DNA from: an uncultured Clostridia bacterium
GTDB taxonomy: Bacteria > Bacillota > Clostridia > Christensenellales > UBA1242
Length of the DNA: 64,000 nucleotides
Assembly (NCBI GenBank): GCA_947062475.1
Contig: CAMSQA010000006.1
Coordinates: 1-64,000 of the forward strand
Direction: 5' to 3'
Part shown: positions 1-64,000 of the stretch, one piece after another
Position numbering within the stretch: the stretch's first letter is position 1
How the letters are laid out: every line of letters starts with the position of its first letter
The notes under the pieces: generated by a model
What the model saw: the letters and a program-made list of their open reading frames with translations, nothing else
Told to the model about the DNA's origin: nothing
The model's database searches: none
Translations under genes and position numbers: made by a program

Positions 1-256
1 TAATATAATTTTTCATTATTTTTTTTATTTATTTTAAATTTAATTTAGTTTTAATTTAATTTTTTTTATTTTATTAATATTTTTGTTGATTTTTCTTTTG
101 GCTAGAGAGAAAAAAGATAATTATAATGTTTTTTTATTTATTTTTTTAAATTTTTTCAATTTTTTAATTAATTTACCAATATTTTTCAAATTTTTGTCAG
201 TCAACATTGAAATTGCTTAGTTGAGGATTTTATAATATGGGCAATTAGCTAATGAG

Positions 257-559
257 ATGGGAGGAGGCGTGGAAGAACAGGACAAGATCAAAAAGGCACT
301 TATGAAAAAAGCACTTGGGTATAATGCAGATGAAGTTGTTGAAGAGTATGTAATTGACGATGAAGGTGAGGCTAGACTCTCTAAAAAGAAGGTCACTAGA
401 AAGCATTTTAGTCCTGACATTACAGCTGTTAAAGTTTTGCTTGAGAAGTATTATAAAACCTATGAAGATGAAGTTCTTGCCATGTCGGATGAAGTGCTTC
501 TTGCCGAAAAGGAAAAGCTTGAAAAACAATTGAAGGAGGTGAAAAATGGAATTAAATGA
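257..559 (+). CDS. small conserved phage-associated protein (function unknown)
   Basis: ORF with GGGAGGAGG upstream, directly upstream of and overlapping the structural gene chain. Confidence 0.5.
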   Translation: MGGGVEEQDKIKKALMKKALGYNADEVVEEYVIDDEGEARLSKKKVTRKHFSPDITAVKVLLEKYYKTYEDEVLAMSDEVLLAEKEKLEKQLKEVKNGIK

Positions 560-764
560 ATGTAAGCATTTGACGAAATGTGATTTCTATGGTTGCAATA
601 ATGTGGCTAAATATAGTTTTTCAACAAAGGGACTTTTGAGACGCAATCTTTGCTTTTGTGAAGATTGTCTAAAGGGAATGTATCATGCCATAGGAAAGAT
701 GCAAACTCCAAAAGGTATAAACAGTCCATTTAAACTAAATAAAAGGTTGGGTGAAAAAAGATGA
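546..764 (+). CDS. small Cys-rich protein, possible zinc-binding
   Basis: C-x5-C-x4-C ... CFCEDC pattern; overlaps neighbours on both sides (translational coupling). Confidence 0.5.
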   Translation: MELNECKHLTKCDFYGCNNVAKYSFSTKGLLRRNLCFCEDCLKGMYHAIGKMQTPKGINSPFKLNKRLGEKR

Positions 765-2611
765 TAAATGAAGATGAACAAATTGTTAAGGAAGTAATTG
801 ATGATTTTAAAAAACGTGCTGAAATGAGAAGAAGTTTTGATCTTATTTGGCAAATCAATATGAATTTTTTGATGGGAAATCAATTTTGCAATGTTGGTTA
901 TGGCAATCGCCTAGAAGAAGTAGATAGACAGTTTTTCTGGCAAGAGCGAGAGGTTTTTAATCATATCGCACCAATTTTTGACATTCGTTATGCAAAACTT
1001 TCAAAAGTTAAGCCAGATATAAATATTATTCCAGCGACAAATGATGAACGAGATAAAATTACTGCGAAAGTTTCAAAAAAAATCTATAGTTCTATTAAAA
1101 ACAAACTTGATATAAATACCAAAATCAATCAAGCAATTAAGTGGTCTGAAGTTTGTGGAACAGCTTTCTATAAAATTGGTTGGAATCCAAATGGAGGTCA
1201 AATTATTGCAAAGGACGAAAATGGACAAGAAATTAGAAGTGGCGAAGTTGAGTTTTCGGCTGTAAGTCCATTTGAAATTTATCCTGATTCATCAGTTTGT
1301 GAAAGCATAGAAGAGTGTCAAAGTATCATTCACGCTAAAGCATTTTCAACAAGGCAAATTGAAAATATGTATGGTGTGAAAGTTAAAGGCGAAAAAATAA
1401 ATACCTATGCACTTGATAATGTAAGTTTTGGAGTTGGAGGTTTGGGCTTTAACGGAACAGTGCCAAAAATGATTGAAAATGTCAAAGAGGATAGTGCGGT
1501 TGTAATTGAGCGATATTCTCGTCCAAGCAGTGATTATCCAAATGGCAGATTGACAATTGTGGCGGGTAATAAGCTTGTTTTTGATGGAGAACTTCCATTT
1601 ATATTTGATGATGGTGAAAGGGATTTACCATTTGTAAGACAGACAAGTATAGCTGAACCTGGATGTTTTTGGGGGACAAGTGTGATTGAAAGATTGATTC
1701 CCGTGCAAAGGGCATACAATGCTGTCAAAAACCGCAAGCATGAATTTATAAATAGGTTATCACTTGGGGTGCTGAGCGTGGAAGATGGCTCTGTTGATCT
1801 TGACAACCTTGAAGATGAGGGGCTTTGTCCTGGCAAAGTGCTTGTTTATAGGCAGGGTGCAAGCGAGCCTAAGTATTTGCAAAGCGAGACTTTGCCAAGT
1901 GGCATTGAAAAGGAAGAATCAAATTTACTTGATGAATTTAAATCAATAAGTGGTGTCAGTGATCTTTTAAGTGCTGGTTCACTTACTTCTCAGATGAGTG
2001 GTGTTGCGATTGAACTGATGATTTCCCAAGATGAAACAAGACTTAATGCTTCTATTGACAGCATTAATACCTCTGTAAAACATATCGCTAAAAAGATTTT
2101 GCAGTTGTATAAACAATTTGCAACTCTTCCAAGACTTGCAAGAGTTATTGGAGAAAATGGACAGATTGAAATGTTTTATTTCTCTTCAAGCGATATTTCA
2201 AGTGATGACATTGAAATTGAAAGTCAAACAGAGGGATTTAATACATTGTCGCAAAGACGTGAAATGATTATGTCACTTCTTAAAAATGGCGTGCTTAGCG
2301 ATGAGAATAATCAACTTTCAAACAGAATGAAATGTAAAATTCTTGAAATGCTTGGCATGGGTATTTGGGAAAATGCACAAGATGTCAATGAACTTCATAT
2401 TAAAAAAGCCAGCAATGAAAACCTTAAGATGCTGAGCGGGGAAGAGATAAAAGCAAGTGAAATTGACAATCATGAACTTCATATAAACGAGCATATTGCA
2501 TTTATGCTTGGTGAAGATTTTGAAAAAGCATGCAAGAATGATGTGAATTTGGAAGAAAAATTCTTGCAGCATATAAATAATCATAAAAAATTTAATTTAG
2601 TGGAGGAATAA
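761..2611 (+). CDS. phage portal protein (podovirus/P22-like candidate)
   Basis: 616 aa; portal-like N-terminus (FNHIAPIFDIRYAKLSKVKPDINIIPA) and SGVSDLLSAGSLTSQMSGVAI region; followed by scaffold and capsid. Confidence 0.75.
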   Translation: MINEDEQIVKEVIDDFKKRAEMRRSFDLIWQINMNFLMGNQFCNVGYGNRLEEVDRQFFWQEREVFNHIAPIFDIRYAKLSKVKPDINIIPATNDERDKITAKVSKKIYSSIKNKLDINTKINQAIKWSEVCGTAFYKIGWNPNGGQIIAKDENGQEIRSGEVEFSAVSPFEIYPDSSVCESIEECQSIIHAKAFSTRQIENMYGVKVKGEKINTYALDNVSFGVGGLGFNGTVPKMIENVKEDSAVVIERYSRPSSDYPNGRLTIVAGNKLVFDGELPFIFDDGERDLPFVRQTSIAEPGCFWGTSVIERLIPVQRAYNAVKNRKHEFINRLSLGVLSVEDGSVDLDNLEDEGLCPGKVLVYRQGASEPKYLQSETLPSGIEKEESNLLDEFKSISGVSDLLSAGSLTSQMSGVAIELMISQDETRLNASIDSINTSVKHIAKKILQLYKQFATLPRLARVIGENGQIEMFYFSSSDISSDDIEIESQTEGFNTLSQRREMIMSLLKNGVLSDENNQLSNRMKCKILEMLGMGIWENAQDVNELHIKKASNENLKMLSGEEIKASEIDNHELHINEHIAFMLGEDFEKACKNDVNLEEKFLQHINNHKKFNLVEE

Positions 2612-2613
2612 TT

Positions 2614-3417
2614 ATGGAAGAAAATAGAGAACAACCGATTATAATGCCAGCAACCGCTTTAAACCGAGCAGATGAGAGAAGTGCTATGAGCGAAATCGGC
2701 TCTCTGCATGATTTAGGGAAATTTAAAACTGTGCAGGCTTTGAAAGACGCGTATGATAGTTTGCAGGTGGAGTTTACTAAAAAATGCCAAAAACTTAGTC
2801 AGTTACAAAAAGATAAAACTGAAGATTTGACAAATCAAAGAGGTGAAAAGGCAATTTCTGAAGTCAATAAAAATCAAGAAGATTTATCACAAAATGAAGA
2901 TAATTTAATTGAAAATGATGAAAATATTAATAAAAACGAAGAAAATATCGTCAAAAACCAAGAAATTGACTTGATTAATCAAAAAAGTTTGAAGGAAAAG
3001 AAGTCGGATAATATTGAAATTGAAGCCGAAAATTCAAACGATAACTCTTTGGATGAGGAAATGGCAAAGTTCCTTGAAAGTAATTTTGACGCAAGTAGTT
3101 ATGCTGATGAAATCAAACAAAGATTTCAAAGTGTAAACATTAAAAATTCTGACCCTTTTGCGGTTGCATGGGCAGAAGTCCTTATCTCTCATATAAAAGA
3201 GGGGGATAAACTTAGCGACCCAATAATCAATCAATATGTTTTATCTGATGAAAATGTAAGAAAAAAGATAGTCGAAGATTATCTTGTTCAGCTAAACAAA
3301 TCAAAACCACCAATTGTCATATCTTCGCAAAGCGGAGAAAGGTTGTCAGGTGTCATGCCTGACAGCCCTAAAACGCTTGATGATGCAAAGAGGCTTGTGG
3401 GCAAGATGTTTAGCTAA
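2614..3417 (+). CDS. phage scaffold-like protein
   Basis: Charged, coiled-coil-like Asn/Glu/Lys-rich protein between portal and capsid. Confidence 0.6.
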   Translation: MEENREQPIIMPATALNRADERSAMSEIGSLHDLGKFKTVQALKDAYDSLQVEFTKKCQKLSQLQKDKTEDLTNQRGEKAISEVNKNQEDLSQNEDNLIENDENINKNEENIVKNQEIDLINQKSLKEKKSDNIEIEAENSNDNSLDEEMAKFLESNFDASSYADEIKQRFQSVNIKNSDPFAVAWAEVLISHIKEGDKLSDPIINQYVLSDENVRKKIVEDYLVQLNKSKPPIVISSQSGERLSGVMPDSPKTLDDAKRLVGKMFS

Positions 3418-3501
3418 AAAAAATTATATTTCTCTTTAAAACATATAAGCAATTGAAATTAATTTTACTTTTTTTAAAATTAAAATATTTTGGAGGGAAA
3501 A

Positions 3502-4716
3502 ATGGTAACATTACAAACTGCTGAAAGTGCTTTGAAGAATGTTTATCTTGGCGTGGTTGCAAATCAACTTAACGTCAATGCAAATCCACTTTTGGCGAAA
3601 ATAAAAAAATCAAGTAAAGATGTTTGGGGAAAAGAAGTCCGCAAACTTGCACCTTTTGGTATAAACGGAGGAATTGGTGCTGGCAGTGAAACTGATAGTC
3701 TTCCTAATTCTTCTGGCAATGGTTATGTTCAATTTATTGCAGAACTTAAAAACTTATACGGAAAAATTGAAATTTCTGATAAAGCAGTCAGAGCTTCAGC
3801 AAATAATGTTGGTGCTTTCGTCAATCTTTTATCTGATGAAATGGAAGGACTTGTAAAAGCTAGTGCATTTAATCTTGGAAGAATGTTGTATGGTGATGGC
3901 AGCGGCAAGCTTGCAGTAGTTGACAGCATTACTGGAACAACTGTAAAATGCAACAAAGTGAATAATCTTATTGAAGGTATGCTTGTAGATGTTTATTCTT
4001 CAGCAGGGAAAAAGAACACTGCTCCTATAAAAATTACTTATGTAGATAGAGTAAATAAAACTTTTACTTATCTTTCTTCTGCTGAACTTACTATCGCAAA
4101 AAATGATGTTCTTTACGTTCAAGGCTCAAAAGATTTTGAGATAAGCGGTCTTGGCAAATTGTTTGACACAAGTGCAACATCTATCTATGGAGTAAGTAAG
4201 AGTGAGCATCCATGGCTTAATCCTTATCAAGCGACTTCAGAAACTGAAATTTCAGATATATTAATTCAACAGGCAATTGATTTTCTTGATATGAATACTG
4301 ACAGTAAAATCAATTTTATTTCTTGCTCAAGCACAGTAAGAAGGGCTTATCAAGAATATTTAGGTGCTTATAGAAGAAATATTGATATTGCAGAACTTGA
4401 AGGTGGCTATAAGACTATTTCTCACAATGGCATTCCTGTTGTTGCTGATAGATTTGTTGATGATGACACAATGTATTTGTTAAATACAAATGACTTTACT
4501 CTTCATGAACTTTGTGACTGGCAATGGATTGAAGGTGAAGATGGCAGAATTTTAAAACAAAATCAGGGTTTCCCTACATATAGTGCAACCCTAGTAAAAT
4601 ATGCAGAGCTTATTTGTGATAAGCCATGCGGCCAAGCTAAAATTTCTGGCATAAAATCAAGTGTAACAAATCCTTTTACTTCAAACATTACTGTCAATAC
4701 AGCAAATGAAGCATAA
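3502..4716 (+). CDS. phage major capsid protein
   Basis: ATG 3502 after TTGGAGGG RBS; capsid-like sequence and position after scaffold. Confidence 0.7.
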   Translation: MVTLQTAESALKNVYLGVVANQLNVNANPLLAKIKKSSKDVWGKEVRKLAPFGINGGIGAGSETDSLPNSSGNGYVQFIAELKNLYGKIEISDKAVRASANNVGAFVNLLSDEMEGLVKASAFNLGRMLYGDGSGKLAVVDSITGTTVKCNKVNNLIEGMLVDVYSSAGKKNTAPIKITYVDRVNKTFTYLSSAELTIAKNDVLYVQGSKDFEISGLGKLFDTSATSIYGVSKSEHPWLNPYQATSETEISDILIQQAIDFLDMNTDSKINFISCSSTVRRAYQEYLGAYRRNIDIAELEGGYKTISHNGIPVVADRFVDDDTMYLLNTNDFTLHELCDWQWIEGEDGRILKQNQGFPTYSATLVKYAELICDKPCGQAKISGIKSSVTNPFTSNITVNTANEA

Positions 4717-4819
4717 GATATAATTTGGTAAAATAGGCAAAAAACAGAGAAAAAATCAAGGTTTTTTGCCTTTTTTCTTTAAATTTTTTAATATTTTTAA
4801 ATTTATGAGGTGAATTATA

Positions 4820-5134
4820 ATGAATTTAATCAAGATTATAGGTGATGTATTTTTCATCTGTCAGAGGCTTAAAGAGGTTGATGAAAGCTATGAAGTATAT
4901 TTCAATTTGTCAACAAAAAGCTATGAAGTCCATTCAAACAAGCAGCAGAAAAACAGCTATTGTTTTAAAGTCCCTTATCCTATTTTAGATGAGAGAACAA
5001 TTGATTATGCAATCAAAACACGTGCAGAAAATCGAGATAAAATCATTGAGGAAATCGAACTTAACAACAAACTCATAGAGGAAAAAAATATTAAAAATCA
5101 AGTTAATTTATTAAAGGAGGCGTTATGCTTGTAA
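4820..5134 (+). CDS. hypothetical phage protein
   Basis: GAGGTG RBS; in operon. Confidence 0.5.
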   Translation: MNLIKIIGDVFFICQRLKEVDESYEVYFNLSTKSYEVHSNKQQKNSYCFKVPYPILDERTIDYAIKTRAENRDKIIEEIELNNKLIEEKNIKNQVNLLKEALCL

Positions 5135-5676
5135 AAGATATTATTCTTAAAGTTTGTGACTTCACTGAAAATGATGAGTTGGCACAGGCTTTAATAAATG
5201 AAACTGCTCTTGATGAAGATAAACAAAATTTATTAAACAAACTGATTAAATGCTTCAATCTTGTCAGAAATGAGATTGTAAGTGAATTTATTCCTATTGT
5301 CAAAATGGAACGTTTTGTTTGCGACAATGGAAGGATAAATTTCAACCAATTTAATGGCAAGGTGATTGATATTCTTTCTGTCAAGGATAAATTTGGCAAT
5401 AACGTCAGGTTTAAAATATGTGACGATTTTATAGAATTTGACGGAAAGGATGTATGTGTTTGGTATAATGCATCGGCTGATGAACTTGACAAAGATGACC
5501 GATTTTTTTCGACTATTTCTGAGCGTGTTTATGCTTATGGCATTGTGCGTGAATATTATTTTATTCAGACGTTGTATGAGGATGCTAAAGTGTGGGATGA
5601 ACGTTTTAAATCAAGTTTGCAAGCCTTTGAAAGAAAAAAAGGAGGGACGGAATTGCCTCGTAGGAGGTGGATCTGA
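5125..5676 (+). CDS. head-tail connector / P22 gp4-like tail accessory candidate
   Basis: 183 aa, position between capsid and propeller-like protein; overlaps neighbours. Confidence 0.45.
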   Translation: MLVKDIILKVCDFTENDELAQALINETALDEDKQNLLNKLIKCFNLVRNEIVSEFIPIVKMERFVCDNGRINFNQFNGKVIDILSVKDKFGNNVRFKICDDFIEFDGKDVCVWYNASADELDKDDRFFSTISERVYAYGIVREYYFIQTLYEDAKVWDERFKSSLQAFERKKGGTELPRRRWI

Positions 5677-7190
5677 TGTTTTATAAAAAAACTCTTCAAA
5701 TCAAAAAGGGTATTGAAAAGGAATTTGAGTTTGACATGTTTGCCACAAATCAAAATTTGGAGACCGACCAGACTCAATTAAAAATTGGTGCTCCAAGAAA
5801 GGCTTTCAATTTCATTTCGGCTGATGGAACACTTAAAAATGGATATGGATTTAAAAAACTTGCAATGCCAGAAAGTGAAAGCAATATTGAAAATGAGACA
5901 GTCATTTCAATAAGAGGAAATGAAGTCAAAAACATATGGAAACATAAATGTTATGACAATGGCCTAGATAAAAATAAATATTATCTTTTTTATTTCAATG
6001 ATGAAGGAAATGCATGTTTTGACAACCTTTTTGCTTCAAGACCTTTGACAACTTTCAAACCTACAGGATATATTGATACGCCATTTGTATCTTACTATCG
6101 AAAGGGTTTGCAGGATGCAATGCTTCTTTCAGGAGATGTGAAAGATGATGACAACAATACTGTCAAAAAAGTTATGGTCATGACTGAAAATCATACTTAC
6201 ACAAATGAAAATGCCCCAAAAATAATGTCATGTTGTTGTCATTATGGAAAGTTGTTTGCAATTACAGCAAATGCGAGAGGCACTCTTATTTATAGCGAGG
6301 AAAATGATGTGCTTGAGTGGAGTAATGAAAAGACAAAAGATCTTGATTTCAGCGACCCACGTGGCGACCTTAATAAGATCATTTCTTTCAATGATTACCT
6401 TTATCTATTTCGAGATTTTGGTATAACCCGCATTTCTGAATATGGCAAAGATGACTTATTTGAAATATGTCATATATACCAAGCAGACAGCTATATCAAT
6501 CCAAACACAATTGCCGAGACTGGCGATAAAGTGTATTTTTTGGAAGGCGGAAGAATAAAAGTTTTTAATGGCTCGTCAATCAAAGATGTTGAGCTTGATG
6601 GTTTGAGCATTTTGCAGGAAAATGACAATCGTTTTGCTTATGGCGAATGTTTTGACGGGAAATATTATCTTGCTTGTCGTGGAAGCTTTGATGATGATAA
6701 TCTTGTTGGCTGTGAAGGTGAGCAAGGCGGATTTAAAAATAATTTGCTTATAGTTTATGATACGCTCAGCAAACATATTGACATCATGAGAGGTGTTGAC
6801 ATAAAAAAACTTCTCGCTCTGACAAATAAATTCAAGTCCAAGCTTGTTGCTTGCTTCAATGGCAAACATAAAGGCAAGATTGGTGAGCTTGTCAAAAATG
6901 GAAAGGTGTTTGATGAAAATTTGGATGCTGTTTGGGAAAGTGGAAAAACAGATTTCGGCTTTAATGGCAAACTTAAAAGGATAAAATCCTTTTTAATCAA
7001 AAGCGAAGGTGATTGCCTTGTCACCTTTAAAAGTGAACGCGGTGAAAAAACTTTCGCCGTCAAAGGCAAAGAAGTTGTGCAAAATATTCGAGCAAACATT
7101 TTGGGAAATCAATTTATTGTGAAGATAGAATCGCAACAATGTGACATGGTGTATATCAGCAATTTTGTGCTGAAAGTGAGTTGTGGCTGA
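5676..7190 (+). CDS. P22 gp10-like tail hub/DNA-stabilization protein candidate
   Basis: About 504 aa; propeller-like repeats (HYGKLFAITANARGTLIYSEEND; FNDYLYLFRDFGITRI; GDKVYFLEGGRIKVFNG); RBS TAGGAGG. Confidence 0.45.
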   Translation: MFYKKTLQIKKGIEKEFEFDMFATNQNLETDQTQLKIGAPRKAFNFISADGTLKNGYGFKKLAMPESESNIENETVISIRGNEVKNIWKHKCYDNGLDKNKYYLFYFNDEGNACFDNLFASRPLTTFKPTGYIDTPFVSYYRKGLQDAMLLSGDVKDDDNNTVKKVMVMTENHTYTNENAPKIMSCCCHYGKLFAITANARGTLIYSEENDVLEWSNEKTKDLDFSDPRGDLNKIISFNDYLYLFRDFGITRISEYGKDDLFEICHIYQADSYINPNTIAETGDKVYFLEGGRIKVFNGSSIKDVELDGLSILQENDNRFAYGECFDGKYYLACRGSFDDDNLVGCEGEQGGFKNNLLIVYDTLSKHIDIMRGVDIKKLLALTNKFKSKLVACFNGKHKGKIGELVKNGKVFDENLDAVWESGKTDFGFNGKLKRIKSFLIKSEGDCLVTFKSERGEKTFAVKGKEVVQNIRANILGNQFIVKIESQQCDMVYISNFVLKVSCG

Positions 7191-7297
7191 TGTTCGACAA
7201 ATTGAGAAATCATATTGATCAGATTAATAGAAGAGAATTTCTAGTCGAGGAATATCTCTTAAAAAAAATGCTTCAAAAAAGCAGGAGGAAAAAATAA
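7190..7297 (+). CDS. 35-aa small protein
   Basis: TGATG stop/start overlap with upstream gene; MFDKLRNHIDQINRREFLVEEYLLKKMLQKSRRKK; missed by ORF track. Confidence 0.45.
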   Translation: MFDKLRNHIDQINRREFLVEEYLLKKMLQKSRRKK

Positions 7298-7298
7298 T

Positions 7299-7526
7299 AT
7301 GGATTTCTGGTCTGAACTTGTAAAAACTGTGATTAGTAATGGAATTTTTGCTATGCTGTTTGTTTATCTGCTTTTCTATATTCTTAAGGATAGCCAAAAA
7401 AGAGAAGATGCCTATCGCAAAACCATTGACGAACTTGCCCAGCACCTTACCGTAATTGAAGATGTCAAAGAGGAAGTTGCAGAGATAAAAGATTTTCTTG
7501 AAAGGAGGTCTGATGATGAAATATAA
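7299..7526 (+). CDS. BhlA/UviB-like holin peptide
   Basis: One N-terminal TM plus charged coiled coil (FYILKDSQKREDAYRKTIDELA..); AGGAGG RBS. Confidence 0.65.
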   Translation: MDFWSELVKTVISNGIFAMLFVYLLFYILKDSQKREDAYRKTIDELAQHLTVIEDVKEEVAEIKDFLERRSDDEI

Positions 7527-7845
7527 ATCATATGGCTTTTGGACAGCCCTTGCTGGTGCAGTCACTCTTTTTGTGGGCACAATCACAAAATGCTTTGGCA
7601 TTTCTTTCAATGCTGCAATAGTTGAAGATGTCATCATGGCTTTTGCTGGCATACTGGTGGTGCTTGGAATAGTGTGCATGCCAATCGATAAAGAAAAAAA
7701 TCCAGATTCTCAAGACGAGAAAGAGGATGTTTGCAAAATTGAAGAAAATGTCTGCGATGATAGCAATGAAAAACATGAAGAAGAAAGCAAAAAATACTCT
7801 TTTCAAGAGAAAAATTCAAAAAATGATGATAAAAACCAAAACTAA
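7513..7845 (+). CDS. phage holin-like membrane protein
   Basis: KYKSYGFWTALAGAVTLFVGTITKCFG, two TM segments and charged tail. Confidence 0.55.
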   Translation: MMKYKSYGFWTALAGAVTLFVGTITKCFGISFNAAIVEDVIMAFAGILVVLGIVCMPIDKEKNPDSQDEKEDVCKIEENVCDDSNEKHEEESKKYSFQEKNSKNDDKNQN

Positions 7846-7847
7846 TC

Positions 7848-7884
7848 AAAAAACCCTCTATATGATTTATGGAGGGCTTTTTTG
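7848..7884 (+). terminator. rho-independent terminator
   Basis: CCCTC..GAGGG stem followed by T-tract. Confidence 0.7.
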
Positions 7885-7916
7885 TTTGTAAAACTTTTGT
7901 TTCTAATAGTTTTAAA

Positions 7917-7933
7917 TGTCGAAATTTGTCGAA
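7917..7933 (+). promoter_or_regulatory. tandem Spo0A-box-like motifs
   Basis: TGTCGAA at 7917-7923 and 7927-7933, 10 bp apart. Confidence 0.45.
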
Positions 7934-8091
7934 AGAATACAAAAATGGATATTGATAAGATGAATAAAAACTTGCTTAAAAGGAGGTTATTTCAATATTT
8001 TTGCAAACTTTTTAAATTTTCTTTGCTTTTGCTATTGATTTATTGGTGAAGGTGTGTTATCCTATAGATAAGAAAACTCTAGGGGGATATT

Positions 8092-9177
8092 ATGAAGAAA
8101 AATAAGAAAGAAAGAGAAGTGAAAGAAGTCCTTAAAAACGAAGATAAACCATACAAATTTTGGACGACCACCAAAAAAATCTTTGCAGGCATTATTGTCG
8201 CTGTCATCGTTGCAGGTGCTGCAATCGGTCTTGCAGTTGGCCTTACAAGCAATAATAACAATGTTCCAACTCCACCTAGTGGCCCAAGCATTGAACAGCC
8301 TTCAAATCCAGGAAATCCTGGCGTGATTGTCCCTCCAGAGCAAGAAAAACCAGGTGATGGCGAAATCGTAAATCCAGATCCAGGACCTGAAAATCCAGAT
8401 CCTGATAATCCAAATCAAGGCGGTGATCAAAACCCTGAAGTGAAAATTGAAAATGTAGGTGACCTCCTCCAAAATCATGCTCAGACACTTAATAATGCAT
8501 TGAATAAAAATCTCTTTGAAAACGTAGGAAAAGATGTAATAAATAGATTTTTTAAGACAGAAAAAGCTTCAAATATTGATTGGTATGTGCAAGACGGCAA
8601 AGATGCAAACTCAATAAAAGGTTTTGATTTAAAATTCAATTATGATGCAGGAAGTGGTTCTGAAAGATATATCGTTTGCAGTGTGAAGTTGCAAGATGCA
8701 ATACAAATTGCTGACCTTCACAGTGCAAATGGTATAACAAATGAAACAATCACAAATGCAATAAAAGCACAAGCAGACAATTTGGAGTGTGCACAAAAAT
8801 ATTCTTTCACTTACACTGAAGCAGACAAAACCACAAATATCGAATTGAAAAATGCAATTTGCGACAAATTGTTTGGTAAAAACGAGACTGCAGAAAGATA
8901 TATTGTTGATGTAGGTCATAAGATTGATAGCGAAGGTTTAAGCGATGTTCGTGAATTTAAAGTTGTGGAAATCACTGAAAATGGAGTGCAAGAAAAAACT
9001 GTTTGGATAAAGGATAATGGCAAAGATTATCAAGAAAACTTTGAAAAAGGTGAATATAGAGAAGTTTACGAAGCTCAAAAAGTAGATTTTACTGGAAATA
9101 AAATTGAGCAAAGTGCAGAAAGTCTTGCGGATTATATGCTTGAAATGCCAGACGGAAGCTATTTTGAATTATGCTGA
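8092..9177 (+). CDS. membrane-anchored exported protein with Pro-rich linker
   Basis: GGGGG RBS, N-terminal TM, Pro/Asn/Gly-rich linker. Confidence 0.7.
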   Translation: MKKNKKEREVKEVLKNEDKPYKFWTTTKKIFAGIIVAVIVAGAAIGLAVGLTSNNNNVPTPPSGPSIEQPSNPGNPGVIVPPEQEKPGDGEIVNPDPGPENPDPDNPNQGGDQNPEVKIENVGDLLQNHAQTLNNALNKNLFENVGKDVINRFFKTEKASNIDWYVQDGKDANSIKGFDLKFNYDAGSGSERYIVCSVKLQDAIQIADLHSANGITNETITNAIKAQADNLECAQKYSFTYTEADKTTNIELKNAICDKLFGKNETAERYIVDVGHKIDSEGLSDVREFKVVEITENGVQEKTVWIKDNGKDYQENFEKGEYREVYEAQKVDFTGNKIEQSAESLADYMLEMPDGSYFELC

Positions 9178-9178
9178 T

Positions 9179-9210
9179 AAAAAAAGATTGCAAAAATGCA
9201 ATCTTTTTTG
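9179..9210 (+). terminator. rho-independent terminator
   Basis: AAAAAAGATTGCA-AAAA-TGCAATCTTTTTT. Confidence 0.8.
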
Positions 9211-9351
9211 ATGTCGTAAATGGCAGAAAAACATCGAAAATAAAAGAATAATATCGAAATATCAGATATTTTGTCATAATTTAAATAAAAATGTTGAAAC
9301 AATAAAATTATTGTAGAAAAATAGAGAAAAATATCGAAAGATTGATAAAAA

Positions 9352-9418
9352 TGTCGAAATATGTAAGAATATGTTGAAAAATTAAATATAATGTCAAAAT
9401 GTGTCGAATAATGTCGAA
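9352..9418 (+). promoter_or_regulatory. cluster of Spo0A-box-like motifs
   Basis: TGTCGAA at 9352-9358, 9402-9408 and 9412-9418; candidate promoter TTGATT(9451)-N17-TAAAAT(9474) downstream. Confidence 0.45.
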
Positions 9419-9505
9419 ACTTAAGAACACAGGCAATTGTTGAAAAACAGTTGATTTTTATTTAAAAATAGGATAAAATATTTATAATAAAAGAAGGAGG
9501 GAGAT

Positions 9506-11590
9506 ATGAAAATAAAAGTTATGCGGATTGTTGCAATAATTTTGCTTTGTTGTGTTTCTCTTCTTTGTGTGGGTTGTGTGTTTGATAATACTGCTCAAGC
9601 ACCTGGCGATGATATGGGAAATTATGACCCTGACAATCCAGAAATACCTGATGAATATGACCCAGAAAATGCTGTGATAAGCATGTATGGCTCAAAGGTG
9701 CTTTATCGCCCAAACTCTTATGATTATGATGCTGGCTCTGGTGGCAATGGTGAAAAAAACAATTATTATGGCAATTATGCATTTTCAGTTTTAGAAGCAC
9801 TTTATAATTTTTATGGTATCACAAGTAACGCTGCTTATATAAATCAGGTCATGACAAAAAATGATGTAAATTATGATGTCACACAAATGATCAATAATTT
9901 GCCTTATTTTTATGATAGTATAAGATATCAAGTGAATGCAATTGGCACAGTCACACATGAAAAGGTTGGAGAGGGTGAAACTGAAGAGATTGAAAATTCA
10001 AAAGATCAATACTTTTTTGTTGCTGCCGATCACTCATCTCATTGGAAATGGTCTTTTGATTATGATGTCAATGAAGCGGTGACACCTTTTATTTCTGTTG
10101 AAGAAGAGGCAGTGATATATAGTGGAAATTATATTTATAATATTTTATATGGAAATGAAGAAAATTTTAAAATAGAATATCCTCAAGCTTATGATGTGGG
10201 GAAATTTAAAGACAATTATCAAAAAATTTATTTAGGCACAAGTGATAAAGCTGATGAAGAAAACTATTCTGATTTTGTCAAGACAATGGAATATGTGGTG
10301 TATAGTTATGCTTTAAATTTGGAGCCTCAAGCTGTGAATGTCACAATAAACAGAGGTGATAATCAGATTTTTGACCCTGCAACTGGTGAACATAATTTAT
10401 ATAGAATCACAATAGGTTCTTATGACAATGTGGATGCGGCACTTGAGGATATCACTGATTTGTTTCATAAAATAGGCTCTCATGTAGGGCTGATGAAAGA
10501 CCAAATCAGAAAGATTGCAAACTGGATCAAAGTCAACGTGATTGGGCTTGACACAAATATAAAAAATGATACTCTTTCAACCTATGACAGTGCGACAGCT
10601 GTCTATGATGCAGAAGGCAATTTGATTGACATTGAGTTTGCTGAAATTCCTTCAACAGAGACAAATGTCAACAGAAATTATGATGAAGCGGTTGATAAAA
10701 TTGTGAATTATGTTTGTCAATTTGCGACAATTGGCAGTGATTCTGATGGTGATGTGACCATTGATGACAGATTTTTGGCATCTGAGGTGAAGGAATATGC
10801 TGGGGATACATTCTTTATTGGAGGGGATGAAAACTTTCCAAAGCCACCTGAAAACATTGAGAATTTATCACCAAAAAGCATGTTGCCACTTGAGTATCAG
10901 TCTGTTGTGATTATGCTTGACAAGCCAGTTGCAATGAGTGACATGGCGGTTGCGCTTAAGTATGACGCTGATCTTAGTGGAACGACGCAAGGCGTATATG
11001 ACATGAGCAAGTATCTTGACATCATAGTGGAGCTTAACTATTACAGTCACAGGGCAAACAGGCTTATCACAATTGACAGTCAGAGGACGAGGGTCTATGA
11101 TGGGCCATATGAATTTGGTGTTGGGCCTGACACATATCCTGAGTATAATTTGCCTGACGATCATGGCACTGTTTGGTTTACGATTGATGGCAACAATCCT
11201 GATTATAAAGATCTTTTGATTGACACAGATGTGATTGAGGGTGTGCTTCCGATTGGGGCTTTCAACACTGACATTGGTGGAGGCATTCTTAAAACTGATG
11301 TTGGGCATAATGGATATAAAAAACCATTGGTTTCAAAAAATCCGCTTATACTTGTGGGCACAACTGATGTGAGAAAATATTATTCAATCATCGAGCCTGA
11401 CGATGGTGAGATTGGAGACCCTGAACTTACTTACACTACTGGAAGGCTTAATCCAGACAAGTTTAGTGGTTCTGATGGATGTGACTATCTTGAAATCACT
11501 TACAAGGTTTTGAAGAAGAAGGGTGACAGAAACACCAATTATTCATTCTACACAGGGCTTGTCAACTTTATGGATGCTGACATAAATTAA
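9506..11590 (+). CDS. putative lipoprotein, unknown function
   Basis: Signal peptide with lipobox LCVGC; AAGGAGGGAG RBS. Confidence 0.75.
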   Translation: MKIKVMRIVAIILLCCVSLLCVGCVFDNTAQAPGDDMGNYDPDNPEIPDEYDPENAVISMYGSKVLYRPNSYDYDAGSGGNGEKNNYYGNYAFSVLEALYNFYGITSNAAYINQVMTKNDVNYDVTQMINNLPYFYDSIRYQVNAIGTVTHEKVGEGETEEIENSKDQYFFVAADHSSHWKWSFDYDVNEAVTPFISVEEEAVIYSGNYIYNILYGNEENFKIEYPQAYDVGKFKDNYQKIYLGTSDKADEENYSDFVKTMEYVVYSYALNLEPQAVNVTINRGDNQIFDPATGEHNLYRITIGSYDNVDAALEDITDLFHKIGSHVGLMKDQIRKIANWIKVNVIGLDTNIKNDTLSTYDSATAVYDAEGNLIDIEFAEIPSTETNVNRNYDEAVDKIVNYVCQFATIGSDSDGDVTIDDRFLASEVKEYAGDTFFIGGDENFPKPPENIENLSPKSMLPLEYQSVVIMLDKPVAMSDMAVALKYDADLSGTTQGVYDMSKYLDIIVELNYYSHRANRLITIDSQRTRVYDGPYEFGVGPDTYPEYNLPDDHGTVWFTIDGNNPDYKDLLIDTDVIEGVLPIGAFNTDIGGGILKTDVGHNGYKKPLVSKNPLILVGTTDVRKYYSIIEPDDGEIGDPELTYTTGRLNPDKFSGSDGCDYLEITYKVLKKKGDRNTNYSFYTGLVNFMDADIN

Positions 11591-11599
11591 TATAAAAAG

Positions 11600-11631
11600 A
11601 CATCTTCTAGATTTGAAGATGTTTTTTTTTG
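11600..11631 (+). terminator. rho-independent terminator
   Basis: ACATCTTC-TAGATTT-GAAGATGT plus T-tract. Confidence 0.75.
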
Positions 11632-11776
11632 TGATTTTATTTTTTCCGCTTGATTTTTCTATAGGATTTTTGATGTGGTGGGAAAGAGAAGATATTATAT
11701 TCATTCACCTCGTAAAGTTTGATTTTGAAGTGGCAGTGAGTGAAAGAAGAGGGGGCTTTGGGATAAGACGGGGAAA

Positions 11777-11817
11777 GCGAGCGTGCGAAGGGCCGCCGTA
11801 GGTGGGCGAGCGTGCGA
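11777..11817. repeat. GC-rich duplicated 12-mer GCGAGCGTGCGA
   Basis: Exact copies at 11777-11788 and 11806-11817 in a local GC-rich patch. Confidence 0.7.
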
Positions 11818-11953
11818 GCGGAGCTATGCGGAGTGATAAAGTAATAAAGTGATACAATGATAGAGAGATTAAGCAAGTGAGAGGCAGTGCAAAATAAATT
11901 TTTAAAGAATAAAATTTGCTAGACAAAAGCATAGTGAAAATTGTAGAATTTAA

Positions 11954-14089
11954 GTGAATATGAAAGAAAAAGTCAGCACAAAATTAAAAGCAATCAATTT
12001 TCGATTAATCTTCTTTGGATTTTTATCGTTATTGTTTGGCATAATTGTGGCAAGAGAACTTTATAGTGGAGGGCTTGAAAAGATAATCATAACAAGTGTT
12101 GTCCTATTTGTTGTGATTGTGATTTTTTGTTATGCAAGAAGATTTAAAAGTTTGATTATGATATTGTGTTTGTTTCTTGTTGGAAATGGGTTATACTTCT
12201 TGGCAATTAAGACTTTTGATGATGTAAAAGAATATGATGGTCGGGTTGCGATTGTGGGAAGAGTGAGTGACGATATAAGAAATTATGACTATAGTGACAG
12301 GATTGTAATCGATAATGTAAAAATCAATGGTGAAAGTGGAAGAAAAATTGAAGTCGATGTGCAAAGTGGTTATGGCAGACTAAAAGCTGGTGATGTCATT
12401 GCCTTTGAAGGTGAGATTGAGAATGTTAAGCCATTTGTTTTAAGAAATTTTAATTCTCGTTATCACAGAAATGGTGTGAGATACACCTGCGATGTAAGTT
12501 TTAAAAATATTATCATAATCGAGCAAGACAAAGTCAAATTTGATGAGATGATTAGATTGAAAGTCAAGGAAAATCTTTTCAAATTTATGAGCGAGCGTAA
12601 TGCAGGTTTAAGTTATGCCGTCCTTTTTGGTGGCAAGAATGAAATTGATGGTGATGTTTACAAAACCTTTAAAAATGTTGGAATTATTCATTTATTGACT
12701 GTCAGTGGGTTACACGTAGGTTTTTTGGTGACGATATTTTATGGACTTTTAAAGAAATGTCATGTCAATCGCTTTGTCAGGACGATTATCACCATAATTT
12801 TTATCTGTTTTTATGCCTATCTTTGTGAGTTTTCGCCTGCAGTTATGAGAGCTGGGCTTATGGCAATGTTTTTCATCACCTCAAAAAGTTTTCATAAATG
12901 TTATGACACACTTACAAGTTTGGGTCTGTCTGGTTTTATAATTCTTCTGATAAGACCTCTTTACGCACTTGATATTGGCTATTTGATGTCTTGCTTCACA
13001 GTGTTTTCTATTGTGATGTTGTGTCCAGTGTTTACAAAGCTGTTTTCAAAAGTCATTCCGCACAAAATTGCAGAGCTTATCGCACTTTCAATTTCGGCAC
13101 AGATTGGAATTTTGCCCTTTCTTGGATATTTTGGGTCACAAGTTCATCTTCTCGCCTTTGTCATCAACAGCATAGTTGTGCCAATCTTTGCAATTTTGTA
13201 TCCTTTTCTATTTGTGGTTAGCATGTTTGGCACATTCATACCTTTTATAAATTATCTTCTTGTGCTTGCAGATTTTGTGTTTGATTTTATTGTTGCTATT
13301 GCACAATTTTTTGAAAAGTCGTGGCTGTCTTTTCCGATTGATGCAGAGTATTTTGGTGCCACGATAGTATTGTTTGTTGGGCTGTTTATGCTTAGCGGAT
13401 ATTTCATGACGGAGGGCTTTAAAAAGTTTTTGATATTTTCTCTTCTTTCACTTGCTCTTGCCTTTTCAATCGGGATATATAAAATCCCTATAAAAGAGAA
13501 AAATAACATTGTTGTTTTAAGTTCTGGTTCTCGCCAAAGTTTGATTGTCAACAATTCGGCAGGTGAAAGTCTTGTTGTGGGCTATGACTATGCTCTTGAA
13601 AGATATAATCGCTCTTACAATGTTGGCGGACTTGATTATTTTCTTTCAAACTCAACACAATTTTCAGAGAAGGTCATTGATGATTATTCTAAGTTTGGCA
13701 TTAAAAGATTTTTCGGCTATGGTGGGATGGCAAACCAAGAAAAATATCATCTTCTTCAATATGGTCAAGTTGTGAAAATAGGCGGATTTGAAATTGAGTA
13801 TATAGATTATGATAATGAAATAATAGGTTCTCGAATAAAGACCGATAAATTTTGTATTTTTGTTGCCATTGATGGTGATTTGAGTTATAATATTATCAAA
13901 AGCGAAATCCTGCCAAAAGTCAAACCTGATGTTGTTTTTATTGGCAGTGGCGAAATTGAAGAGAAAAGCCATGACTTCTTGCTTGTGACAAATGACAAAA
14001 ATCAATATGCCGATTTTTCAAGCAAGAAAAATGGAAATTTTAAATTATGTTATGGTGGCAGCAGTTTCACCATGAGGGGGATAGATTGA
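11954..14089 (+). CDS. comEC: ComEC/Rec2-family DNA uptake channel protein
   Basis: Multi-TM competence domain; HLLTVSGLHVGFL motif; followed by holA. Confidence 0.85.
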   Translation: MNMKEKVSTKLKAINFRLIFFGFLSLLFGIIVARELYSGGLEKIIITSVVLFVVIVIFCYARRFKSLIMILCLFLVGNGLYFLAIKTFDDVKEYDGRVAIVGRVSDDIRNYDYSDRIVIDNVKINGESGRKIEVDVQSGYGRLKAGDVIAFEGEIENVKPFVLRNFNSRYHRNGVRYTCDVSFKNIIIIEQDKVKFDEMIRLKVKENLFKFMSERNAGLSYAVLFGGKNEIDGDVYKTFKNVGIIHLLTVSGLHVGFLVTIFYGLLKKCHVNRFVRTIITIIFICFYAYLCEFSPAVMRAGLMAMFFITSKSFHKCYDTLTSLGLSGFIILLIRPLYALDIGYLMSCFTVFSIVMLCPVFTKLFSKVIPHKIAELIALSISAQIGILPFLGYFGSQVHLLAFVINSIVVPIFAILYPFLFVVSMFGTFIPFINYLLVLADFVFDFIVAIAQFFEKSWLSFPIDAEYFGATIVLFVGLFMLSGYFMTEGFKKFLIFSLLSLALAFSIGIYKIPIKEKNNIVVLSSGSRQSLIVNNSAGESLVVGYDYALERYNRSYNVGGLDYFLSNSTQFSEKVIDDYSKFGIKRFFGYGGMANQEKYHLLQYGQVVKIGGFEIEYIDYDNEIIGSRIKTDKFCIFVAIDGDLSYNIIKSEILPKVKPDVVFIGSGEIEEKSHDFLLVTNDKNQYADFSSKKNGNFKLCYGGSSFTMRGID

Positions 14090-15030
14090 AAAAATTGAAG
14101 GCGGGACTTAAAGAAAGGATTGATAATTGTTATCTTTTTGAAGGTGACGATTATGAGCTTTTTTGTCGTGGCTATTCAATGATTTTAAGGGCGAGTGGAC
14201 TTGCAATTCCAGAAATCAACCTTGCAATATTTGATGATGAAAACTATTCAATGAAGGCGGTTATTGATGCCTGTCAGGTTATGCCTATGGGCACAGAATA
14301 TCGGGTTGTGCTTTTGAAAAATATAGAAAAATTTAATGAAAATGACAAAAAAATGCTTGCAAATTATCTCAAATTGCCAATTTCAACCACAATTTTGATT
14401 ATTTTTGACTTTTATAATAAATTGTCAACCCTCAAAAATTCATGCACTTTTGTTGATTGCAACCGCTTTGACAGGGCAACTTTATCTTCTGTTGTCGTCA
14501 ATGATTTTGCAAAGAAAAACAAAAAAATTAGTGCTGAAGCACTTGAGTGCTTGATTGATTATTGCAATGGTTATCTTTCCCGCATTGTCTGTGAGATTGA
14601 CAAACTTGTCTATTATGATTTTGAAAATTCACTGATTACAAAGAAGATGATTGAAGAGCTTGTCGCAAAGGACAATGAAGTTGTGGTCTTTCAGCTGACT
14701 GAGGCAATTGCAACACGAAAGGCGGACAGGGCATTGCAAATTTTGGAAGCTGTTAAAAAAGAAATGGGAATATTTGGTCTTATCATAAATCATTTTAGAA
14801 GGCTTTTCTTTATTTCAATTTCAGACCTTGAGGACGCACAACTTGCATCGCTTTTAAATGTCAAAGAATATGCTATTTCAAAGCAAAAAGCTCAGGTCAA
14901 AAACTTTTCTAAAATGCAACTAAAAAAAATCTACGCCCTTCTTGAAGAGGTGGATTATTCAATCAAAAGCGGGGCTATGCTTCAAGAAAACGCACTTTAT
15001 TATCTTGTCCTTTCAATCCTTTATATTTAA
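14047..15030 (+). CDS. holA: DNA polymerase III subunit delta (probable start TTG 14086)
   Basis: HolA-like sequence downstream of comEC; GAGGGGG RBS near 14075. Confidence 0.75.
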   Translation: MLWWQQFHHEGDRLKKLKAGLKERIDNCYLFEGDDYELFCRGYSMILRASGLAIPEINLAIFDDENYSMKAVIDACQVMPMGTEYRVVLLKNIEKFNENDKKMLANYLKLPISTTILIIFDFYNKLSTLKNSCTFVDCNRFDRATLSSVVVNDFAKKNKKISAEALECLIDYCNGYLSRIVCEIDKLVYYDFENSLITKKMIEELVAKDNEVVVFQLTEAIATRKADRALQILEAVKKEMGIFGLIINHFRRLFFISISDLEDAQLASLLNVKEYAISKQKAQVKNFSKMQLKKIYALLEEVDYSIKSGAMLQENALYYLVLSILYI

Positions 15031-15068
15031 ATTCAAAACAAAACTTCTTATATGGGAGTTTTGTTTTT

Positions 15069-15401
15069 TTAATCAAAAAATATAGTGTTTGTGTGCTTAT
15101 TTATAAGTCCGCCTTTTTGCAAACCTATTGTTTTTTCGATTTTTTCAATAACTTCCAATGGGATTAAGTCATCAAGGATTTTGTCCAGTTGGTCAAGTGT
15201 GATATCACATCTCATTGCAAATTCTTTGCGGGTTAAATGATTTTTTGCAATATATATCAATATTGGGTGCAATTTTATTTTGCTTCTTGAAATTTCATCA
15301 ATCTCAAAATCAGATATCTTTTGATTAGGGTCAAAAAAATCAATATGATCTTCATTTAAGAAAAATTCAAATTCTTTATTTTTCATATATATACCTCTCA
15401 A
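15069..15401 (-). CDS. small HTH-like protein
   Basis: KNHLTRKEFAMRCDITLDQLDKIL HTH-like; divergent from XRE gene. Confidence 0.5.
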   Translation of the reverse strand: MRGIYMKNKEFEFFLNEDHIDFFDPNQKISDFEIDEISRSKIKLHPILIYIAKNHLTRKEFAMRCDITLDQLDKILDDLIPLEVIEKIEKTIGLQKGGLINKHTNTIFFD

Positions 15402-15462
15402 ATAATACCAATATTGGGAATTATGTAATTATTTTTCCCAAATAAGAGATAATACAATTGTT

Positions 15463-15669
15463 ATGACAAAAGCAGGCGATAGAATAAAATCATTAAGAAA
15501 AGAAAGAAAATTAACTTTATTGACTCTTGCTGAGGCAACAGGCTTGTCTAAATCAGCAATAAATAGATGGGAAAATAATAAGGCAGACATAAATGGTGAG
15601 GCGATTGTTAAACTTGCAATATTTTTTAATGTAAGTGCAGATTATTTGCTAGGAATTTCAGATTTTTGA
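15463..15669 (+). CDS. XRE-family HTH regulator
   Basis: GDRIKSLRKERKLTLLTLAEATGLSKSAINRWEN..DYLLGISD. Confidence 0.85.
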   Translation: MTKAGDRIKSLRKERKLTLLTLAEATGLSKSAINRWENNKADINGEAIVKLAIFFNVSADYLLGISDF

Positions 15670-15767
15670 TTATATCTAAAAGTATTATGTTATTCTCTAA
15701 ATATTATAATTCCCATTTTCGGGAAAGTCAAATATTTTTCCCATAAATGAGATATAATTTTTGTATT

Positions 15768-15974
15768 ATGAAATTAGCAGCAGAGAGAATTAAAAGTTTA
15801 AGAGATGAAAGAGGATTGACTCAAGTTGAACTTGGAAAAGTGATTGGGGTGTCAAAATCATCAATATGTAGGTGGGAAAAGGATCAAGCAGACTTAAAGG
15901 GTGAGTATGCTATTCGCCTTGCTGAATATTTTGATGTGTCTATTGATTATCTGCTTGGAAAAACTGAGTATTGA
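15768..15974 (+). CDS. XRE-family HTH regulator
   Basis: RIKSLRDERGLTQVELGKVIGVSKSSICRWEK..DYLLGKTEY; start chosen at 15768. Confidence 0.85.
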   Translation: MKLAAERIKSLRDERGLTQVELGKVIGVSKSSICRWEKDQADLKGEYAIRLAEYFDVSIDYLLGKTEY

Positions 15975-15995
15975 AATTTTTCAAAAGAAGGGATT

Positions 15996-16202
15996 ATGAC
16001 AAAATTTGCAGAACGATTGTTTGAACTTAGAGAAGAAAACAAAGTTACAATGGAAGTTTTAGCTGAATATTTGAAAGTAAATAAATCGACCATAAGTAAA
16101 TGGGAGAGGAAAAAGAGCACTCCAAATATTGATTATGCTTATCAAATTGCACTGTATTTCAATGTGTCTTGTGATTTTTTGTTAGGTTTAGAAGATAATT
16201 AA
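15996..16202 (+). CDS. XRE-family HTH regulator
   Basis: RLFELREENKVTMEVLAEYLKVNKSTISKWERKK. Confidence 0.85.
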   Translation: MTKFAERLFELREENKVTMEVLAEYLKVNKSTISKWERKKSTPNIDYAYQIALYFNVSCDFLLGLEDN

Positions 16203-16427
16203 ATAATATAACCATTGATTATTTGCTGGGAAAAACTGAATTTTAAAATGGGGGAAATATCCCCATTTTTTATTAAACTTTACTTTTTTTATTATTTTTG
16301 CGATAAAACTTTACTTTTTGAAAGTGATTTGCCTTTGTAAGTAAAGCAATTTATTTTTCGCCATGTTGCCTTTTTTGATTGTGTTTTTATTTTGATTGTG
16401 TTATATTATTTTTTAGAGGTATGTTTT

Positions 16428-17735
16428 ATGATTAAGCCTATTGTGGCAATTGTTGGTAGACCAAATGTGGGGAAAAGCACATTTTTTAATAAAATTTGTG
16501 GCAAAAGAATAAGCATTGTTGATGATACGCCAGGTGTAACACGTGACAGAATTTATGCTGATGCCAATTGGGCTGGTCATGATTTCACATTGATTGACAC
16601 GGGCGGAATTGACAGTGGCAGTGATGACCTTTTTCAGGCTGACATAAAAAAGCAGGCATTGTTTGCGGTGCAAGAGGCAGACGTTGTGGTGCTTCTTGTT
16701 GACGGTAGAGTGGGGGTCACCACCAATGATGAAGAAGTGGCTTCAATTCTTCTTCGTCACAAGGTGCCAGTTGTCTTGGTGGTCAATAAGCTTGACAATT
16801 TTGAGGTTGAAAAGACCTATGAGTTTTATAGTCTTGGTCTTGGTGAGCCCCATCCGCTTTCAGTGCATCAAAGCAAGGGAATAGGCGATATATTGGATGA
16901 GATAGTCAAAAATTTTAAGCTAAAAGATATTGAATATGACCAAAGTGTGACAAGGGTTGCAGTTGTCGGCAGACCAAATGTGGGCAAGAGTAGCATTGTC
17001 AACAGGCTCATCGGCAGTGATAGAGTGGTTGTCAGTGACATTGAAGGGACAACAAGGGATGCGGTGCTTGTGCCATTTAAATACAATAAAAAGGACTATG
17101 CTCTTGTTGACACAGCGGGGCTTAGAAGGCAGCGCTCGGTTGAAAGGGTCTCGATTGAGGGGTATTCGGTGCTGAGGACTATGTCGGCGATTGATGAGGC
17201 AGATGTTGCAATCATCGTCTTTGATGGAAGCAAGGATTTGACTGAACAGGATATTCGCATTGCAGGCTATGTTGACGAGGCTGGCAAGCCAAGTGTGATT
17301 GTTGTCAACAAGTGGGACATCAAAATAAAAAGTAAGGATGACTATATCACGATGCTGAAAAATGAACTTGCTTTTATGAGTTATTTCAAAGTAATATTTG
17401 TCTCTGCGTTGACGGGTGCCAGCATTGGTCAGATTATGGAAAAGGTGGAAGAAAGTTATGCTAATGCCTGCAAAAGAATTTCAACAGGTCAGCTTAATGA
17501 TCTTCTTCATGATGCGATTTTGAATTTTGAGCCTCCTGCTCATAATGGGGCAAGGGTGAAAATAAGATACATCACCCAAGCATCGACAAATCCGCCTACC
17601 TTTGTTTTATTTGTCAACAATCCAAAACTTATCAATTTTTCATACAAAAGATATCTTGAAAATAGATTTAGAGAAAGAATAGACCTTGCTGGCACTCCTG
17701 TGAGGTTTGTAATTAAAGGAAAGGGGGAGGAATAA
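16428..17735 (+). CDS. der: ribosome assembly GTPase Der (EngA)
   Basis: Two G domains each with GRPNVGKS; C-terminal KH-like domain. Confidence 0.97.
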   Translation: MIKPIVAIVGRPNVGKSTFFNKICGKRISIVDDTPGVTRDRIYADANWAGHDFTLIDTGGIDSGSDDLFQADIKKQALFAVQEADVVVLLVDGRVGVTTNDEEVASILLRHKVPVVLVVNKLDNFEVEKTYEFYSLGLGEPHPLSVHQSKGIGDILDEIVKNFKLKDIEYDQSVTRVAVVGRPNVGKSSIVNRLIGSDRVVVSDIEGTTRDAVLVPFKYNKKDYALVDTAGLRRQRSVERVSIEGYSVLRTMSAIDEADVAIIVFDGSKDLTEQDIRIAGYVDEAGKPSVIVVNKWDIKIKSKDDYITMLKNELAFMSYFKVIFVSALTGASIGQIMEKVEESYANACKRISTGQLNDLLHDAILNFEPPAHNGARVKIRYITQASTNPPTFVLFVNNPKLINFSYKRYLENRFRERIDLAGTPVRFVIKGKGEE

Positions 17736-18523
17736 TGGTTGAATCAGTATTATTTTTAGTGCTTGCAAGTTTTGTTAGCTATTTTATTGGGACTATCAAT
17801 TTTTCAAAGATTATTGCTTGGCGGGCAAGACGCAAAGACATTACTCAACTTGGAAGCAACAATCCTGGTGCGATGAACATGCTTCGCAATTTTGGATTTG
17901 GACTTGCACTTTTGACTTTTGTGGCAGAGGTGCTTAAAGCTGGTCTGACTTGTCTTACATTTAAGCTTATTTATGACCATTTTGATGTTTGGGGTGGCGG
18001 TGATTTTGTCTATTATCTTGCTGGTTTTTTTCTCATGCTTGGCTATAATTTCCCTATTTGGAACAAGTTTAAGGGTGGAAAAGGAGTGGCATGTATGTCG
18101 GGTATCTTCATTTTTTCACCAATTTGGTATGTGAGTCTTGGCTGGTTTGTTGTTTGCTTCTTCCTATTTTTGATTATCGATATTGGCTCGGTGATTTCTT
18201 TCACTTTCACTGGTGGACTTGCAATTGCAACAACTGTTTTCTTCTGGCTTCAAAACTATTCTGTCTGGGTGGCTTCTTATGTGACAGCTATGGTTTGGGT
18301 GCTTTATATTCTCATTCTTTTCAGGCATAGGGCAAACTTTAAGCGACTGTTTAATGGCACTGAAACTAAGGTTGGCTTTAAGGATAAAGTCAAAAAGGTT
18401 TTCAAACACAACAAAGGTGAGCGAATAATTGACGAAGCAAATGTGGAAAGTGATGTTGAAGCTGAAATCGTCATTGAAGAGCAAAATGATTATCAAAAAC
18501 CTTCTGAAGAAGATAAAGAATAA
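17735..18523 (+). CDS. plsY: acyl-phosphate glycerol-3-phosphate acyltransferase PlsY
   Basis: GTINFSKI, GSNNPGAMN and GGKGVA motifs; downstream of der. Confidence 0.9.
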   Translation: MVESVLFLVLASFVSYFIGTINFSKIIAWRARRKDITQLGSNNPGAMNMLRNFGFGLALLTFVAEVLKAGLTCLTFKLIYDHFDVWGGGDFVYYLAGFFLMLGYNFPIWNKFKGGKGVACMSGIFIFSPIWYVSLGWFVVCFFLFLIIDIGSVISFTFTGGLAIATTVFFWLQNYSVWVASYVTAMVWVLYILILFRHRANFKRLFNGTETKVGFKDKVKKVFKHNKGERIIDEANVESDVEAEIVIEEQNDYQKPSEEDKE

Positions 18524-18630
18524 AAAAGATGTCTATTATAGACATTTTTTATTGAAATTTATATCATTCGTTTTCAAAATAGTTATTGACTAAATTTATT
18601 ATTGTGATATAATTCTAAGAAGGAGTAATT

Positions 18631-19506
18631 ATGAAATATGTTTATTTTTCAGAAGAAGAATTGCTTTATAAAATTAAAACTTTTGGTGGAGAGGTAGTCA
18701 AGAGTTTTGCTGACGAAGTTTTAGATAATGAAAAATTAATGTATGAGGCTATTAAGACTTATCCTTATGCTTTAGATTATGCTTCAAAAAGGTTGCAAAA
18801 TGATAAAGATTTTGTTATAAAGGCTGTTCAATATTATCCTCGTGCTCTTCACTACGCATCAGAAGAATTGCAAGATAATATAATAATTGTCACTGAAGCA
18901 GTCAAAAGAGATGGAATATCTCTTAGGTTTGCTTCAGAAAGATTGAGAGATGATAAAAAAACAGTTTTAGTTGCTGTCAAAAATAATGGCTTAGCATTGG
19001 AAGAAGCGTCAAAAACATTGCAAGATGATTATGATGTTGTCAAAGAGGCTGTCAAATCGAAGCCGCTTGCTTTAGAATATGCCTCAGAAGAACAGAGGGA
19101 TAATCTTGAAATCGTGCTTGCAGCCATGCTTAAAGATGAAAGTGTATTTGATTATGCCTCTAGTAGGCTTTACTATAATAGAGCCATACGAAATGCAAGT
19201 AAAGAAACCCTAAAACAATGGTATGCCATTTGCAAAGATCCTAAAAATTTTGCAATGCTTGACAGAGATTTCTTTTTAAGAAAAAACAGAAGATATTTGG
19301 AAGTTGCCATTGAGGCTGTAAAAGAACAATTGAAAAAGCTACCTGACACAGAAGAGAACAGGGCATATATTCAAAATATGATAAAATTTATAAAAGAAAT
19401 TACTGAAAGCAAAAAGTTGAAAGTTAAGGAAGAGAGAAAACGGCAGAAAATCCAACAAAATTATGAAAAAGAAATTGATCGTGGTTTAGATGATATCATA
19501 AAATAA
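18631..19506 (+). CDS. DUF4116-repeat protein
   Basis: Repeated units AL-YAS--LQ(D/N)---V--AV. Confidence 0.8.
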   Translation: MKYVYFSEEELLYKIKTFGGEVVKSFADEVLDNEKLMYEAIKTYPYALDYASKRLQNDKDFVIKAVQYYPRALHYASEELQDNIIIVTEAVKRDGISLRFASERLRDDKKTVLVAVKNNGLALEEASKTLQDDYDVVKEAVKSKPLALEYASEEQRDNLEIVLAAMLKDESVFDYASSRLYYNRAIRNASKETLKQWYAICKDPKNFAMLDRDFFLRKNRRYLEVAIEAVKEQLKKLPDTEENRAYIQNMIKFIKEITESKKLKVKEERKRQKIQQNYEKEIDRGLDDIIK

Positions 19507-19632
19507 TATGATTTTTTAGTAAAAAAGCATGCTTGCGAGTATGCTTTTTTTGACTTTATATTTTATTTTTCCGCTTTTGTTCTAACTTCTATTTTGCTTG
19601 CATAAGTTATCGTGTCGCATGGAGGATAAATA

Positions 19633-21108
19633 ATGGAAAAATTTGAAATATATGAAGATATCAAGACGCGAACTAATGGCGATATATATATTGGTGTAGT
19701 TGGGCCAGTCAGAGTTGGCAAATCCACCTTTATCACGGAATTTATGAAAAAGTTAGTTGTGCCAAATATCGAAGAAAAAAACAACAAAAAGAGGACGATT
19801 GATGAACTTCCTCAGTCGGCTGATGGCAAAACTATAATGACAACTCAACCACATTTTGTGCCAAATGAAGCAGTCAAAATCAAGGTTGCTAATGCAGAAA
19901 TGAAGGTGAGAATGATTGATTGTGTTGGCTATGTTGTGGGTGGAGTAATGGGACACACAGAAGGTGACAAACCTCGTCTTGTCAAAACTCCTTGGTCAGA
20001 AGATGAGCTTCCTTTTGAAGAAGCTGCCGAGCTTGGCACTGATAAGGTCATCAATGAGCATTCAACAATTGGTGTTGTTGTGACAACTGACGGATCTGTC
20101 ACAGACATCGCTAGAAACAATTATGTTGACGCAGAAGAGAGGGTAGTTGCCCAGATGAAAGCAAGTGGAAAACCTTTTGTCATCGTTTTAAACTGCAAAA
20201 ATCCAAATGCCGCTGAGAGTAAAAAACTTGCTGGCGCACTTGAGACAAAATATGAAGTGCCAGTTGTATCAATGAATGCTCTTGAAATGAAAGATGAGGA
20301 CGTTGACAGGGTAGTAGAAAAGATTTTGATGGAATTTCCTGTCACATCAATCAAAATATCAATGCCTGAGTGGCTTAGAGCGCTTGACTATGAGAGCGAT
20401 ATAATATCTGAAATTGCAGGCGAGATGAAGAGAATTAGTGCGAGTATAAATAAGCTTAGCGATGCAGACAAAAATCAAATTGCGTTTGCTGAAAGTGCAT
20501 CCTTTGAGCCTATCACTGTTTCAACTATCGAGGCGGGCAATGGGACTGTTAAGTTTAATATTATTCCAAAAGACGGTCTTTTCTATCAGGTGCTTTCAAG
20601 AGAATGTGGCTATGAAATTGTTGATGATTTTCAGCTTATCAGTTATATCAAAGAGCTTGCAATTGCAAAACTTGAATATGATAAAATCAAAGGTGCACTT
20701 GAAGAGGTGAGACAGACTGGATATGGCATTGTTGAGCCTAGACGAGAAGACCTCGAACTTGGCGAACCTGAAATTATCAAGCAGGGTAATCGTTATGGTG
20801 TCAAGATTAAAGCTACAGCTCCATCACTTCACATCATGCGTGTGGATGTTTCGGCAGAAGTCACTCCAATTGTGGGAAATGAAGACCAAAGTCAAGATCT
20901 TGCCAAAAATCTTGTTGAACAATTTGACGCAGACCCTCAATCAATTTGGGATACAAACATACTTGGCAAAAGTCTCTTTAGCCTTGTTGGTGACAGTATC
21001 AATTCAAAGATTGTGCTTATGCCAGTTGAAGCACAGCGTAAGATGAGAAAAACTCTTTCTAGAATTGTCAATGAAGGAAAGGGCGGAGTGCTTTGCATAC
21101 TTCTATAA
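19633..21108 (+). CDS. spoIVA: stage IV sporulation protein A
   Basis: YEDIKTRTNGDIYIGVVGPVRVGKSTFI, SpoIVA P-loop N-terminus; C-terminal GGVLCILL. Confidence 0.97.
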   Translation: MEKFEIYEDIKTRTNGDIYIGVVGPVRVGKSTFITEFMKKLVVPNIEEKNNKKRTIDELPQSADGKTIMTTQPHFVPNEAVKIKVANAEMKVRMIDCVGYVVGGVMGHTEGDKPRLVKTPWSEDELPFEEAAELGTDKVINEHSTIGVVVTTDGSVTDIARNNYVDAEERVVAQMKASGKPFVIVLNCKNPNAAESKKLAGALETKYEVPVVSMNALEMKDEDVDRVVEKILMEFPVTSIKISMPEWLRALDYESDIISEIAGEMKRISASINKLSDADKNQIAFAESASFEPITVSTIEAGNGTVKFNIIPKDGLFYQVLSRECGYEIVDDFQLISYIKELAIAKLEYDKIKGALEEVRQTGYGIVEPRREDLELGEPEIIKQGNRYGVKIKATAPSLHIMRVDVSAEVTPIVGNEDQSQDLAKNLVEQFDADPQSIWDTNILGKSLFSLVGDSINSKIVLMPVEAQRKMRKTLSRIVNEGKGGVLCILL

Positions 21109-21240
21109 ATTTTATTAAATCAAAAAGGCATGTCAGGTAGATATGCTTTTTTTATAAAAAATAAAGAATATTTTTTTAAAAACCATTGACAATCTACCAT
21201 TCCGGTGTATAATTAAGTTAAGAACTTGTGGAGGTAGAAT

Positions 21241-21957
21241 ATGAATATTGAGATATTGGATGAAAAAATAGAAAATTTTTATGTAACTTGTAATTTTGAT
21301 GGAATTAAAAATATGATTGAAAGTGGTGAAATAGATGTCAATGTTGAATTTCCAAATGGTAGAAATCTTCTTACAAAACTGCTTAAAATTGCAGGAGAAA
21401 ATAATGTGGCTTTAATTGATCTTGAATTTACAAAATATTTAATTGATAAAGGCATTGATTTGAATAAAGTGGAAACTGAAACAAACAATTCAGCACTTAG
21501 TTTTGCTTGTCAGAATCTTGCTTGTCAGAAAAATGGTTTGGTTCATGTCTCAAAATTAAATCACATTGAGAAGTTTGAAAAGCTTTTGATTAAATCTGGT
21601 GCAGACACATATGTCAATGGTAAAAGTGTTTTTGATAAAGTTCTCTTTAGTGATCCTGCGTTGACAATTATGAAATGTTTGGATGAAGATCCTAAAAATT
21701 TTGATGTTGTTGTTCCTTTAAGATATTTTGATAACGAAAAAGACATGCTTCAATGCTTTCTTAATGTAATTAAAAACAAACTTAAAATTCTTGAACCAAC
21801 AGAAGAAAATATGGATTATGCAAAAAATATAACAAATCTTATCAAAGAAACAATTGAAACAAAAACAAAAGAGGTTGTTGCAATGCTCGACGAAGAACTT
21901 AAAAAACAAGAATTTAAAAATGAAATTGAAGATATGTTTGATGAAATCAAATATTAA
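21241..21957 (+). CDS. ankyrin-like protein
   Basis: NLLTKLL..LIDKGIDLNKVETETNNSALSFACQN..LLIKSGADTYVNGKSVFDKV. Confidence 0.6.
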   Translation: MNIEILDEKIENFYVTCNFDGIKNMIESGEIDVNVEFPNGRNLLTKLLKIAGENNVALIDLEFTKYLIDKGIDLNKVETETNNSALSFACQNLACQKNGLVHVSKLNHIEKFEKLLIKSGADTYVNGKSVFDKVLFSDPALTIMKCLDEDPKNFDVVVPLRYFDNEKDMLQCFLNVIKNKLKILEPTEENMDYAKNITNLIKETIETKTKEVVAMLDEELKKQEFKNEIEDMFDEIKY

Positions 21958-21968
21958 TGAGGTTTATT

Positions 21969-22076
21969 ATGGACAAAAAAGAATATTGCGACAAGATTGA
22001 CGGTGAATTTGCAAAGCTGGAGAAACTTATTTTTGGTCAAAAAGAAAAGTCTGTGAAAGAGGAAAAGAAAAATTAA
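21969..22076 (+). CDS. 35-aa small protein
   Basis: ATG..TAA MDKKEYCDKIDGEFAKLEKLIFGQKEKSVKEEKKN, GAGG upstream. Confidence 0.4.
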   Translation: MDKKEYCDKIDGEFAKLEKLIFGQKEKSVKEEKKN

Positions 22077-22179
22077 ACAATATATAAAAAAGTGTATCAG
22101 ATAGATATGCTTTTTTTAATAATGTTTATCTTGGGGAAATTAGTTTACTTTTGTTTGCCACTTTGATATAATTTAGATT

Positions 22180-26468
<4,289 letters not shown>

Positions 26469-26474
26469 AATTAA

Positions 26475-26506
26475 TAAAAACATCTTAATTTTTAGATGTT
26501 TTTTAT
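26475..26506 (+). terminator. rho-independent terminator after ligA
   Basis: ACATCT..AGATGT plus T-tract. Confidence 0.6.
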
Positions 26507-26622
26507 TATTATTTTTATTATTATTTATTTTTATTATTATTTATTTTTATTATTATTTATTTTTTTTATTATTATTATTATTTTTATTATTTAATTTTTT
26601 CTTTTTTTAATTAAATTATTTT
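26503..26622. repeat. low-complexity TTATTATTTATTTT tract
   Basis: Near-pure A/T microsatellite-like tandem pattern. Confidence 0.8.
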
Positions 26623-26694
26623 AATAAAAATAAACATTGACTTTTATTTTTATTATGTTATACTTAAAATATATTGATTGCTTGGGAGACAATT

Positions 26695-28383
26695 ATGAAA
26701 CTTGGACTTGAAGGGATAAATTTATACAATCCTCTAGAAGGTAAGCTTGACAAGGTTATTGATTATTTTGTTGAATTTTATGGAGAGCAATTTAGAGAAA
26801 AAATTGAAGAAAGATTAAAAAACACAATCTTTATTTTTGTTGATAGATTAAATGCGGAATCTTCGCCAATCAAGTTGTATTTTGAGTATGTAAACAATAA
26901 TAAATTGAAAGAGATTGAAGGAAAGTTGAGAGATAAAGGCATTTTAATGACTTTTAATACTTTTGACATTGAAAAACAAATGGAAGAAATGAAAATGCTT
27001 CAAAAGAAAAACTTTATCGATTTAGATGAAAATGATAAGAAATTTTTGAAGCAGTTTGATACTCTTGCGTCAAAAGATGATCTTGAAGAGCATTTTAAAA
27101 GCGATGATAACAAAATTGAATTTATAAATTATTTTGAAAAGATTAATTCTATTTTAAACGAAGACTATAATGAATTATGCGAAAAAATAAAACTTGGTTA
27201 TATTGATGAAAATGCGAAAAATAAAAATAATAAATTGTTTTTAAGTCAGTGTGCTAATTTGTTTGGAAAAGCACTTATAAAATATCTTAATATAGATCCG
27301 ACTATTGAAAACAAGAAGGAAATAATCAAATATGTCCCTTTAATAAATAAATATCTTTTAAGAGAGCATAAAGCTCTTCTAAGAGGAGAATTTGAAGAAT
27401 TTGATGTAAACATCTTTAAAGGTTTATTGCAATTATCAGATAAATTCAAGGATTCTTCAATTGAAAATGTTTTGGGAATTTTTGATATGTGCAAGGATAA
27501 ATTCATAAATCTTTATGAAGATAAAATGGCACAAGAATATATTTTAAAAGCAGGACTTGGTCAAAAAGTAGAGGATATAAAAAACAAATATTTTATGGGT
27601 GATTATGAAGAAACAAGCATAAAAGATTTTATAACCCAAAAATGTTCCATGAGCAAAGGTTTCACGATTTTAGATGCTGAAAAAGCCAATCCTAATAAGA
27701 TTGCAAGTATAATTGTAGTTAATTCTTACATGGGTCTATCTGATGATGTGATTATTCATGAAATGAATCATGCTGTTTCTACAAACTCAAGCTTTTCAAA
27801 TAATAAGCTGCATCATAAGATTGGAATTCATAAATACGATTATAATGTTTTAAACGGTGATGTAACTGCTTATAATGAAGATTATGGCAGTTTAAATGAA
27901 GTTTTCACAGAATATACAGCACAAAAAATTGTCAAAAAAATGCATGAGGATAATTTTAAAATTGGATATTTCGATCACGAGGGTGTTTCTTATAGAATTG
28001 CATTTTCATTTCTAGAAGAATTTTTTGAAGAAAATATGAAAGAATTAATAGATATTTACACCAGTGAAGATATCGATACTATCAACAAATATTTTGATCG
28101 AGAAGAGTTTGATGGGTTAACAAAATTAATTAAAGAGCTATTCGATACTTTTATGTATGTAGGTAGGGAAAGGTTTCAAGATATACAATATGAAATTTCA
28201 ACTTTTGTAAAAACACATAATTGCAGTATATTTGAAATTGCATCAAGGTCAGATATTAATTTTTCAAAGTATGCAAAAATATTTTTAGATTTTGCAAAGA
28301 AGATAAAAGTAATTTTAGATAAGATAAAACTCCAAAAAATTGAGGACGAAAAGGATATCGATTTAGATTTAATAAGCATTTAG
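26695..28383 (+). CDS. putative HExxH metallopeptidase-like protein
   Basis: VIIHEMNHAVS plus downstream NEVFTEYTAQ (gluzincin-like third ligand). Confidence 0.55.
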   Translation: MKLGLEGINLYNPLEGKLDKVIDYFVEFYGEQFREKIEERLKNTIFIFVDRLNAESSPIKLYFEYVNNNKLKEIEGKLRDKGILMTFNTFDIEKQMEEMKMLQKKNFIDLDENDKKFLKQFDTLASKDDLEEHFKSDDNKIEFINYFEKINSILNEDYNELCEKIKLGYIDENAKNKNNKLFLSQCANLFGKALIKYLNIDPTIENKKEIIKYVPLINKYLLREHKALLRGEFEEFDVNIFKGLLQLSDKFKDSSIENVLGIFDMCKDKFINLYEDKMAQEYILKAGLGQKVEDIKNKYFMGDYEETSIKDFITQKCSMSKGFTILDAEKANPNKIASIIVVNSYMGLSDDVIIHEMNHAVSTNSSFSNNKLHHKIGIHKYDYNVLNGDVTAYNEDYGSLNEVFTEYTAQKIVKKMHEDNFKIGYFDHEGVSYRIAFSFLEEFFEENMKELIDIYTSEDIDTINKYFDREEFDGLTKLIKELFDTFMYVGRERFQDIQYEISTFVKTHNCSIFEIASRSDINFSKYAKIFLDFAKKIKVILDKIKLQKIEDEKDIDLDLISI

Positions 28384-28528
28384 CGCTTAAAAGATTATCA
28401 ATTTTATTTAAACAACATAAAATATTATATAGGCCAAACATTTGTTTGGCTTTTTTTTAGCAATGAAAGATATCAAAAACACGCAAGTGTTTTCTTATTA
28501 AATTGCATAAATGAATTGATAATGAGGT

Positions 28529-30319
28529 ATGAAAATGATTAGGCATGGCTTTGAGAATATAAAAAATGTATTCAATCCAGTTGAAGGAAAGTTACATCAA
28601 ATTATTGAATATTTTGTAATGTTTTATGGTGAAAGATATAGGACAAGGATTGAAGAAAAACTTAATAATACATTTTTCATCTTTTATGACCGCAAGGACA
28701 CAATTGTTTTAGAAGGTTATTTTCAAAGTTTAAAAGATATTTTGGCAGGAGAGTTTTACGAAGAATTTGCTGGTTGTGAAAAAGGAAGTTTTCTTGAAGA
28801 AAAATACTCATATCAAAAACTTGAATATTATTTAAAGCAGATTGCGGCTTGGAAGAAAAAAATCGTCATAAATGACGCAGATAATATCTTTAATTTTTTA
28901 AAATGCCACCATCAAAAAAAGCTTTTGACTGATGATTTTGAAAATTTTAAGTTGAGACTGAAAGAAGAGAGTTTCAACAAAAAACTAAAAGAAGTATTTG
29001 AAGAGTTTGAAAGTCTCTATAAATATTGTTATCAAGATGACTTAGAATATCTTACAGCAGAACTTGCAAGAATGAATTGTCTATTACCAGACGATAGTTT
29101 TCAAAAACTTGAAGAGCAATTTGAAAATCAGGTGAAAGATACTGTTGCAATAATGCTTATAAAATTTTTAAAGATTGAAATCACATGTGACAATGTTGAA
29201 TATCTTGATAGCATTGCAATGTTTTTGATGGATTTTTTTGCAACAAAAGAAGATTTTTTATTAAACAAAGATTTGACTAAATATCAAGATATAAAAAACA
29301 AACTTTATAGTATTTCAAACTATCATGTGCAAGATTTAAAGGAATTAAGTCAAGAGCAAAGAAAGCAGTGTATTGATAATTTAATAGATTATCCACTTGA
29401 GCTAGTAAAAAACAAATTAAAGGAGTTGCAGAAAGAAAAAAATAAAAAACTTTCAAGGACAAGAGCAAATTTTGATGACGTTTACAAACTTATTAATGAT
29501 AGGGTGGCGGGTAAAAATGCTTATAAAAATCTTGTTGATATGTTTAAAGAAAATATCCTTTCAAAGGATGCTTACACTATGGTTTGTCCAGGACTGCCTG
29601 ATGAAAATAAATCTTATAGTATTGTTTTTTGTAATTCAATATTAAAAATGCTTGATAGTGTTTTGATTCATGAATTAAATCATGTCGTTTCAAGTTTTGC
29701 AAGTGCTAAAAGGCATCAATTGGAAGGTTGTAATGAGTGCGTTGAAATATTTTGCAAAATAGGTTTTGTGACAAAAACTTTTTATGAAAATCATGGCAAG
29801 TTTAAATGTTCCACATGGCAACAACCAGACTATACAGCTTTAAATGAGGCAATTAATGAATTTCTTGCTCAAAAGATAAGTTCGCTTATGCTTGATGATG
29901 GTTTTCAGATTGGGCTTCATAAGACAAATGAGGATAAGGTGTGCAGCTATAGTTATGACTTTCCTCTTCTCAAAAGTTTTTTTGAAAATAATCTTGAGGA
30001 TATAATTATGTGCAATATGGCTGATGATGAAACTTTATTATTTCAGAAGTTTGGAAAAGGGAATATCGACTTACTTGCTCAGGCGGTATATAATTATAGT
30101 GAACTTAGAAATTCAAATTATGACAACTATAAGGATTTTGTCTGTGAAGTTAAGGCAAGAATAGGGGAATTTGATGGCTTTAAATGCTTAAATTGTGAAT
30201 TTATCAATTGGTCAGAAAATGCTTCCAAGTTTTTACAGTGCTTTGCAATTGCAGAGAAAGCAAATAAGCAAATTATTTTATTTAAAGAAACAATAAATGA
30301 AAAAATTTTAAATAAATAA
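28529..30319 (+). CDS. putative HExxH metallopeptidase-like protein, paralog of upstream gene
   Basis: VLIHELNHVVS plus NEAINEFLAQ; N-terminus NPVEGKLHQIIEYFVMFYGERYR matches neighbour NPLEGKLDKVIDYFVEFYGEQFR. Confidence 0.55.
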   Translation: MKMIRHGFENIKNVFNPVEGKLHQIIEYFVMFYGERYRTRIEEKLNNTFFIFYDRKDTIVLEGYFQSLKDILAGEFYEEFAGCEKGSFLEEKYSYQKLEYYLKQIAAWKKKIVINDADNIFNFLKCHHQKKLLTDDFENFKLRLKEESFNKKLKEVFEEFESLYKYCYQDDLEYLTAELARMNCLLPDDSFQKLEEQFENQVKDTVAIMLIKFLKIEITCDNVEYLDSIAMFLMDFFATKEDFLLNKDLTKYQDIKNKLYSISNYHVQDLKELSQEQRKQCIDNLIDYPLELVKNKLKELQKEKNKKLSRTRANFDDVYKLINDRVAGKNAYKNLVDMFKENILSKDAYTMVCPGLPDENKSYSIVFCNSILKMLDSVLIHELNHVVSSFASAKRHQLEGCNECVEIFCKIGFVTKTFYENHGKFKCSTWQQPDYTALNEAINEFLAQKISSLMLDDGFQIGLHKTNEDKVCSYSYDFPLLKSFFENNLEDIIMCNMADDETLLFQKFGKGNIDLLAQAVYNYSELRNSNYDNYKDFVCEVKARIGEFDGFKCLNCEFINWSENASKFLQCFAIAEKANKQIILFKETINEKILNK

Positions 30320-30534
30320 GTTTTTAAGTGGTTTTACTGTTTCTTTACAATTAATAAATGATTTTAATTTAAAAATCTTGTCATTATAATTTGGAAGCAA
30401 AATATTATTTTGACGATGTAAAACACTGGGAAAAAAGTTTCGACTGTGAGCAAGATATATGCGAAAAACATGATTACAATATTACAAATTTAGAAAACGA
30501 TGTTTTAAAATATGAATGATTTTATAATTGCAAA

Positions 30535-30703
30535 GCATTTCCAAAACTGGATTTATCAAATTTTGACACTTCAATAATATGTTTTATGATTGTTCAAACT
30601 TAATTGAATTGGCTCTTTCAAGTTTTGACAAAAAAATGCTGATTGTTTCGGTATGTTTTTGTATTGTTCTAAACTTAAAAAAGTTTATGTAGGGCAGAAC
30701 TGG
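30535..30703 (+). pseudogene. BspA-like / DUF285 surface repeat remnant
   Basis: Frame-broken LDLSNFDTS / NNMFYDCSNLIELALSSFDKK / CSKLKKVYVGQNW. Confidence 0.7.
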
Positions 30704-30873
30704 TAAGTTGATATTATAGATATAAAATATAATAAGATAGAATTTATAAAAAAATAATTCCAAATAAATACACTTTTTTTTAAATTTATAAAAACAAAAA
30801 GTCATATCAAACGATATGCTTTTTTAGTCTTAAAAAATGTTTTAATTATCTTCAATTCTGTTGCTAAAAATGC

Positions 30874-30902
30874 TTGACAATAGGGCGGGGTTATGTTATA
30901 AT
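30874..30902 (+). promoter_or_regulatory. sigma-A promoter for rpsL leader
   Basis: TTGACA(30874)-N17-TATAAT(30897). Confidence 0.85.
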
Positions 30903-30908
30903 TTGCCC

Positions 30909-31114
30909 GTATGCTTCGTTGTCGGAGGCAATGCTTTATGGCATAACATAGTTATGCTTCCTTTAAAAAGGAATGGGCAGAAACAAACAGCAGGTGAGTT
31001 TATCTTGCCGATTTGCATTCTATTGCAAAGTTGCACATTTGTGCAATCGTGCTGTTCATGTTTTACAAAATAAAAGCATTTTTCATGCACGACAACAAAT
31101 GTCGTGCTTTTTTA
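30909..31114 (+). ncRNA. structured rpsL 5' leader / candidate attenuator RNA
   Basis: Hairpins GCATAAC-ATA-GTTATGC, TTCCTTT-AA-AAAGGAA and TTGCACA-TT-TGTGCAA, then terminator. Confidence 0.6.
31087..31113 (+). terminator. intrinsic terminator within rpsL leader
   Basis: GCACGACA-ACAAA-TGTCGTGC-TTTTTT. Confidence 0.85.
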
Positions 31115-31154
31115 AGACAAAATTCTTTAGAAATAAAGTTAAAAGGAGAAAATC

Positions 31155-31535
31155 ATGCCTACATTTAATCAACTTGTGAGAAAAGGTCGTAAAGATGCGA
31201 AGAAGAAGTCAAAAGCTCCTATTCTTCAAGAATGTCCTCAGAAAAGAGGTGTTTGTCTTTCTGTTAAGACTGCAACTCCAAAAAAGCCAAACTCAGCTCT
31301 TCGTAAAATTGCCAGAGTAAAATTCTCAAATGGCTTTGAAGGAACTTGCTATATTCCTGGCGTTGGGCACAACCTTCAAGAGCATAGTGTTGTTCTTGTT
31401 CGTGGTGGCAGAGTTAAGGACCTTCCTGGTGTTCGTTATCACATCATTCGTGGAAGTCTTGATACAGCTGGTGTTCAAAACAGAAAACAATCAAGATCTA
31501 AATACGGTGCTAAACGCCCAAAGAAATCTAAATAA
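31155..31535 (+). CDS. rpsL: 30S ribosomal protein S12
   Basis: [32 protein letters not shown]. Confidence 0.99.
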
Positions 31536-31596
31536 TTGATTTCTATTTGATGAATTTTCATCGACTTAAACAAAATTTTTAAAAGGAGAAAAAATT

Positions 31597-32070
31597 ATGC
31601 CAAGAAGAAATAGTGCCGTAAAAAGAGAAGTTCTTGCTGATCCTATTTACAAAAGTAAGGTTGTGACAAAACTTATCAACCAAGTTATGGAATCAGGAAA
31701 GAAAGGTCTTGCACAAAGAATTGTTTACGGTTCATTTGACATTATCAAAGAGAAAATGGATCTTGATCCAATTGAAGTTTTCACAACTGCTCTTGAAAAT
31801 GTTAAGCCTGTTCTTGAAACTAAATCAAGAAGAGTTGGTGGTGCTACTTACCAAGTTCCAATGGAAATCAGACCTGAAAGACGCCAAACTCTTGCTATTC
31901 GCTGGATTGTAAGTTTTGCAAGAAAGAGAAGTGGCGAAAGAGGAATGGATGCTAAGCTTGCAGGTGAAATCATGGATGCTTACAATTCAACTGGTGCTTC
32001 AATTAAGAGAAGAGATGAAATGCACAGAATGGCTGAAGCAAACAAGGCTTTTGCTCACTTCAAGTGGTAA
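31597..32070 (+). CDS. rpsG: 30S ribosomal protein S7
   Basis: [20 protein letters not shown]. Confidence 0.99.
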
Positions 32071-32207
32071 AAGCAATCTTTATTCGGCTTACGCTGATAT
32101 GCAAAAAAATTATTTAAACTTTAACTAGATGAAAAAGTTTAAAAATAAGGAAAAAAGTTAATATAATTAACATATTTAAGGATGAAAATCCTAAAAAGGA
32201 GAAAATT

Positions 32208-34280
32208 ATGTCAGAAAATCTAGAATTAACTAGAAATGTCGGTATCATGGCTCATATCGATGCTGGTAAGACTACAACCACTGAAAGAATTCTTTATTAC
32301 ACTGGTAAAAGTCATAAAATCGGCGAAGTTCATGACGGTGCTGCTACTATGGACTGGATGGCTCAAGAGCAAGAGCGTGGTATCACAATCACTTCTGCTT
32401 GTACTACTTGCAACTGGAAGGGACATAAAATCAACATCATCGACACCCCAGGACACGTTGACTTCACAATTGAAGTTGAACGTTCACTTAAAGTGCTTGA
32501 TGGAACTGTGCTTGTATTGTCTGCTCGTGATAAGGTTCAACCTCAAACTGAAACTGTTTGGCGTCAGGCAACAAAATACAAAGTCCCTGCAATTATTTAT
32601 GTAAACAAAATGGATAGAGATGCTGCTGACTTCTTTGCTTGCGTTGAGTCTATTGAAAGAAGACTTAAAACAAAAGCTCTTCCTATTCAGATGCCAATTG
32701 GTGAAGCTGATACTTTCTTAGGAATTATCGACCTTCTCAATATGAAAGCTGAAATTTATAAGGATGACATGGGCACTCAGATTGAAATCACTGATATCCC
32801 AGCAGAGCTTAAAGACAAAGCGGAAGAACTTAGAAGCAACCTTATCGAAAATGTTGTTGAAACTGATGATGCACTTTTAGAGAGATATTTTGCAGGAGAA
32901 GAAATATCTATTGAAGAGCTTAAAAAAGCCATCAGAAATGCAACAATTGCAAAAACATTCACACCTGTTCTTTGTGGTTCATCTTACAAAAACAAGGGTG
33001 TTCAAATGCTTCTTGATGCTATGGTTGAATACCTTCCATCTCCACTTGATATTCCTGCAATTAAAGGTATCAATCCTGATAGTGAAGAAGAGGAAGAGAG
33101 AAAGGCTGATGAAAAAGAACCTTTTGCTGGTCTTGCTTTCAAATTTATGACTGACCCATTTGTTGGCGGTCTTACATTCTTCCGCGTTTACTCTGGTAAA
33201 CTTACAGCTGGAAGTTATGTTTACAATTCAAACACTGGCAAAACTGAGAGAGTTGGTCGTCTTATCCGTATGCACTCAAATACAAGAACTGAAATTTCAG
33301 AAGTTGGAGCAGGGGATATTGCGGCAATTGTTGGTCTTAAAGATACAATTACTGGACACACTCTTTGTGATGAAAAACATCCTATTCAACTTGAAAGTAT
33401 GGAATTCCCAGAACCAGTTATTCAGCTTGCTATTGAACCTAAGACAAAAGATATGCAAGAAAAAATGGCTCTCGCTCTTGCAAAACTTATGAGAGAAGAT
33501 CCATCATTCAGAGTGACTTCAAATGTTGAAACTGGACAAACACTTATTGCTGGTATGGGTGAACTTCACCTTGAAATCATCGTTGACAGACTTTTAAGAG
33601 AGTTTAAAGTTGAAGCTACTGTTGGTAAGCCACAAGTTTCATATCGTGAAGCTATCAAAAAAGCTGTTCGTTGCGAAGGAAAATTCATTCGTCAAAGTGG
33701 TGGTAAAGGTCAATATGGTCACTGCGTTATCGATATGGAACCATTGCCTGCAGGTTCAGGTTATGAATTTATTGATAAGACTGTTGGTGGCTCAGTTCCA
33801 AAAGAATATATTCAACCAATCAATGTTGGTATTCAGGAAGCACGTATGAATGGTGTTCTTGCTGGTTATGAAACTGTTGACTTTAGAGTAACACTTGTCG
33901 ATGGTTCTTACCACGAAGTTGACTCTTCAGAAATGGCGTTTAAAATTGCTGGTTCAATGGCTTTCCAAGATGGATGTAAAAAGGCTGATGCTGTAATTTT
34001 AGAGCCTATCATGAAAGTTACTGTTGAAGTGCCTGATGAATATCTTGGCACAGTTATGGGCAATCTTACCTCTCGTCGTGGAATGCTTACAGGAAATGAA
34101 TCTTCTTCAGGTATTCAAATTGTGAATGCTGAAGTTCCTCTTGCAGAAATGTTTGGTTATGCAACAGACCTTCGTTCACAGACACAAGGCAGAGGCAATT
34201 ATGTTATGGAACCTCTTAGATACCAAGAAGTGCCAAAATCTATTGCAAACACTATCATTGGTGAAAGAGCAAAAGCATAA
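32208..34280 (+). CDS. fusA: elongation factor G
   Basis: [24 protein letters not shown]. Confidence 0.99.
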
Positions 34281-34462
34281 CACAAAAAGTTGTGCTGGAT
34301 AAAAATCAAAAATTCAATTAAAAATTTATCTCCCCTTTTCTAGAATAGGAGAGGGAGAGATAAAATTTATTAAATTGCAAAAAAATCTTGCAAAAACGTT
34401 TTGCAAAATAAAAAAATTGTGTTAAAATAACATTAGTAATTTAAAAAAGGAGATTATTAAAT

Positions 34463-35650
34463 ATGGCAGAAGCTTATGTTAGATCTAAGCCACACGTTAA
34501 CGTTGGAACTATCGGCCACGTTGACCATGGTAAGACAACTCTTACAGCCGCTATTACATTTATGTATGGCACTCAAAAAATGAAATATGATGAAATCGAT
34601 AAAGCCCCAGAAGAAAAGGCTAGAGGTATTACAATCAATACTTCTCACGTAGAATACGAAACAGAAACTCGTCACTACGCTCACGTAGACTGCCCAGGAC
34701 ACGCTGACTACGTTAAAAACATGATTACTGGTGCTGCTCAAATGGACGGAGCTATCCTCGTAGTTGCAGCTACTGATGGTCCAATGCCTCAAACTAGAGA
34801 GCACATCCTTCTTGCAAGACAAGTTGGTGTTCCTTACATTATCGTATTTATGAACAAAACTGATCAAGTAGATGATCCAGAACTTCTTGAACTTGTTGAA
34901 ATGGAAATCCGTGACCTTCTTAGTGCTTACGACTTCCCAGGAGATGACACTCCAATCATCAAAGGTTCAGCTCTTAAAGCTCTTGAAGCTGCTCAGGCTG
35001 GTAAACTCGATGATCCAGCTTGCCAGTGCATTAAAGAACTTGCTGCTGCTCTTGATTCTTATATCCCAGAGCCTACAAGAGACACTGACAAACCTTTCCT
35101 TATGCCTGTTGAAGACGTTTTCACAATCACTGGTCGTGGAACTGTTGCAACTGGTAGAGTTGAAAGAGGATCTGTTAAAGTTGGTGACACTGTAGAACTT
35201 GTTGGTCTTGGCGAATCTAGACAAACAGTTGTTACAGGCGTTGAAATGTTCCACAAGTCACTTGATGCAGCTCTTGCTGGTGACAATGCTGGACTTCTTC
35301 TTCGTGGCGTTCAAAGAACAGAAATCGAAAGAGGACAAGTTCTTTGCAAACCTGGCACTATTCACCCTCATACAAAATATACTGCTGAAGTATATGTTCT
35401 TAAGAAAGAAGAAGGTGGCCGTCATACTCCATTCTTCAATGGCTATAGACCACAATTCTATTTCAGAACTACTGACGTTACTGGTGTAGTAGAACTTGAA
35501 AAAGGCGTAGAAATGGTTATGCCTGGTGACCACATCAATATGACTATTACTTTAAATAAACCAGTTGCTATTGAACAAGGACTTCGTTTCGCTATCCGTG
35601 AAGGTGGCAGAACAGTTGGTTCTGGTGTAGTATCAACAGTTATTGAATAA
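34463..35650 (+). CDS. tuf: elongation factor Tu
   Basis: [21 protein letters not shown]. Confidence 0.99.
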
Positions 35651-35665
35651 TAGATATATAAAAAA

Positions 35666-35695
35666 ATAGGTGCAGCTGATGTGCCTATTTTTTTG
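35666..35695 (+). terminator. terminator after tuf
   Basis: ATAGGTGCA-..-TGTGCCTAT plus T-tract. Confidence 0.7.
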
Positions 35696-35796
35696 TTGCA
35701 AAATTAGAAATATGCTGACAATATGCAAAATATATAATTTCAGTTTTTTTAAGTAGAGCGGGATAATTAATCTAAATATTCTTTACTTTTTCATAA

Positions 35797-36448
35797 AATT
35801 ATATAAAAATCTTAGAAAACTTTTTTATAAAAGACGATAGCATATTTGTTTTAGATTATTTTAATAAGGATAATATTGATAAATCAATGGAAAAGTTCAA
35901 AAGAGATAACTCTATAGAGTTTTCTACCTCAATAAGAGATTTTGATAGATATAAAATTTGTGACAAACATGGATACTATCTTGATGATGTCCTTGAAGCA
36001 GCAAAACAAACCAAAGAAATTTTAAACATTCAATTTGCAGAAAAGGATTTAATATTTACATTAAGAAGTAAACCTTCTAATTTACTTGGCCTTGATACAG
36101 ATTATTTAATAAAAGTTGAGAACCAAGAGGGCAAAGAAGTTGCAAATTGTAAATTTAATATTTTAAATAAAAAAATATTGCAAACTTGGTTGGATTGAAA
36201 TTGTTGATAAAGATTATATCAAAATAGGTTTAGGGACACAGATGCTTAATACAGTTGAAGAAACTGCTAGAAAGATGGAAGCATATTCAATAACTGCAAG
36301 GATTCAACCTTTTGGTGAATTTGCTGATAGGACATTTGAGTTTTATAAAAAGAATGGTTTTGAAATTGTACATTATTATGAAGACAGAAAGGTTTATGGA
36401 AATAAGAAGTTGCCAGAGCTTGAAGATGAATATGAAATAGAAATGTAA
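35797..36448 (+). pseudogene. frameshifted GNAT acetyltransferase
   Basis: Two ORF pieces in different frames join near 36190; second piece IGLGTQMLNTVEETARKM..FYKKNGFEIVHYYEDR is GNAT-like. Confidence 0.6.
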
Positions 36449-36647
36449 TATTTTTTTATAAAATAGATTAAAATGATCAATTAAAAGATTTAAATAATTG
36501 AAAAAAATCAGAGAAAATATCTCTGATTTTTTTATTAATAGAAAGATAATTATGCTTTTTTTACATTAAATTTGCGATTTTTTATGCTTTTTTCTTGATT
36601 TTTACGCTAATTTTGCTTAATTTTACGATTTTACTTTATTTTTCTTA

Positions 36648-36845
36648 TTATTTATTGCAGCAGTTTCCGCAACCACATAAGAGTAAAAGTAAGATTAATG
36701 TGCAGCAGTCCATGCCACAGCCATTGCCATTTCCGCAAAGGCATTGTAAAATTATGAGCCATAAAATAAGTGAGCATGGGTCACAACCGCAACCGCCGAA
36801 GCCATTGCCACAACCATTGCCACATGAGTTGTTAAAGAAATTCAT
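36648..36845 (-). CDS. Cys/Gly-rich hydrophobic small protein
   Basis: AGGAGGAAC RBS on minus strand; MNFFNNSCGNGCGNGFGGCGCDPCSLILWLIILQCLCGNGNGCGMDCCTLILLLLLCGCGNCCNK. Confidence 0.65.
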   Translation of the reverse strand: MNFFNNSCGNGCGNGFGGCGCDPCSLILWLIILQCLCGNGNGCGMDCCTLILLLLLCGCGNCCNK

Positions 36846-37253
36846 TTGTTCCTCCTATAAAATTCCCTATGTATTTGGAAAGGAATATAAGAGTTGATGC
36901 TTTGCAGCGTTGCTTCTTATTTCCCTTTCACATTAACATACTACTATTTTGTTCAATAAAATGTGCATATTTTTTTATTTTCAATCAGAAAATTTTAGAT
37001 TTAATTATTTATTAATAATTTGCTTAAGATTGCATTTTCAATCTAAGCTGAAATATATTAAAGGATTTTTTCAATAAATTTTATGAAAATTAGCAGTCTA
37101 TTTTTCGACAAAACTAGTGCATTTTTGACAACATAAAAGTTTGTAGCAAGCACAAAATATTTTTGATTTATATAACAATTTTGTTGACTTAATTTTTAAA
37201 ATGTTTTACAATTAATTGTTAAATAATTCATTAAATAATTAGAGGAGATTGTT

Positions 37254-40200
37254 ATGGTTAAACAAAAATCAAAATTCAAGGGTTTATTAAAAGGTGTGGC
37301 TGTTGGCTTTGCTTTTATTATGTGCAGTGCTTTCTTTCCAGCAAAGGTTATTGCCCAAGCTTTTGATAGTAATTTAGCAGATAAAGTTGGCGTTTTAGCA
37401 AATGGCATCAAGGTAAATGGACAAGGTGCTGATATTGTTGTTAAAAAAGGCAACACTGTCAATATTCCTGAAGCTGTTTATGAATATAAAACTGAGTCTG
37501 GAAAAGGTGAGCATATTATTGGCAAGGAAGATGAAAGCAGAATAAAATCTTCAATTGAAGTTTTTTATAAAGACACAAACGATAAAGTGGCTATTTCTGG
37601 CAATAGTTTTGTTGCGGATAGAGTTGGTCGTTATACAATCACTTATAATGTTGTTGATGGAGAAAACAATTATTCATATGATATGATTGTAAAATGTGAA
37701 GTGAGTGAAGCTTCTTTTGATTTCTCTGCTAATAATAAAAATATAATCCCAAGTGTTTATGATGTTTCTCTTACTGATAAAGATATCATACTTCCTCTTC
37801 CTTCTGTGAAAGATTCAAATAGTGAAATTTTAATATCCGAGAATGATAACGAATATTTCACAAACTTGGATAAAAATGATTTTGAGCTTCCTTCAAATGA
37901 TAGCAAAGGTGCTTTTGTTACGATTAGTCTTTCTCAAGGAAGCAAAATTGCAATTGATTCAAAAGAAATAGATGGAAAAACTGCATTTTACATTTCAAAT
38001 GAAAATCTTTTGAAGGTAAAAGGTCAAGAAATTCAAGTTTTCTATTCTTATTATCAAATGAGTGACAACAATCAACCTGTTTTTGTTTCTTCTGTTTCAA
38101 AAACATTTACTGTAAAAGAAGAATATTATTTCAAAAACTCTAAGGAAGAAGAAAAAGGCTATGATTTGGAAACTAAATGGTCTAGTTCAACTTCTGATAT
38201 TACAGCCGTTGTTGGTATTGAAAAAGAACTTCCTAAAATTACAGCAACAACAAAATCTACAAATTCTCCTGCAAATGAAGCTGTTGAAGTTTATTATCAA
38301 ATAAAAGTTCAAAAGAGAGGCTCAAATGGAAGTTATAGTGAAGACGTGACAGATAAGGTCATTACTGAGGATGGAAAATTCAAAGCTCATGATGAAGGCT
38401 CTTATATGTTCACATATGAAGTAGTTGACTTCTATGGCAATAAAGGTGATACAAACAAAACCAGATTTGAAATTACAAACGTTAAGGATTCTAGATCAGC
38501 AAGTGTATTTGTTTATGATGGCGGAAATAAAAATGCTTACAACGAAAAAGAAAATAAATATGAAAGCGCATTAAACAAACTCAAAATACAATCTGGCAAC
38601 CGCAACGTAATTATGTATGCCGTTGGCGGAACAGACAACTTTGTGGCTAAAGATAAGCTTACACTTAGAAGAACAATTATTGATAATACTTCAATGACAA
38701 TGTTTGATATCAGCGAAAAACTTTATCATGAATACAACCTTATTTTTGCTCCTGCAAGAGCAACTGGTGCAAGCGAAAGTGCTTCAGTTTATCAACAAAT
38801 TGTTGCTGACAATTATCATATTCGTGCACAAATGCTTTTGGAAGGAAAGAAAATTGATAATGACAACGAAATCAAAGCTTTTCTTAAAGAAAATAAATAT
38901 CTCTTGGTGACAACAGAGTTTAATAAAGACTTTGACGGAAATGACATTGTTGAAGGTCTCTCAACAAGTGATGAAAAAGCTACTGAAAAAATGATGCTTC
39001 TTGACAGTGAAGGTGAAGTTGGTTATGCATATATAGAATGCAAAAACACATCATTTAAAAACAAAAAATTGTTCTCTGATGGCACTTATACTTTCATTTA
39101 TGGTGCAAAAGACAACATCAATAATGAGACAACAACAAGAAATTCAGTCACTATTTCTACAGATTACAATGCTGAAGCAGTTCCAACAATAAGCTTTGCT
39201 ACTGCACTTCAAGACACATATCTTCCTTCTGACAAAATTGAATTTGACGTTGCATCAGCAACCGTATCTCAAGACTCAAGACTTGACACAGTGACTGCTT
39301 ATAGATATCTTGATGCAAGCAAAAATCCTGTTGCTTCTGACAAGACAAACAAGACTTTAAATTATTATATTCAAAGAGCAAACTCAAATCTTTCTTCTAA
39401 ATGGTATGCTCAAACTGAAAAAGTTATTGAAAGCGAAGGTTGGTATTTTGATAACAACAAATCTTCTTATAAGATTGACTTAAAACAAGAAAGACCACAA
39501 TCAGCAAAATATCTTGAAATTCTTTCTTATGCAATTGATGATTATGGCAATGCAGGTTTCTTCAACAAAGTTATCACAATAGCGGATGCAAATGATGGGG
39601 CTATGCCAATTCTTTTCAAAATTGAAAATCTTCCTTCTGAAGAAATTTTGACTGCACCAGAGGAGATTGAACTTCCAACACTTTTCTTCACTGATGATAA
39701 TGTTGATTACATGAATGGCGAGGTAAAAGTTTATAGACTTGTGAAAAATAGTGACGGAACTATTGATAAAATCGTCAACCAGTCTTTGAATATGAAAACT
39801 GATTTCGATTCTGTGCGTGAAACATTTATTCTCAAGGCTGGCTCTTTCAGAGCTTCAATTGGTGGAGATTATCAAGTTGCAATTACTGTTAGAGATTCAG
39901 GCAACCATAGTTATACAACTTATTTCAACTATCATTTAATTGATGGAATCGTTAATGATAAGCCAGAAATTGAAAATATAACCTCTGAAACTATTGACTT
40001 GAAAGCAGGACAAACTCATTATTTGGTTCCTCCAACAATTTCAGTTTCTACTTCTGATAAGTTTGGATATATTGGTATTGATAAAGAAGATGATGCAAAA
40101 ACAGCAACTTATTATACTACAACAATAATTTCTGCAACAGATTCTTATTCACTTGATAAATATTATTTCACAGGACATAAGAAGGGGACTTTTAAACTTC

Positions 40201-41372
40201 AATATAAAGCTTTCCTTATTCGTTATTCAAAAGATTCTTCTGTATTTGCAAATTCAAAAGATGCTGCAAATGATGGCATGATCTATCTTGAAAATGACAA
40301 ACTTTGTTATCAATATAATGATGAACAATATTATGTTTATATTGAAAAGACAACAGATGTAGAAGGAGTTGAAAATTATCTCCTTCATGCAAACAAATCT
40401 GTGCTTGGAATTGATAAAGAAGAAGATCTTGACGAAGCTGGACTTAAAGAACTTGCAAAGATTGTGAAAATTGATGTTTGTGAAAGCAAAATTCAAACAA
40501 TAAATGTAGGCGGCGTTGAAATCAATGTAACATTTGATGAAAATGTCTATCCAGATGCTTTTGAAGAAACTGACAACACAATCGAAATTAAAAAACCAAA
40601 GAACATCGAATTTAATGGTGATGATTATCAAACAAATCTTAAAGATTCAACAGTTACAATCACAAGGACTTCTGGAAATACAACAATAAACCTTGCTGAA
40701 ATTTCATTTGAAGAATGGGCAAACCAAGAAGATTTGAAAAATAAAGAAAATTTCACAGTAAACAATGGCGAAATTTCTCTAAAACTTGTTGACAATGGCA
40801 GATATACTATCAAATATTCTATTCAAGCAATGGATAAAACAGGTGTCAACGTTGATAGTCCAAAAACTGTAGAATATACTATCAAAAATGGTGACGTTGT
40901 TGGTCCAAAGGTAAAACTTGAAAATAATTTTGTAAAAACAACTTACAAGTTGGGTGATACAATGAAACTTAATTTAGCTGGTCTTACAGTTTCTGATAAT
41001 GTCACTGAAGATGTCAACTATCTCAAGAAAAATATGGTTGTTCGTCTTTCAAATCCTGATTCAGGAAGCGGAAATTATATAACTCTTGAAAATAAGTCTG
41101 AAGTTGAAGGCGAATATATCTACACACATAAACTTGAAACTGCTGGGACTTACACTTTGACTGTAATTGTGAAAGATAAAGCAGGAAATGAGACAAGTTC
41201 TAGTGTGACATTTGAAGTTTCAACAAAAGAATCAAAAGATGTTGATGTTAAGGAAGTTATGGGAGGAGTTTTAATTGGACTTTCTGTTGCTGTCCTTGCT
41301 GGAGTTGTAATTTACTTTGTTGTAAGCAAAGTAAAACTTGATAAAAAAGAAAAGAAATATAAAAATAAATAA
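37254..41372 (+). CDS. large surface protein with signal peptide, Ig-like repeats and C-terminal TM anchor
   Basis: N-terminal signal; C-terminal GGVLIGLSVAVLAGVVIYFVVSKVKLDKKEKK; promoter TTGACT(37184)-N17-TACAAT(37207). Confidence 0.8.
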   Translation: MVKQKSKFKGLLKGVAVGFAFIMCSAFFPAKVIAQAFDSNLADKVGVLANGIKVNGQGADIVVKKGNTVNIPEAVYEYKTESGKGEHIIGKEDESRIKSSIEVFYKDTNDKVAISGNSFVADRVGRYTITYNVVDGENNYSYDMIVKCEVSEASFDFSANNKNIIPSVYDVSLTDKDIILPLPSVKDSNSEILISENDNEYFTNLDKNDFELPSNDSKGAFVTISLSQGSKIAIDSKEIDGKTAFYISNENLLKVKGQEIQVFYSYYQMSDNNQPVFVSSVSKTFTVKEEYYFKNSKEEEKGYDLETKWSSSTSDITAVVGIEKELPKITATTKSTNSPANEAVEVYYQIKVQKRGSNGSYSEDVTDKVITEDGKFKAHDEGSYMFTYEVVDFYGNKGDTNKTRFEITNVKDSRSASVFVYDGGNKNAYNEKENKYESALNKLKIQSGNRNVIMYAVGGTDNFVAKDKLTLRRTIIDNTSMTMFDISEKLYHEYNLIFAPARATGASESASVYQQIVADNYHIRAQMLLEGKKIDNDNEIKAFLKENKYLLVTTEFNKDFDGNDIVEGLSTSDEKATEKMMLLDSEGEVGYAYIECKNTSFKNKKLFSDGTYTFIYGAKDNINNETTTRNSVTISTDYNAEAVPTISFATALQDTYLPSDKIEFDVASATVSQDSRLDTVTAYRYLDASKNPVASDKTNKTLNYYIQRANSNLSSKWYAQTEKVIESEGWYFDNNKSSYKIDLKQERPQSAKYLEILSYAIDDYGNAGFFNKVITIADANDGAMPILFKIENLPSEEILTAPEEIELPTLFFTDDNVDYMNGEVKVYRLVKNSDGTIDKIVNQSLNMKTDFDSVRETFILKAGSFRASIGGDYQVAITVRDSGNHSYTTYFNYHLIDGIVNDKPEIENITSETIDLKAGQTHYLVPPTISVSTSDKFGYIGIDKEDDAKTATYYTTTIISATDSYSLDKYYFTGHKKGTFKLQYKAFLIRYSKDSSVFANSKDAANDGMIYLENDKLCYQYNDEQYYVYIEKTTDVEGVENYLLHANKSVLGIDKEEDLDEAGLKELAKIVKIDVCESKIQTINVGGVEINVTFDENVYPDAFEETDNTIEIKKPKNIEFNGDDYQTNLKDSTVTITRTSGNTTINLAEISFEEWANQEDLKNKENFTVNNGEISLKLVDNGRYTIKYSIQAMDKTGVNVDSPKTVEYTIKNGDVVGPKVKLENNFVKTTYKLGDTMKLNLAGLTVSDNVTEDVNYLKKNMVVRLSNPDSGSGNYITLENKSEVEGEYIYTHKLETAGTYTLTVIVKDKAGNETSSSVTFEVSTKESKDVDVKEVMGGVLIGLSVAVLAGVVIYFVVSKVKLDKKEKKYKNK

Positions 41373-41527
41373 AATTTATATATTAAGAAAAAGTGGTTTT
41401 AATAAAGCCACTTTTTTTATATAAAAATAGTAAATCTGAAAAATTTTAAACAAATATTTATACCTCTTTTTTAACATGATTAAAAAAAATTATTGACCAT
41501 AATCACAAATAAAATTATGTATTTTTC

Positions 41528-41556
41528 TTGACAAATTGAAAGCTTTATGATATGAT
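41528..41556 (+). promoter_or_regulatory. sigma-A promoter of rplU operon
   Basis: TTGACA-N17-TATGAT. Confidence 0.8.
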
Positions 41557-41562
41557 ATTTGA

Positions 41563-41665
41563 GTATCCGCATGTGTAGGGTCATAAGTTTAATCAAACAA
41601 ATTTAGAAAGACATTTATAAGATTGACACCCGAAATAAAAACAGCGAGTTTGGTTAGAGGAGGTA
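41563..41665 (+). ncRNA. candidate ribosomal protein L21 leader
   Basis: Roughly 100-nt leader between promoter and rplU; L21 leaders are common in Firmicutes; not folded here. Confidence 0.35.
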
Positions 41666-41670
41666 AAGAA

Positions 41671-41979
41671 ATGTTTGCTATAATTCAATGTGGTGGAAAG
41701 CAATACAAAGTTAGTGAAAACGATATTATTTCAGTAGAAAAAATCACTAATGCAGTTGGTGAAAAAATCAACTTAGATGTAATGCTTTATAGTGACGGAA
41801 AAACTGTTGTTGCAGGAAATCCACTTGTTGCTGGTGCTGTATGTGAAGCAGAAGTTGTCGCTCATGGAAAGGGTGACAAAATTGTTGTTTTCAAATATAA
41901 GCCAAAGAAAAACGAGAGAAAAAAACAAGGTCACAGACAACCATTCACTCAATTAAAAATAACTTCTATTAAAAAGTAA
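41671..41979 (+). CDS. rplU: 50S ribosomal protein L21
   Basis: MFAIIQCGGKQYKVSEND. Confidence 0.97.
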   Translation: MFAIIQCGGKQYKVSENDIISVEKITNAVGEKINLDVMLYSDGKTVVAGNPLVAGAVCEAEVVAHGKGDKIVVFKYKPKKNERKKQGHRQPFTQLKITSIKK

Positions 41980-41987
41980 GGTTTATT

Positions 41988-42308
41988 ATGACAAAAATTA
42001 CTTTTTATAAAAAAAACAACCTTATAATTGGTTTTGAAGTGAAGGGGCATACAGGTAAAGATGAATTTGGCAAAGACTTACTCTGTGCTCAGATTTCCAC
42101 AGTTGCACAACTTGCAATTGTCGGAATTGAAGAAGTCGGAAAGATAAAAGCTTTTCATGAAATCACTGATGGCTATCTTAAAATCATGGTTTCTGAAAAA
42201 GATGCTTTAGGTCAAGCTCAATTTCTATTTAATACTTGTATGCAATCATTTAATTCTATTTTGATAGGTGAAGAAAAATTCGCAAAATTGGAGGTAAAAA
42301 ATGTTTAA
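41988..42308 (+). CDS. prp: ribosomal-processing cysteine protease Prp
   Basis: [14 protein letters not shown]; located between rplU and rpmA. Confidence 0.9.
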
Positions 42309-42573
42309 ATTTAATGCTCAACTTTTTGCTCATAAAAAGGGTGGTGGTTCAACAAAAAACGGTCGTGATTCACAAAGCAAAAGACTTGGTGTGAAGGCAT
42401 ACGGCGGTGAAAATGTGACTGCAGGCTCTATAATTGTAAGACAAAGAGGCACAAGAATTTATCCTGGTGTAAATGTTGGAATGGGAAAAGATTACACACT
42501 TTTCGCAACAACTGATGGCAAAGTTAAATTCGGCATGTCAAATGGCAAAAAGATTGTTTCAATTGAAAAATAA
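42301..42573 (+). CDS. rpmA: 50S ribosomal protein L27
   Basis: [23 protein letters not shown] with N-terminal extension MFKFNAQLF. Confidence 0.97.
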
Positions 42574-42702
42574 TTTATTAAAAAGACTGATAATTTTCAG
42601 TCTTTTTTGTTTTAAAATCTAATATTTGATATAATTTACACTTTTTGACTATATTTTTATTAAATTATTTGTTTTTGAAGCTATTTATTGTATAATAAAG
42701 TT

Positions 42703-43530
42703 ATGAAATATAATATAGAAGAAAATGAAATAAGGATCTATTCAAAAGATGAATTTAATCCAGAGCATATTTTAGAATGTGGGCAAGTTTTTTGTTTTAA
42801 AAAGGAAGGCGAAGTTTATAAAGTTTTTCCAGAAAGTCAGTATGCAGAAATTTCAGAAAAAGAGAAATATTATTCGATAAAAACTGAAAATATCGATTAT
42901 TTTATCAATTTTTTTGATTTAAAAAGCGATTATAAGCAAATTAAGGAAAATCTTTCTAAGCACGAAATATTAAAAAAGCCAATTGAATTTGGGTTTGGAA
43001 TCAGAATTTTAAATCAAGATTTATTCGAAACTATGATTTCTTTTATCATTTCAGCAAATAATAATATTAAGCGTATTAAACTTATATTAAATAATATTCG
43101 CAAAAGTCTGGGTGAAAGAGTCTGTGGAGATATATATTCTTTTCCAAGTTATCAAAAATTACTTGAATGTGATGAACAGTTTTTTAAAGATGTTGGTGCG
43201 GGATATAGGGCAAGTTATTTATACAAAGTTTTAAGACAAATTACGCCAAAAGAACTTGAAGAAATCAAAAGTTATGACCTCGATAAATTAAGAGCAAAAC
43301 TTATTTCTCTTTCAGGGATTGGTCCAAAAGTTGCTGATTGTCTGTTGCTATTTGGTTATCATAAAGGAGAAGTTTTCCCTGTTGATACTTGGATTGCACA
43401 AATGTATAACAAATATTATTATCCGCTTTCTAATAGAGAACAAATAAGAAATAATCTAATAGAAGAATTTGGTTCATTATCAGGTTTTGCTCAACAATAT
43501 TTGTTTTACTTTCAACGTTCATCAAATTAA
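42703..43530 (+). CDS. ogg: 8-oxoguanine DNA glycosylase (HhH-GPD family)
   Basis: LISLSGIGPKVADCLLLFG..FPVDTWI. Confidence 0.85.
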   Translation: MKYNIEENEIRIYSKDEFNPEHILECGQVFCFKKEGEVYKVFPESQYAEISEKEKYYSIKTENIDYFINFFDLKSDYKQIKENLSKHEILKKPIEFGFGIRILNQDLFETMISFIISANNNIKRIKLILNNIRKSLGERVCGDIYSFPSYQKLLECDEQFFKDVGAGYRASYLYKVLRQITPKELEEIKSYDLDKLRAKLISLSGIGPKVADCLLLFGYHKGEVFPVDTWIAQMYNKYYYPLSNREQIRNNLIEEFGSLSGFAQQYLFYFQRSSN

Positions 43531-43668
43531 AGAAATTTATAACTTATTTTAATTTAATAGTATTTACAATTAAAATAAAGTGTGATATAATTATTTTGAA
43601 ATAGAATTCAAATTAAATATTATAAAAATTTTTATATTTTATAAATGGGAATTTTTAAGGAGGAATAA

Positions 43669-44709
43669 ATGTCAAATTCGATGTTATTAAAATTTGGAAC
43701 TACTGAAATAGTCCTTGTATCAGTTTTTGGAGCAATTTTGTTGGGATTTATAATCTATTTGTGTTTTGTTCCTCTTAAAAATTATTTTACTGCTTTATTC
43801 TCTGGGGCTTATATTCCTTCTTTTAGATTAATAAGTATAAAAAATCGTAAGCTTATAGTTGCCAATATCGTTAATAGTTATGTTATGGCAAAAAAATCAA
43901 AACTTGAAATTTCGCTAAAAGAGATTGAAACACTTTCACTTTCTGGAGGTGATGTAGTTGCAGTAATTTCTTCTTTGAACCTCGCAAAAAATGCTGGTTT
44001 TAATTTGAGTTTCAATCTTGCAAGTGCGATAGAACTTGCTACTCAAGATGTTTTTAATAAAGTTCAAGACAGCATCAATTCAAAAGTGGTGGCAATTGAT
44101 GATATAAGGGCTTTCACTCAAGATGAAGTGGAAATAATTGTAAACGCAAAAATGTCAGTGAAATTATGTATTGATAGATTTATAGATGGTCTTGGAATTG
44201 AAGATTTAAAAACAACTGTTGCTGCATGGATTCTCGAAAACATTTCAAAGTCGAAAGATCATAAAGATATTTTGAAAGAACCAAATAAATTGTTGTTATC
44301 AAATCTTGATTTACGTGTGGTTGCACAAAAATCAATGTTTAATGTAATTGACATAAATATTGTAAATATTGACATAGGACGTGATTTAAACAAAGAAAAT
44401 GAACTTAAATTGGCAGAAAAAGAAAAAACATATGCAAGTATTGACGCGGAAAGGCGTAAAAATGCAGAGGAAATCAAAGAAATCAGAATGAGAGCAAAGA
44501 CTGAAGAAATGAAATCCGCTGTTCTTGAAGCCGAAGCAGATGTGCCACGTGCTATTTCACAGGCAATAAGAGAGGGAAGATTCTCTGTGATGGATTATTA
44601 TAAACTTATGAATTTACAGGCTGATACCGCGATGAGACGAGCAATTATCAACAACAACAGAGCTGATGATAATGATGACGATGATGACGATGAAGGAGAT
44701 TTCTTCTAA
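43669..44709 (+). CDS. floA: flotillin-like protein FloA
   Basis: FloA/YqfA-like sequence; precedes yqfC-yqfD-ybeY-era. Confidence 0.9.
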   Translation: MSNSMLLKFGTTEIVLVSVFGAILLGFIIYLCFVPLKNYFTALFSGAYIPSFRLISIKNRKLIVANIVNSYVMAKKSKLEISLKEIETLSLSGGDVVAVISSLNLAKNAGFNLSFNLASAIELATQDVFNKVQDSINSKVVAIDDIRAFTQDEVEIIVNAKMSVKLCIDRFIDGLGIEDLKTTVAAWILENISKSKDHKDILKEPNKLLLSNLDLRVVAQKSMFNVIDINIVNIDIGRDLNKENELKLAEKEKTYASIDAERRKNAEEIKEIRMRAKTEEMKSAVLEAEADVPRAISQAIREGRFSVMDYYKLMNLQADTAMRRAIINNNRADDNDDDDDDEGDFF

Positions 44710-45272
44710 TGAATTATAAAATTTTAATCATTATTGGTGCTGCAGTAATAGCTTTGATAATATTGTTTATTCTATTTCTTACAATTTCAAACAAGAGAAA
44801 ATCTAAAAAACTTCAAGAAAATTTAAATAAGTATAAAAATGAAAATAAAGAAAGTGACGATTCTATCTCATTAATGACCGAAGATGTAGGGAAAAATTTG
44901 TCAGAAGACGAGCTATTTAATGATTTTTCTTCTGATCAAACAAAAGAAGAAGATGAAATTGAAGATTTTGATGATCTCGACTTTAAATTAGAGGACTTTT
45001 TGCCAAGTGAGGATAAATTAGGACATAAAAGAGATCATAATAGAAATTTAAATAATTATTATGATAAAAGCACTGTAAACTCAAGCTATGATAAAGTAGC
45101 CAAAGAAAGAAAAGCAAGAGATGACGATTTTGAACAGTTTTTAGATGAACATTCTTTTACAAGAAAAGCTTTTGATAAGTCATTGCTTTCTCAAATAAAA
45201 AATTTACCACCTGAAATTAAGGCAGTGATAATGAGCAATGTTTTTGATAAATTTAATGACGATGATAAATAA
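44709..45272 (+). CDS. membrane-anchored acidic protein of unknown function
   Basis: N-terminal TM; TAATG coupling to floA. Confidence 0.55.
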   Translation: MNYKILIIIGAAVIALIILFILFLTISNKRKSKKLQENLNKYKNENKESDDSISLMTEDVGKNLSEDELFNDFSSDQTKEEDEIEDFDDLDFKLEDFLPSEDKLGHKRDHNRNLNNYYDKSTVNSSYDKVAKERKARDDDFEQFLDEHSFTRKAFDKSLLSQIKNLPPEIKAVIMSNVFDKFNDDDK

Positions 45273-45362
45273 ATATCAAGTTAGTTTCATCGCTATTAAT
45301 ATCTTTAATAATTTAATAATTTATAATAAACACGCATAAACATATCGTAACGGAGGTTTTGC

Positions 45363-45620
45363 GTGTTTAATTTTTTTGACGAACTTAAAAAGAAATCGAC
45401 AAATGCCGAAATGCTTTCAAACTTTAATATCGTAAACATGTCAGGTATGCTTATGTATGTTGAGGGGCATCAAGGATTGACAGTCCTTTCTACCAAGATG
45501 ATTGCTTTTAAGGTGAAGAAAGGCAGGTATGTAGTTGAAGGAGAGGATTTAAAATTGTCGGAATTGACTGAAAATACAATGATTATTCAGGGGAAAATTG
45601 TCAAAACGGAGTTGTTTTAA
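45363..45620 (+). CDS. yqfC: sporulation protein YqfC
   Basis: Size and synteny before YqfD. Confidence 0.75.
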   Translation: MFNFFDELKKKSTNAEMLSNFNIVNMSGMLMYVEGHQGLTVLSTKMIAFKVKKGRYVVEGEDLKLSELTENTMIIQGKIVKTELF

Positions 45621-46741
45621 TGTTTAAGAAGGGCAGAACTTGCGTTAAAGTCAAAGGACTAAATCAAGAACGTGCAATAAATAATATAGTCAAAAAAATT
45701 AAAATTTACAATTACAACCGAATTGAACATGATGTTTGCGAATTTGAAGTGGATTTTTCAAATCATAAAGTTTTAATACAAATACTCGCTGAAGCAAATC
45801 TTGAAATAACCAAAATTTCACATCAAGGAATTTTATCAAATTTTAAAAGATTATTATGTAGTTATGGAATCATAGTTGCACTTTTGATTTGTAGCATTTT
45901 TTATTGCTTGCAATATTCATTTATTTTAAAAATTGATGTATTTGGTTTGGATAAGAAGGCTTCAGGTGAGATTATTTCATTTGTAAATAAAAATATGAGT
46001 AGTAGATATAAAGGCAAGATTGATACAAAACAAATTGAATTTAATGTCAAAAAAAATTTTGAAGAAGTCAGTTCAATAAGTGTTGCGATAATTGGACAAA
46101 GCTTAATAATAAATATAAATGAAGCAGTCATCCCAGAAGAAATGAAGGAAGGAGAGGCAATAATTTGTCAATTTGATGGTCTTATCACCGATATTAATCT
46201 TGTGCAAGGCACTTTAGCAGTGGATGTTGGAGATATTGTTCAGAAAGGCGATATACTCGTTCATCCATACATTATTGACGCAGAAGGAAAGCAGAGAATG
46301 GTTGCCCCTAAGGCAGAAATATATGCGGATATTTGGCTTAGCGGAATTGAAAACCATTATGAGCATTATACTTCAACAGAACGAACAGGTAAAAAGTTTG
46401 TAAAAAGTGAAATTTATATTGGCAAAATTTTGTTATATTCAAATTCTGCTATCTTTCCATTTGAAGAATATCAGACAGAAGAAAATATCATCTGCCTTAC
46501 CAAAAACAATATTCTTCCTTTGTATAGAAAAAATATAATATGTTATCAAACAGAAACTAAAGTAATAGATGAGAAATTTTCAGCAGTCCAAGATCAAATA
46601 ATTGAAAAAGCTCGCAAAAAAGCCTTGATTTTTTTGAAAGAAAATGAGATAATTAAAGAAGAAAATTACACAATAAGAGAAGAGGACGGATTTCATCAAA
46701 TTGAATTTGTGCTGACTGTCAATCGAAACATAGGAGGATAA
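45620..46741 (+). CDS. yqfD: sporulation protein YqfD
   Basis: YqfD-like domain order, after yqfC. Confidence 0.8.
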   Translation: MFKKGRTCVKVKGLNQERAINNIVKKIKIYNYNRIEHDVCEFEVDFSNHKVLIQILAEANLEITKISHQGILSNFKRLLCSYGIIVALLICSIFYCLQYSFILKIDVFGLDKKASGEIISFVNKNMSSRYKGKIDTKQIEFNVKKNFEEVSSISVAIIGQSLIININEAVIPEEMKEGEAIICQFDGLITDINLVQGTLAVDVGDIVQKGDILVHPYIIDAEGKQRMVAPKAEIYADIWLSGIENHYEHYTSTERTGKKFVKSEIYIGKILLYSNSAIFPFEEYQTEENIICLTKNNILPLYRKNIICYQTETKVIDEKFSAVQDQIIEKARKKALIFLKENEIIKEENYTIREEDGFHQIEFVLTVNRNIGG

Positions 46742-47215
46742 ATGTATATAAATTTTGAAGGAGTGGGGCATAAATATAGAAAGCTTATTAAAAAAATTTA
46801 TAGTAAGGCAATGTTTGTCACTGACAATGTAATTGAAAACTCATGGCTGACAATTTCTTTTGTATCAAAAGAGCGTATTCAAGAACTTAATAAGCTTTAT
46901 CGTAAAGTTGACAAATGCACAGATGTTTTGTCATTCCCTATGCTTGATATTGTTTATCCACAAAAATTAAAAGATTTTATGGATGAGTTTTCACCAGATG
47001 GTTCATTATACATCGGCGATGTCGTCATATGTCCTAAGATTGCAAAACAACAGGCAAAAAGTTTCAAGCATAGCAAAAAAAGGGAAATAGGATTTTTGGC
47101 TTTGCATGGACTTTTGCATTTGCTTGGTTTTGATCACATAGAAACTGAAGATGAAAAAATTATGATGGAAATGAGCAATAAAATTCTTGATGAGCTTAAC
47201 ATTAAAAGGAGCTGA
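46742..47215 (+). CDS. ybeY: rRNA maturation endoribonuclease YbeY
   Basis: HGLLHLLGFDH motif. Confidence 0.95.
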   Translation: MYINFEGVGHKYRKLIKKIYSKAMFVTDNVIENSWLTISFVSKERIQELNKLYRKVDKCTDVLSFPMLDIVYPQKLKDFMDEFSPDGSLYIGDVVICPKIAKQQAKSFKHSKKREIGFLALHGLLHLLGFDHIETEDEKIMMEMSNKILDELNIKRS

Positions 47216-47217
47216 AG

Positions 47218-48054
47218 ATGTTTTATAGTGGATATGTGGCACTTATAGGAAAACCAAATGCTGGCAAAAGCAGTTTAGTAAATGCTCTTGTTGGAGAAAA
47301 AGTTGCAATTATTTCACGAAAACCCCAAACAACAAGAGATAATATTTTAGGCATGTATAATCGAGAGGATTGTCAAATTATTTTTGTTGATACACCTGGT
47401 GTTCATCACAGTAAAAATAATCTTGATAAATCAATGATGAAAAATGTGCGTTCGGCAATTGCAGGGGTTGACTTAGTTTTATATCTTATAGACGGGACTT
47501 TAATACCAGATGAGGAAGAACTTGACTATATAAATCATATCTCTTGTGATAAAATGGTTGTAAGGACAAAAATAGATATTAAAAATCAAAAGCCCTTTGA
47601 TAGTGATTTAAATATCTCATCAAAAACAGGAGAGAATTTAGATATACTTATCGAAAAAATAAAGAAACATTTAACTGTCACTGATAAACCTTTTTATATT
47701 TATCCACCTGACTATTATACTGACAGAAGTGTGAAGTATATCATAGCAGAAGAAATAAGAGAAAATGCACTAAATAATCTTGAAAGAGAAATACCTCATG
47801 GCGTTGCTGTTGAAATTATAAAATTTGATGAGAGAGATGAGATTGTTTATATTGATGCAGATATAATTTGTGAACAGGATAGTCATAAGGGCATCATCAT
47901 AGGTAAGGGCGGAAGTCTACTGAAGAAAATTGGCATGAATGTGAGAAAGTTTGCAGAAGCACTTCTTGAGAAAAAGGTCATGTTAAAACTATTTGTGAAA
48001 GTTGAAAAAGACTGGAGAAATAAACCACAAAAAATAAAAAATCTAGGATATTAA
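47218..48054 (+). CDS. era: GTPase Era
   Basis: GYVALIGKPNAGKSSLVNALVGEKVAIIS; KH domain IIIGKGG. Confidence 0.97.
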   Translation: MFYSGYVALIGKPNAGKSSLVNALVGEKVAIISRKPQTTRDNILGMYNREDCQIIFVDTPGVHHSKNNLDKSMMKNVRSAIAGVDLVLYLIDGTLIPDEEELDYINHISCDKMVVRTKIDIKNQKPFDSDLNISSKTGENLDILIEKIKKHLTVTDKPFYIYPPDYYTDRSVKYIIAEEIRENALNNLEREIPHGVAVEIIKFDERDEIVYIDADIICEQDSHKGIIIGKGGSLLKKIGMNVRKFAEALLEKKVMLKLFVKVEKDWRNKPQKIKNLGY

Positions 48055-48174
48055 ACTAGATTTTTTTAATGTAAAAAAATATGAATTATAAGAAAATATC
48101 TAAAAAATGACATTATTTTTGTTATTTTTTTGAATTTAACTATGTTTTTTTAATAATTTTAATTAAATATCTTC

Positions 48175-49044
48175 TTATTCTATTATTTCAACTTCACACT
48201 CAAGATCGACGTTAAAGCATTTTTTGACCTGTCTTTTGCATATGTCAATAAGAAATTTGACATCTTGAAAAGAAGCATTATTTTTATTAATGATGAAGTT
48301 TGCATGAACAGGCGAAATTTCTGCACCACCTTTTTCATAGCCCTTTAGACCACAACTCTCAATAAGTTTTCCAGCAAATTGAAAAGGAGGATTTTTAAAA
48401 ACAGATCCGCAACAAAAACCTTTTGGTTGTGAAAGATTTCTTTTTATCATGCAGTTTGAAAGAGTATTTTTTATATGATAGTATTTGCTTTTATTTAAGT
48501 TAAACTTAGCAGATAGAATGATGCAATTATTCAAATTTGTTTTGTGATAAGAATATTCTATATTTTCTTTTTGAAGTTTTATTACATTTCCATTGCAGAA
48601 AACTTTGACATATTCAAGATAGTCGAAAATACTTCTTCCAAACGCAGAAGCATTCATTTTGATAGCACCACCAAGTGTTGCTGGAATTGAAGAAAGTTCT
48701 TCAAAGCCTGAGTAACAGCGTTTGTAAGTATAATGAAAAATTTTTGCAAGCGGGGTTGATGCAGAAACATAAAGGCTGTCACCTTTCATAAAAATTTCTT
48801 GTTGCATTCCTTTTGTTGAGATGGCAAATATTTTGGCTTTGTCGCTTATTAAAAGATTAGTGCCATTTCCAAGAATGATGAATGGTAGTTTATATGTTTT
48901 TAAAAATTGATATATATTTTTTAGTTCTGTTTCATTTTTTGGATAAAACGCACCACAAATATTTCCAGCTGTTTTAATTGTTGTTAAATTTGAAATGCGT
49001 TCATTTTCTATGTATTTCGTTTTTGATATTATTTTTTTGTTCAT
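48175..49044 (-). CDS. murB: UDP-N-acetylenolpyruvoylglucosamine reductase
   Basis: TTIKTAGN, LGNGTNLLISD, IPATLGGAIKMNASAFG. Confidence 0.93.
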   Translation of the reverse strand: MNKKIISKTKYIENERISNLTTIKTAGNICGAFYPKNETELKNIYQFLKTYKLPFIILGNGTNLLISDKAKIFAISTKGMQQEIFMKGDSLYVSASTPLAKIFHYTYKRCYSGFEELSSIPATLGGAIKMNASAFGRSIFDYLEYVKVFCNGNVIKLQKENIEYSYHKTNLNNCIILSAKFNLNKSKYYHIKNTLSNCMIKRNLSQPKGFCCGSVFKNPPFQFAGKLIESCGLKGYEKGGAEISPVHANFIINKNNASFQDVKFLIDICKRQVKKCFNVDLECEVEIIE

Positions 49045-49135
49045 ATAAAACAACTTATGACTTTGGATGCAAACTTGTTATAAAAAAGAAAACAAAAATT
49101 TATCTCTTTTAAATCTTTTTTTCATATATAATAAT

Positions 49136-50503
49136 ATGCTTAGTAAATTTAATTCATTTTATATTATGGGAATTGGTGGAATAAGTATGTCTGCTATTGC
49201 ACAAATTTTAAAAAATAATAATTTCCAAATATATGGTTCTGATTTAGTTGATTCTGAATTGATAGAAAAACTTAAAGATGAAAATATAGAGATAATGATA
49301 GGTCATGCACCTGAGTTTGTTGATAAGTGTGATGCTGTGATAAGAACGGGGGCAATAGGCGATGATGACAGTGATATTATACTTGCAAAAAAATTAAATA
49401 AACCAATATTTTCAAGAGCGGAGATTTTAGGAGAGATTACAAAAAAATATAAGCTTATTTCAATTTCTGGCTCTCATGGTAAGACCACGACAACTGGTAT
49501 GATTGCCTCAATATTATTGTCCGCTGGCAAAGATCCAACAATTCATATAGGAGGCATTCTAAACAACATAAATTCCAATTTATATATTGGGAAAAGTGAT
49601 ATTTTTGTGACTGAAGCATGTGAATATAAGGATAGTTTTTTGACATTGAAAAACTATATTTCTATCATTTTAAATATTCAAGAAGATCATCTTGACTATT
49701 TTAAAAATCTAGACAACATTTTTCGTTCTTTTAATAAGTTTGTAGACAATACTTCTATCGATGGTATTGTTATATACAATTTAGATGAATATGACAGCAG
49801 GTTGAAATTGCCTGAAAATTCATTATCTTTTGGATTTAAAGATGGGGCAGTTTTTCAGGCAAAAAATATTGAAGAATATTCAGTAGGTAAATATTGCTTT
49901 GATTTGTTTTATAATGGTGAAAAACTTGATAAATTGTTTTTACCTTGTTATGGAAAACATAATGTCTATAATGCACTGGCAAGCTGTGCATGTGCACTTT
50001 CTTTGAATATTGAAATAGAGCAGATTAAAAAGGGCTTAAATAATTTCTTAGGAATAAAACGAAGAAATGAACAAATTTGCGACTATAACGGACATTTCAT
50101 AATTCATGATTATGCCCATCATCCTGCTGAAATTGAAGCATCTATAAAAGCGTTACGGGAAATATGCAGAAATGAAAGATTAATAGTGGTTTTTCAGCCT
50201 CATACTTTCACAAGAACGAAAACGTTGTTTAATCAATTTTTAAAATGTTTTGATATGTGCGATGAGGTTTGGCTTTTGCCAATTTATCCTGCACGCGAAA
50301 AACCGATAGAAGGTGTCACATCTGAGAATTTGTCACAAAAAATCGAAGAAAATGGTAAAAAAAGCCGATATTTTAATGATTTTTCCTCTTGTAAGCAAGA
50401 AATATTGAAAGAAATTGATAAAACTGCTGTGATTGCTATTCTAGGTGCAGGTGATATTGAAAAGCTTGCCTATCAATTGAAGGAACATTATGACGATAAA
50501 TAA
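49136..50503 (+). CDS. murC: UDP-N-acetylmuramate--L-alanine ligase
   Basis: MGIGGISMSAIA, GSHGKTTTTGM, HDYAHHPAEI. Confidence 0.97.
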   Translation: MLSKFNSFYIMGIGGISMSAIAQILKNNNFQIYGSDLVDSELIEKLKDENIEIMIGHAPEFVDKCDAVIRTGAIGDDDSDIILAKKLNKPIFSRAEILGEITKKYKLISISGSHGKTTTTGMIASILLSAGKDPTIHIGGILNNINSNLYIGKSDIFVTEACEYKDSFLTLKNYISIILNIQEDHLDYFKNLDNIFRSFNKFVDNTSIDGIVIYNLDEYDSRLKLPENSLSFGFKDGAVFQAKNIEEYSVGKYCFDLFYNGEKLDKLFLPCYGKHNVYNALASCACALSLNIEIEQIKKGLNNFLGIKRRNEQICDYNGHFIIHDYAHHPAEIEASIKALREICRNERLIVVFQPHTFTRTKTLFNQFLKCFDMCDEVWLLPIYPAREKPIEGVTSENLSQKIEENGKKSRYFNDFSSCKQEILKEIDKTAVIAILGAGDIEKLAYQLKEHYDDK

Positions 50504-50570
50504 AAATAGATGGCTATTGACTAAATTTTTGATATATGATATAATTTTCTTATACATTAATGAGGAAATT

Positions 50571-51143
50571 ATGAATAAATATTTTGAAAATATGAATATT
50601 GAGACTTTTGTTGGAATGAAGTTTGGAGAAAACAACAGGGATTATGATTATCAAGTAGCAGCTGCAAAAAAGGATATAGACAAATTATCTTTTATTATCA
50701 TTGAAAACAGTGAAAGTTATAATCAAAATCAATTGCAAATTGTTGAGCAACTGCAAGATGAGACTTTAAAAGAAGATTATGATAAAGTTTTAAGAATGGT
50801 TTGTGATAGTAAAAATATAGATAATTCTTTGCGTTTTGTTGAAATTAAAATTAAAAATCCATTATTAAGAGCAAACAATAGCGATATTTACAGTGTTTCA
50901 ACAAGATGTGATATTGCTGATGATCTTCTTTGTTTTAGAATAAAAGAAAATAATTTTTTTTCAAAAGATGATATAAAAAAAGAATTAACAAGCAAAAATT
51001 TTTTAAATGATTTAAGAAAACTTTTCTTTAAGGTTTTTGGTGATGAATACAAAAAAGAGCTAAATGATTATTATTGCACTTTAGCAAAAGATAATTGTGA
51101 AAAAAACAAATCACAAGATATTGAAGATGAAAAAGTTATATAA
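50571..51143 (+). CDS. hypothetical protein
   Basis: Promoter TTGACT(50517)-N17-TATAAT(50540), GAGG RBS. Confidence 0.6.
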   Translation: MNKYFENMNIETFVGMKFGENNRDYDYQVAAAKKDIDKLSFIIIENSESYNQNQLQIVEQLQDETLKEDYDKVLRMVCDSKNIDNSLRFVEIKIKNPLLRANNSDIYSVSTRCDIADDLLCFRIKENNFFSKDDIKKELTSKNFLNDLRKLFFKVFGDEYKKELNDYYCTLAKDNCEKNKSQDIEDEKVI

Positions 51144-51231
51144 AAAATATTTATAAAATAAAAAAACTCCATTGTTTGAAATATGGAGTTTTTTAAAGTT
51201 ATAAAGCATAACTATAAATTTGAAATTTTTA

Positions 51232-52602
51232 TTAGTTTCTTTCAAACTCTTCTTGAAGATTTCTTCTCTTTTTCGTAAGTTCGCGATAAGATTTTTTGAT
51301 TGGCTTATTCATATTTAGTTGTTGGCTAAATTTTTTATATAAATTGATATTGTCATTTTCAAGTTCTATAAAAGTTCCAAGATTTTCAACTTCATCAATT
51401 CTTAATATTTTACCATCTAAAAGGTAGGTGGTTCTTGTCTTTTCGACTATGTCAGAGGCTAAAAAGCCACCATTTTTAAAATATGACATCATTTTGTCAC
51501 TTTGCCTATTTTCTTTTGAAAAAGAAGTTAAATCATAGCTTTCAATTTTTCTTGAAAAATTGCTATCTTGAAATTTGAATGTGAGTTTTGTGATTAGGTT
51601 GTCTATTTCTCTTAAAGAAATTGAAAGATTGAAAGGTGCTTCATTGTTTTTATTTTCTAAATAATAATCTTTTTGTTTGCAAACATCAATTTTTTTAGCT
51701 CCAAGTGAGTTTAAATTATTGTGAACAGCATTGGTAGAAGAAAATTTCACCTGTTTTTGAGAATTTTTAGCATTCACTTCTTTTTCTGTGAGGCTGGTGT
51801 TTAAAATATATTTTGCATTATTCAAGGTTGGCAGTATAAACTTGGCATAAGCAGGCATGATAACATCCAAAAATGATATCAATATTAATTCTGGGGTAAG
51901 CTTGCTTCTTTGCTGTAAGATATCACGATTAAGTCTGCGAGAGAGCAAAGTATTAGGGTCACAATCAATGGCGGCTGTGACATAATCGATGTCTTGCAAC
52001 TTTGATAACAACTCATCTCTTAAAGCATATAGACCTTCGACGATAAGCAAATCATAATCTTTGCTATTGATTTCTATAGATTTATCGATTTCACTGCTGT
52101 GAAAACTATATTGAGGAAGGGTGGTTATCTCTTTATTTAATATAGATTTAATTTTGCTTGCAAGTAAATCAAAGTCGATTGCAAAAGGTTCATCAAAATT
52201 CATGTTTGCAAACTGATATAAAATCTCATCTATAAATTTATCTTGGTCTACGACAGGAATGTAAGGAGAAATTAATTTTTTAAAATTATCGATTTGTTCT
52301 CCTTTCAATTTTTCCTGCAAAGGGAAGCTTAATGTAATTTGTTTTAAAATAATAGAGATTTCATTTGTGAAATTTTTATATTTAATAAAAGGTTCTTTTT
52401 GAATAGTCTTTTCAACAGCAATCTTTGCAACACCTTTATAAAAATTATCAGCAGACACTAATAAAACACCATTGTTTTTTGATAAATATCCTGTAAGACG
52501 TTCGCTATTAAAACTTTTACCTGAACTGCTTGCACCAGCAATTAAAATTAAATTTTTTCCTTTTTGAACCTCTTTTTCAATCGCTTCCATCCATTTTTTC
52601 AT
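51232..52602 (-). CDS. uridine-kinase-like P-loop kinase fused to CYTH-like domain
   Basis: AGASSSGKSF Walker A; C-terminal EKTRTTYLLDGKILRIDEVENLGTFIELE is CYTH-like. Confidence 0.65.
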   Translation of the reverse strand: MKKWMEAIEKEVQKGKNLILIAGASSSGKSFNSERLTGYLSKNNGVLLVSADNFYKGVAKIAVEKTIQKEPFIKYKNFTNEISIILKQITLSFPLQEKLKGEQIDNFKKLISPYIPVVDQDKFIDEILYQFANMNFDEPFAIDFDLLASKIKSILNKEITTLPQYSFHSSEIDKSIEINSKDYDLLIVEGLYALRDELLSKLQDIDYVTAAIDCDPNTLLSRRLNRDILQQRSKLTPELILISFLDVIMPAYAKFILPTLNNAKYILNTSLTEKEVNAKNSQKQVKFSSTNAVHNNLNSLGAKKIDVCKQKDYYLENKNNEAPFNLSISLREIDNLITKLTFKFQDSNFSRKIESYDLTSFSKENRQSDKMMSYFKNGGFLASDIVEKTRTTYLLDGKILRIDEVENLGTFIELENDNINLYKKFSQQLNMNKPIKKSYRELTKKRRNLQEEFERN

Positions 52603-52734
52603 GATAAACCTCTTAAATTAATTTATATAAAAATAATATTACAAAATTAGCAAAATGTCAAGATTAAAAAGAATAAGCAAAATTAAATAGGATAATTTCA
52701 TTGAAATTATTAAATGATGTGATATAATAGGCTT

Positions 52735-53244
52735 ATGAAATTAGTTTGGAAAAACTCATCTCTCCAAGAAAATAATTTGGTTATGGAATGGCTGTCAGCA
52801 GATGATAGACAAATGCTTTGCATGAAAGATAAAGATTGGAATGATACTGCAAAAGATATTGAAGAATGTTTGAGATATGCTGATTATGGTCAATTTAAAA
52901 ATCTTATTGGATATCTTGATGCTAAGCCTGCAGTAGCTGTTATGCTTGGAGTTGAAAATTCTGGTGAGGTATTACATATTTACAACATTGCAGTAAATCC
53001 TTCTCAAAGAAAAAAGGGAATTGCATATAAGGCAGTAAAGGAAATATTGCAAAATCCCGAAAAATTTGATTTGAGAAAAACTTATCATATTATCAAGGCT
53101 TCAATATTGCCTGAAAATAAAGCAAGTTTAAAATTGTTCAACAAAGCAGGACTTTCAAATTTGATAAATGAGGATGAATATATTGTTGCAAGCAAAGATC
53201 TTCGCTTGCAGGAAAAATATGATTATGATGAATTTACTATTTGA
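52735..53244 (+). CDS. GNAT family N-acetyltransferase
   Basis: IYNIAVNPSQRKKGIAYKAVKEIL. Confidence 0.8.
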   Translation: MKLVWKNSSLQENNLVMEWLSADDRQMLCMKDKDWNDTAKDIEECLRYADYGQFKNLIGYLDAKPAVAVMLGVENSGEVLHIYNIAVNPSQRKKGIAYKAVKEILQNPEKFDLRKTYHIIKASILPENKASLKLFNKAGLSNLINEDEYIVASKDLRLQEKYDYDEFTI

Positions 53245-53389
53245 TTTAAAAAAAACTAAAAAACGCATCCGAAAATAATGGTGCTTTTTCTGTGAATAAT
53301 CTCAATTTTAAAAAATAATTAATAAGAATTTTGTCAAAAGAGATTTAATATAAATGATATATGATATAATCAAATTAATGATTGGTGAT

Positions 53390-53480
53390 AAAAAAAGAGA
53401 AAACTTAAAAAAGTTTTCTCCTTTTCCCGCCAATGCAGTAATGATTAGAATACATTTATTTGAACTCGTTATGTTATTCC
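53390..53480 (-). ncRNA. tracrRNA
   Basis: 5'-GGAAUAACAUAACGAGUUCAAAU.. anti-repeat pairs with repeat 5' part (6-bp lower stem, GA/GAGU bulge, 12-bp upper stem); terminator GAGAAAACTT-TTTT-AAGTTTTCTC-T7. Confidence 0.85.
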
Positions 53481-53486
53481 ATAGAT

Positions 53487-53515
53487 AATATAACAGATTT
53501 TTACAAAGGAGTCAA
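53487..53515 (-). promoter_or_regulatory. tracrRNA promoter
   Basis: Minus strand TTGACT(53510-53515)-N17-TATATT(53487-53492). Confidence 0.8.
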
Positions 53516-53520
53516 GGGAA

Positions 53521-56500
53521 ATGACAAAATTTTTTTTAGGTTTAGATATAGGGACAAATAGTTGCGGATGGGCTGTGACAGACGAAAATTATAATTTACT
53601 TCGTCGCAAAGGAAAAGATTTGTGGGGAGTGAGACTTTTTGAAGGCGCAAAAGCTGCACAAGAAAGACGTGAAATTAGGACTAATAGACGTCGCCATGAT
53701 AGAAAAAAATTGGAATTATCTTGGGTGAGAGATATCTTTGCAGATGAGATTGCAAAAGTTGACAAAGATTTTCTCACAAGGGTGAAATATAGCAACTTGT
53801 GGTTGGAAGACAAAATGAAAATGTCAAGTTCTTTAAAAAGCAAGGACTCGCTTTTTCATGGAGAAATTGATGGCAAGATTTGGACTGATAGCGATTATTA
53901 TGAAAAATATCCAACAATTTATCATCTCAGAAAAGAGTTAATAGAAAGTCCTGCAAAGGACATCAGATTGCTATATTTGGCAGTTCATAATATAATAAAA
54001 CATCGTGGTCATTTTTTATATGGGGGCAATTTTGGAGAAAATATAAATTTTCTTTCCACTTTCAATGATCTGCTTAGTGATTATGCAAATTTTTTAGACC
54101 AAGAAGATGGATTAATCGAGACAAAATTCTTGTCAGAAAACGAAGTTGAAGAAATTTTAAAATGTATTAAAAGCAAGAGTGGTGTGAGAGCTACAAAACT
54201 CAAATTTAATGAAATTTTTGATGCGAAAACCAAGTCGGAAAAAGCTTTGGTTGGTGCATTTGTAGATGGAAATCTTAATCTTGAATATTTGTTTGATGAG
54301 GAAATAGAGGAAGGAAAATTAAATTTTAAAGATGAAGCTGTTGAAGATATATTGGAAGAACTTAGTGGCGTTTTGTCAGAGCAGCAATTATCATTGATAT
54401 ATAAAATACAAGAGATATATTCGACTATTCAGTTGAAAATAATTCTTTCTGACCATGATTATATCTGTCAAGCAATGGTCGAAAGTTATGAAGAACATGA
54501 AAGACAACTGCAAAAATTTAAAAAATTTATTAAAAAATATTATCAAGATGAATACAACAATATCTTTAGAAATCCTAGAGATGGAAAAGATTCAGATAAA
54601 AATGTAGGCTATACTCAATATGTAAACTGCAATTTGACAAATGGCAAAAAACAGGTGGTTGACTTAAACGTCCCAAGCAGAGCGAAGGAAGAGTTTTATA
54701 AATATGTGAAAAAAATACTTTCAAATACCCCAAAAAACTTGCAAGATGATCAAATGAAAGAGAAATTTGAAGGAGAAAAAGATTATTTTCTTTCACTGAT
54801 TCAAGAAGATAGATTTTTGCCAAAACAAAGATCAAAAGCAAACAGTGTTTTTCCAAATAAGCTATATGAAAAAGAACTTAAAAAAATTCTTTCAATGAGT
54901 GCTGAAAAATTTACATTTTTAAATGAAATCGACACTTCTTGTGGTCTTTCAAATTCACAAAAGCTGATGCAGATTTTATCTTTCAGAGTGCCATATTTTG
55001 TGGGGCCAATAGGGCAAAATTTAGAAGGACAGTTGCATGGATGGGCAGAAAAAATTTCAAATATCGACTATAAACCATGGACATTAAGTAAAATTGTCGA
55101 TTTTGATAATGCTGAAGATGCTTTTATTAGAAGAATGACAAACAAGTGTTCATATTTAAAAGATAAAGACGTTTTGCCAAAAAATTCAATTCTTTATTCA
55201 AAATTTAGAGTTTTAAACGAACTTAACAAACTTAGAATAAATGGCAATCAAATTTCTGTAGACCTCAAGAAAAAACTTTTTGAAGAACTTTTTTGTCTTT
55301 TGCCAAAGGTATCAACTAAAGACGTTAAAAAATTTTTGATACGAGAGGGATTATTTTCTATAAATGAAATCAATGATATCGAGCTTAGCGGCGTTGATAA
55401 AGAATTTGCAAATAATTTTTCAAGTTATACAAAACTTGCAAATCATTCAATTTTTGGCAATGAATTTGTAGATAAGCATATTCAAGAGCTAGAAAAAATT
55501 ATCAAATATCATACAATAATTTCAGATAAAAACAGATTAGATAAAAGAATTAGAAGAGAATTTTCTGAAATTTTCACTGATGAGCAATTTAAATATCTAA
55601 AAGGTTTAAATTTCAAAGACTGGGGAGCATTATCATATGAATTTTTGTGTGGAATAAAGTTTGCAAATAGAGAAACAGGCGAAATTACTACAATTATAGA
55701 TGAAATGTGGGAAACAAATCAAAATCTTCAAGAAATTTTAAACAATGGCAAGTATACAATCTCAGAAAAGTTATTTAAAAGCAATGAGAAGTCATTAAAA
55801 AATATAATTTATGATGATGTGGAAGCACTTTATTGTTCGCCTGCTGTAAAAAGAGGGGTGTGGCAAGCTATAAAACTTATAAAAGAAATAGTTTCAGTTA
55901 TGGGGGACATGCCTGAAAAAGTGTTTGTTGAAGTGACACGTGAAAATGGAGAAAAAGGTGAGTTAGGACGCAAAAGTCCTCGAAAAAGCAAACTTGAAAA
56001 TTTGTATAATTCTAAAACTTTTAAAAAGAATGTTTTCATTTCTTCACAAGAAATTGCAAGTTTGTTGGAAGAATTAAACAAAAAAGATGTCACAAATTTG
56101 AGAAGCGAAAAATTGTATCTCTATTTCTTACAAGCGGGTAAATGCATGTATTGTGGAGAACCTATTGACTTAAATGATATCTATAATGACAATCTATATG
56201 ATGTCGATCATATAATTCCTCAAGCAATCATAAAGGATGACAGCATAGACAACAAAGTTCTTGTAAAAAGAAAACTCAATGCTGATAAATCTAAAATATA
56301 TCCTTTGCCTTATGAAATTATTGCAAAACAAAAGAGTTTTTGGAAGACATTGCTTGATAATGGCTTTATTTCTAAAGAAAAATATGCGAGACTTATCAGA
56401 ACTTCTCCGCTTACAGAGGATGACTTAGGTCAGTTTATTGCTCGTCAACTTGTTGAAACAAACCAAACTGCAAAAGCTGTAATTGACTTTTTGAAAGCAT

Positions 56501-57786
56501 GTATGGATGACCCACGCAGGGTGATTTACAGCAAGGCTAAACTGGTGTCAAATTTTAGACAGATTTTTTCCATAATAAAATGTAGAGATATAAATAACCT
56601 TCACCATGCTCAAGATGCATATCTTAATATCGTCGTAGGAAATATTATAAATACAAAATTTACTGATGATCCTCGCAATTTTTATAAACAAAAAGAAAAA
56701 CAAATTTCGTCATGCAATGAGAATATAGAAAGAAAAGAAGAAGGCTCAAATATTAAAAATATATTTACAGGCACTGTTTTTTCGCATTTGACACACAAAC
56801 CTGTTTGGAGTGCGGCAAGAGATATAACAAAAGTTAAAAAAGTATGTATGAAAACCAGTCCGATAATTTCAAAAATGAGTTTTTCAAATCTTAATGGTGC
56901 TTTTTATAAAGAGACAGTTCATAAAAGCAACAAGAATAATCAAAAGACTGAGGCTTCTATTTCTCTAAAAAGTGATTTGAATAATCCATTGAAGGATACC
57001 CAAAAATATGGCGGATTTAATGACCTAAAAAATGCATATTTTATGCTTGTTGAAGGAAAAAACAAGAAGGGGCAAATTATTAGGACAATCGAAGCTGTTC
57101 CTATAATGGTTTATGTTAAATATGTTGGCAAGCCAAACTTTAAAGAGAATATTCTTGAATATATATCAAAGGCAGGAAACCTTAGTGAAACAAAAATTTT
57201 GATAGACAAAATAAATGTTCAATCCACTTTTTTGATTGGCAATGGAAGATATTTGTTGGGTGGAAAGTCTGATAACACTCTTACGTTACATAATGCAAAT
57301 CAAATGTTTCTCGATGATGAAAGCTGTAAATACATTAAGACAATTTCGAAATATTTTAAACACATAGATGACAAAACAGATTCAGCTCTTGTCCAAAATG
57401 ATGAAAAAATAATTGTCTCTCCTGCTTCAAAAGAGAAAAATAAAGAGATAACCTTGACAAAGAATGAAAACTTAAGACTTTATGAAAAGATTTTAGACCG
57501 ATTGTCTAGCAAACAATATGAAAGTATGCAGCTTGGCTCAGTTTTTCTTCCTAAACTTAAAGCGAAAAAAGAAATGTTTATCTCATTAAAAGTTCAAGAT
57601 CAAGTGCAGGTTCTTCATGAAATCATAAAACGCTGTTCGACTGGTCCATCTTATGCCGATTTATCAAAGTTGAATGATGGAAAAATGGTAGGAAAGATTG
57701 CCATCAATAAAAATGTTACAGGAAAAAATATAGTATTGATTAAAAATTCGGTTTCAGGCTTATTCGAACAAAGGATTAAATTATAA
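53521..57786 (+). CDS. cas9: type II-A CRISPR endonuclease Cas9 (1421 aa)
   Basis: RuvC-I LGLDIGTNSCGWAV; bridge helix RREIRTNRRRHDRKK; HNH CMYCGEPI..DVDHIIPQAI; RuvC-III HHAQDAYLN. Confidence 0.98.
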   Translation: MTKFFLGLDIGTNSCGWAVTDENYNLLRRKGKDLWGVRLFEGAKAAQERREIRTNRRRHDRKKLELSWVRDIFADEIAKVDKDFLTRVKYSNLWLEDKMKMSSSLKSKDSLFHGEIDGKIWTDSDYYEKYPTIYHLRKELIESPAKDIRLLYLAVHNIIKHRGHFLYGGNFGENINFLSTFNDLLSDYANFLDQEDGLIETKFLSENEVEEILKCIKSKSGVRATKLKFNEIFDAKTKSEKALVGAFVDGNLNLEYLFDEEIEEGKLNFKDEAVEDILEELSGVLSEQQLSLIYKIQEIYSTIQLKIILSDHDYICQAMVESYEEHERQLQKFKKFIKKYYQDEYNNIFRNPRDGKDSDKNVGYTQYVNCNLTNGKKQVVDLNVPSRAKEEFYKYVKKILSNTPKNLQDDQMKEKFEGEKDYFLSLIQEDRFLPKQRSKANSVFPNKLYEKELKKILSMSAEKFTFLNEIDTSCGLSNSQKLMQILSFRVPYFVGPIGQNLEGQLHGWAEKISNIDYKPWTLSKIVDFDNAEDAFIRRMTNKCSYLKDKDVLPKNSILYSKFRVLNELNKLRINGNQISVDLKKKLFEELFCLLPKVSTKDVKKFLIREGLFSINEINDIELSGVDKEFANNFSSYTKLANHSIFGNEFVDKHIQELEKIIKYHTIISDKNRLDKRIRREFSEIFTDEQFKYLKGLNFKDWGALSYEFLCGIKFANRETGEITTIIDEMWETNQNLQEILNNGKYTISEKLFKSNEKSLKNIIYDDVEALYCSPAVKRGVWQAIKLIKEIVSVMGDMPEKVFVEVTRENGEKGELGRKSPRKSKLENLYNSKTFKKNVFISSQEIASLLEELNKKDVTNLRSEKLYLYFLQAGKCMYCGEPIDLNDIYNDNLYDVDHIIPQAIIKDDSIDNKVLVKRKLNADKSKIYPLPYEIIAKQKSFWKTLLDNGFISKEKYARLIRTSPLTEDDLGQFIARQLVETNQTAKAVIDFLKACMDDPRRVIYSKAKLVSNFRQIFSIIKCRDINNLHHAQDAYLNIVVGNIINTKFTDDPRNFYKQKEKQISSCNENIERKEEGSNIKNIFTGTVFSHLTHKPVWSAARDITKVKKVCMKTSPIISKMSFSNLNGAFYKETVHKSNKNNQKTEASISLKSDLNNPLKDTQKYGGFNDLKNAYFMLVEGKNKKGQIIRTIEAVPIMVYVKYVGKPNFKENILEYISKAGNLSETKILIDKINVQSTFLIGNGRYLLGGKSDNTLTLHNANQMFLDDESCKYIKTISKYFKHIDDKTDSALVQNDEKIIVSPASKEKNKEITLTKNENLRLYEKILDRLSSKQYESMQLGSVFLPKLKAKKEMFISLKVQDQVQVLHEIIKRCSTGPSYADLSKLNDGKMVGKIAINKNVTGKNIVLIKNSVSGLFEQRIKL

Positions 57787-58646
57787 TGAGTTTTAGGACG
57801 ATTGTGATAAAGGAGCGAGCAAAATTGGATTTAAAACTAAATTATTTAGTTTGCAGAAATGACAAAGAGGTCAAGGTCTATATTCCTGAAATATCTCAAC
57901 TTATCTTAGAATCGACAGGAATTTCTTTGACCTGTGCGCTTATAAGTGAACTAGTAAAAAACAATGTAAAAATAGTCTTTTGTGATCAAAAACACAATCC
58001 TGAAAGTGAAATATTGCCATATTATGGAAATTATCAAACTGCGAAAAGATTGAGAGATCAAATCGCATGGCCTTTAGAGGCTAAAGCAAATGCTTGGTCA
58101 GAAATAATTAAAAATAAAATTTATCAACAAGCTAAGTTATTAAAAGAACTTAAATTTACAAAAGAATGCGAGATGCTTGAAAAATATTATAATCAAGTTA
58201 TGCTTAATGATTCCACAAATAGGGAGGGACATTCGGCAAAAGTATATTTTAATGCTTTATTTGGCATGGATTTCTCTCGAAGAGAGGGCGAAAAATTTAA
58301 TGCTGCATTAAATTATGGTTATGCGATTATACTTTCTTGTTTTAATAGAGAAATTGTCAAAAGCGGATATCTTACTCAACTTGGAATTTGGCATAAAAAT
58401 GAGTTTAATGATTTTAATCTTGCAAGTGATTTTATGGAACCTTTTAGAATCTTGATTGATAGAATTGTTGTGAATCTCAACGAAGAAGAGGATTTTAGAA
58501 GTCAAATTTTGGAAATTTTTAATATTCAAGTAAAAATCAAGGGAAAAAGTTATTATTTAGAAAAAGCAATCTCAGTTTATTGCAAAAGTCTCTTTGATCG
58601 CTTAAATAATAATGACAATGGTGAAATTTTGTTTTATGAGATGTAG
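57786..58646 (+). CDS. cas1: type II CRISPR integrase Cas1
   Basis: ISLTCALISELVKNNVKIVFCD..NREGHSAKVYFNALFG; TAATG overlap with cas9. Confidence 0.95.
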   Translation: MSFRTIVIKERAKLDLKLNYLVCRNDKEVKVYIPEISQLILESTGISLTCALISELVKNNVKIVFCDQKHNPESEILPYYGNYQTAKRLRDQIAWPLEAKANAWSEIIKNKIYQQAKLLKELKFTKECEMLEKYYNQVMLNDSTNREGHSAKVYFNALFGMDFSRREGEKFNAALNYGYAIILSCFNREIVKSGYLTQLGIWHKNEFNDFNLASDFMEPFRILIDRIVVNLNEEEDFRSQILEIFNIQVKIKGKSYYLEKAISVYCKSLFDRLNNNDNGEILFYEM

Positions 58647-58650
58647 AGTT

Positions 58651-58956
58651 ATGAGAATGTTAGTGTTTTTTGATTTGCCCATGCTTACCAAAGCAAATTT
58701 AAGTGAGTATAGAAATTTTAGAAGTTTTTTACTTAAAAGTGGTTTTATTATGATGCAAAAGTCGGTATATTCAAAACTGGTTTTAAACAATAATTCAACC
58801 AAATTATTACGCACACAAGTAGTAAAAAATTTACCTAAATATGGTCTTGTTCAATTACTGACTGTTACTGAAAAACAGTTTGCAGAAATTGAATATCTTG
58901 TGGGGCAATCAAACAGCAAGGTTCTTTCAAGTATCGATAGGGTGGTGAAATTATGA
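58651..58956 (+). CDS. cas2: CRISPR-associated Cas2
   Basis: MRMLVFFDLPMLTKANLSEYRNFRSFLLKSGFIMMQKSVYSKLV; start at 58651. Confidence 0.95.
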   Translation: MRMLVFFDLPMLTKANLSEYRNFRSFLLKSGFIMMQKSVYSKLVLNNNSTKLLRTQVVKNLPKYGLVQLLTVTEKQFAEIEYLVGQSNSKVLSSIDRVVKL

Positions 58957-59615
58957 AAATGGTGCATCCTAATGTGGATTATTGTTTTGATTTTCAAAAA
59001 AATTACTTTTATTCATTTGTTATAGAAAATGCCGATGAATATTTTAAACTGACTAAACAACTTATTTCTCAATCGGAAGGTGGTGATGGGGAATGGGTGT
59101 TGTCGGAAATTCTTCCTATTGACTTAACAAAAAATACATTGGTTTTATTTGATTTTTATAATATATCTTGTAATAATAAAAAGATGGAAAGCTTATTGAA
59201 AAATAGAATTTTGAATTTATCTTCCCAAATTGATATAAGTGAAATTCTTACAAGAATAAATAAAGATTTTATAGATTTGACAGAATTAATAATATCAAAT
59301 TTAGATTTTAGTGTTGACGCAAATAATGAAATTACCTTTGAAATCTTATTAAAAATTATCAAATTTAATTTCAATGAAGAAAAAACTTTGCTTGAAAAGA
59401 TTATTAGTTTTATTGGTGTTTATTGTCAGTTAGTTCCTATAAAACTGGTTGTTCTTATAGGTTTAGGTGCTGTTTTAAATGCGAAGGATATAGAAAAACT
59501 TATAAAAGAAATTGATTATAAAGATATAAAAATTATGTTTATTGACAGTTGTGATAATGAAATTTGTCATAAAGAAAATAAAATAATAATTGATAAAGAT
59601 TTGTGTTTAATATAA
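58953..59615 (+). CDS. csn2: type II-A adaptation protein Csn2
   Basis: Position, size 220 aa, ATGA overlap with cas2, Csn2-like content. Confidence 0.85.
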   Translation: MKMVHPNVDYCFDFQKNYFYSFVIENADEYFKLTKQLISQSEGGDGEWVLSEILPIDLTKNTLVLFDFYNISCNNKKMESLLKNRILNLSSQIDISEILTRINKDFIDLTELIISNLDFSVDANNEITFEILLKIIKFNFNEEKTLLEKIISFIGVYCQLVPIKLVVLIGLGAVLNAKDIEKLIKEIDYKDIKIMFIDSCDNEICHKENKIIIDKDLCLI

Positions 59616-59629
59616 AAATATGTTACAAT
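59601..59629 (+). promoter_or_regulatory. candidate CRISPR leader promoter
   Basis: TTGTGT(59601)-N17-TACAAT(59624), overlapping csn2 3' end. Confidence 0.55.
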
Positions 59630-59688
59630 ATTTTTGAAAGGTGATGTTTAGAATAAATGCGGTGGCATGACATATTTTCAAAATTGAG

Positions 59689-60648
59689 GTTTGAGAGTTA
59701 TGTTATTCTAGACATCACTAAAATAATCTCCTTTTATTTACAAGTATAGTATAAGTTTGAGAGTTATGTTATTCTAGACATCACTAAAATATTATTCTTG
59801 TTTCAAAAGGCTATGCTGATGTTTGAGAGTTATGTTATTCTAGACATCACTAAAATGTCAGTGAAGGTCATTGATGATGTTCCGCTGTTTGAGAGTTATG
59901 TTATTCTAGACATCACTAAAATCAGCTTTGACGAATAAATGTATAACACATTGTTTGAGAGTTATGTTATTCTAGACATCACTAAAATATGTTCGTTTGA
60001 TAATATTCTTATTATTCTGTTTGAGAGTTATGTTATTCTAGACATCACTAAAACGCAAACAGTGGCTATAGGCGACTATGCAAAGTTTGAGAGTTATGTT
60101 ATTCTAGACATCACTAAAACTTCTCTGCGTCAATTAATAGTTGTTGAGCCGTTTGAGAGTTATGTTATTCTAGACATCACTAAAACAATTGCTCTTTATT
60201 TAAAACAAATGGCTTGGTTTGAGAGTTATGTTATTCTAGACATCACTAAAACTTGATAAATTGTGTGGTTTATTAAACGAAAGTTTGAGAGTTATGTTAT
60301 TCTAGACATCACTAAAACTTGTTCCGAAAGATTTAACTAAATTCATAAGTTTGAGAGTTATGTTATTCTAGACATCACTAAAACAAAACATTCATTTCAT
60401 TCGTGTTATTCTTGGTTTGAGAGTTATGTTATTCTAGACATCACTAAAACTACAATTCCATAAGTTGAACATCTGCATCAGTTTGAGAGTTATGTTATTC
60501 TAGACATCACTAAAACTGATATTGGCGCAATCAATAGCCATCCTATGTTTGAGAGTTATGTTATTCTAGACATCACTAAAACTGTTTGCATAAAGATATT
60601 AGCATTACAAGTGTTTGAGAGTTATGTTATTTTAAATATTATTAAAAT
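59689..60648 (+). CRISPR. type II-A CRISPR array, 36-bp repeats, 30-bp spacers, strict 66-bp period
   Basis: Repeat GTTTGAGAGTTATGTTATTCTAGACATCACTAAAAY at 59689, 59755, 59821 ... 60547 (14 intact) plus degenerate 15th at 60613. Confidence 0.99.
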
Positions 60649-60678
60649 AAATGTCAATATCATCGCGTCCGTGTTGTT

Positions 60679-60845
60679 GTTTGAAAGTTATGTTTTTCTG
60701 AACTTCACTTGATCTTACTAGATTGATTTGCATACCGTTTCTCTTGCTTGAGTGTTATTTTATTCTTTATTATAATAAGACATGTCAATTACAAAGTCTT
60801 TAATGGTTGATTTGAAAGTTTTGTTATTCTTAATAAATCATTGAT
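60679..60845 (+). repeat. decayed CRISPR repeats (trailer end)
   Basis: Degenerate repeat-like segments at about 60679, 60746 and 60810, close to the 66-bp register. Confidence 0.75.
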
Positions 60846-60892
60846 ATTTTGATAATTTTTTGTTATTTTATAATTAAAAATAATTAGTATAT

Positions 60893-60927
60893 AAAAAAGA
60901 CCAAAATATTTTTACTTTCGGTCTTTT
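60893..60927. terminator. terminator between array and convergent gene
   Basis: AAAAGACC..GGTCTTTTTT. Confidence 0.6.
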
Positions 60928-60932
60928 TTATT

Positions 60933-62522
60933 TTACATGCTTGCTAAAAGACATGATAAATGCCATTGGCAAATCTCTACAAGTGTGGTCTCATCGTTGA
61001 AGCCAATGATTTTCATTAAATGGACAAAAGAATTGTTTAAATCTTTTAATTTAATATTTTGTCCTAATGATTTATAAAACTCTAAGTTTAGCTTCCAAAG
61101 TTTTATAGACAAACTTTTTTGATTGTTTGTATGGATGCTTGCTCTGGTTGATAAATTTACATATGGCAGCATGTAAGGAGCACGTGAGATTGATTTATCA
61201 GGAAGAAGTGTAACCAGTCCGCCATTATTTGCACCTACAATAAAGTCTCGCAAATCTACAACATCAAAGTATTTTTCTTTTAAAAGGCTAGAAAATAGAA
61301 ATATATTATTAATTTTTACATTTTTGGGTAAAAGAGCTTTTACATTTTTTATAGTTGAACCACTTACACTGTCATCGTCAACAAGGGTATATTCTCCATC
61401 TTTTATGACTTTTAGTTGTTCTTCAAGGGACGGCAGGCCAGACCTTGATAACATACGATTATAATGGAGTTGAGGTGAAGAAATATCAAATTCTCGACTA
61501 ATAGATAGATTATATGTGCCAATGAAATAGCCGTCTAAGCTGATTGTTTCTTGAGCTTGTAAAAGGTTGAATGCAATTTTTAATTGCTTGGAAACTTCGT
61601 GAGAAATAATTTTGACATTTTTCCCAAATTCTTTTTGATAAAGTTTTATTAATTTATTTTTGAATGTCTGTCTTGCCCTTTCAAGAACATCTTTATTGGC
61701 TATTTTCAAAAGGTTATCAAATGGCAGGAGACCTTCATCTCTAATCAAAAAGTTGCCCTCAAAATTTTGATCGGGTTTGGCATTCTTAGCATTGTTTCTT
61801 ATAAACCTTGACGATAATTTAAAAGTTTCATCATAATTTTCGATAAAAATGCAATTTTTACTTAAAATTTTTGACTTTGCAGCATAAAAATCCTCACTTT
61901 TAGTATTTCTGTTAACACAAATTCCAATGCCGTCATCTTCAAAGCAGTAGTTGAAATATGCATTATCAGCACCAAAAACATAAGCAACTTTTATCCTTTT
62001 ATCAACGTGTAATTGTAAATATTTTTCAAGTCTATCAATAACGCTTGTAAAATTTATATAGCTTTTTACATACATACTTTCCCATGTGTCAATCATAAGC
62101 CAATCAGAATTATCGACTGCTTTTTGACAATCAAAAATTCTTTGTCCTAAAGATGTTGAATAATATGGCTTAGTAGACACATAATCATCATGCGAAGGGG
62201 AAAAATATCCACCAATAACACTATATCCTAAATCTTGCAGATGTTTTTTTGCAAGTTCCATCATTGACAAATGTCCTTCATGAATTGGCAAAAAACCTCC
62301 AGTTGAAAGAAGAACAACTGGATTTTTGGCGTTTTCAATATCTTTTAAAAGTTTGCCCACAGGAGTGGTCAACAGATTGAGATTATAAAATTCTTTTGCT
62401 TCAATTGTGCTTTCTATAAAGCCTGCATCAATCAAAAGATTTAGATCTTTATATTTATTATAGACCTTGCTGTAAAATCTATCATCTTTGATTTTTTTTA
62501 ATAAATTTTCGTTAAATTTCAT
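60933..62522 (-). CDS. nucleotidyltransferase (NMNAT/NadD-like) fused to PRTase-like domain
   Basis: GGFLPIHEGHLSMMELAKKHL (HxGH), KLSSRFIRNN (ISSTxxR-like), YTLVDDDSVSGSTIKNV (PRPP-binding motif). Confidence 0.7.
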   Translation of the reverse strand: MKFNENLLKKIKDDRFYSKVYNKYKDLNLLIDAGFIESTIEAKEFYNLNLLTTPVGKLLKDIENAKNPVVLLSTGGFLPIHEGHLSMMELAKKHLQDLGYSVIGGYFSPSHDDYVSTKPYYSTSLGQRIFDCQKAVDNSDWLMIDTWESMYVKSYINFTSVIDRLEKYLQLHVDKRIKVAYVFGADNAYFNYCFEDDGIGICVNRNTKSEDFYAAKSKILSKNCIFIENYDETFKLSSRFIRNNAKNAKPDQNFEGNFLIRDEGLLPFDNLLKIANKDVLERARQTFKNKLIKLYQKEFGKNVKIISHEVSKQLKIAFNLLQAQETISLDGYFIGTYNLSISREFDISSPQLHYNRMLSRSGLPSLEEQLKVIKDGEYTLVDDDSVSGSTIKNVKALLPKNVKINNIFLFSSLLKEKYFDVVDLRDFIVGANNGGLVTLLPDKSISRAPYMLPYVNLSTRASIHTNNQKSLSIKLWKLNLEFYKSLGQNIKLKDLNNSFVHLMKIIGFNDETTLVEICQWHLSCLLASM

Positions 62523-62571
62523 TTTATTTCTTATATTTCCTATTATTTTTAGAATTTTTTTTATTTTTTAA

Positions 62572-63567
62572 CTATTTTTTCATTATTTCAGTTATTATTT
62601 TATGATAATCTTCCCAACCGCCTTTGGCAGAAGAATCCCATAAATCGAGATGAATTGCAGGTGATTTTGACATGTATTTATGCAAATTATATCGATGTAA
62701 ATTTTCAAGGTTTGAGGCATAAAGCTCAAATTGCTGTCTTGCTTCTTGTGAAAGTGATGACAAAATTTTTTCTTTCTTACTTTCATCATAGTTGATATAA
62801 TTTAAGTAATATTCCACGAAATCATAAGGTGCACCAAACACCATTTCATCGCTTCGATTATCATACATGTCTCCACTTGGAGTTACATCAATTATACTCT
62901 TTGGCACTTGAAGTTCTTTTGCAATCTTATATACTTCAGATTTGTGAATGTCAGATATCAATTGAAGGTCGACCATTCCGTCAGAGGCCTTTCCTATATA
63001 ACCAAGATATGTTCCTTCATCACGGTTTGTTGTCCCGCAAATTACAGCATTAAGTCCTTCTTGGCAAAGTAGGCTGGTTGTGTAATATAGCACAGGAGTT
63101 CGACTATAAGGACCAAGTTGACCAATAGCCCATGCCTGCCCAGTAATATCAATTTCACTTTCAAGAGTATTTCTGATAAGTTGATTTATTTCTGATAAGT
63201 CAATGATATAAGGATTTAGCCCAAGCACCTGGCAGAGTTCTTTGCCACGATTTGTTGCATCGTCTTGATTGGTCACACCAATAGATTTTCTTATTGGAAG
63301 AAGTAGAGGGAGGATTTTTTTAATAGGTGAGTTTTCTTGTTTTGATGCGAAATTGACGAGTGCAAGCACAACTGCAGAATCTATTCCTCCACTTACTGCG
63401 ACTACACAAGATTTTAGATTGAATTTGTTCATATAAGAATTTAATAAAGCGGCTTTTTCTACTATATAATCTTTTGCAATAAAGTTTTTTTCTTGTCGCA
63501 AATTTTTTACGAGATTTTCAATTTCATCGCAAATTGGTTTTGAGCTTTGTTTATTGTATACTTTCAT
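62572..63567 (-). CDS. nadE: NH3-dependent NAD+ synthetase
   Basis: VVAVSGGIDSAVVLALV; CGTTNRDEGTYLGYIGKASDGMVDLQLISDIHKSEVY; start 63567, ATGA overlap with upstream gene. Confidence 0.88.
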   Translation of the reverse strand: MKVYNKQSSKPICDEIENLVKNLRQEKNFIAKDYIVEKAALLNSYMNKFNLKSCVVAVSGGIDSAVVLALVNFASKQENSPIKKILPLLLPIRKSIGVTNQDDATNRGKELCQVLGLNPYIIDLSEINQLIRNTLESEIDITGQAWAIGQLGPYSRTPVLYYTTSLLCQEGLNAVICGTTNRDEGTYLGYIGKASDGMVDLQLISDIHKSEVYKIAKELQVPKSIIDVTPSGDMYDNRSDEMVFGAPYDFVEYYLNYINYDESKKEKILSSLSQEARQQFELYASNLENLHRYNLHKYMSKSPAIHLDLWDSSAKGGWEDYHKIITEIMKK

Positions 63568-64000
63568 AAAAGTATTCCTCCTTCTTTTTCCCATTCATAT
63601 CGGATATGTCCGTCTGGGAAGAATATAAGTTGTCTGCCATTTTCAGGATTTTCATCCCTTGTATTGATGTTGAGTGGAAGTGAATACATGACATTTTGTC
63701 CGTAAACATCATAAACAGTTCCTATACGATTGTAAACTAAAAGTTTTGTGCCGACATTGTCAAGATATGCTCGGATTTCTTCCTTCTTTTCATCACTAAG
63801 TTTATTTTCGATAATCCAATCGTGTGCTGACTGGCGTCTAAACTCATCATTTACTGGTCTAAGTGTGACCTGTTCAACTTTGTTTTCTTTTGCAAAATTG
63901 ATAAAGTTTTGTATCTCTTCTGTTGTATCCATCATTCCTTTACACATTACACAGGTTAGTCTAAGAGAAAAGCCTATTTGATGAAGATAAGAAATCAACT
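63564..64000 (-). CDS. probable radical SAM enzyme, C-terminal part (runs off window)
   Basis: SLRLTCVMCKGMMDTTEEIQNFINFAKENKVEQVTLRPVN resembles second half of a radical SAM barrel. Confidence 0.5.
   Translation of the reverse strand, partial: LISYLHQIGFSLRLTCVMCKGMMDTTEEIQNFINFAKENKVEQVTLRPVNDEFRRQSAHDWIIENKLSDEKKEEIRAYLDNVGTKLLVYNRIGTVYDVYGQNVMYSLPLNINTRDENPENGRQLIFFPDGHIRYEWEKEGGILL

Follow-up and report, generated by a model that had tools for sequence, protein, structure and literature searches.

Probable transcription of cas9 across, and antisense to, the tracrRNA gene in a clostridial type II-A CRISPR-Cas locus

In the type II-A CRISPR-Cas locus described here, from an uncultured gut bacterium, transcription of cas9 most likely runs through the entire tracrRNA gene, with a predicted 5' leader antisense to the tracrRNA. 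Sequence comparisons strongly suggest that the responsible cas9 promoter lies beyond the tracrRNA 3' end. The analysis establishes the tracrRNA, its promoter, the overlap of the two genes and the conservation of this overlap. Judged by sequence, the antisense layout recurs in dozens of related bacteria, and tracrRNA and cas9 probably restrain each other.

Organization of the CRISPR-Cas locus

The window (the whole stretch of 64,000 nucleotides that was analysed) belongs to a genome of about 1.05 Mb and contains a complete type II-A CRISPR-Cas locus, consisting of four cas genes, a repeat array and a tracrRNA (Table 1). Matches to TIGR01865, TIGR03639, TIGR01573 and TIGR01866 were all over cut-off and identified cas9, cas1, cas2 and csn2, respectively, in one cluster. 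A relative of the window's Cas9 is encoded in a Clostridia MAG from water buffalo cecum. Elsewhere in the window, the minus strand of 51232-52602 encodes a single protein with a uridine kinase match in its N-terminal part and a CyaB/CYTH match in its C-terminal part, an apparent fusion.

Table 1. Features of the cas9-tracrRNA region and the CRISPR-Cas locus in the window
Feature	Coordinates	Strand	Remarks
GNAT gene	ends 53244		Co-directional with cas9; end 277 bp upstream of cas9
Probable cas9 promoter	53362..53370	+	Extended -10 TGATATAAT; predicted start about 53377
Predicted cas9 5' leader	53377..53520	+	Antisense to entire tracrRNA; based on sequence and upstream-promoter conservation
tracrRNA	53385..53480	-	Anti-repeat (53480-53457), nexus-like hairpin, terminator hairpin with U-run
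tracrRNA terminator hairpin	53392..53425	-	Strong U-run only in tracrRNA direction
Rival cas9 promoter	53460..53489	+	TTGAAC-18-GATAAT; judged not functional, not conserved in relatives
tracrRNA promoter	53487..53515	-	-35 TTGACT (53515-53510), 17 bp, TG-extended -10 TATATT (53492-53487)
cas9 Shine-Dalgarno segment	53505..53520	+	AAAGGAGTCAAGGGAA; GTCAA shared with tracrRNA -35
cas9	53521..57786	+	1421 aa; TIGR01865, profile match 833 bits
cas1, cas2, csn2 (type II-A)	57786..59615	+	Profile matches
CRISPR array	59689..60845	+	36-nt repeats, about 18 units, last ones degenerate

For comparison, 53 cas9 loci were assembled. Eight belong to the window's genus, 26 to further families of its order and 17 to the remainder of the class; of the last two, one is from another class and one from Listeria monocytogenes. 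Among the outgroups considered (Listeria, Nicoliella and Lactobacillus), a clear antisense tracrRNA was found in Listeria only.

Identity of the tracrRNA

The predicted tracrRNA of the window forms a duplex of -20 to -21 kcal/mol with the array repeat, with the usual bulge present, and its fold has a z-score of -3.8. In ten systems for which both repeat and tracrRNA were in hand, cognate pairing tracked divergence: four loci (L003, L013, L017 and L011) each strongly preferred their own repeat/tracrRNA partner, as in L003, whose tracrRNA reached -45.5 with its own repeat versus at most -18.6 with others. This preference for the cognate repeat in diverged systems, together with fold z-scores below -2 relative to shuffled sequence for 44 of the 53 tracrRNAs, supports their identification. 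A search of the tracrRNA segment against Rfam, by gathering thresholds and by E-values, returned chance hits only and no match to a tracrRNA family. RNAalifold likewise predicted zero pairs from a 22-sequence tracrRNA alignment, in which the terminators align poorly. Structure was judged by per-sequence folding and by repeat/anti-repeat pairing rather than from this alignment; when folded one by one, the terminator stems vary in sequence across loci yet preserve pairing.

The tracrRNA promoter on the cas9 ribosome-binding segment

The minus-strand promoter TTGACT-17-TATATT is near consensus, and exact matches to TTGACT-N17-TATATT occur twice in the window versus 0.05 expected. Its -35 hexamer, at positions -11 to -6 relative to the cas9 ATG, sits in the spacer that separates the Shine-Dalgarno core from the start codon. 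It covers this spacer because it is complementary to AGTCAA within AAAGGAGTCAAGGGAAATG, which forms the cas9 ribosome-binding segment. An earlier note on this DNA, which had placed the hexamer within the cas9 Shine-Dalgarno region and the tracrRNA 5' end about 40 bp from the cas9 ATG, is thereby borne out on both points, the 5' end being predicted at 53480-53481 and the ATG starting at 53521.

A tracrRNA promoter was present in all 53 loci, with a -35/-10 spacing of 17 in 48 of them, and the -35 lay at most 25 nt from the cas9 start in 41. It fell between the Shine-Dalgarno sequence and the start codon, or touched the start codon, in 24 loci, including all eight congeneric loci, across which GTCAA is invariant. 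The hexamer was found just upstream of the Shine-Dalgarno sequence in 17 further loci and farther off in 12, its position varying from -5 to -55 in most loci. In 52/53 loci, a distance of 35 to 85 nt separated the predicted tracrRNA start from the cas9 start downstream of it. As far as sequence can tell, overlap of the Shine-Dalgarno region with the -35 is the rule in the window's genus, and close abutment of tracrRNA and cas9 is the wider rule. The sole exception is locus L072, where a gap of about 138 nt between tracrRNA and cas9 leaves room for a separate promoter. With its tracrRNA -35 about 108 nt from the ATG and a TGATTATAAT site in the gap, this locus is an instance of a streptococcus-like layout in the class. 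A separate peculiarity was noted in a congener (L004/L010; G027:C6:30885-35077), whose cas9 is spread over two frames with one in-frame TGA; its tracrRNA and promoter layout is intact, and the 18 kb examined showed no array.

Probable transcription of cas9 across the tracrRNA gene

Promoters were scanned with a sigma-A-type weight matrix against dinucleotide shuffles in the 140 bp upstream of the tracrRNA terminator. Of 50 loci, 33 had a cas9-directed promoter beyond the tracrRNA 3' end at P < 0.05 (Fisher 2e-27), versus 4 on the opposite strand of the same sequence (Fisher 0.25); as the loci are related and not independent, these combined P values overstate independence, and it is the contrast between strands and regions that matters. 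The upstream cas9-directed promoter was not significant by the weight matrix in the other 17 loci. The region from the anti-repeat to the ATG gave a weak promoter signal (9/50 loci), and no convincing promoter was found between tracrRNA and cas9 in the loci examined. Enrichment upstream, coupled with the lack of a convincing promoter in between, suggests that cas9 is read across the tracrRNA gene. Passage through the tracrRNA terminator is plausible, since the terminator U-run is mostly one-directional (present in the tracrRNA direction in 36/52 loci versus 8/52 in the cas9 direction).

The upstream promoter of the window itself has a poor -35 and is unremarkable by the matrix alone (P = 0.62). 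It gains support because its extended -10, TGATATAAT, is enriched in the genome (110 occurrences versus 23 for the reversed control string) and, where it occurs in the window, is usually found immediately ahead of open reading frames, and because an upstream cas9-directed promoter is conserved in relatives. Transcription from the predicted start would produce a 144-nt leader spanning the whole tracrRNA, in line with the proposal in the earlier note of a 5' untranslated region fully antisense to the tracrRNA. The pseudo-repeat that had been remarked on in this leader (TTTGAACTCGTTATGTTATTC) is not an independent element; it is complementary to the anti-repeat, which explains why it resembles the repeat GTTTGAGAGTTATGTTATTC. 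At 52720-52735 (the GNAT gene), 22164 and 18605, TGATATAAT stands only 6 to 17 nt ahead of an open reading frame start. If translation does not in fact begin at a more internal start codon, mRNAs made from these sites may have little or no leader.

Two other origins of the cas9 mRNA deserve mention. The transcript could start at TTGAAC-18-GATAAT, back to back with the tracrRNA promoter, in which case the two transcripts would not overlap and promoter competition would be their only link. This site matches the consensus at 9/12 positions and outscores the upstream candidate in the window (matrix 9.0 versus 6.8), so TGATATAAT is not quite the "only evident" cas9 promoter, as had been claimed, although comparative conservation and enrichment speak for it and not for its competitor. 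However, the TTGAAC is dictated by the anti-repeat; with TTGAAC held constant, a significant -10 was found in only 5 of 46 loci (Fisher 0.008), and among the congeners a good -10 exists in the window only. We therefore regard this start site as improbable. Very improbable is a supply of cas9 mRNA by read-through from the GNAT gene, even though that gene is co-directional, ends 277 bp upstream and is followed by a weak terminator-like hairpin (-4.8 kcal/mol). A GNAT-cas9 operon is argued against because the GNAT gene is not found beside cas9 in relatives, while the promoter upstream of the tracrRNA recurs.

Proposed mutual regulation of tracrRNA and cas9

With cas9 starting upstream of the tracrRNA gene, the two predicted promoters are oriented towards each other at a distance of about 104 bp, and the transcripts overlap by about 96 nt. 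The tracrRNA promoter scored higher than the cas9 promoter in 44 of 51 loci (median 14.0 versus 11.0; Wilcoxon 3e-8). We consider it somewhat likely that the antisense leader and the facing promoters, with the tracrRNA promoter being the stronger one and seated on the ribosome-binding segment, hold cas9 low. RNA polymerase starting or waiting at the tracrRNA promoter would obstruct polymerase that arrives from the cas9 promoter, or collide with it, such that tracrRNA synthesis would keep cas9 expression low, whereas bursts of cas9 transcription may briefly clear the tracrRNA promoter. Pairing of tracrRNA and leader, probably followed by RNase III cutting, could add a second, weaker layer that leaves the Shine-Dalgarno sequence free. 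We infer the interference, its direction and the RNase III step; a conserved layout does not by itself prove regulation.

Among the three mechanisms offered in the earlier note, transcriptional interference has the strongest support, given that the two promoters converge and that the tracrRNA promoter is closer to consensus in 44/51 loci. Convergent antisense transcription has been shown to lower expression in the systems tested (PMC4731013). The proposed RNA duplex holds in part. Leader and tracrRNA would pair perfectly (-156 kcal/mol for the stretch of leader that was folded); such a duplex is unavoidable if both RNAs coexist, and cutting by RNase III would be expected. Yet the cas9 ribosome-binding site would remain uncovered: in each of the 53 loci, 35 nt or more separate the predicted tracrRNA 5' end from the cas9 start codon, which puts the Shine-Dalgarno sequence outside the duplex and makes its direct masking unlikely. 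Binding of Cas9-tracrRNA to its own mRNA as a guide is also unlikely. In noncanonical crRNAs, an mRNA pairs with the tracrRNA anti-repeat while its upstream part is free to act as guide (PMC8224270). Here complementarity to the leader extends over the full length of the tracrRNA, so that the would-be guide would be paired as well.

It is possible, though on balance unlikely, that the overlap has no appreciable regulatory effect, the layout being neutral packing that is inherited with the Cas9 lineage in a short intergenic space. The layout does follow the Cas9 clade, in agreement with a reported correlation between tracrRNA position and Cas9 phylogeny (PMC3936727), and the -35 slides along the segment rather than being fixed. 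However, facing promoters 104 bp apart normally interfere, convergent antisense transcription cuts expression elsewhere (PMC4731013), and the tracrRNA promoter is consistently the stronger one across loci. Autorepression of the cas9 promoter by Cas9 is a far more remote prospect, whether the natural guide were a long tracrRNA (tracr-L), a crRNA derived from the leader or one of the spacers. Tracr-L acts in this way in S. pyogenes (PMC11417352), but no second minus-strand promoter was found within about 180 bp inside cas9; right of the anti-repeat (53457-53700) there is one minus-strand promoter-like site. No spacer has a seed match of at least 9 nt in the intergenic region, the cas9 promoter included. 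The array leader end does have a 9-nt seed match, at 53301, which we attribute to chance, as it is not conserved in G479 despite an identical leader end. Rather doubtful, too, is a homeostat in which crRNA-free tracrRNA pairs with the cas9 leader and RNase III cuts the duplex, matching Cas9 to the crRNA supply and replacing the streptococcal tracr-L loop in this branch of type II-A systems.

Comparison with known systems

The closest precedent is P2cas of the Streptococcus agalactiae type II-A system, a cas promoter at the tracrRNA 3' end that reads across the tracrRNA into cas9 (PMC12216829). The window resembles it, at the level of sequence, in promoter position and direction, with TGATATAAT (53362-53370) at the tracrRNA 3' end facing cas9; in S. 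agalactiae lineages without P1cas, P2cas is the sole cas promoter (PMC12216829). S. agalactiae differs in its longer gap between tracrRNA and cas9, which holds, now or formerly, P1cas and the tracr-L promoter, and in the control of P2cas by CovR (PMC12216829). In the window, by contrast, the tracrRNA abuts cas9, its -35 lies in the cas9 ribosome-binding site and there is no P1cas-like space. RNA-seq of S. agalactiae NEM316 had previously revealed srn036, an RNA antisense to the tracrRNA 3' end that was suggested to modulate the tracrRNA (PMC4448216). It shares its relative position and antisense orientation with the predicted cas9 leader; however, srn036 is short (about 100 nt), whereas the leader would extend over all of the tracrRNA.

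In S. pyogenes, tracr-L represses the cas promoter (PMC11417352). The two systems have in common a tracrRNA antisense just upstream of cas9 and a link between tracrRNA and cas9 expression (PMC11417352). The S. pyogenes loop requires the long tracrRNA and a Pcas between tracrRNA and cas9, neither of which was found in the window, where that interval is only about 40 bp and its one candidate site is not conserved. The type II-A locus of L. monocytogenes (L083) likewise has an antisense tracrRNA upstream of cas9 and a TGCTATAAT promoter-like site upstream of the tracrRNA, but its tracrRNA -35 (TTGCAT, spacer 16) is weaker and, at -34, more distant from the start codon. A full-text literature search for transcripts overlapping or antisense to tracrRNA, in which subscription journals were mostly outside coverage, returned the S. 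agalactiae paper only. The geometry is thus already known in one species; what is added here is that it appears to be ordinary in a large clostridial branch of type II-A systems, with the tracrRNA set directly against cas9.

The CRISPR array

The first five, leader-proximal repeats (59689-60018) end in AAAAT and the next nine (60019-60600) in AAAAC, as if a mutated first repeat had been copied at each recent acquisition. The last four repeats (60613-60845), with spacers of 31 and 28 nt, are progressively degenerate and mark an old end of the array that is decaying. Immediately ahead of the first repeat, both the window's leader (59659-59688) and those of L043-L054 end in (T/A)TTGAG, resembling ATTTGAG, the leader-anchoring sequence of other II-A systems. 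A protospacer search for PAM inference, with four spacers against IMG/VR and the array against phage genomes, gave zero matches.

Implications for the control of Cas9

Cas9 has to be kept low to avoid self-damage and yet be ready for phage, and what is known of its control comes mostly from streptococci. Among the clostridial type II-A loci studied here, only L072 has room for the streptococcal arrangement; in the others, cas9 would instead be transcribed antisense across the tracrRNA. If this overlap regulates, it would represent a different and widespread way of controlling Cas9, and the distal promoter P2cas of S. agalactiae may then be an older layout and not an oddity.
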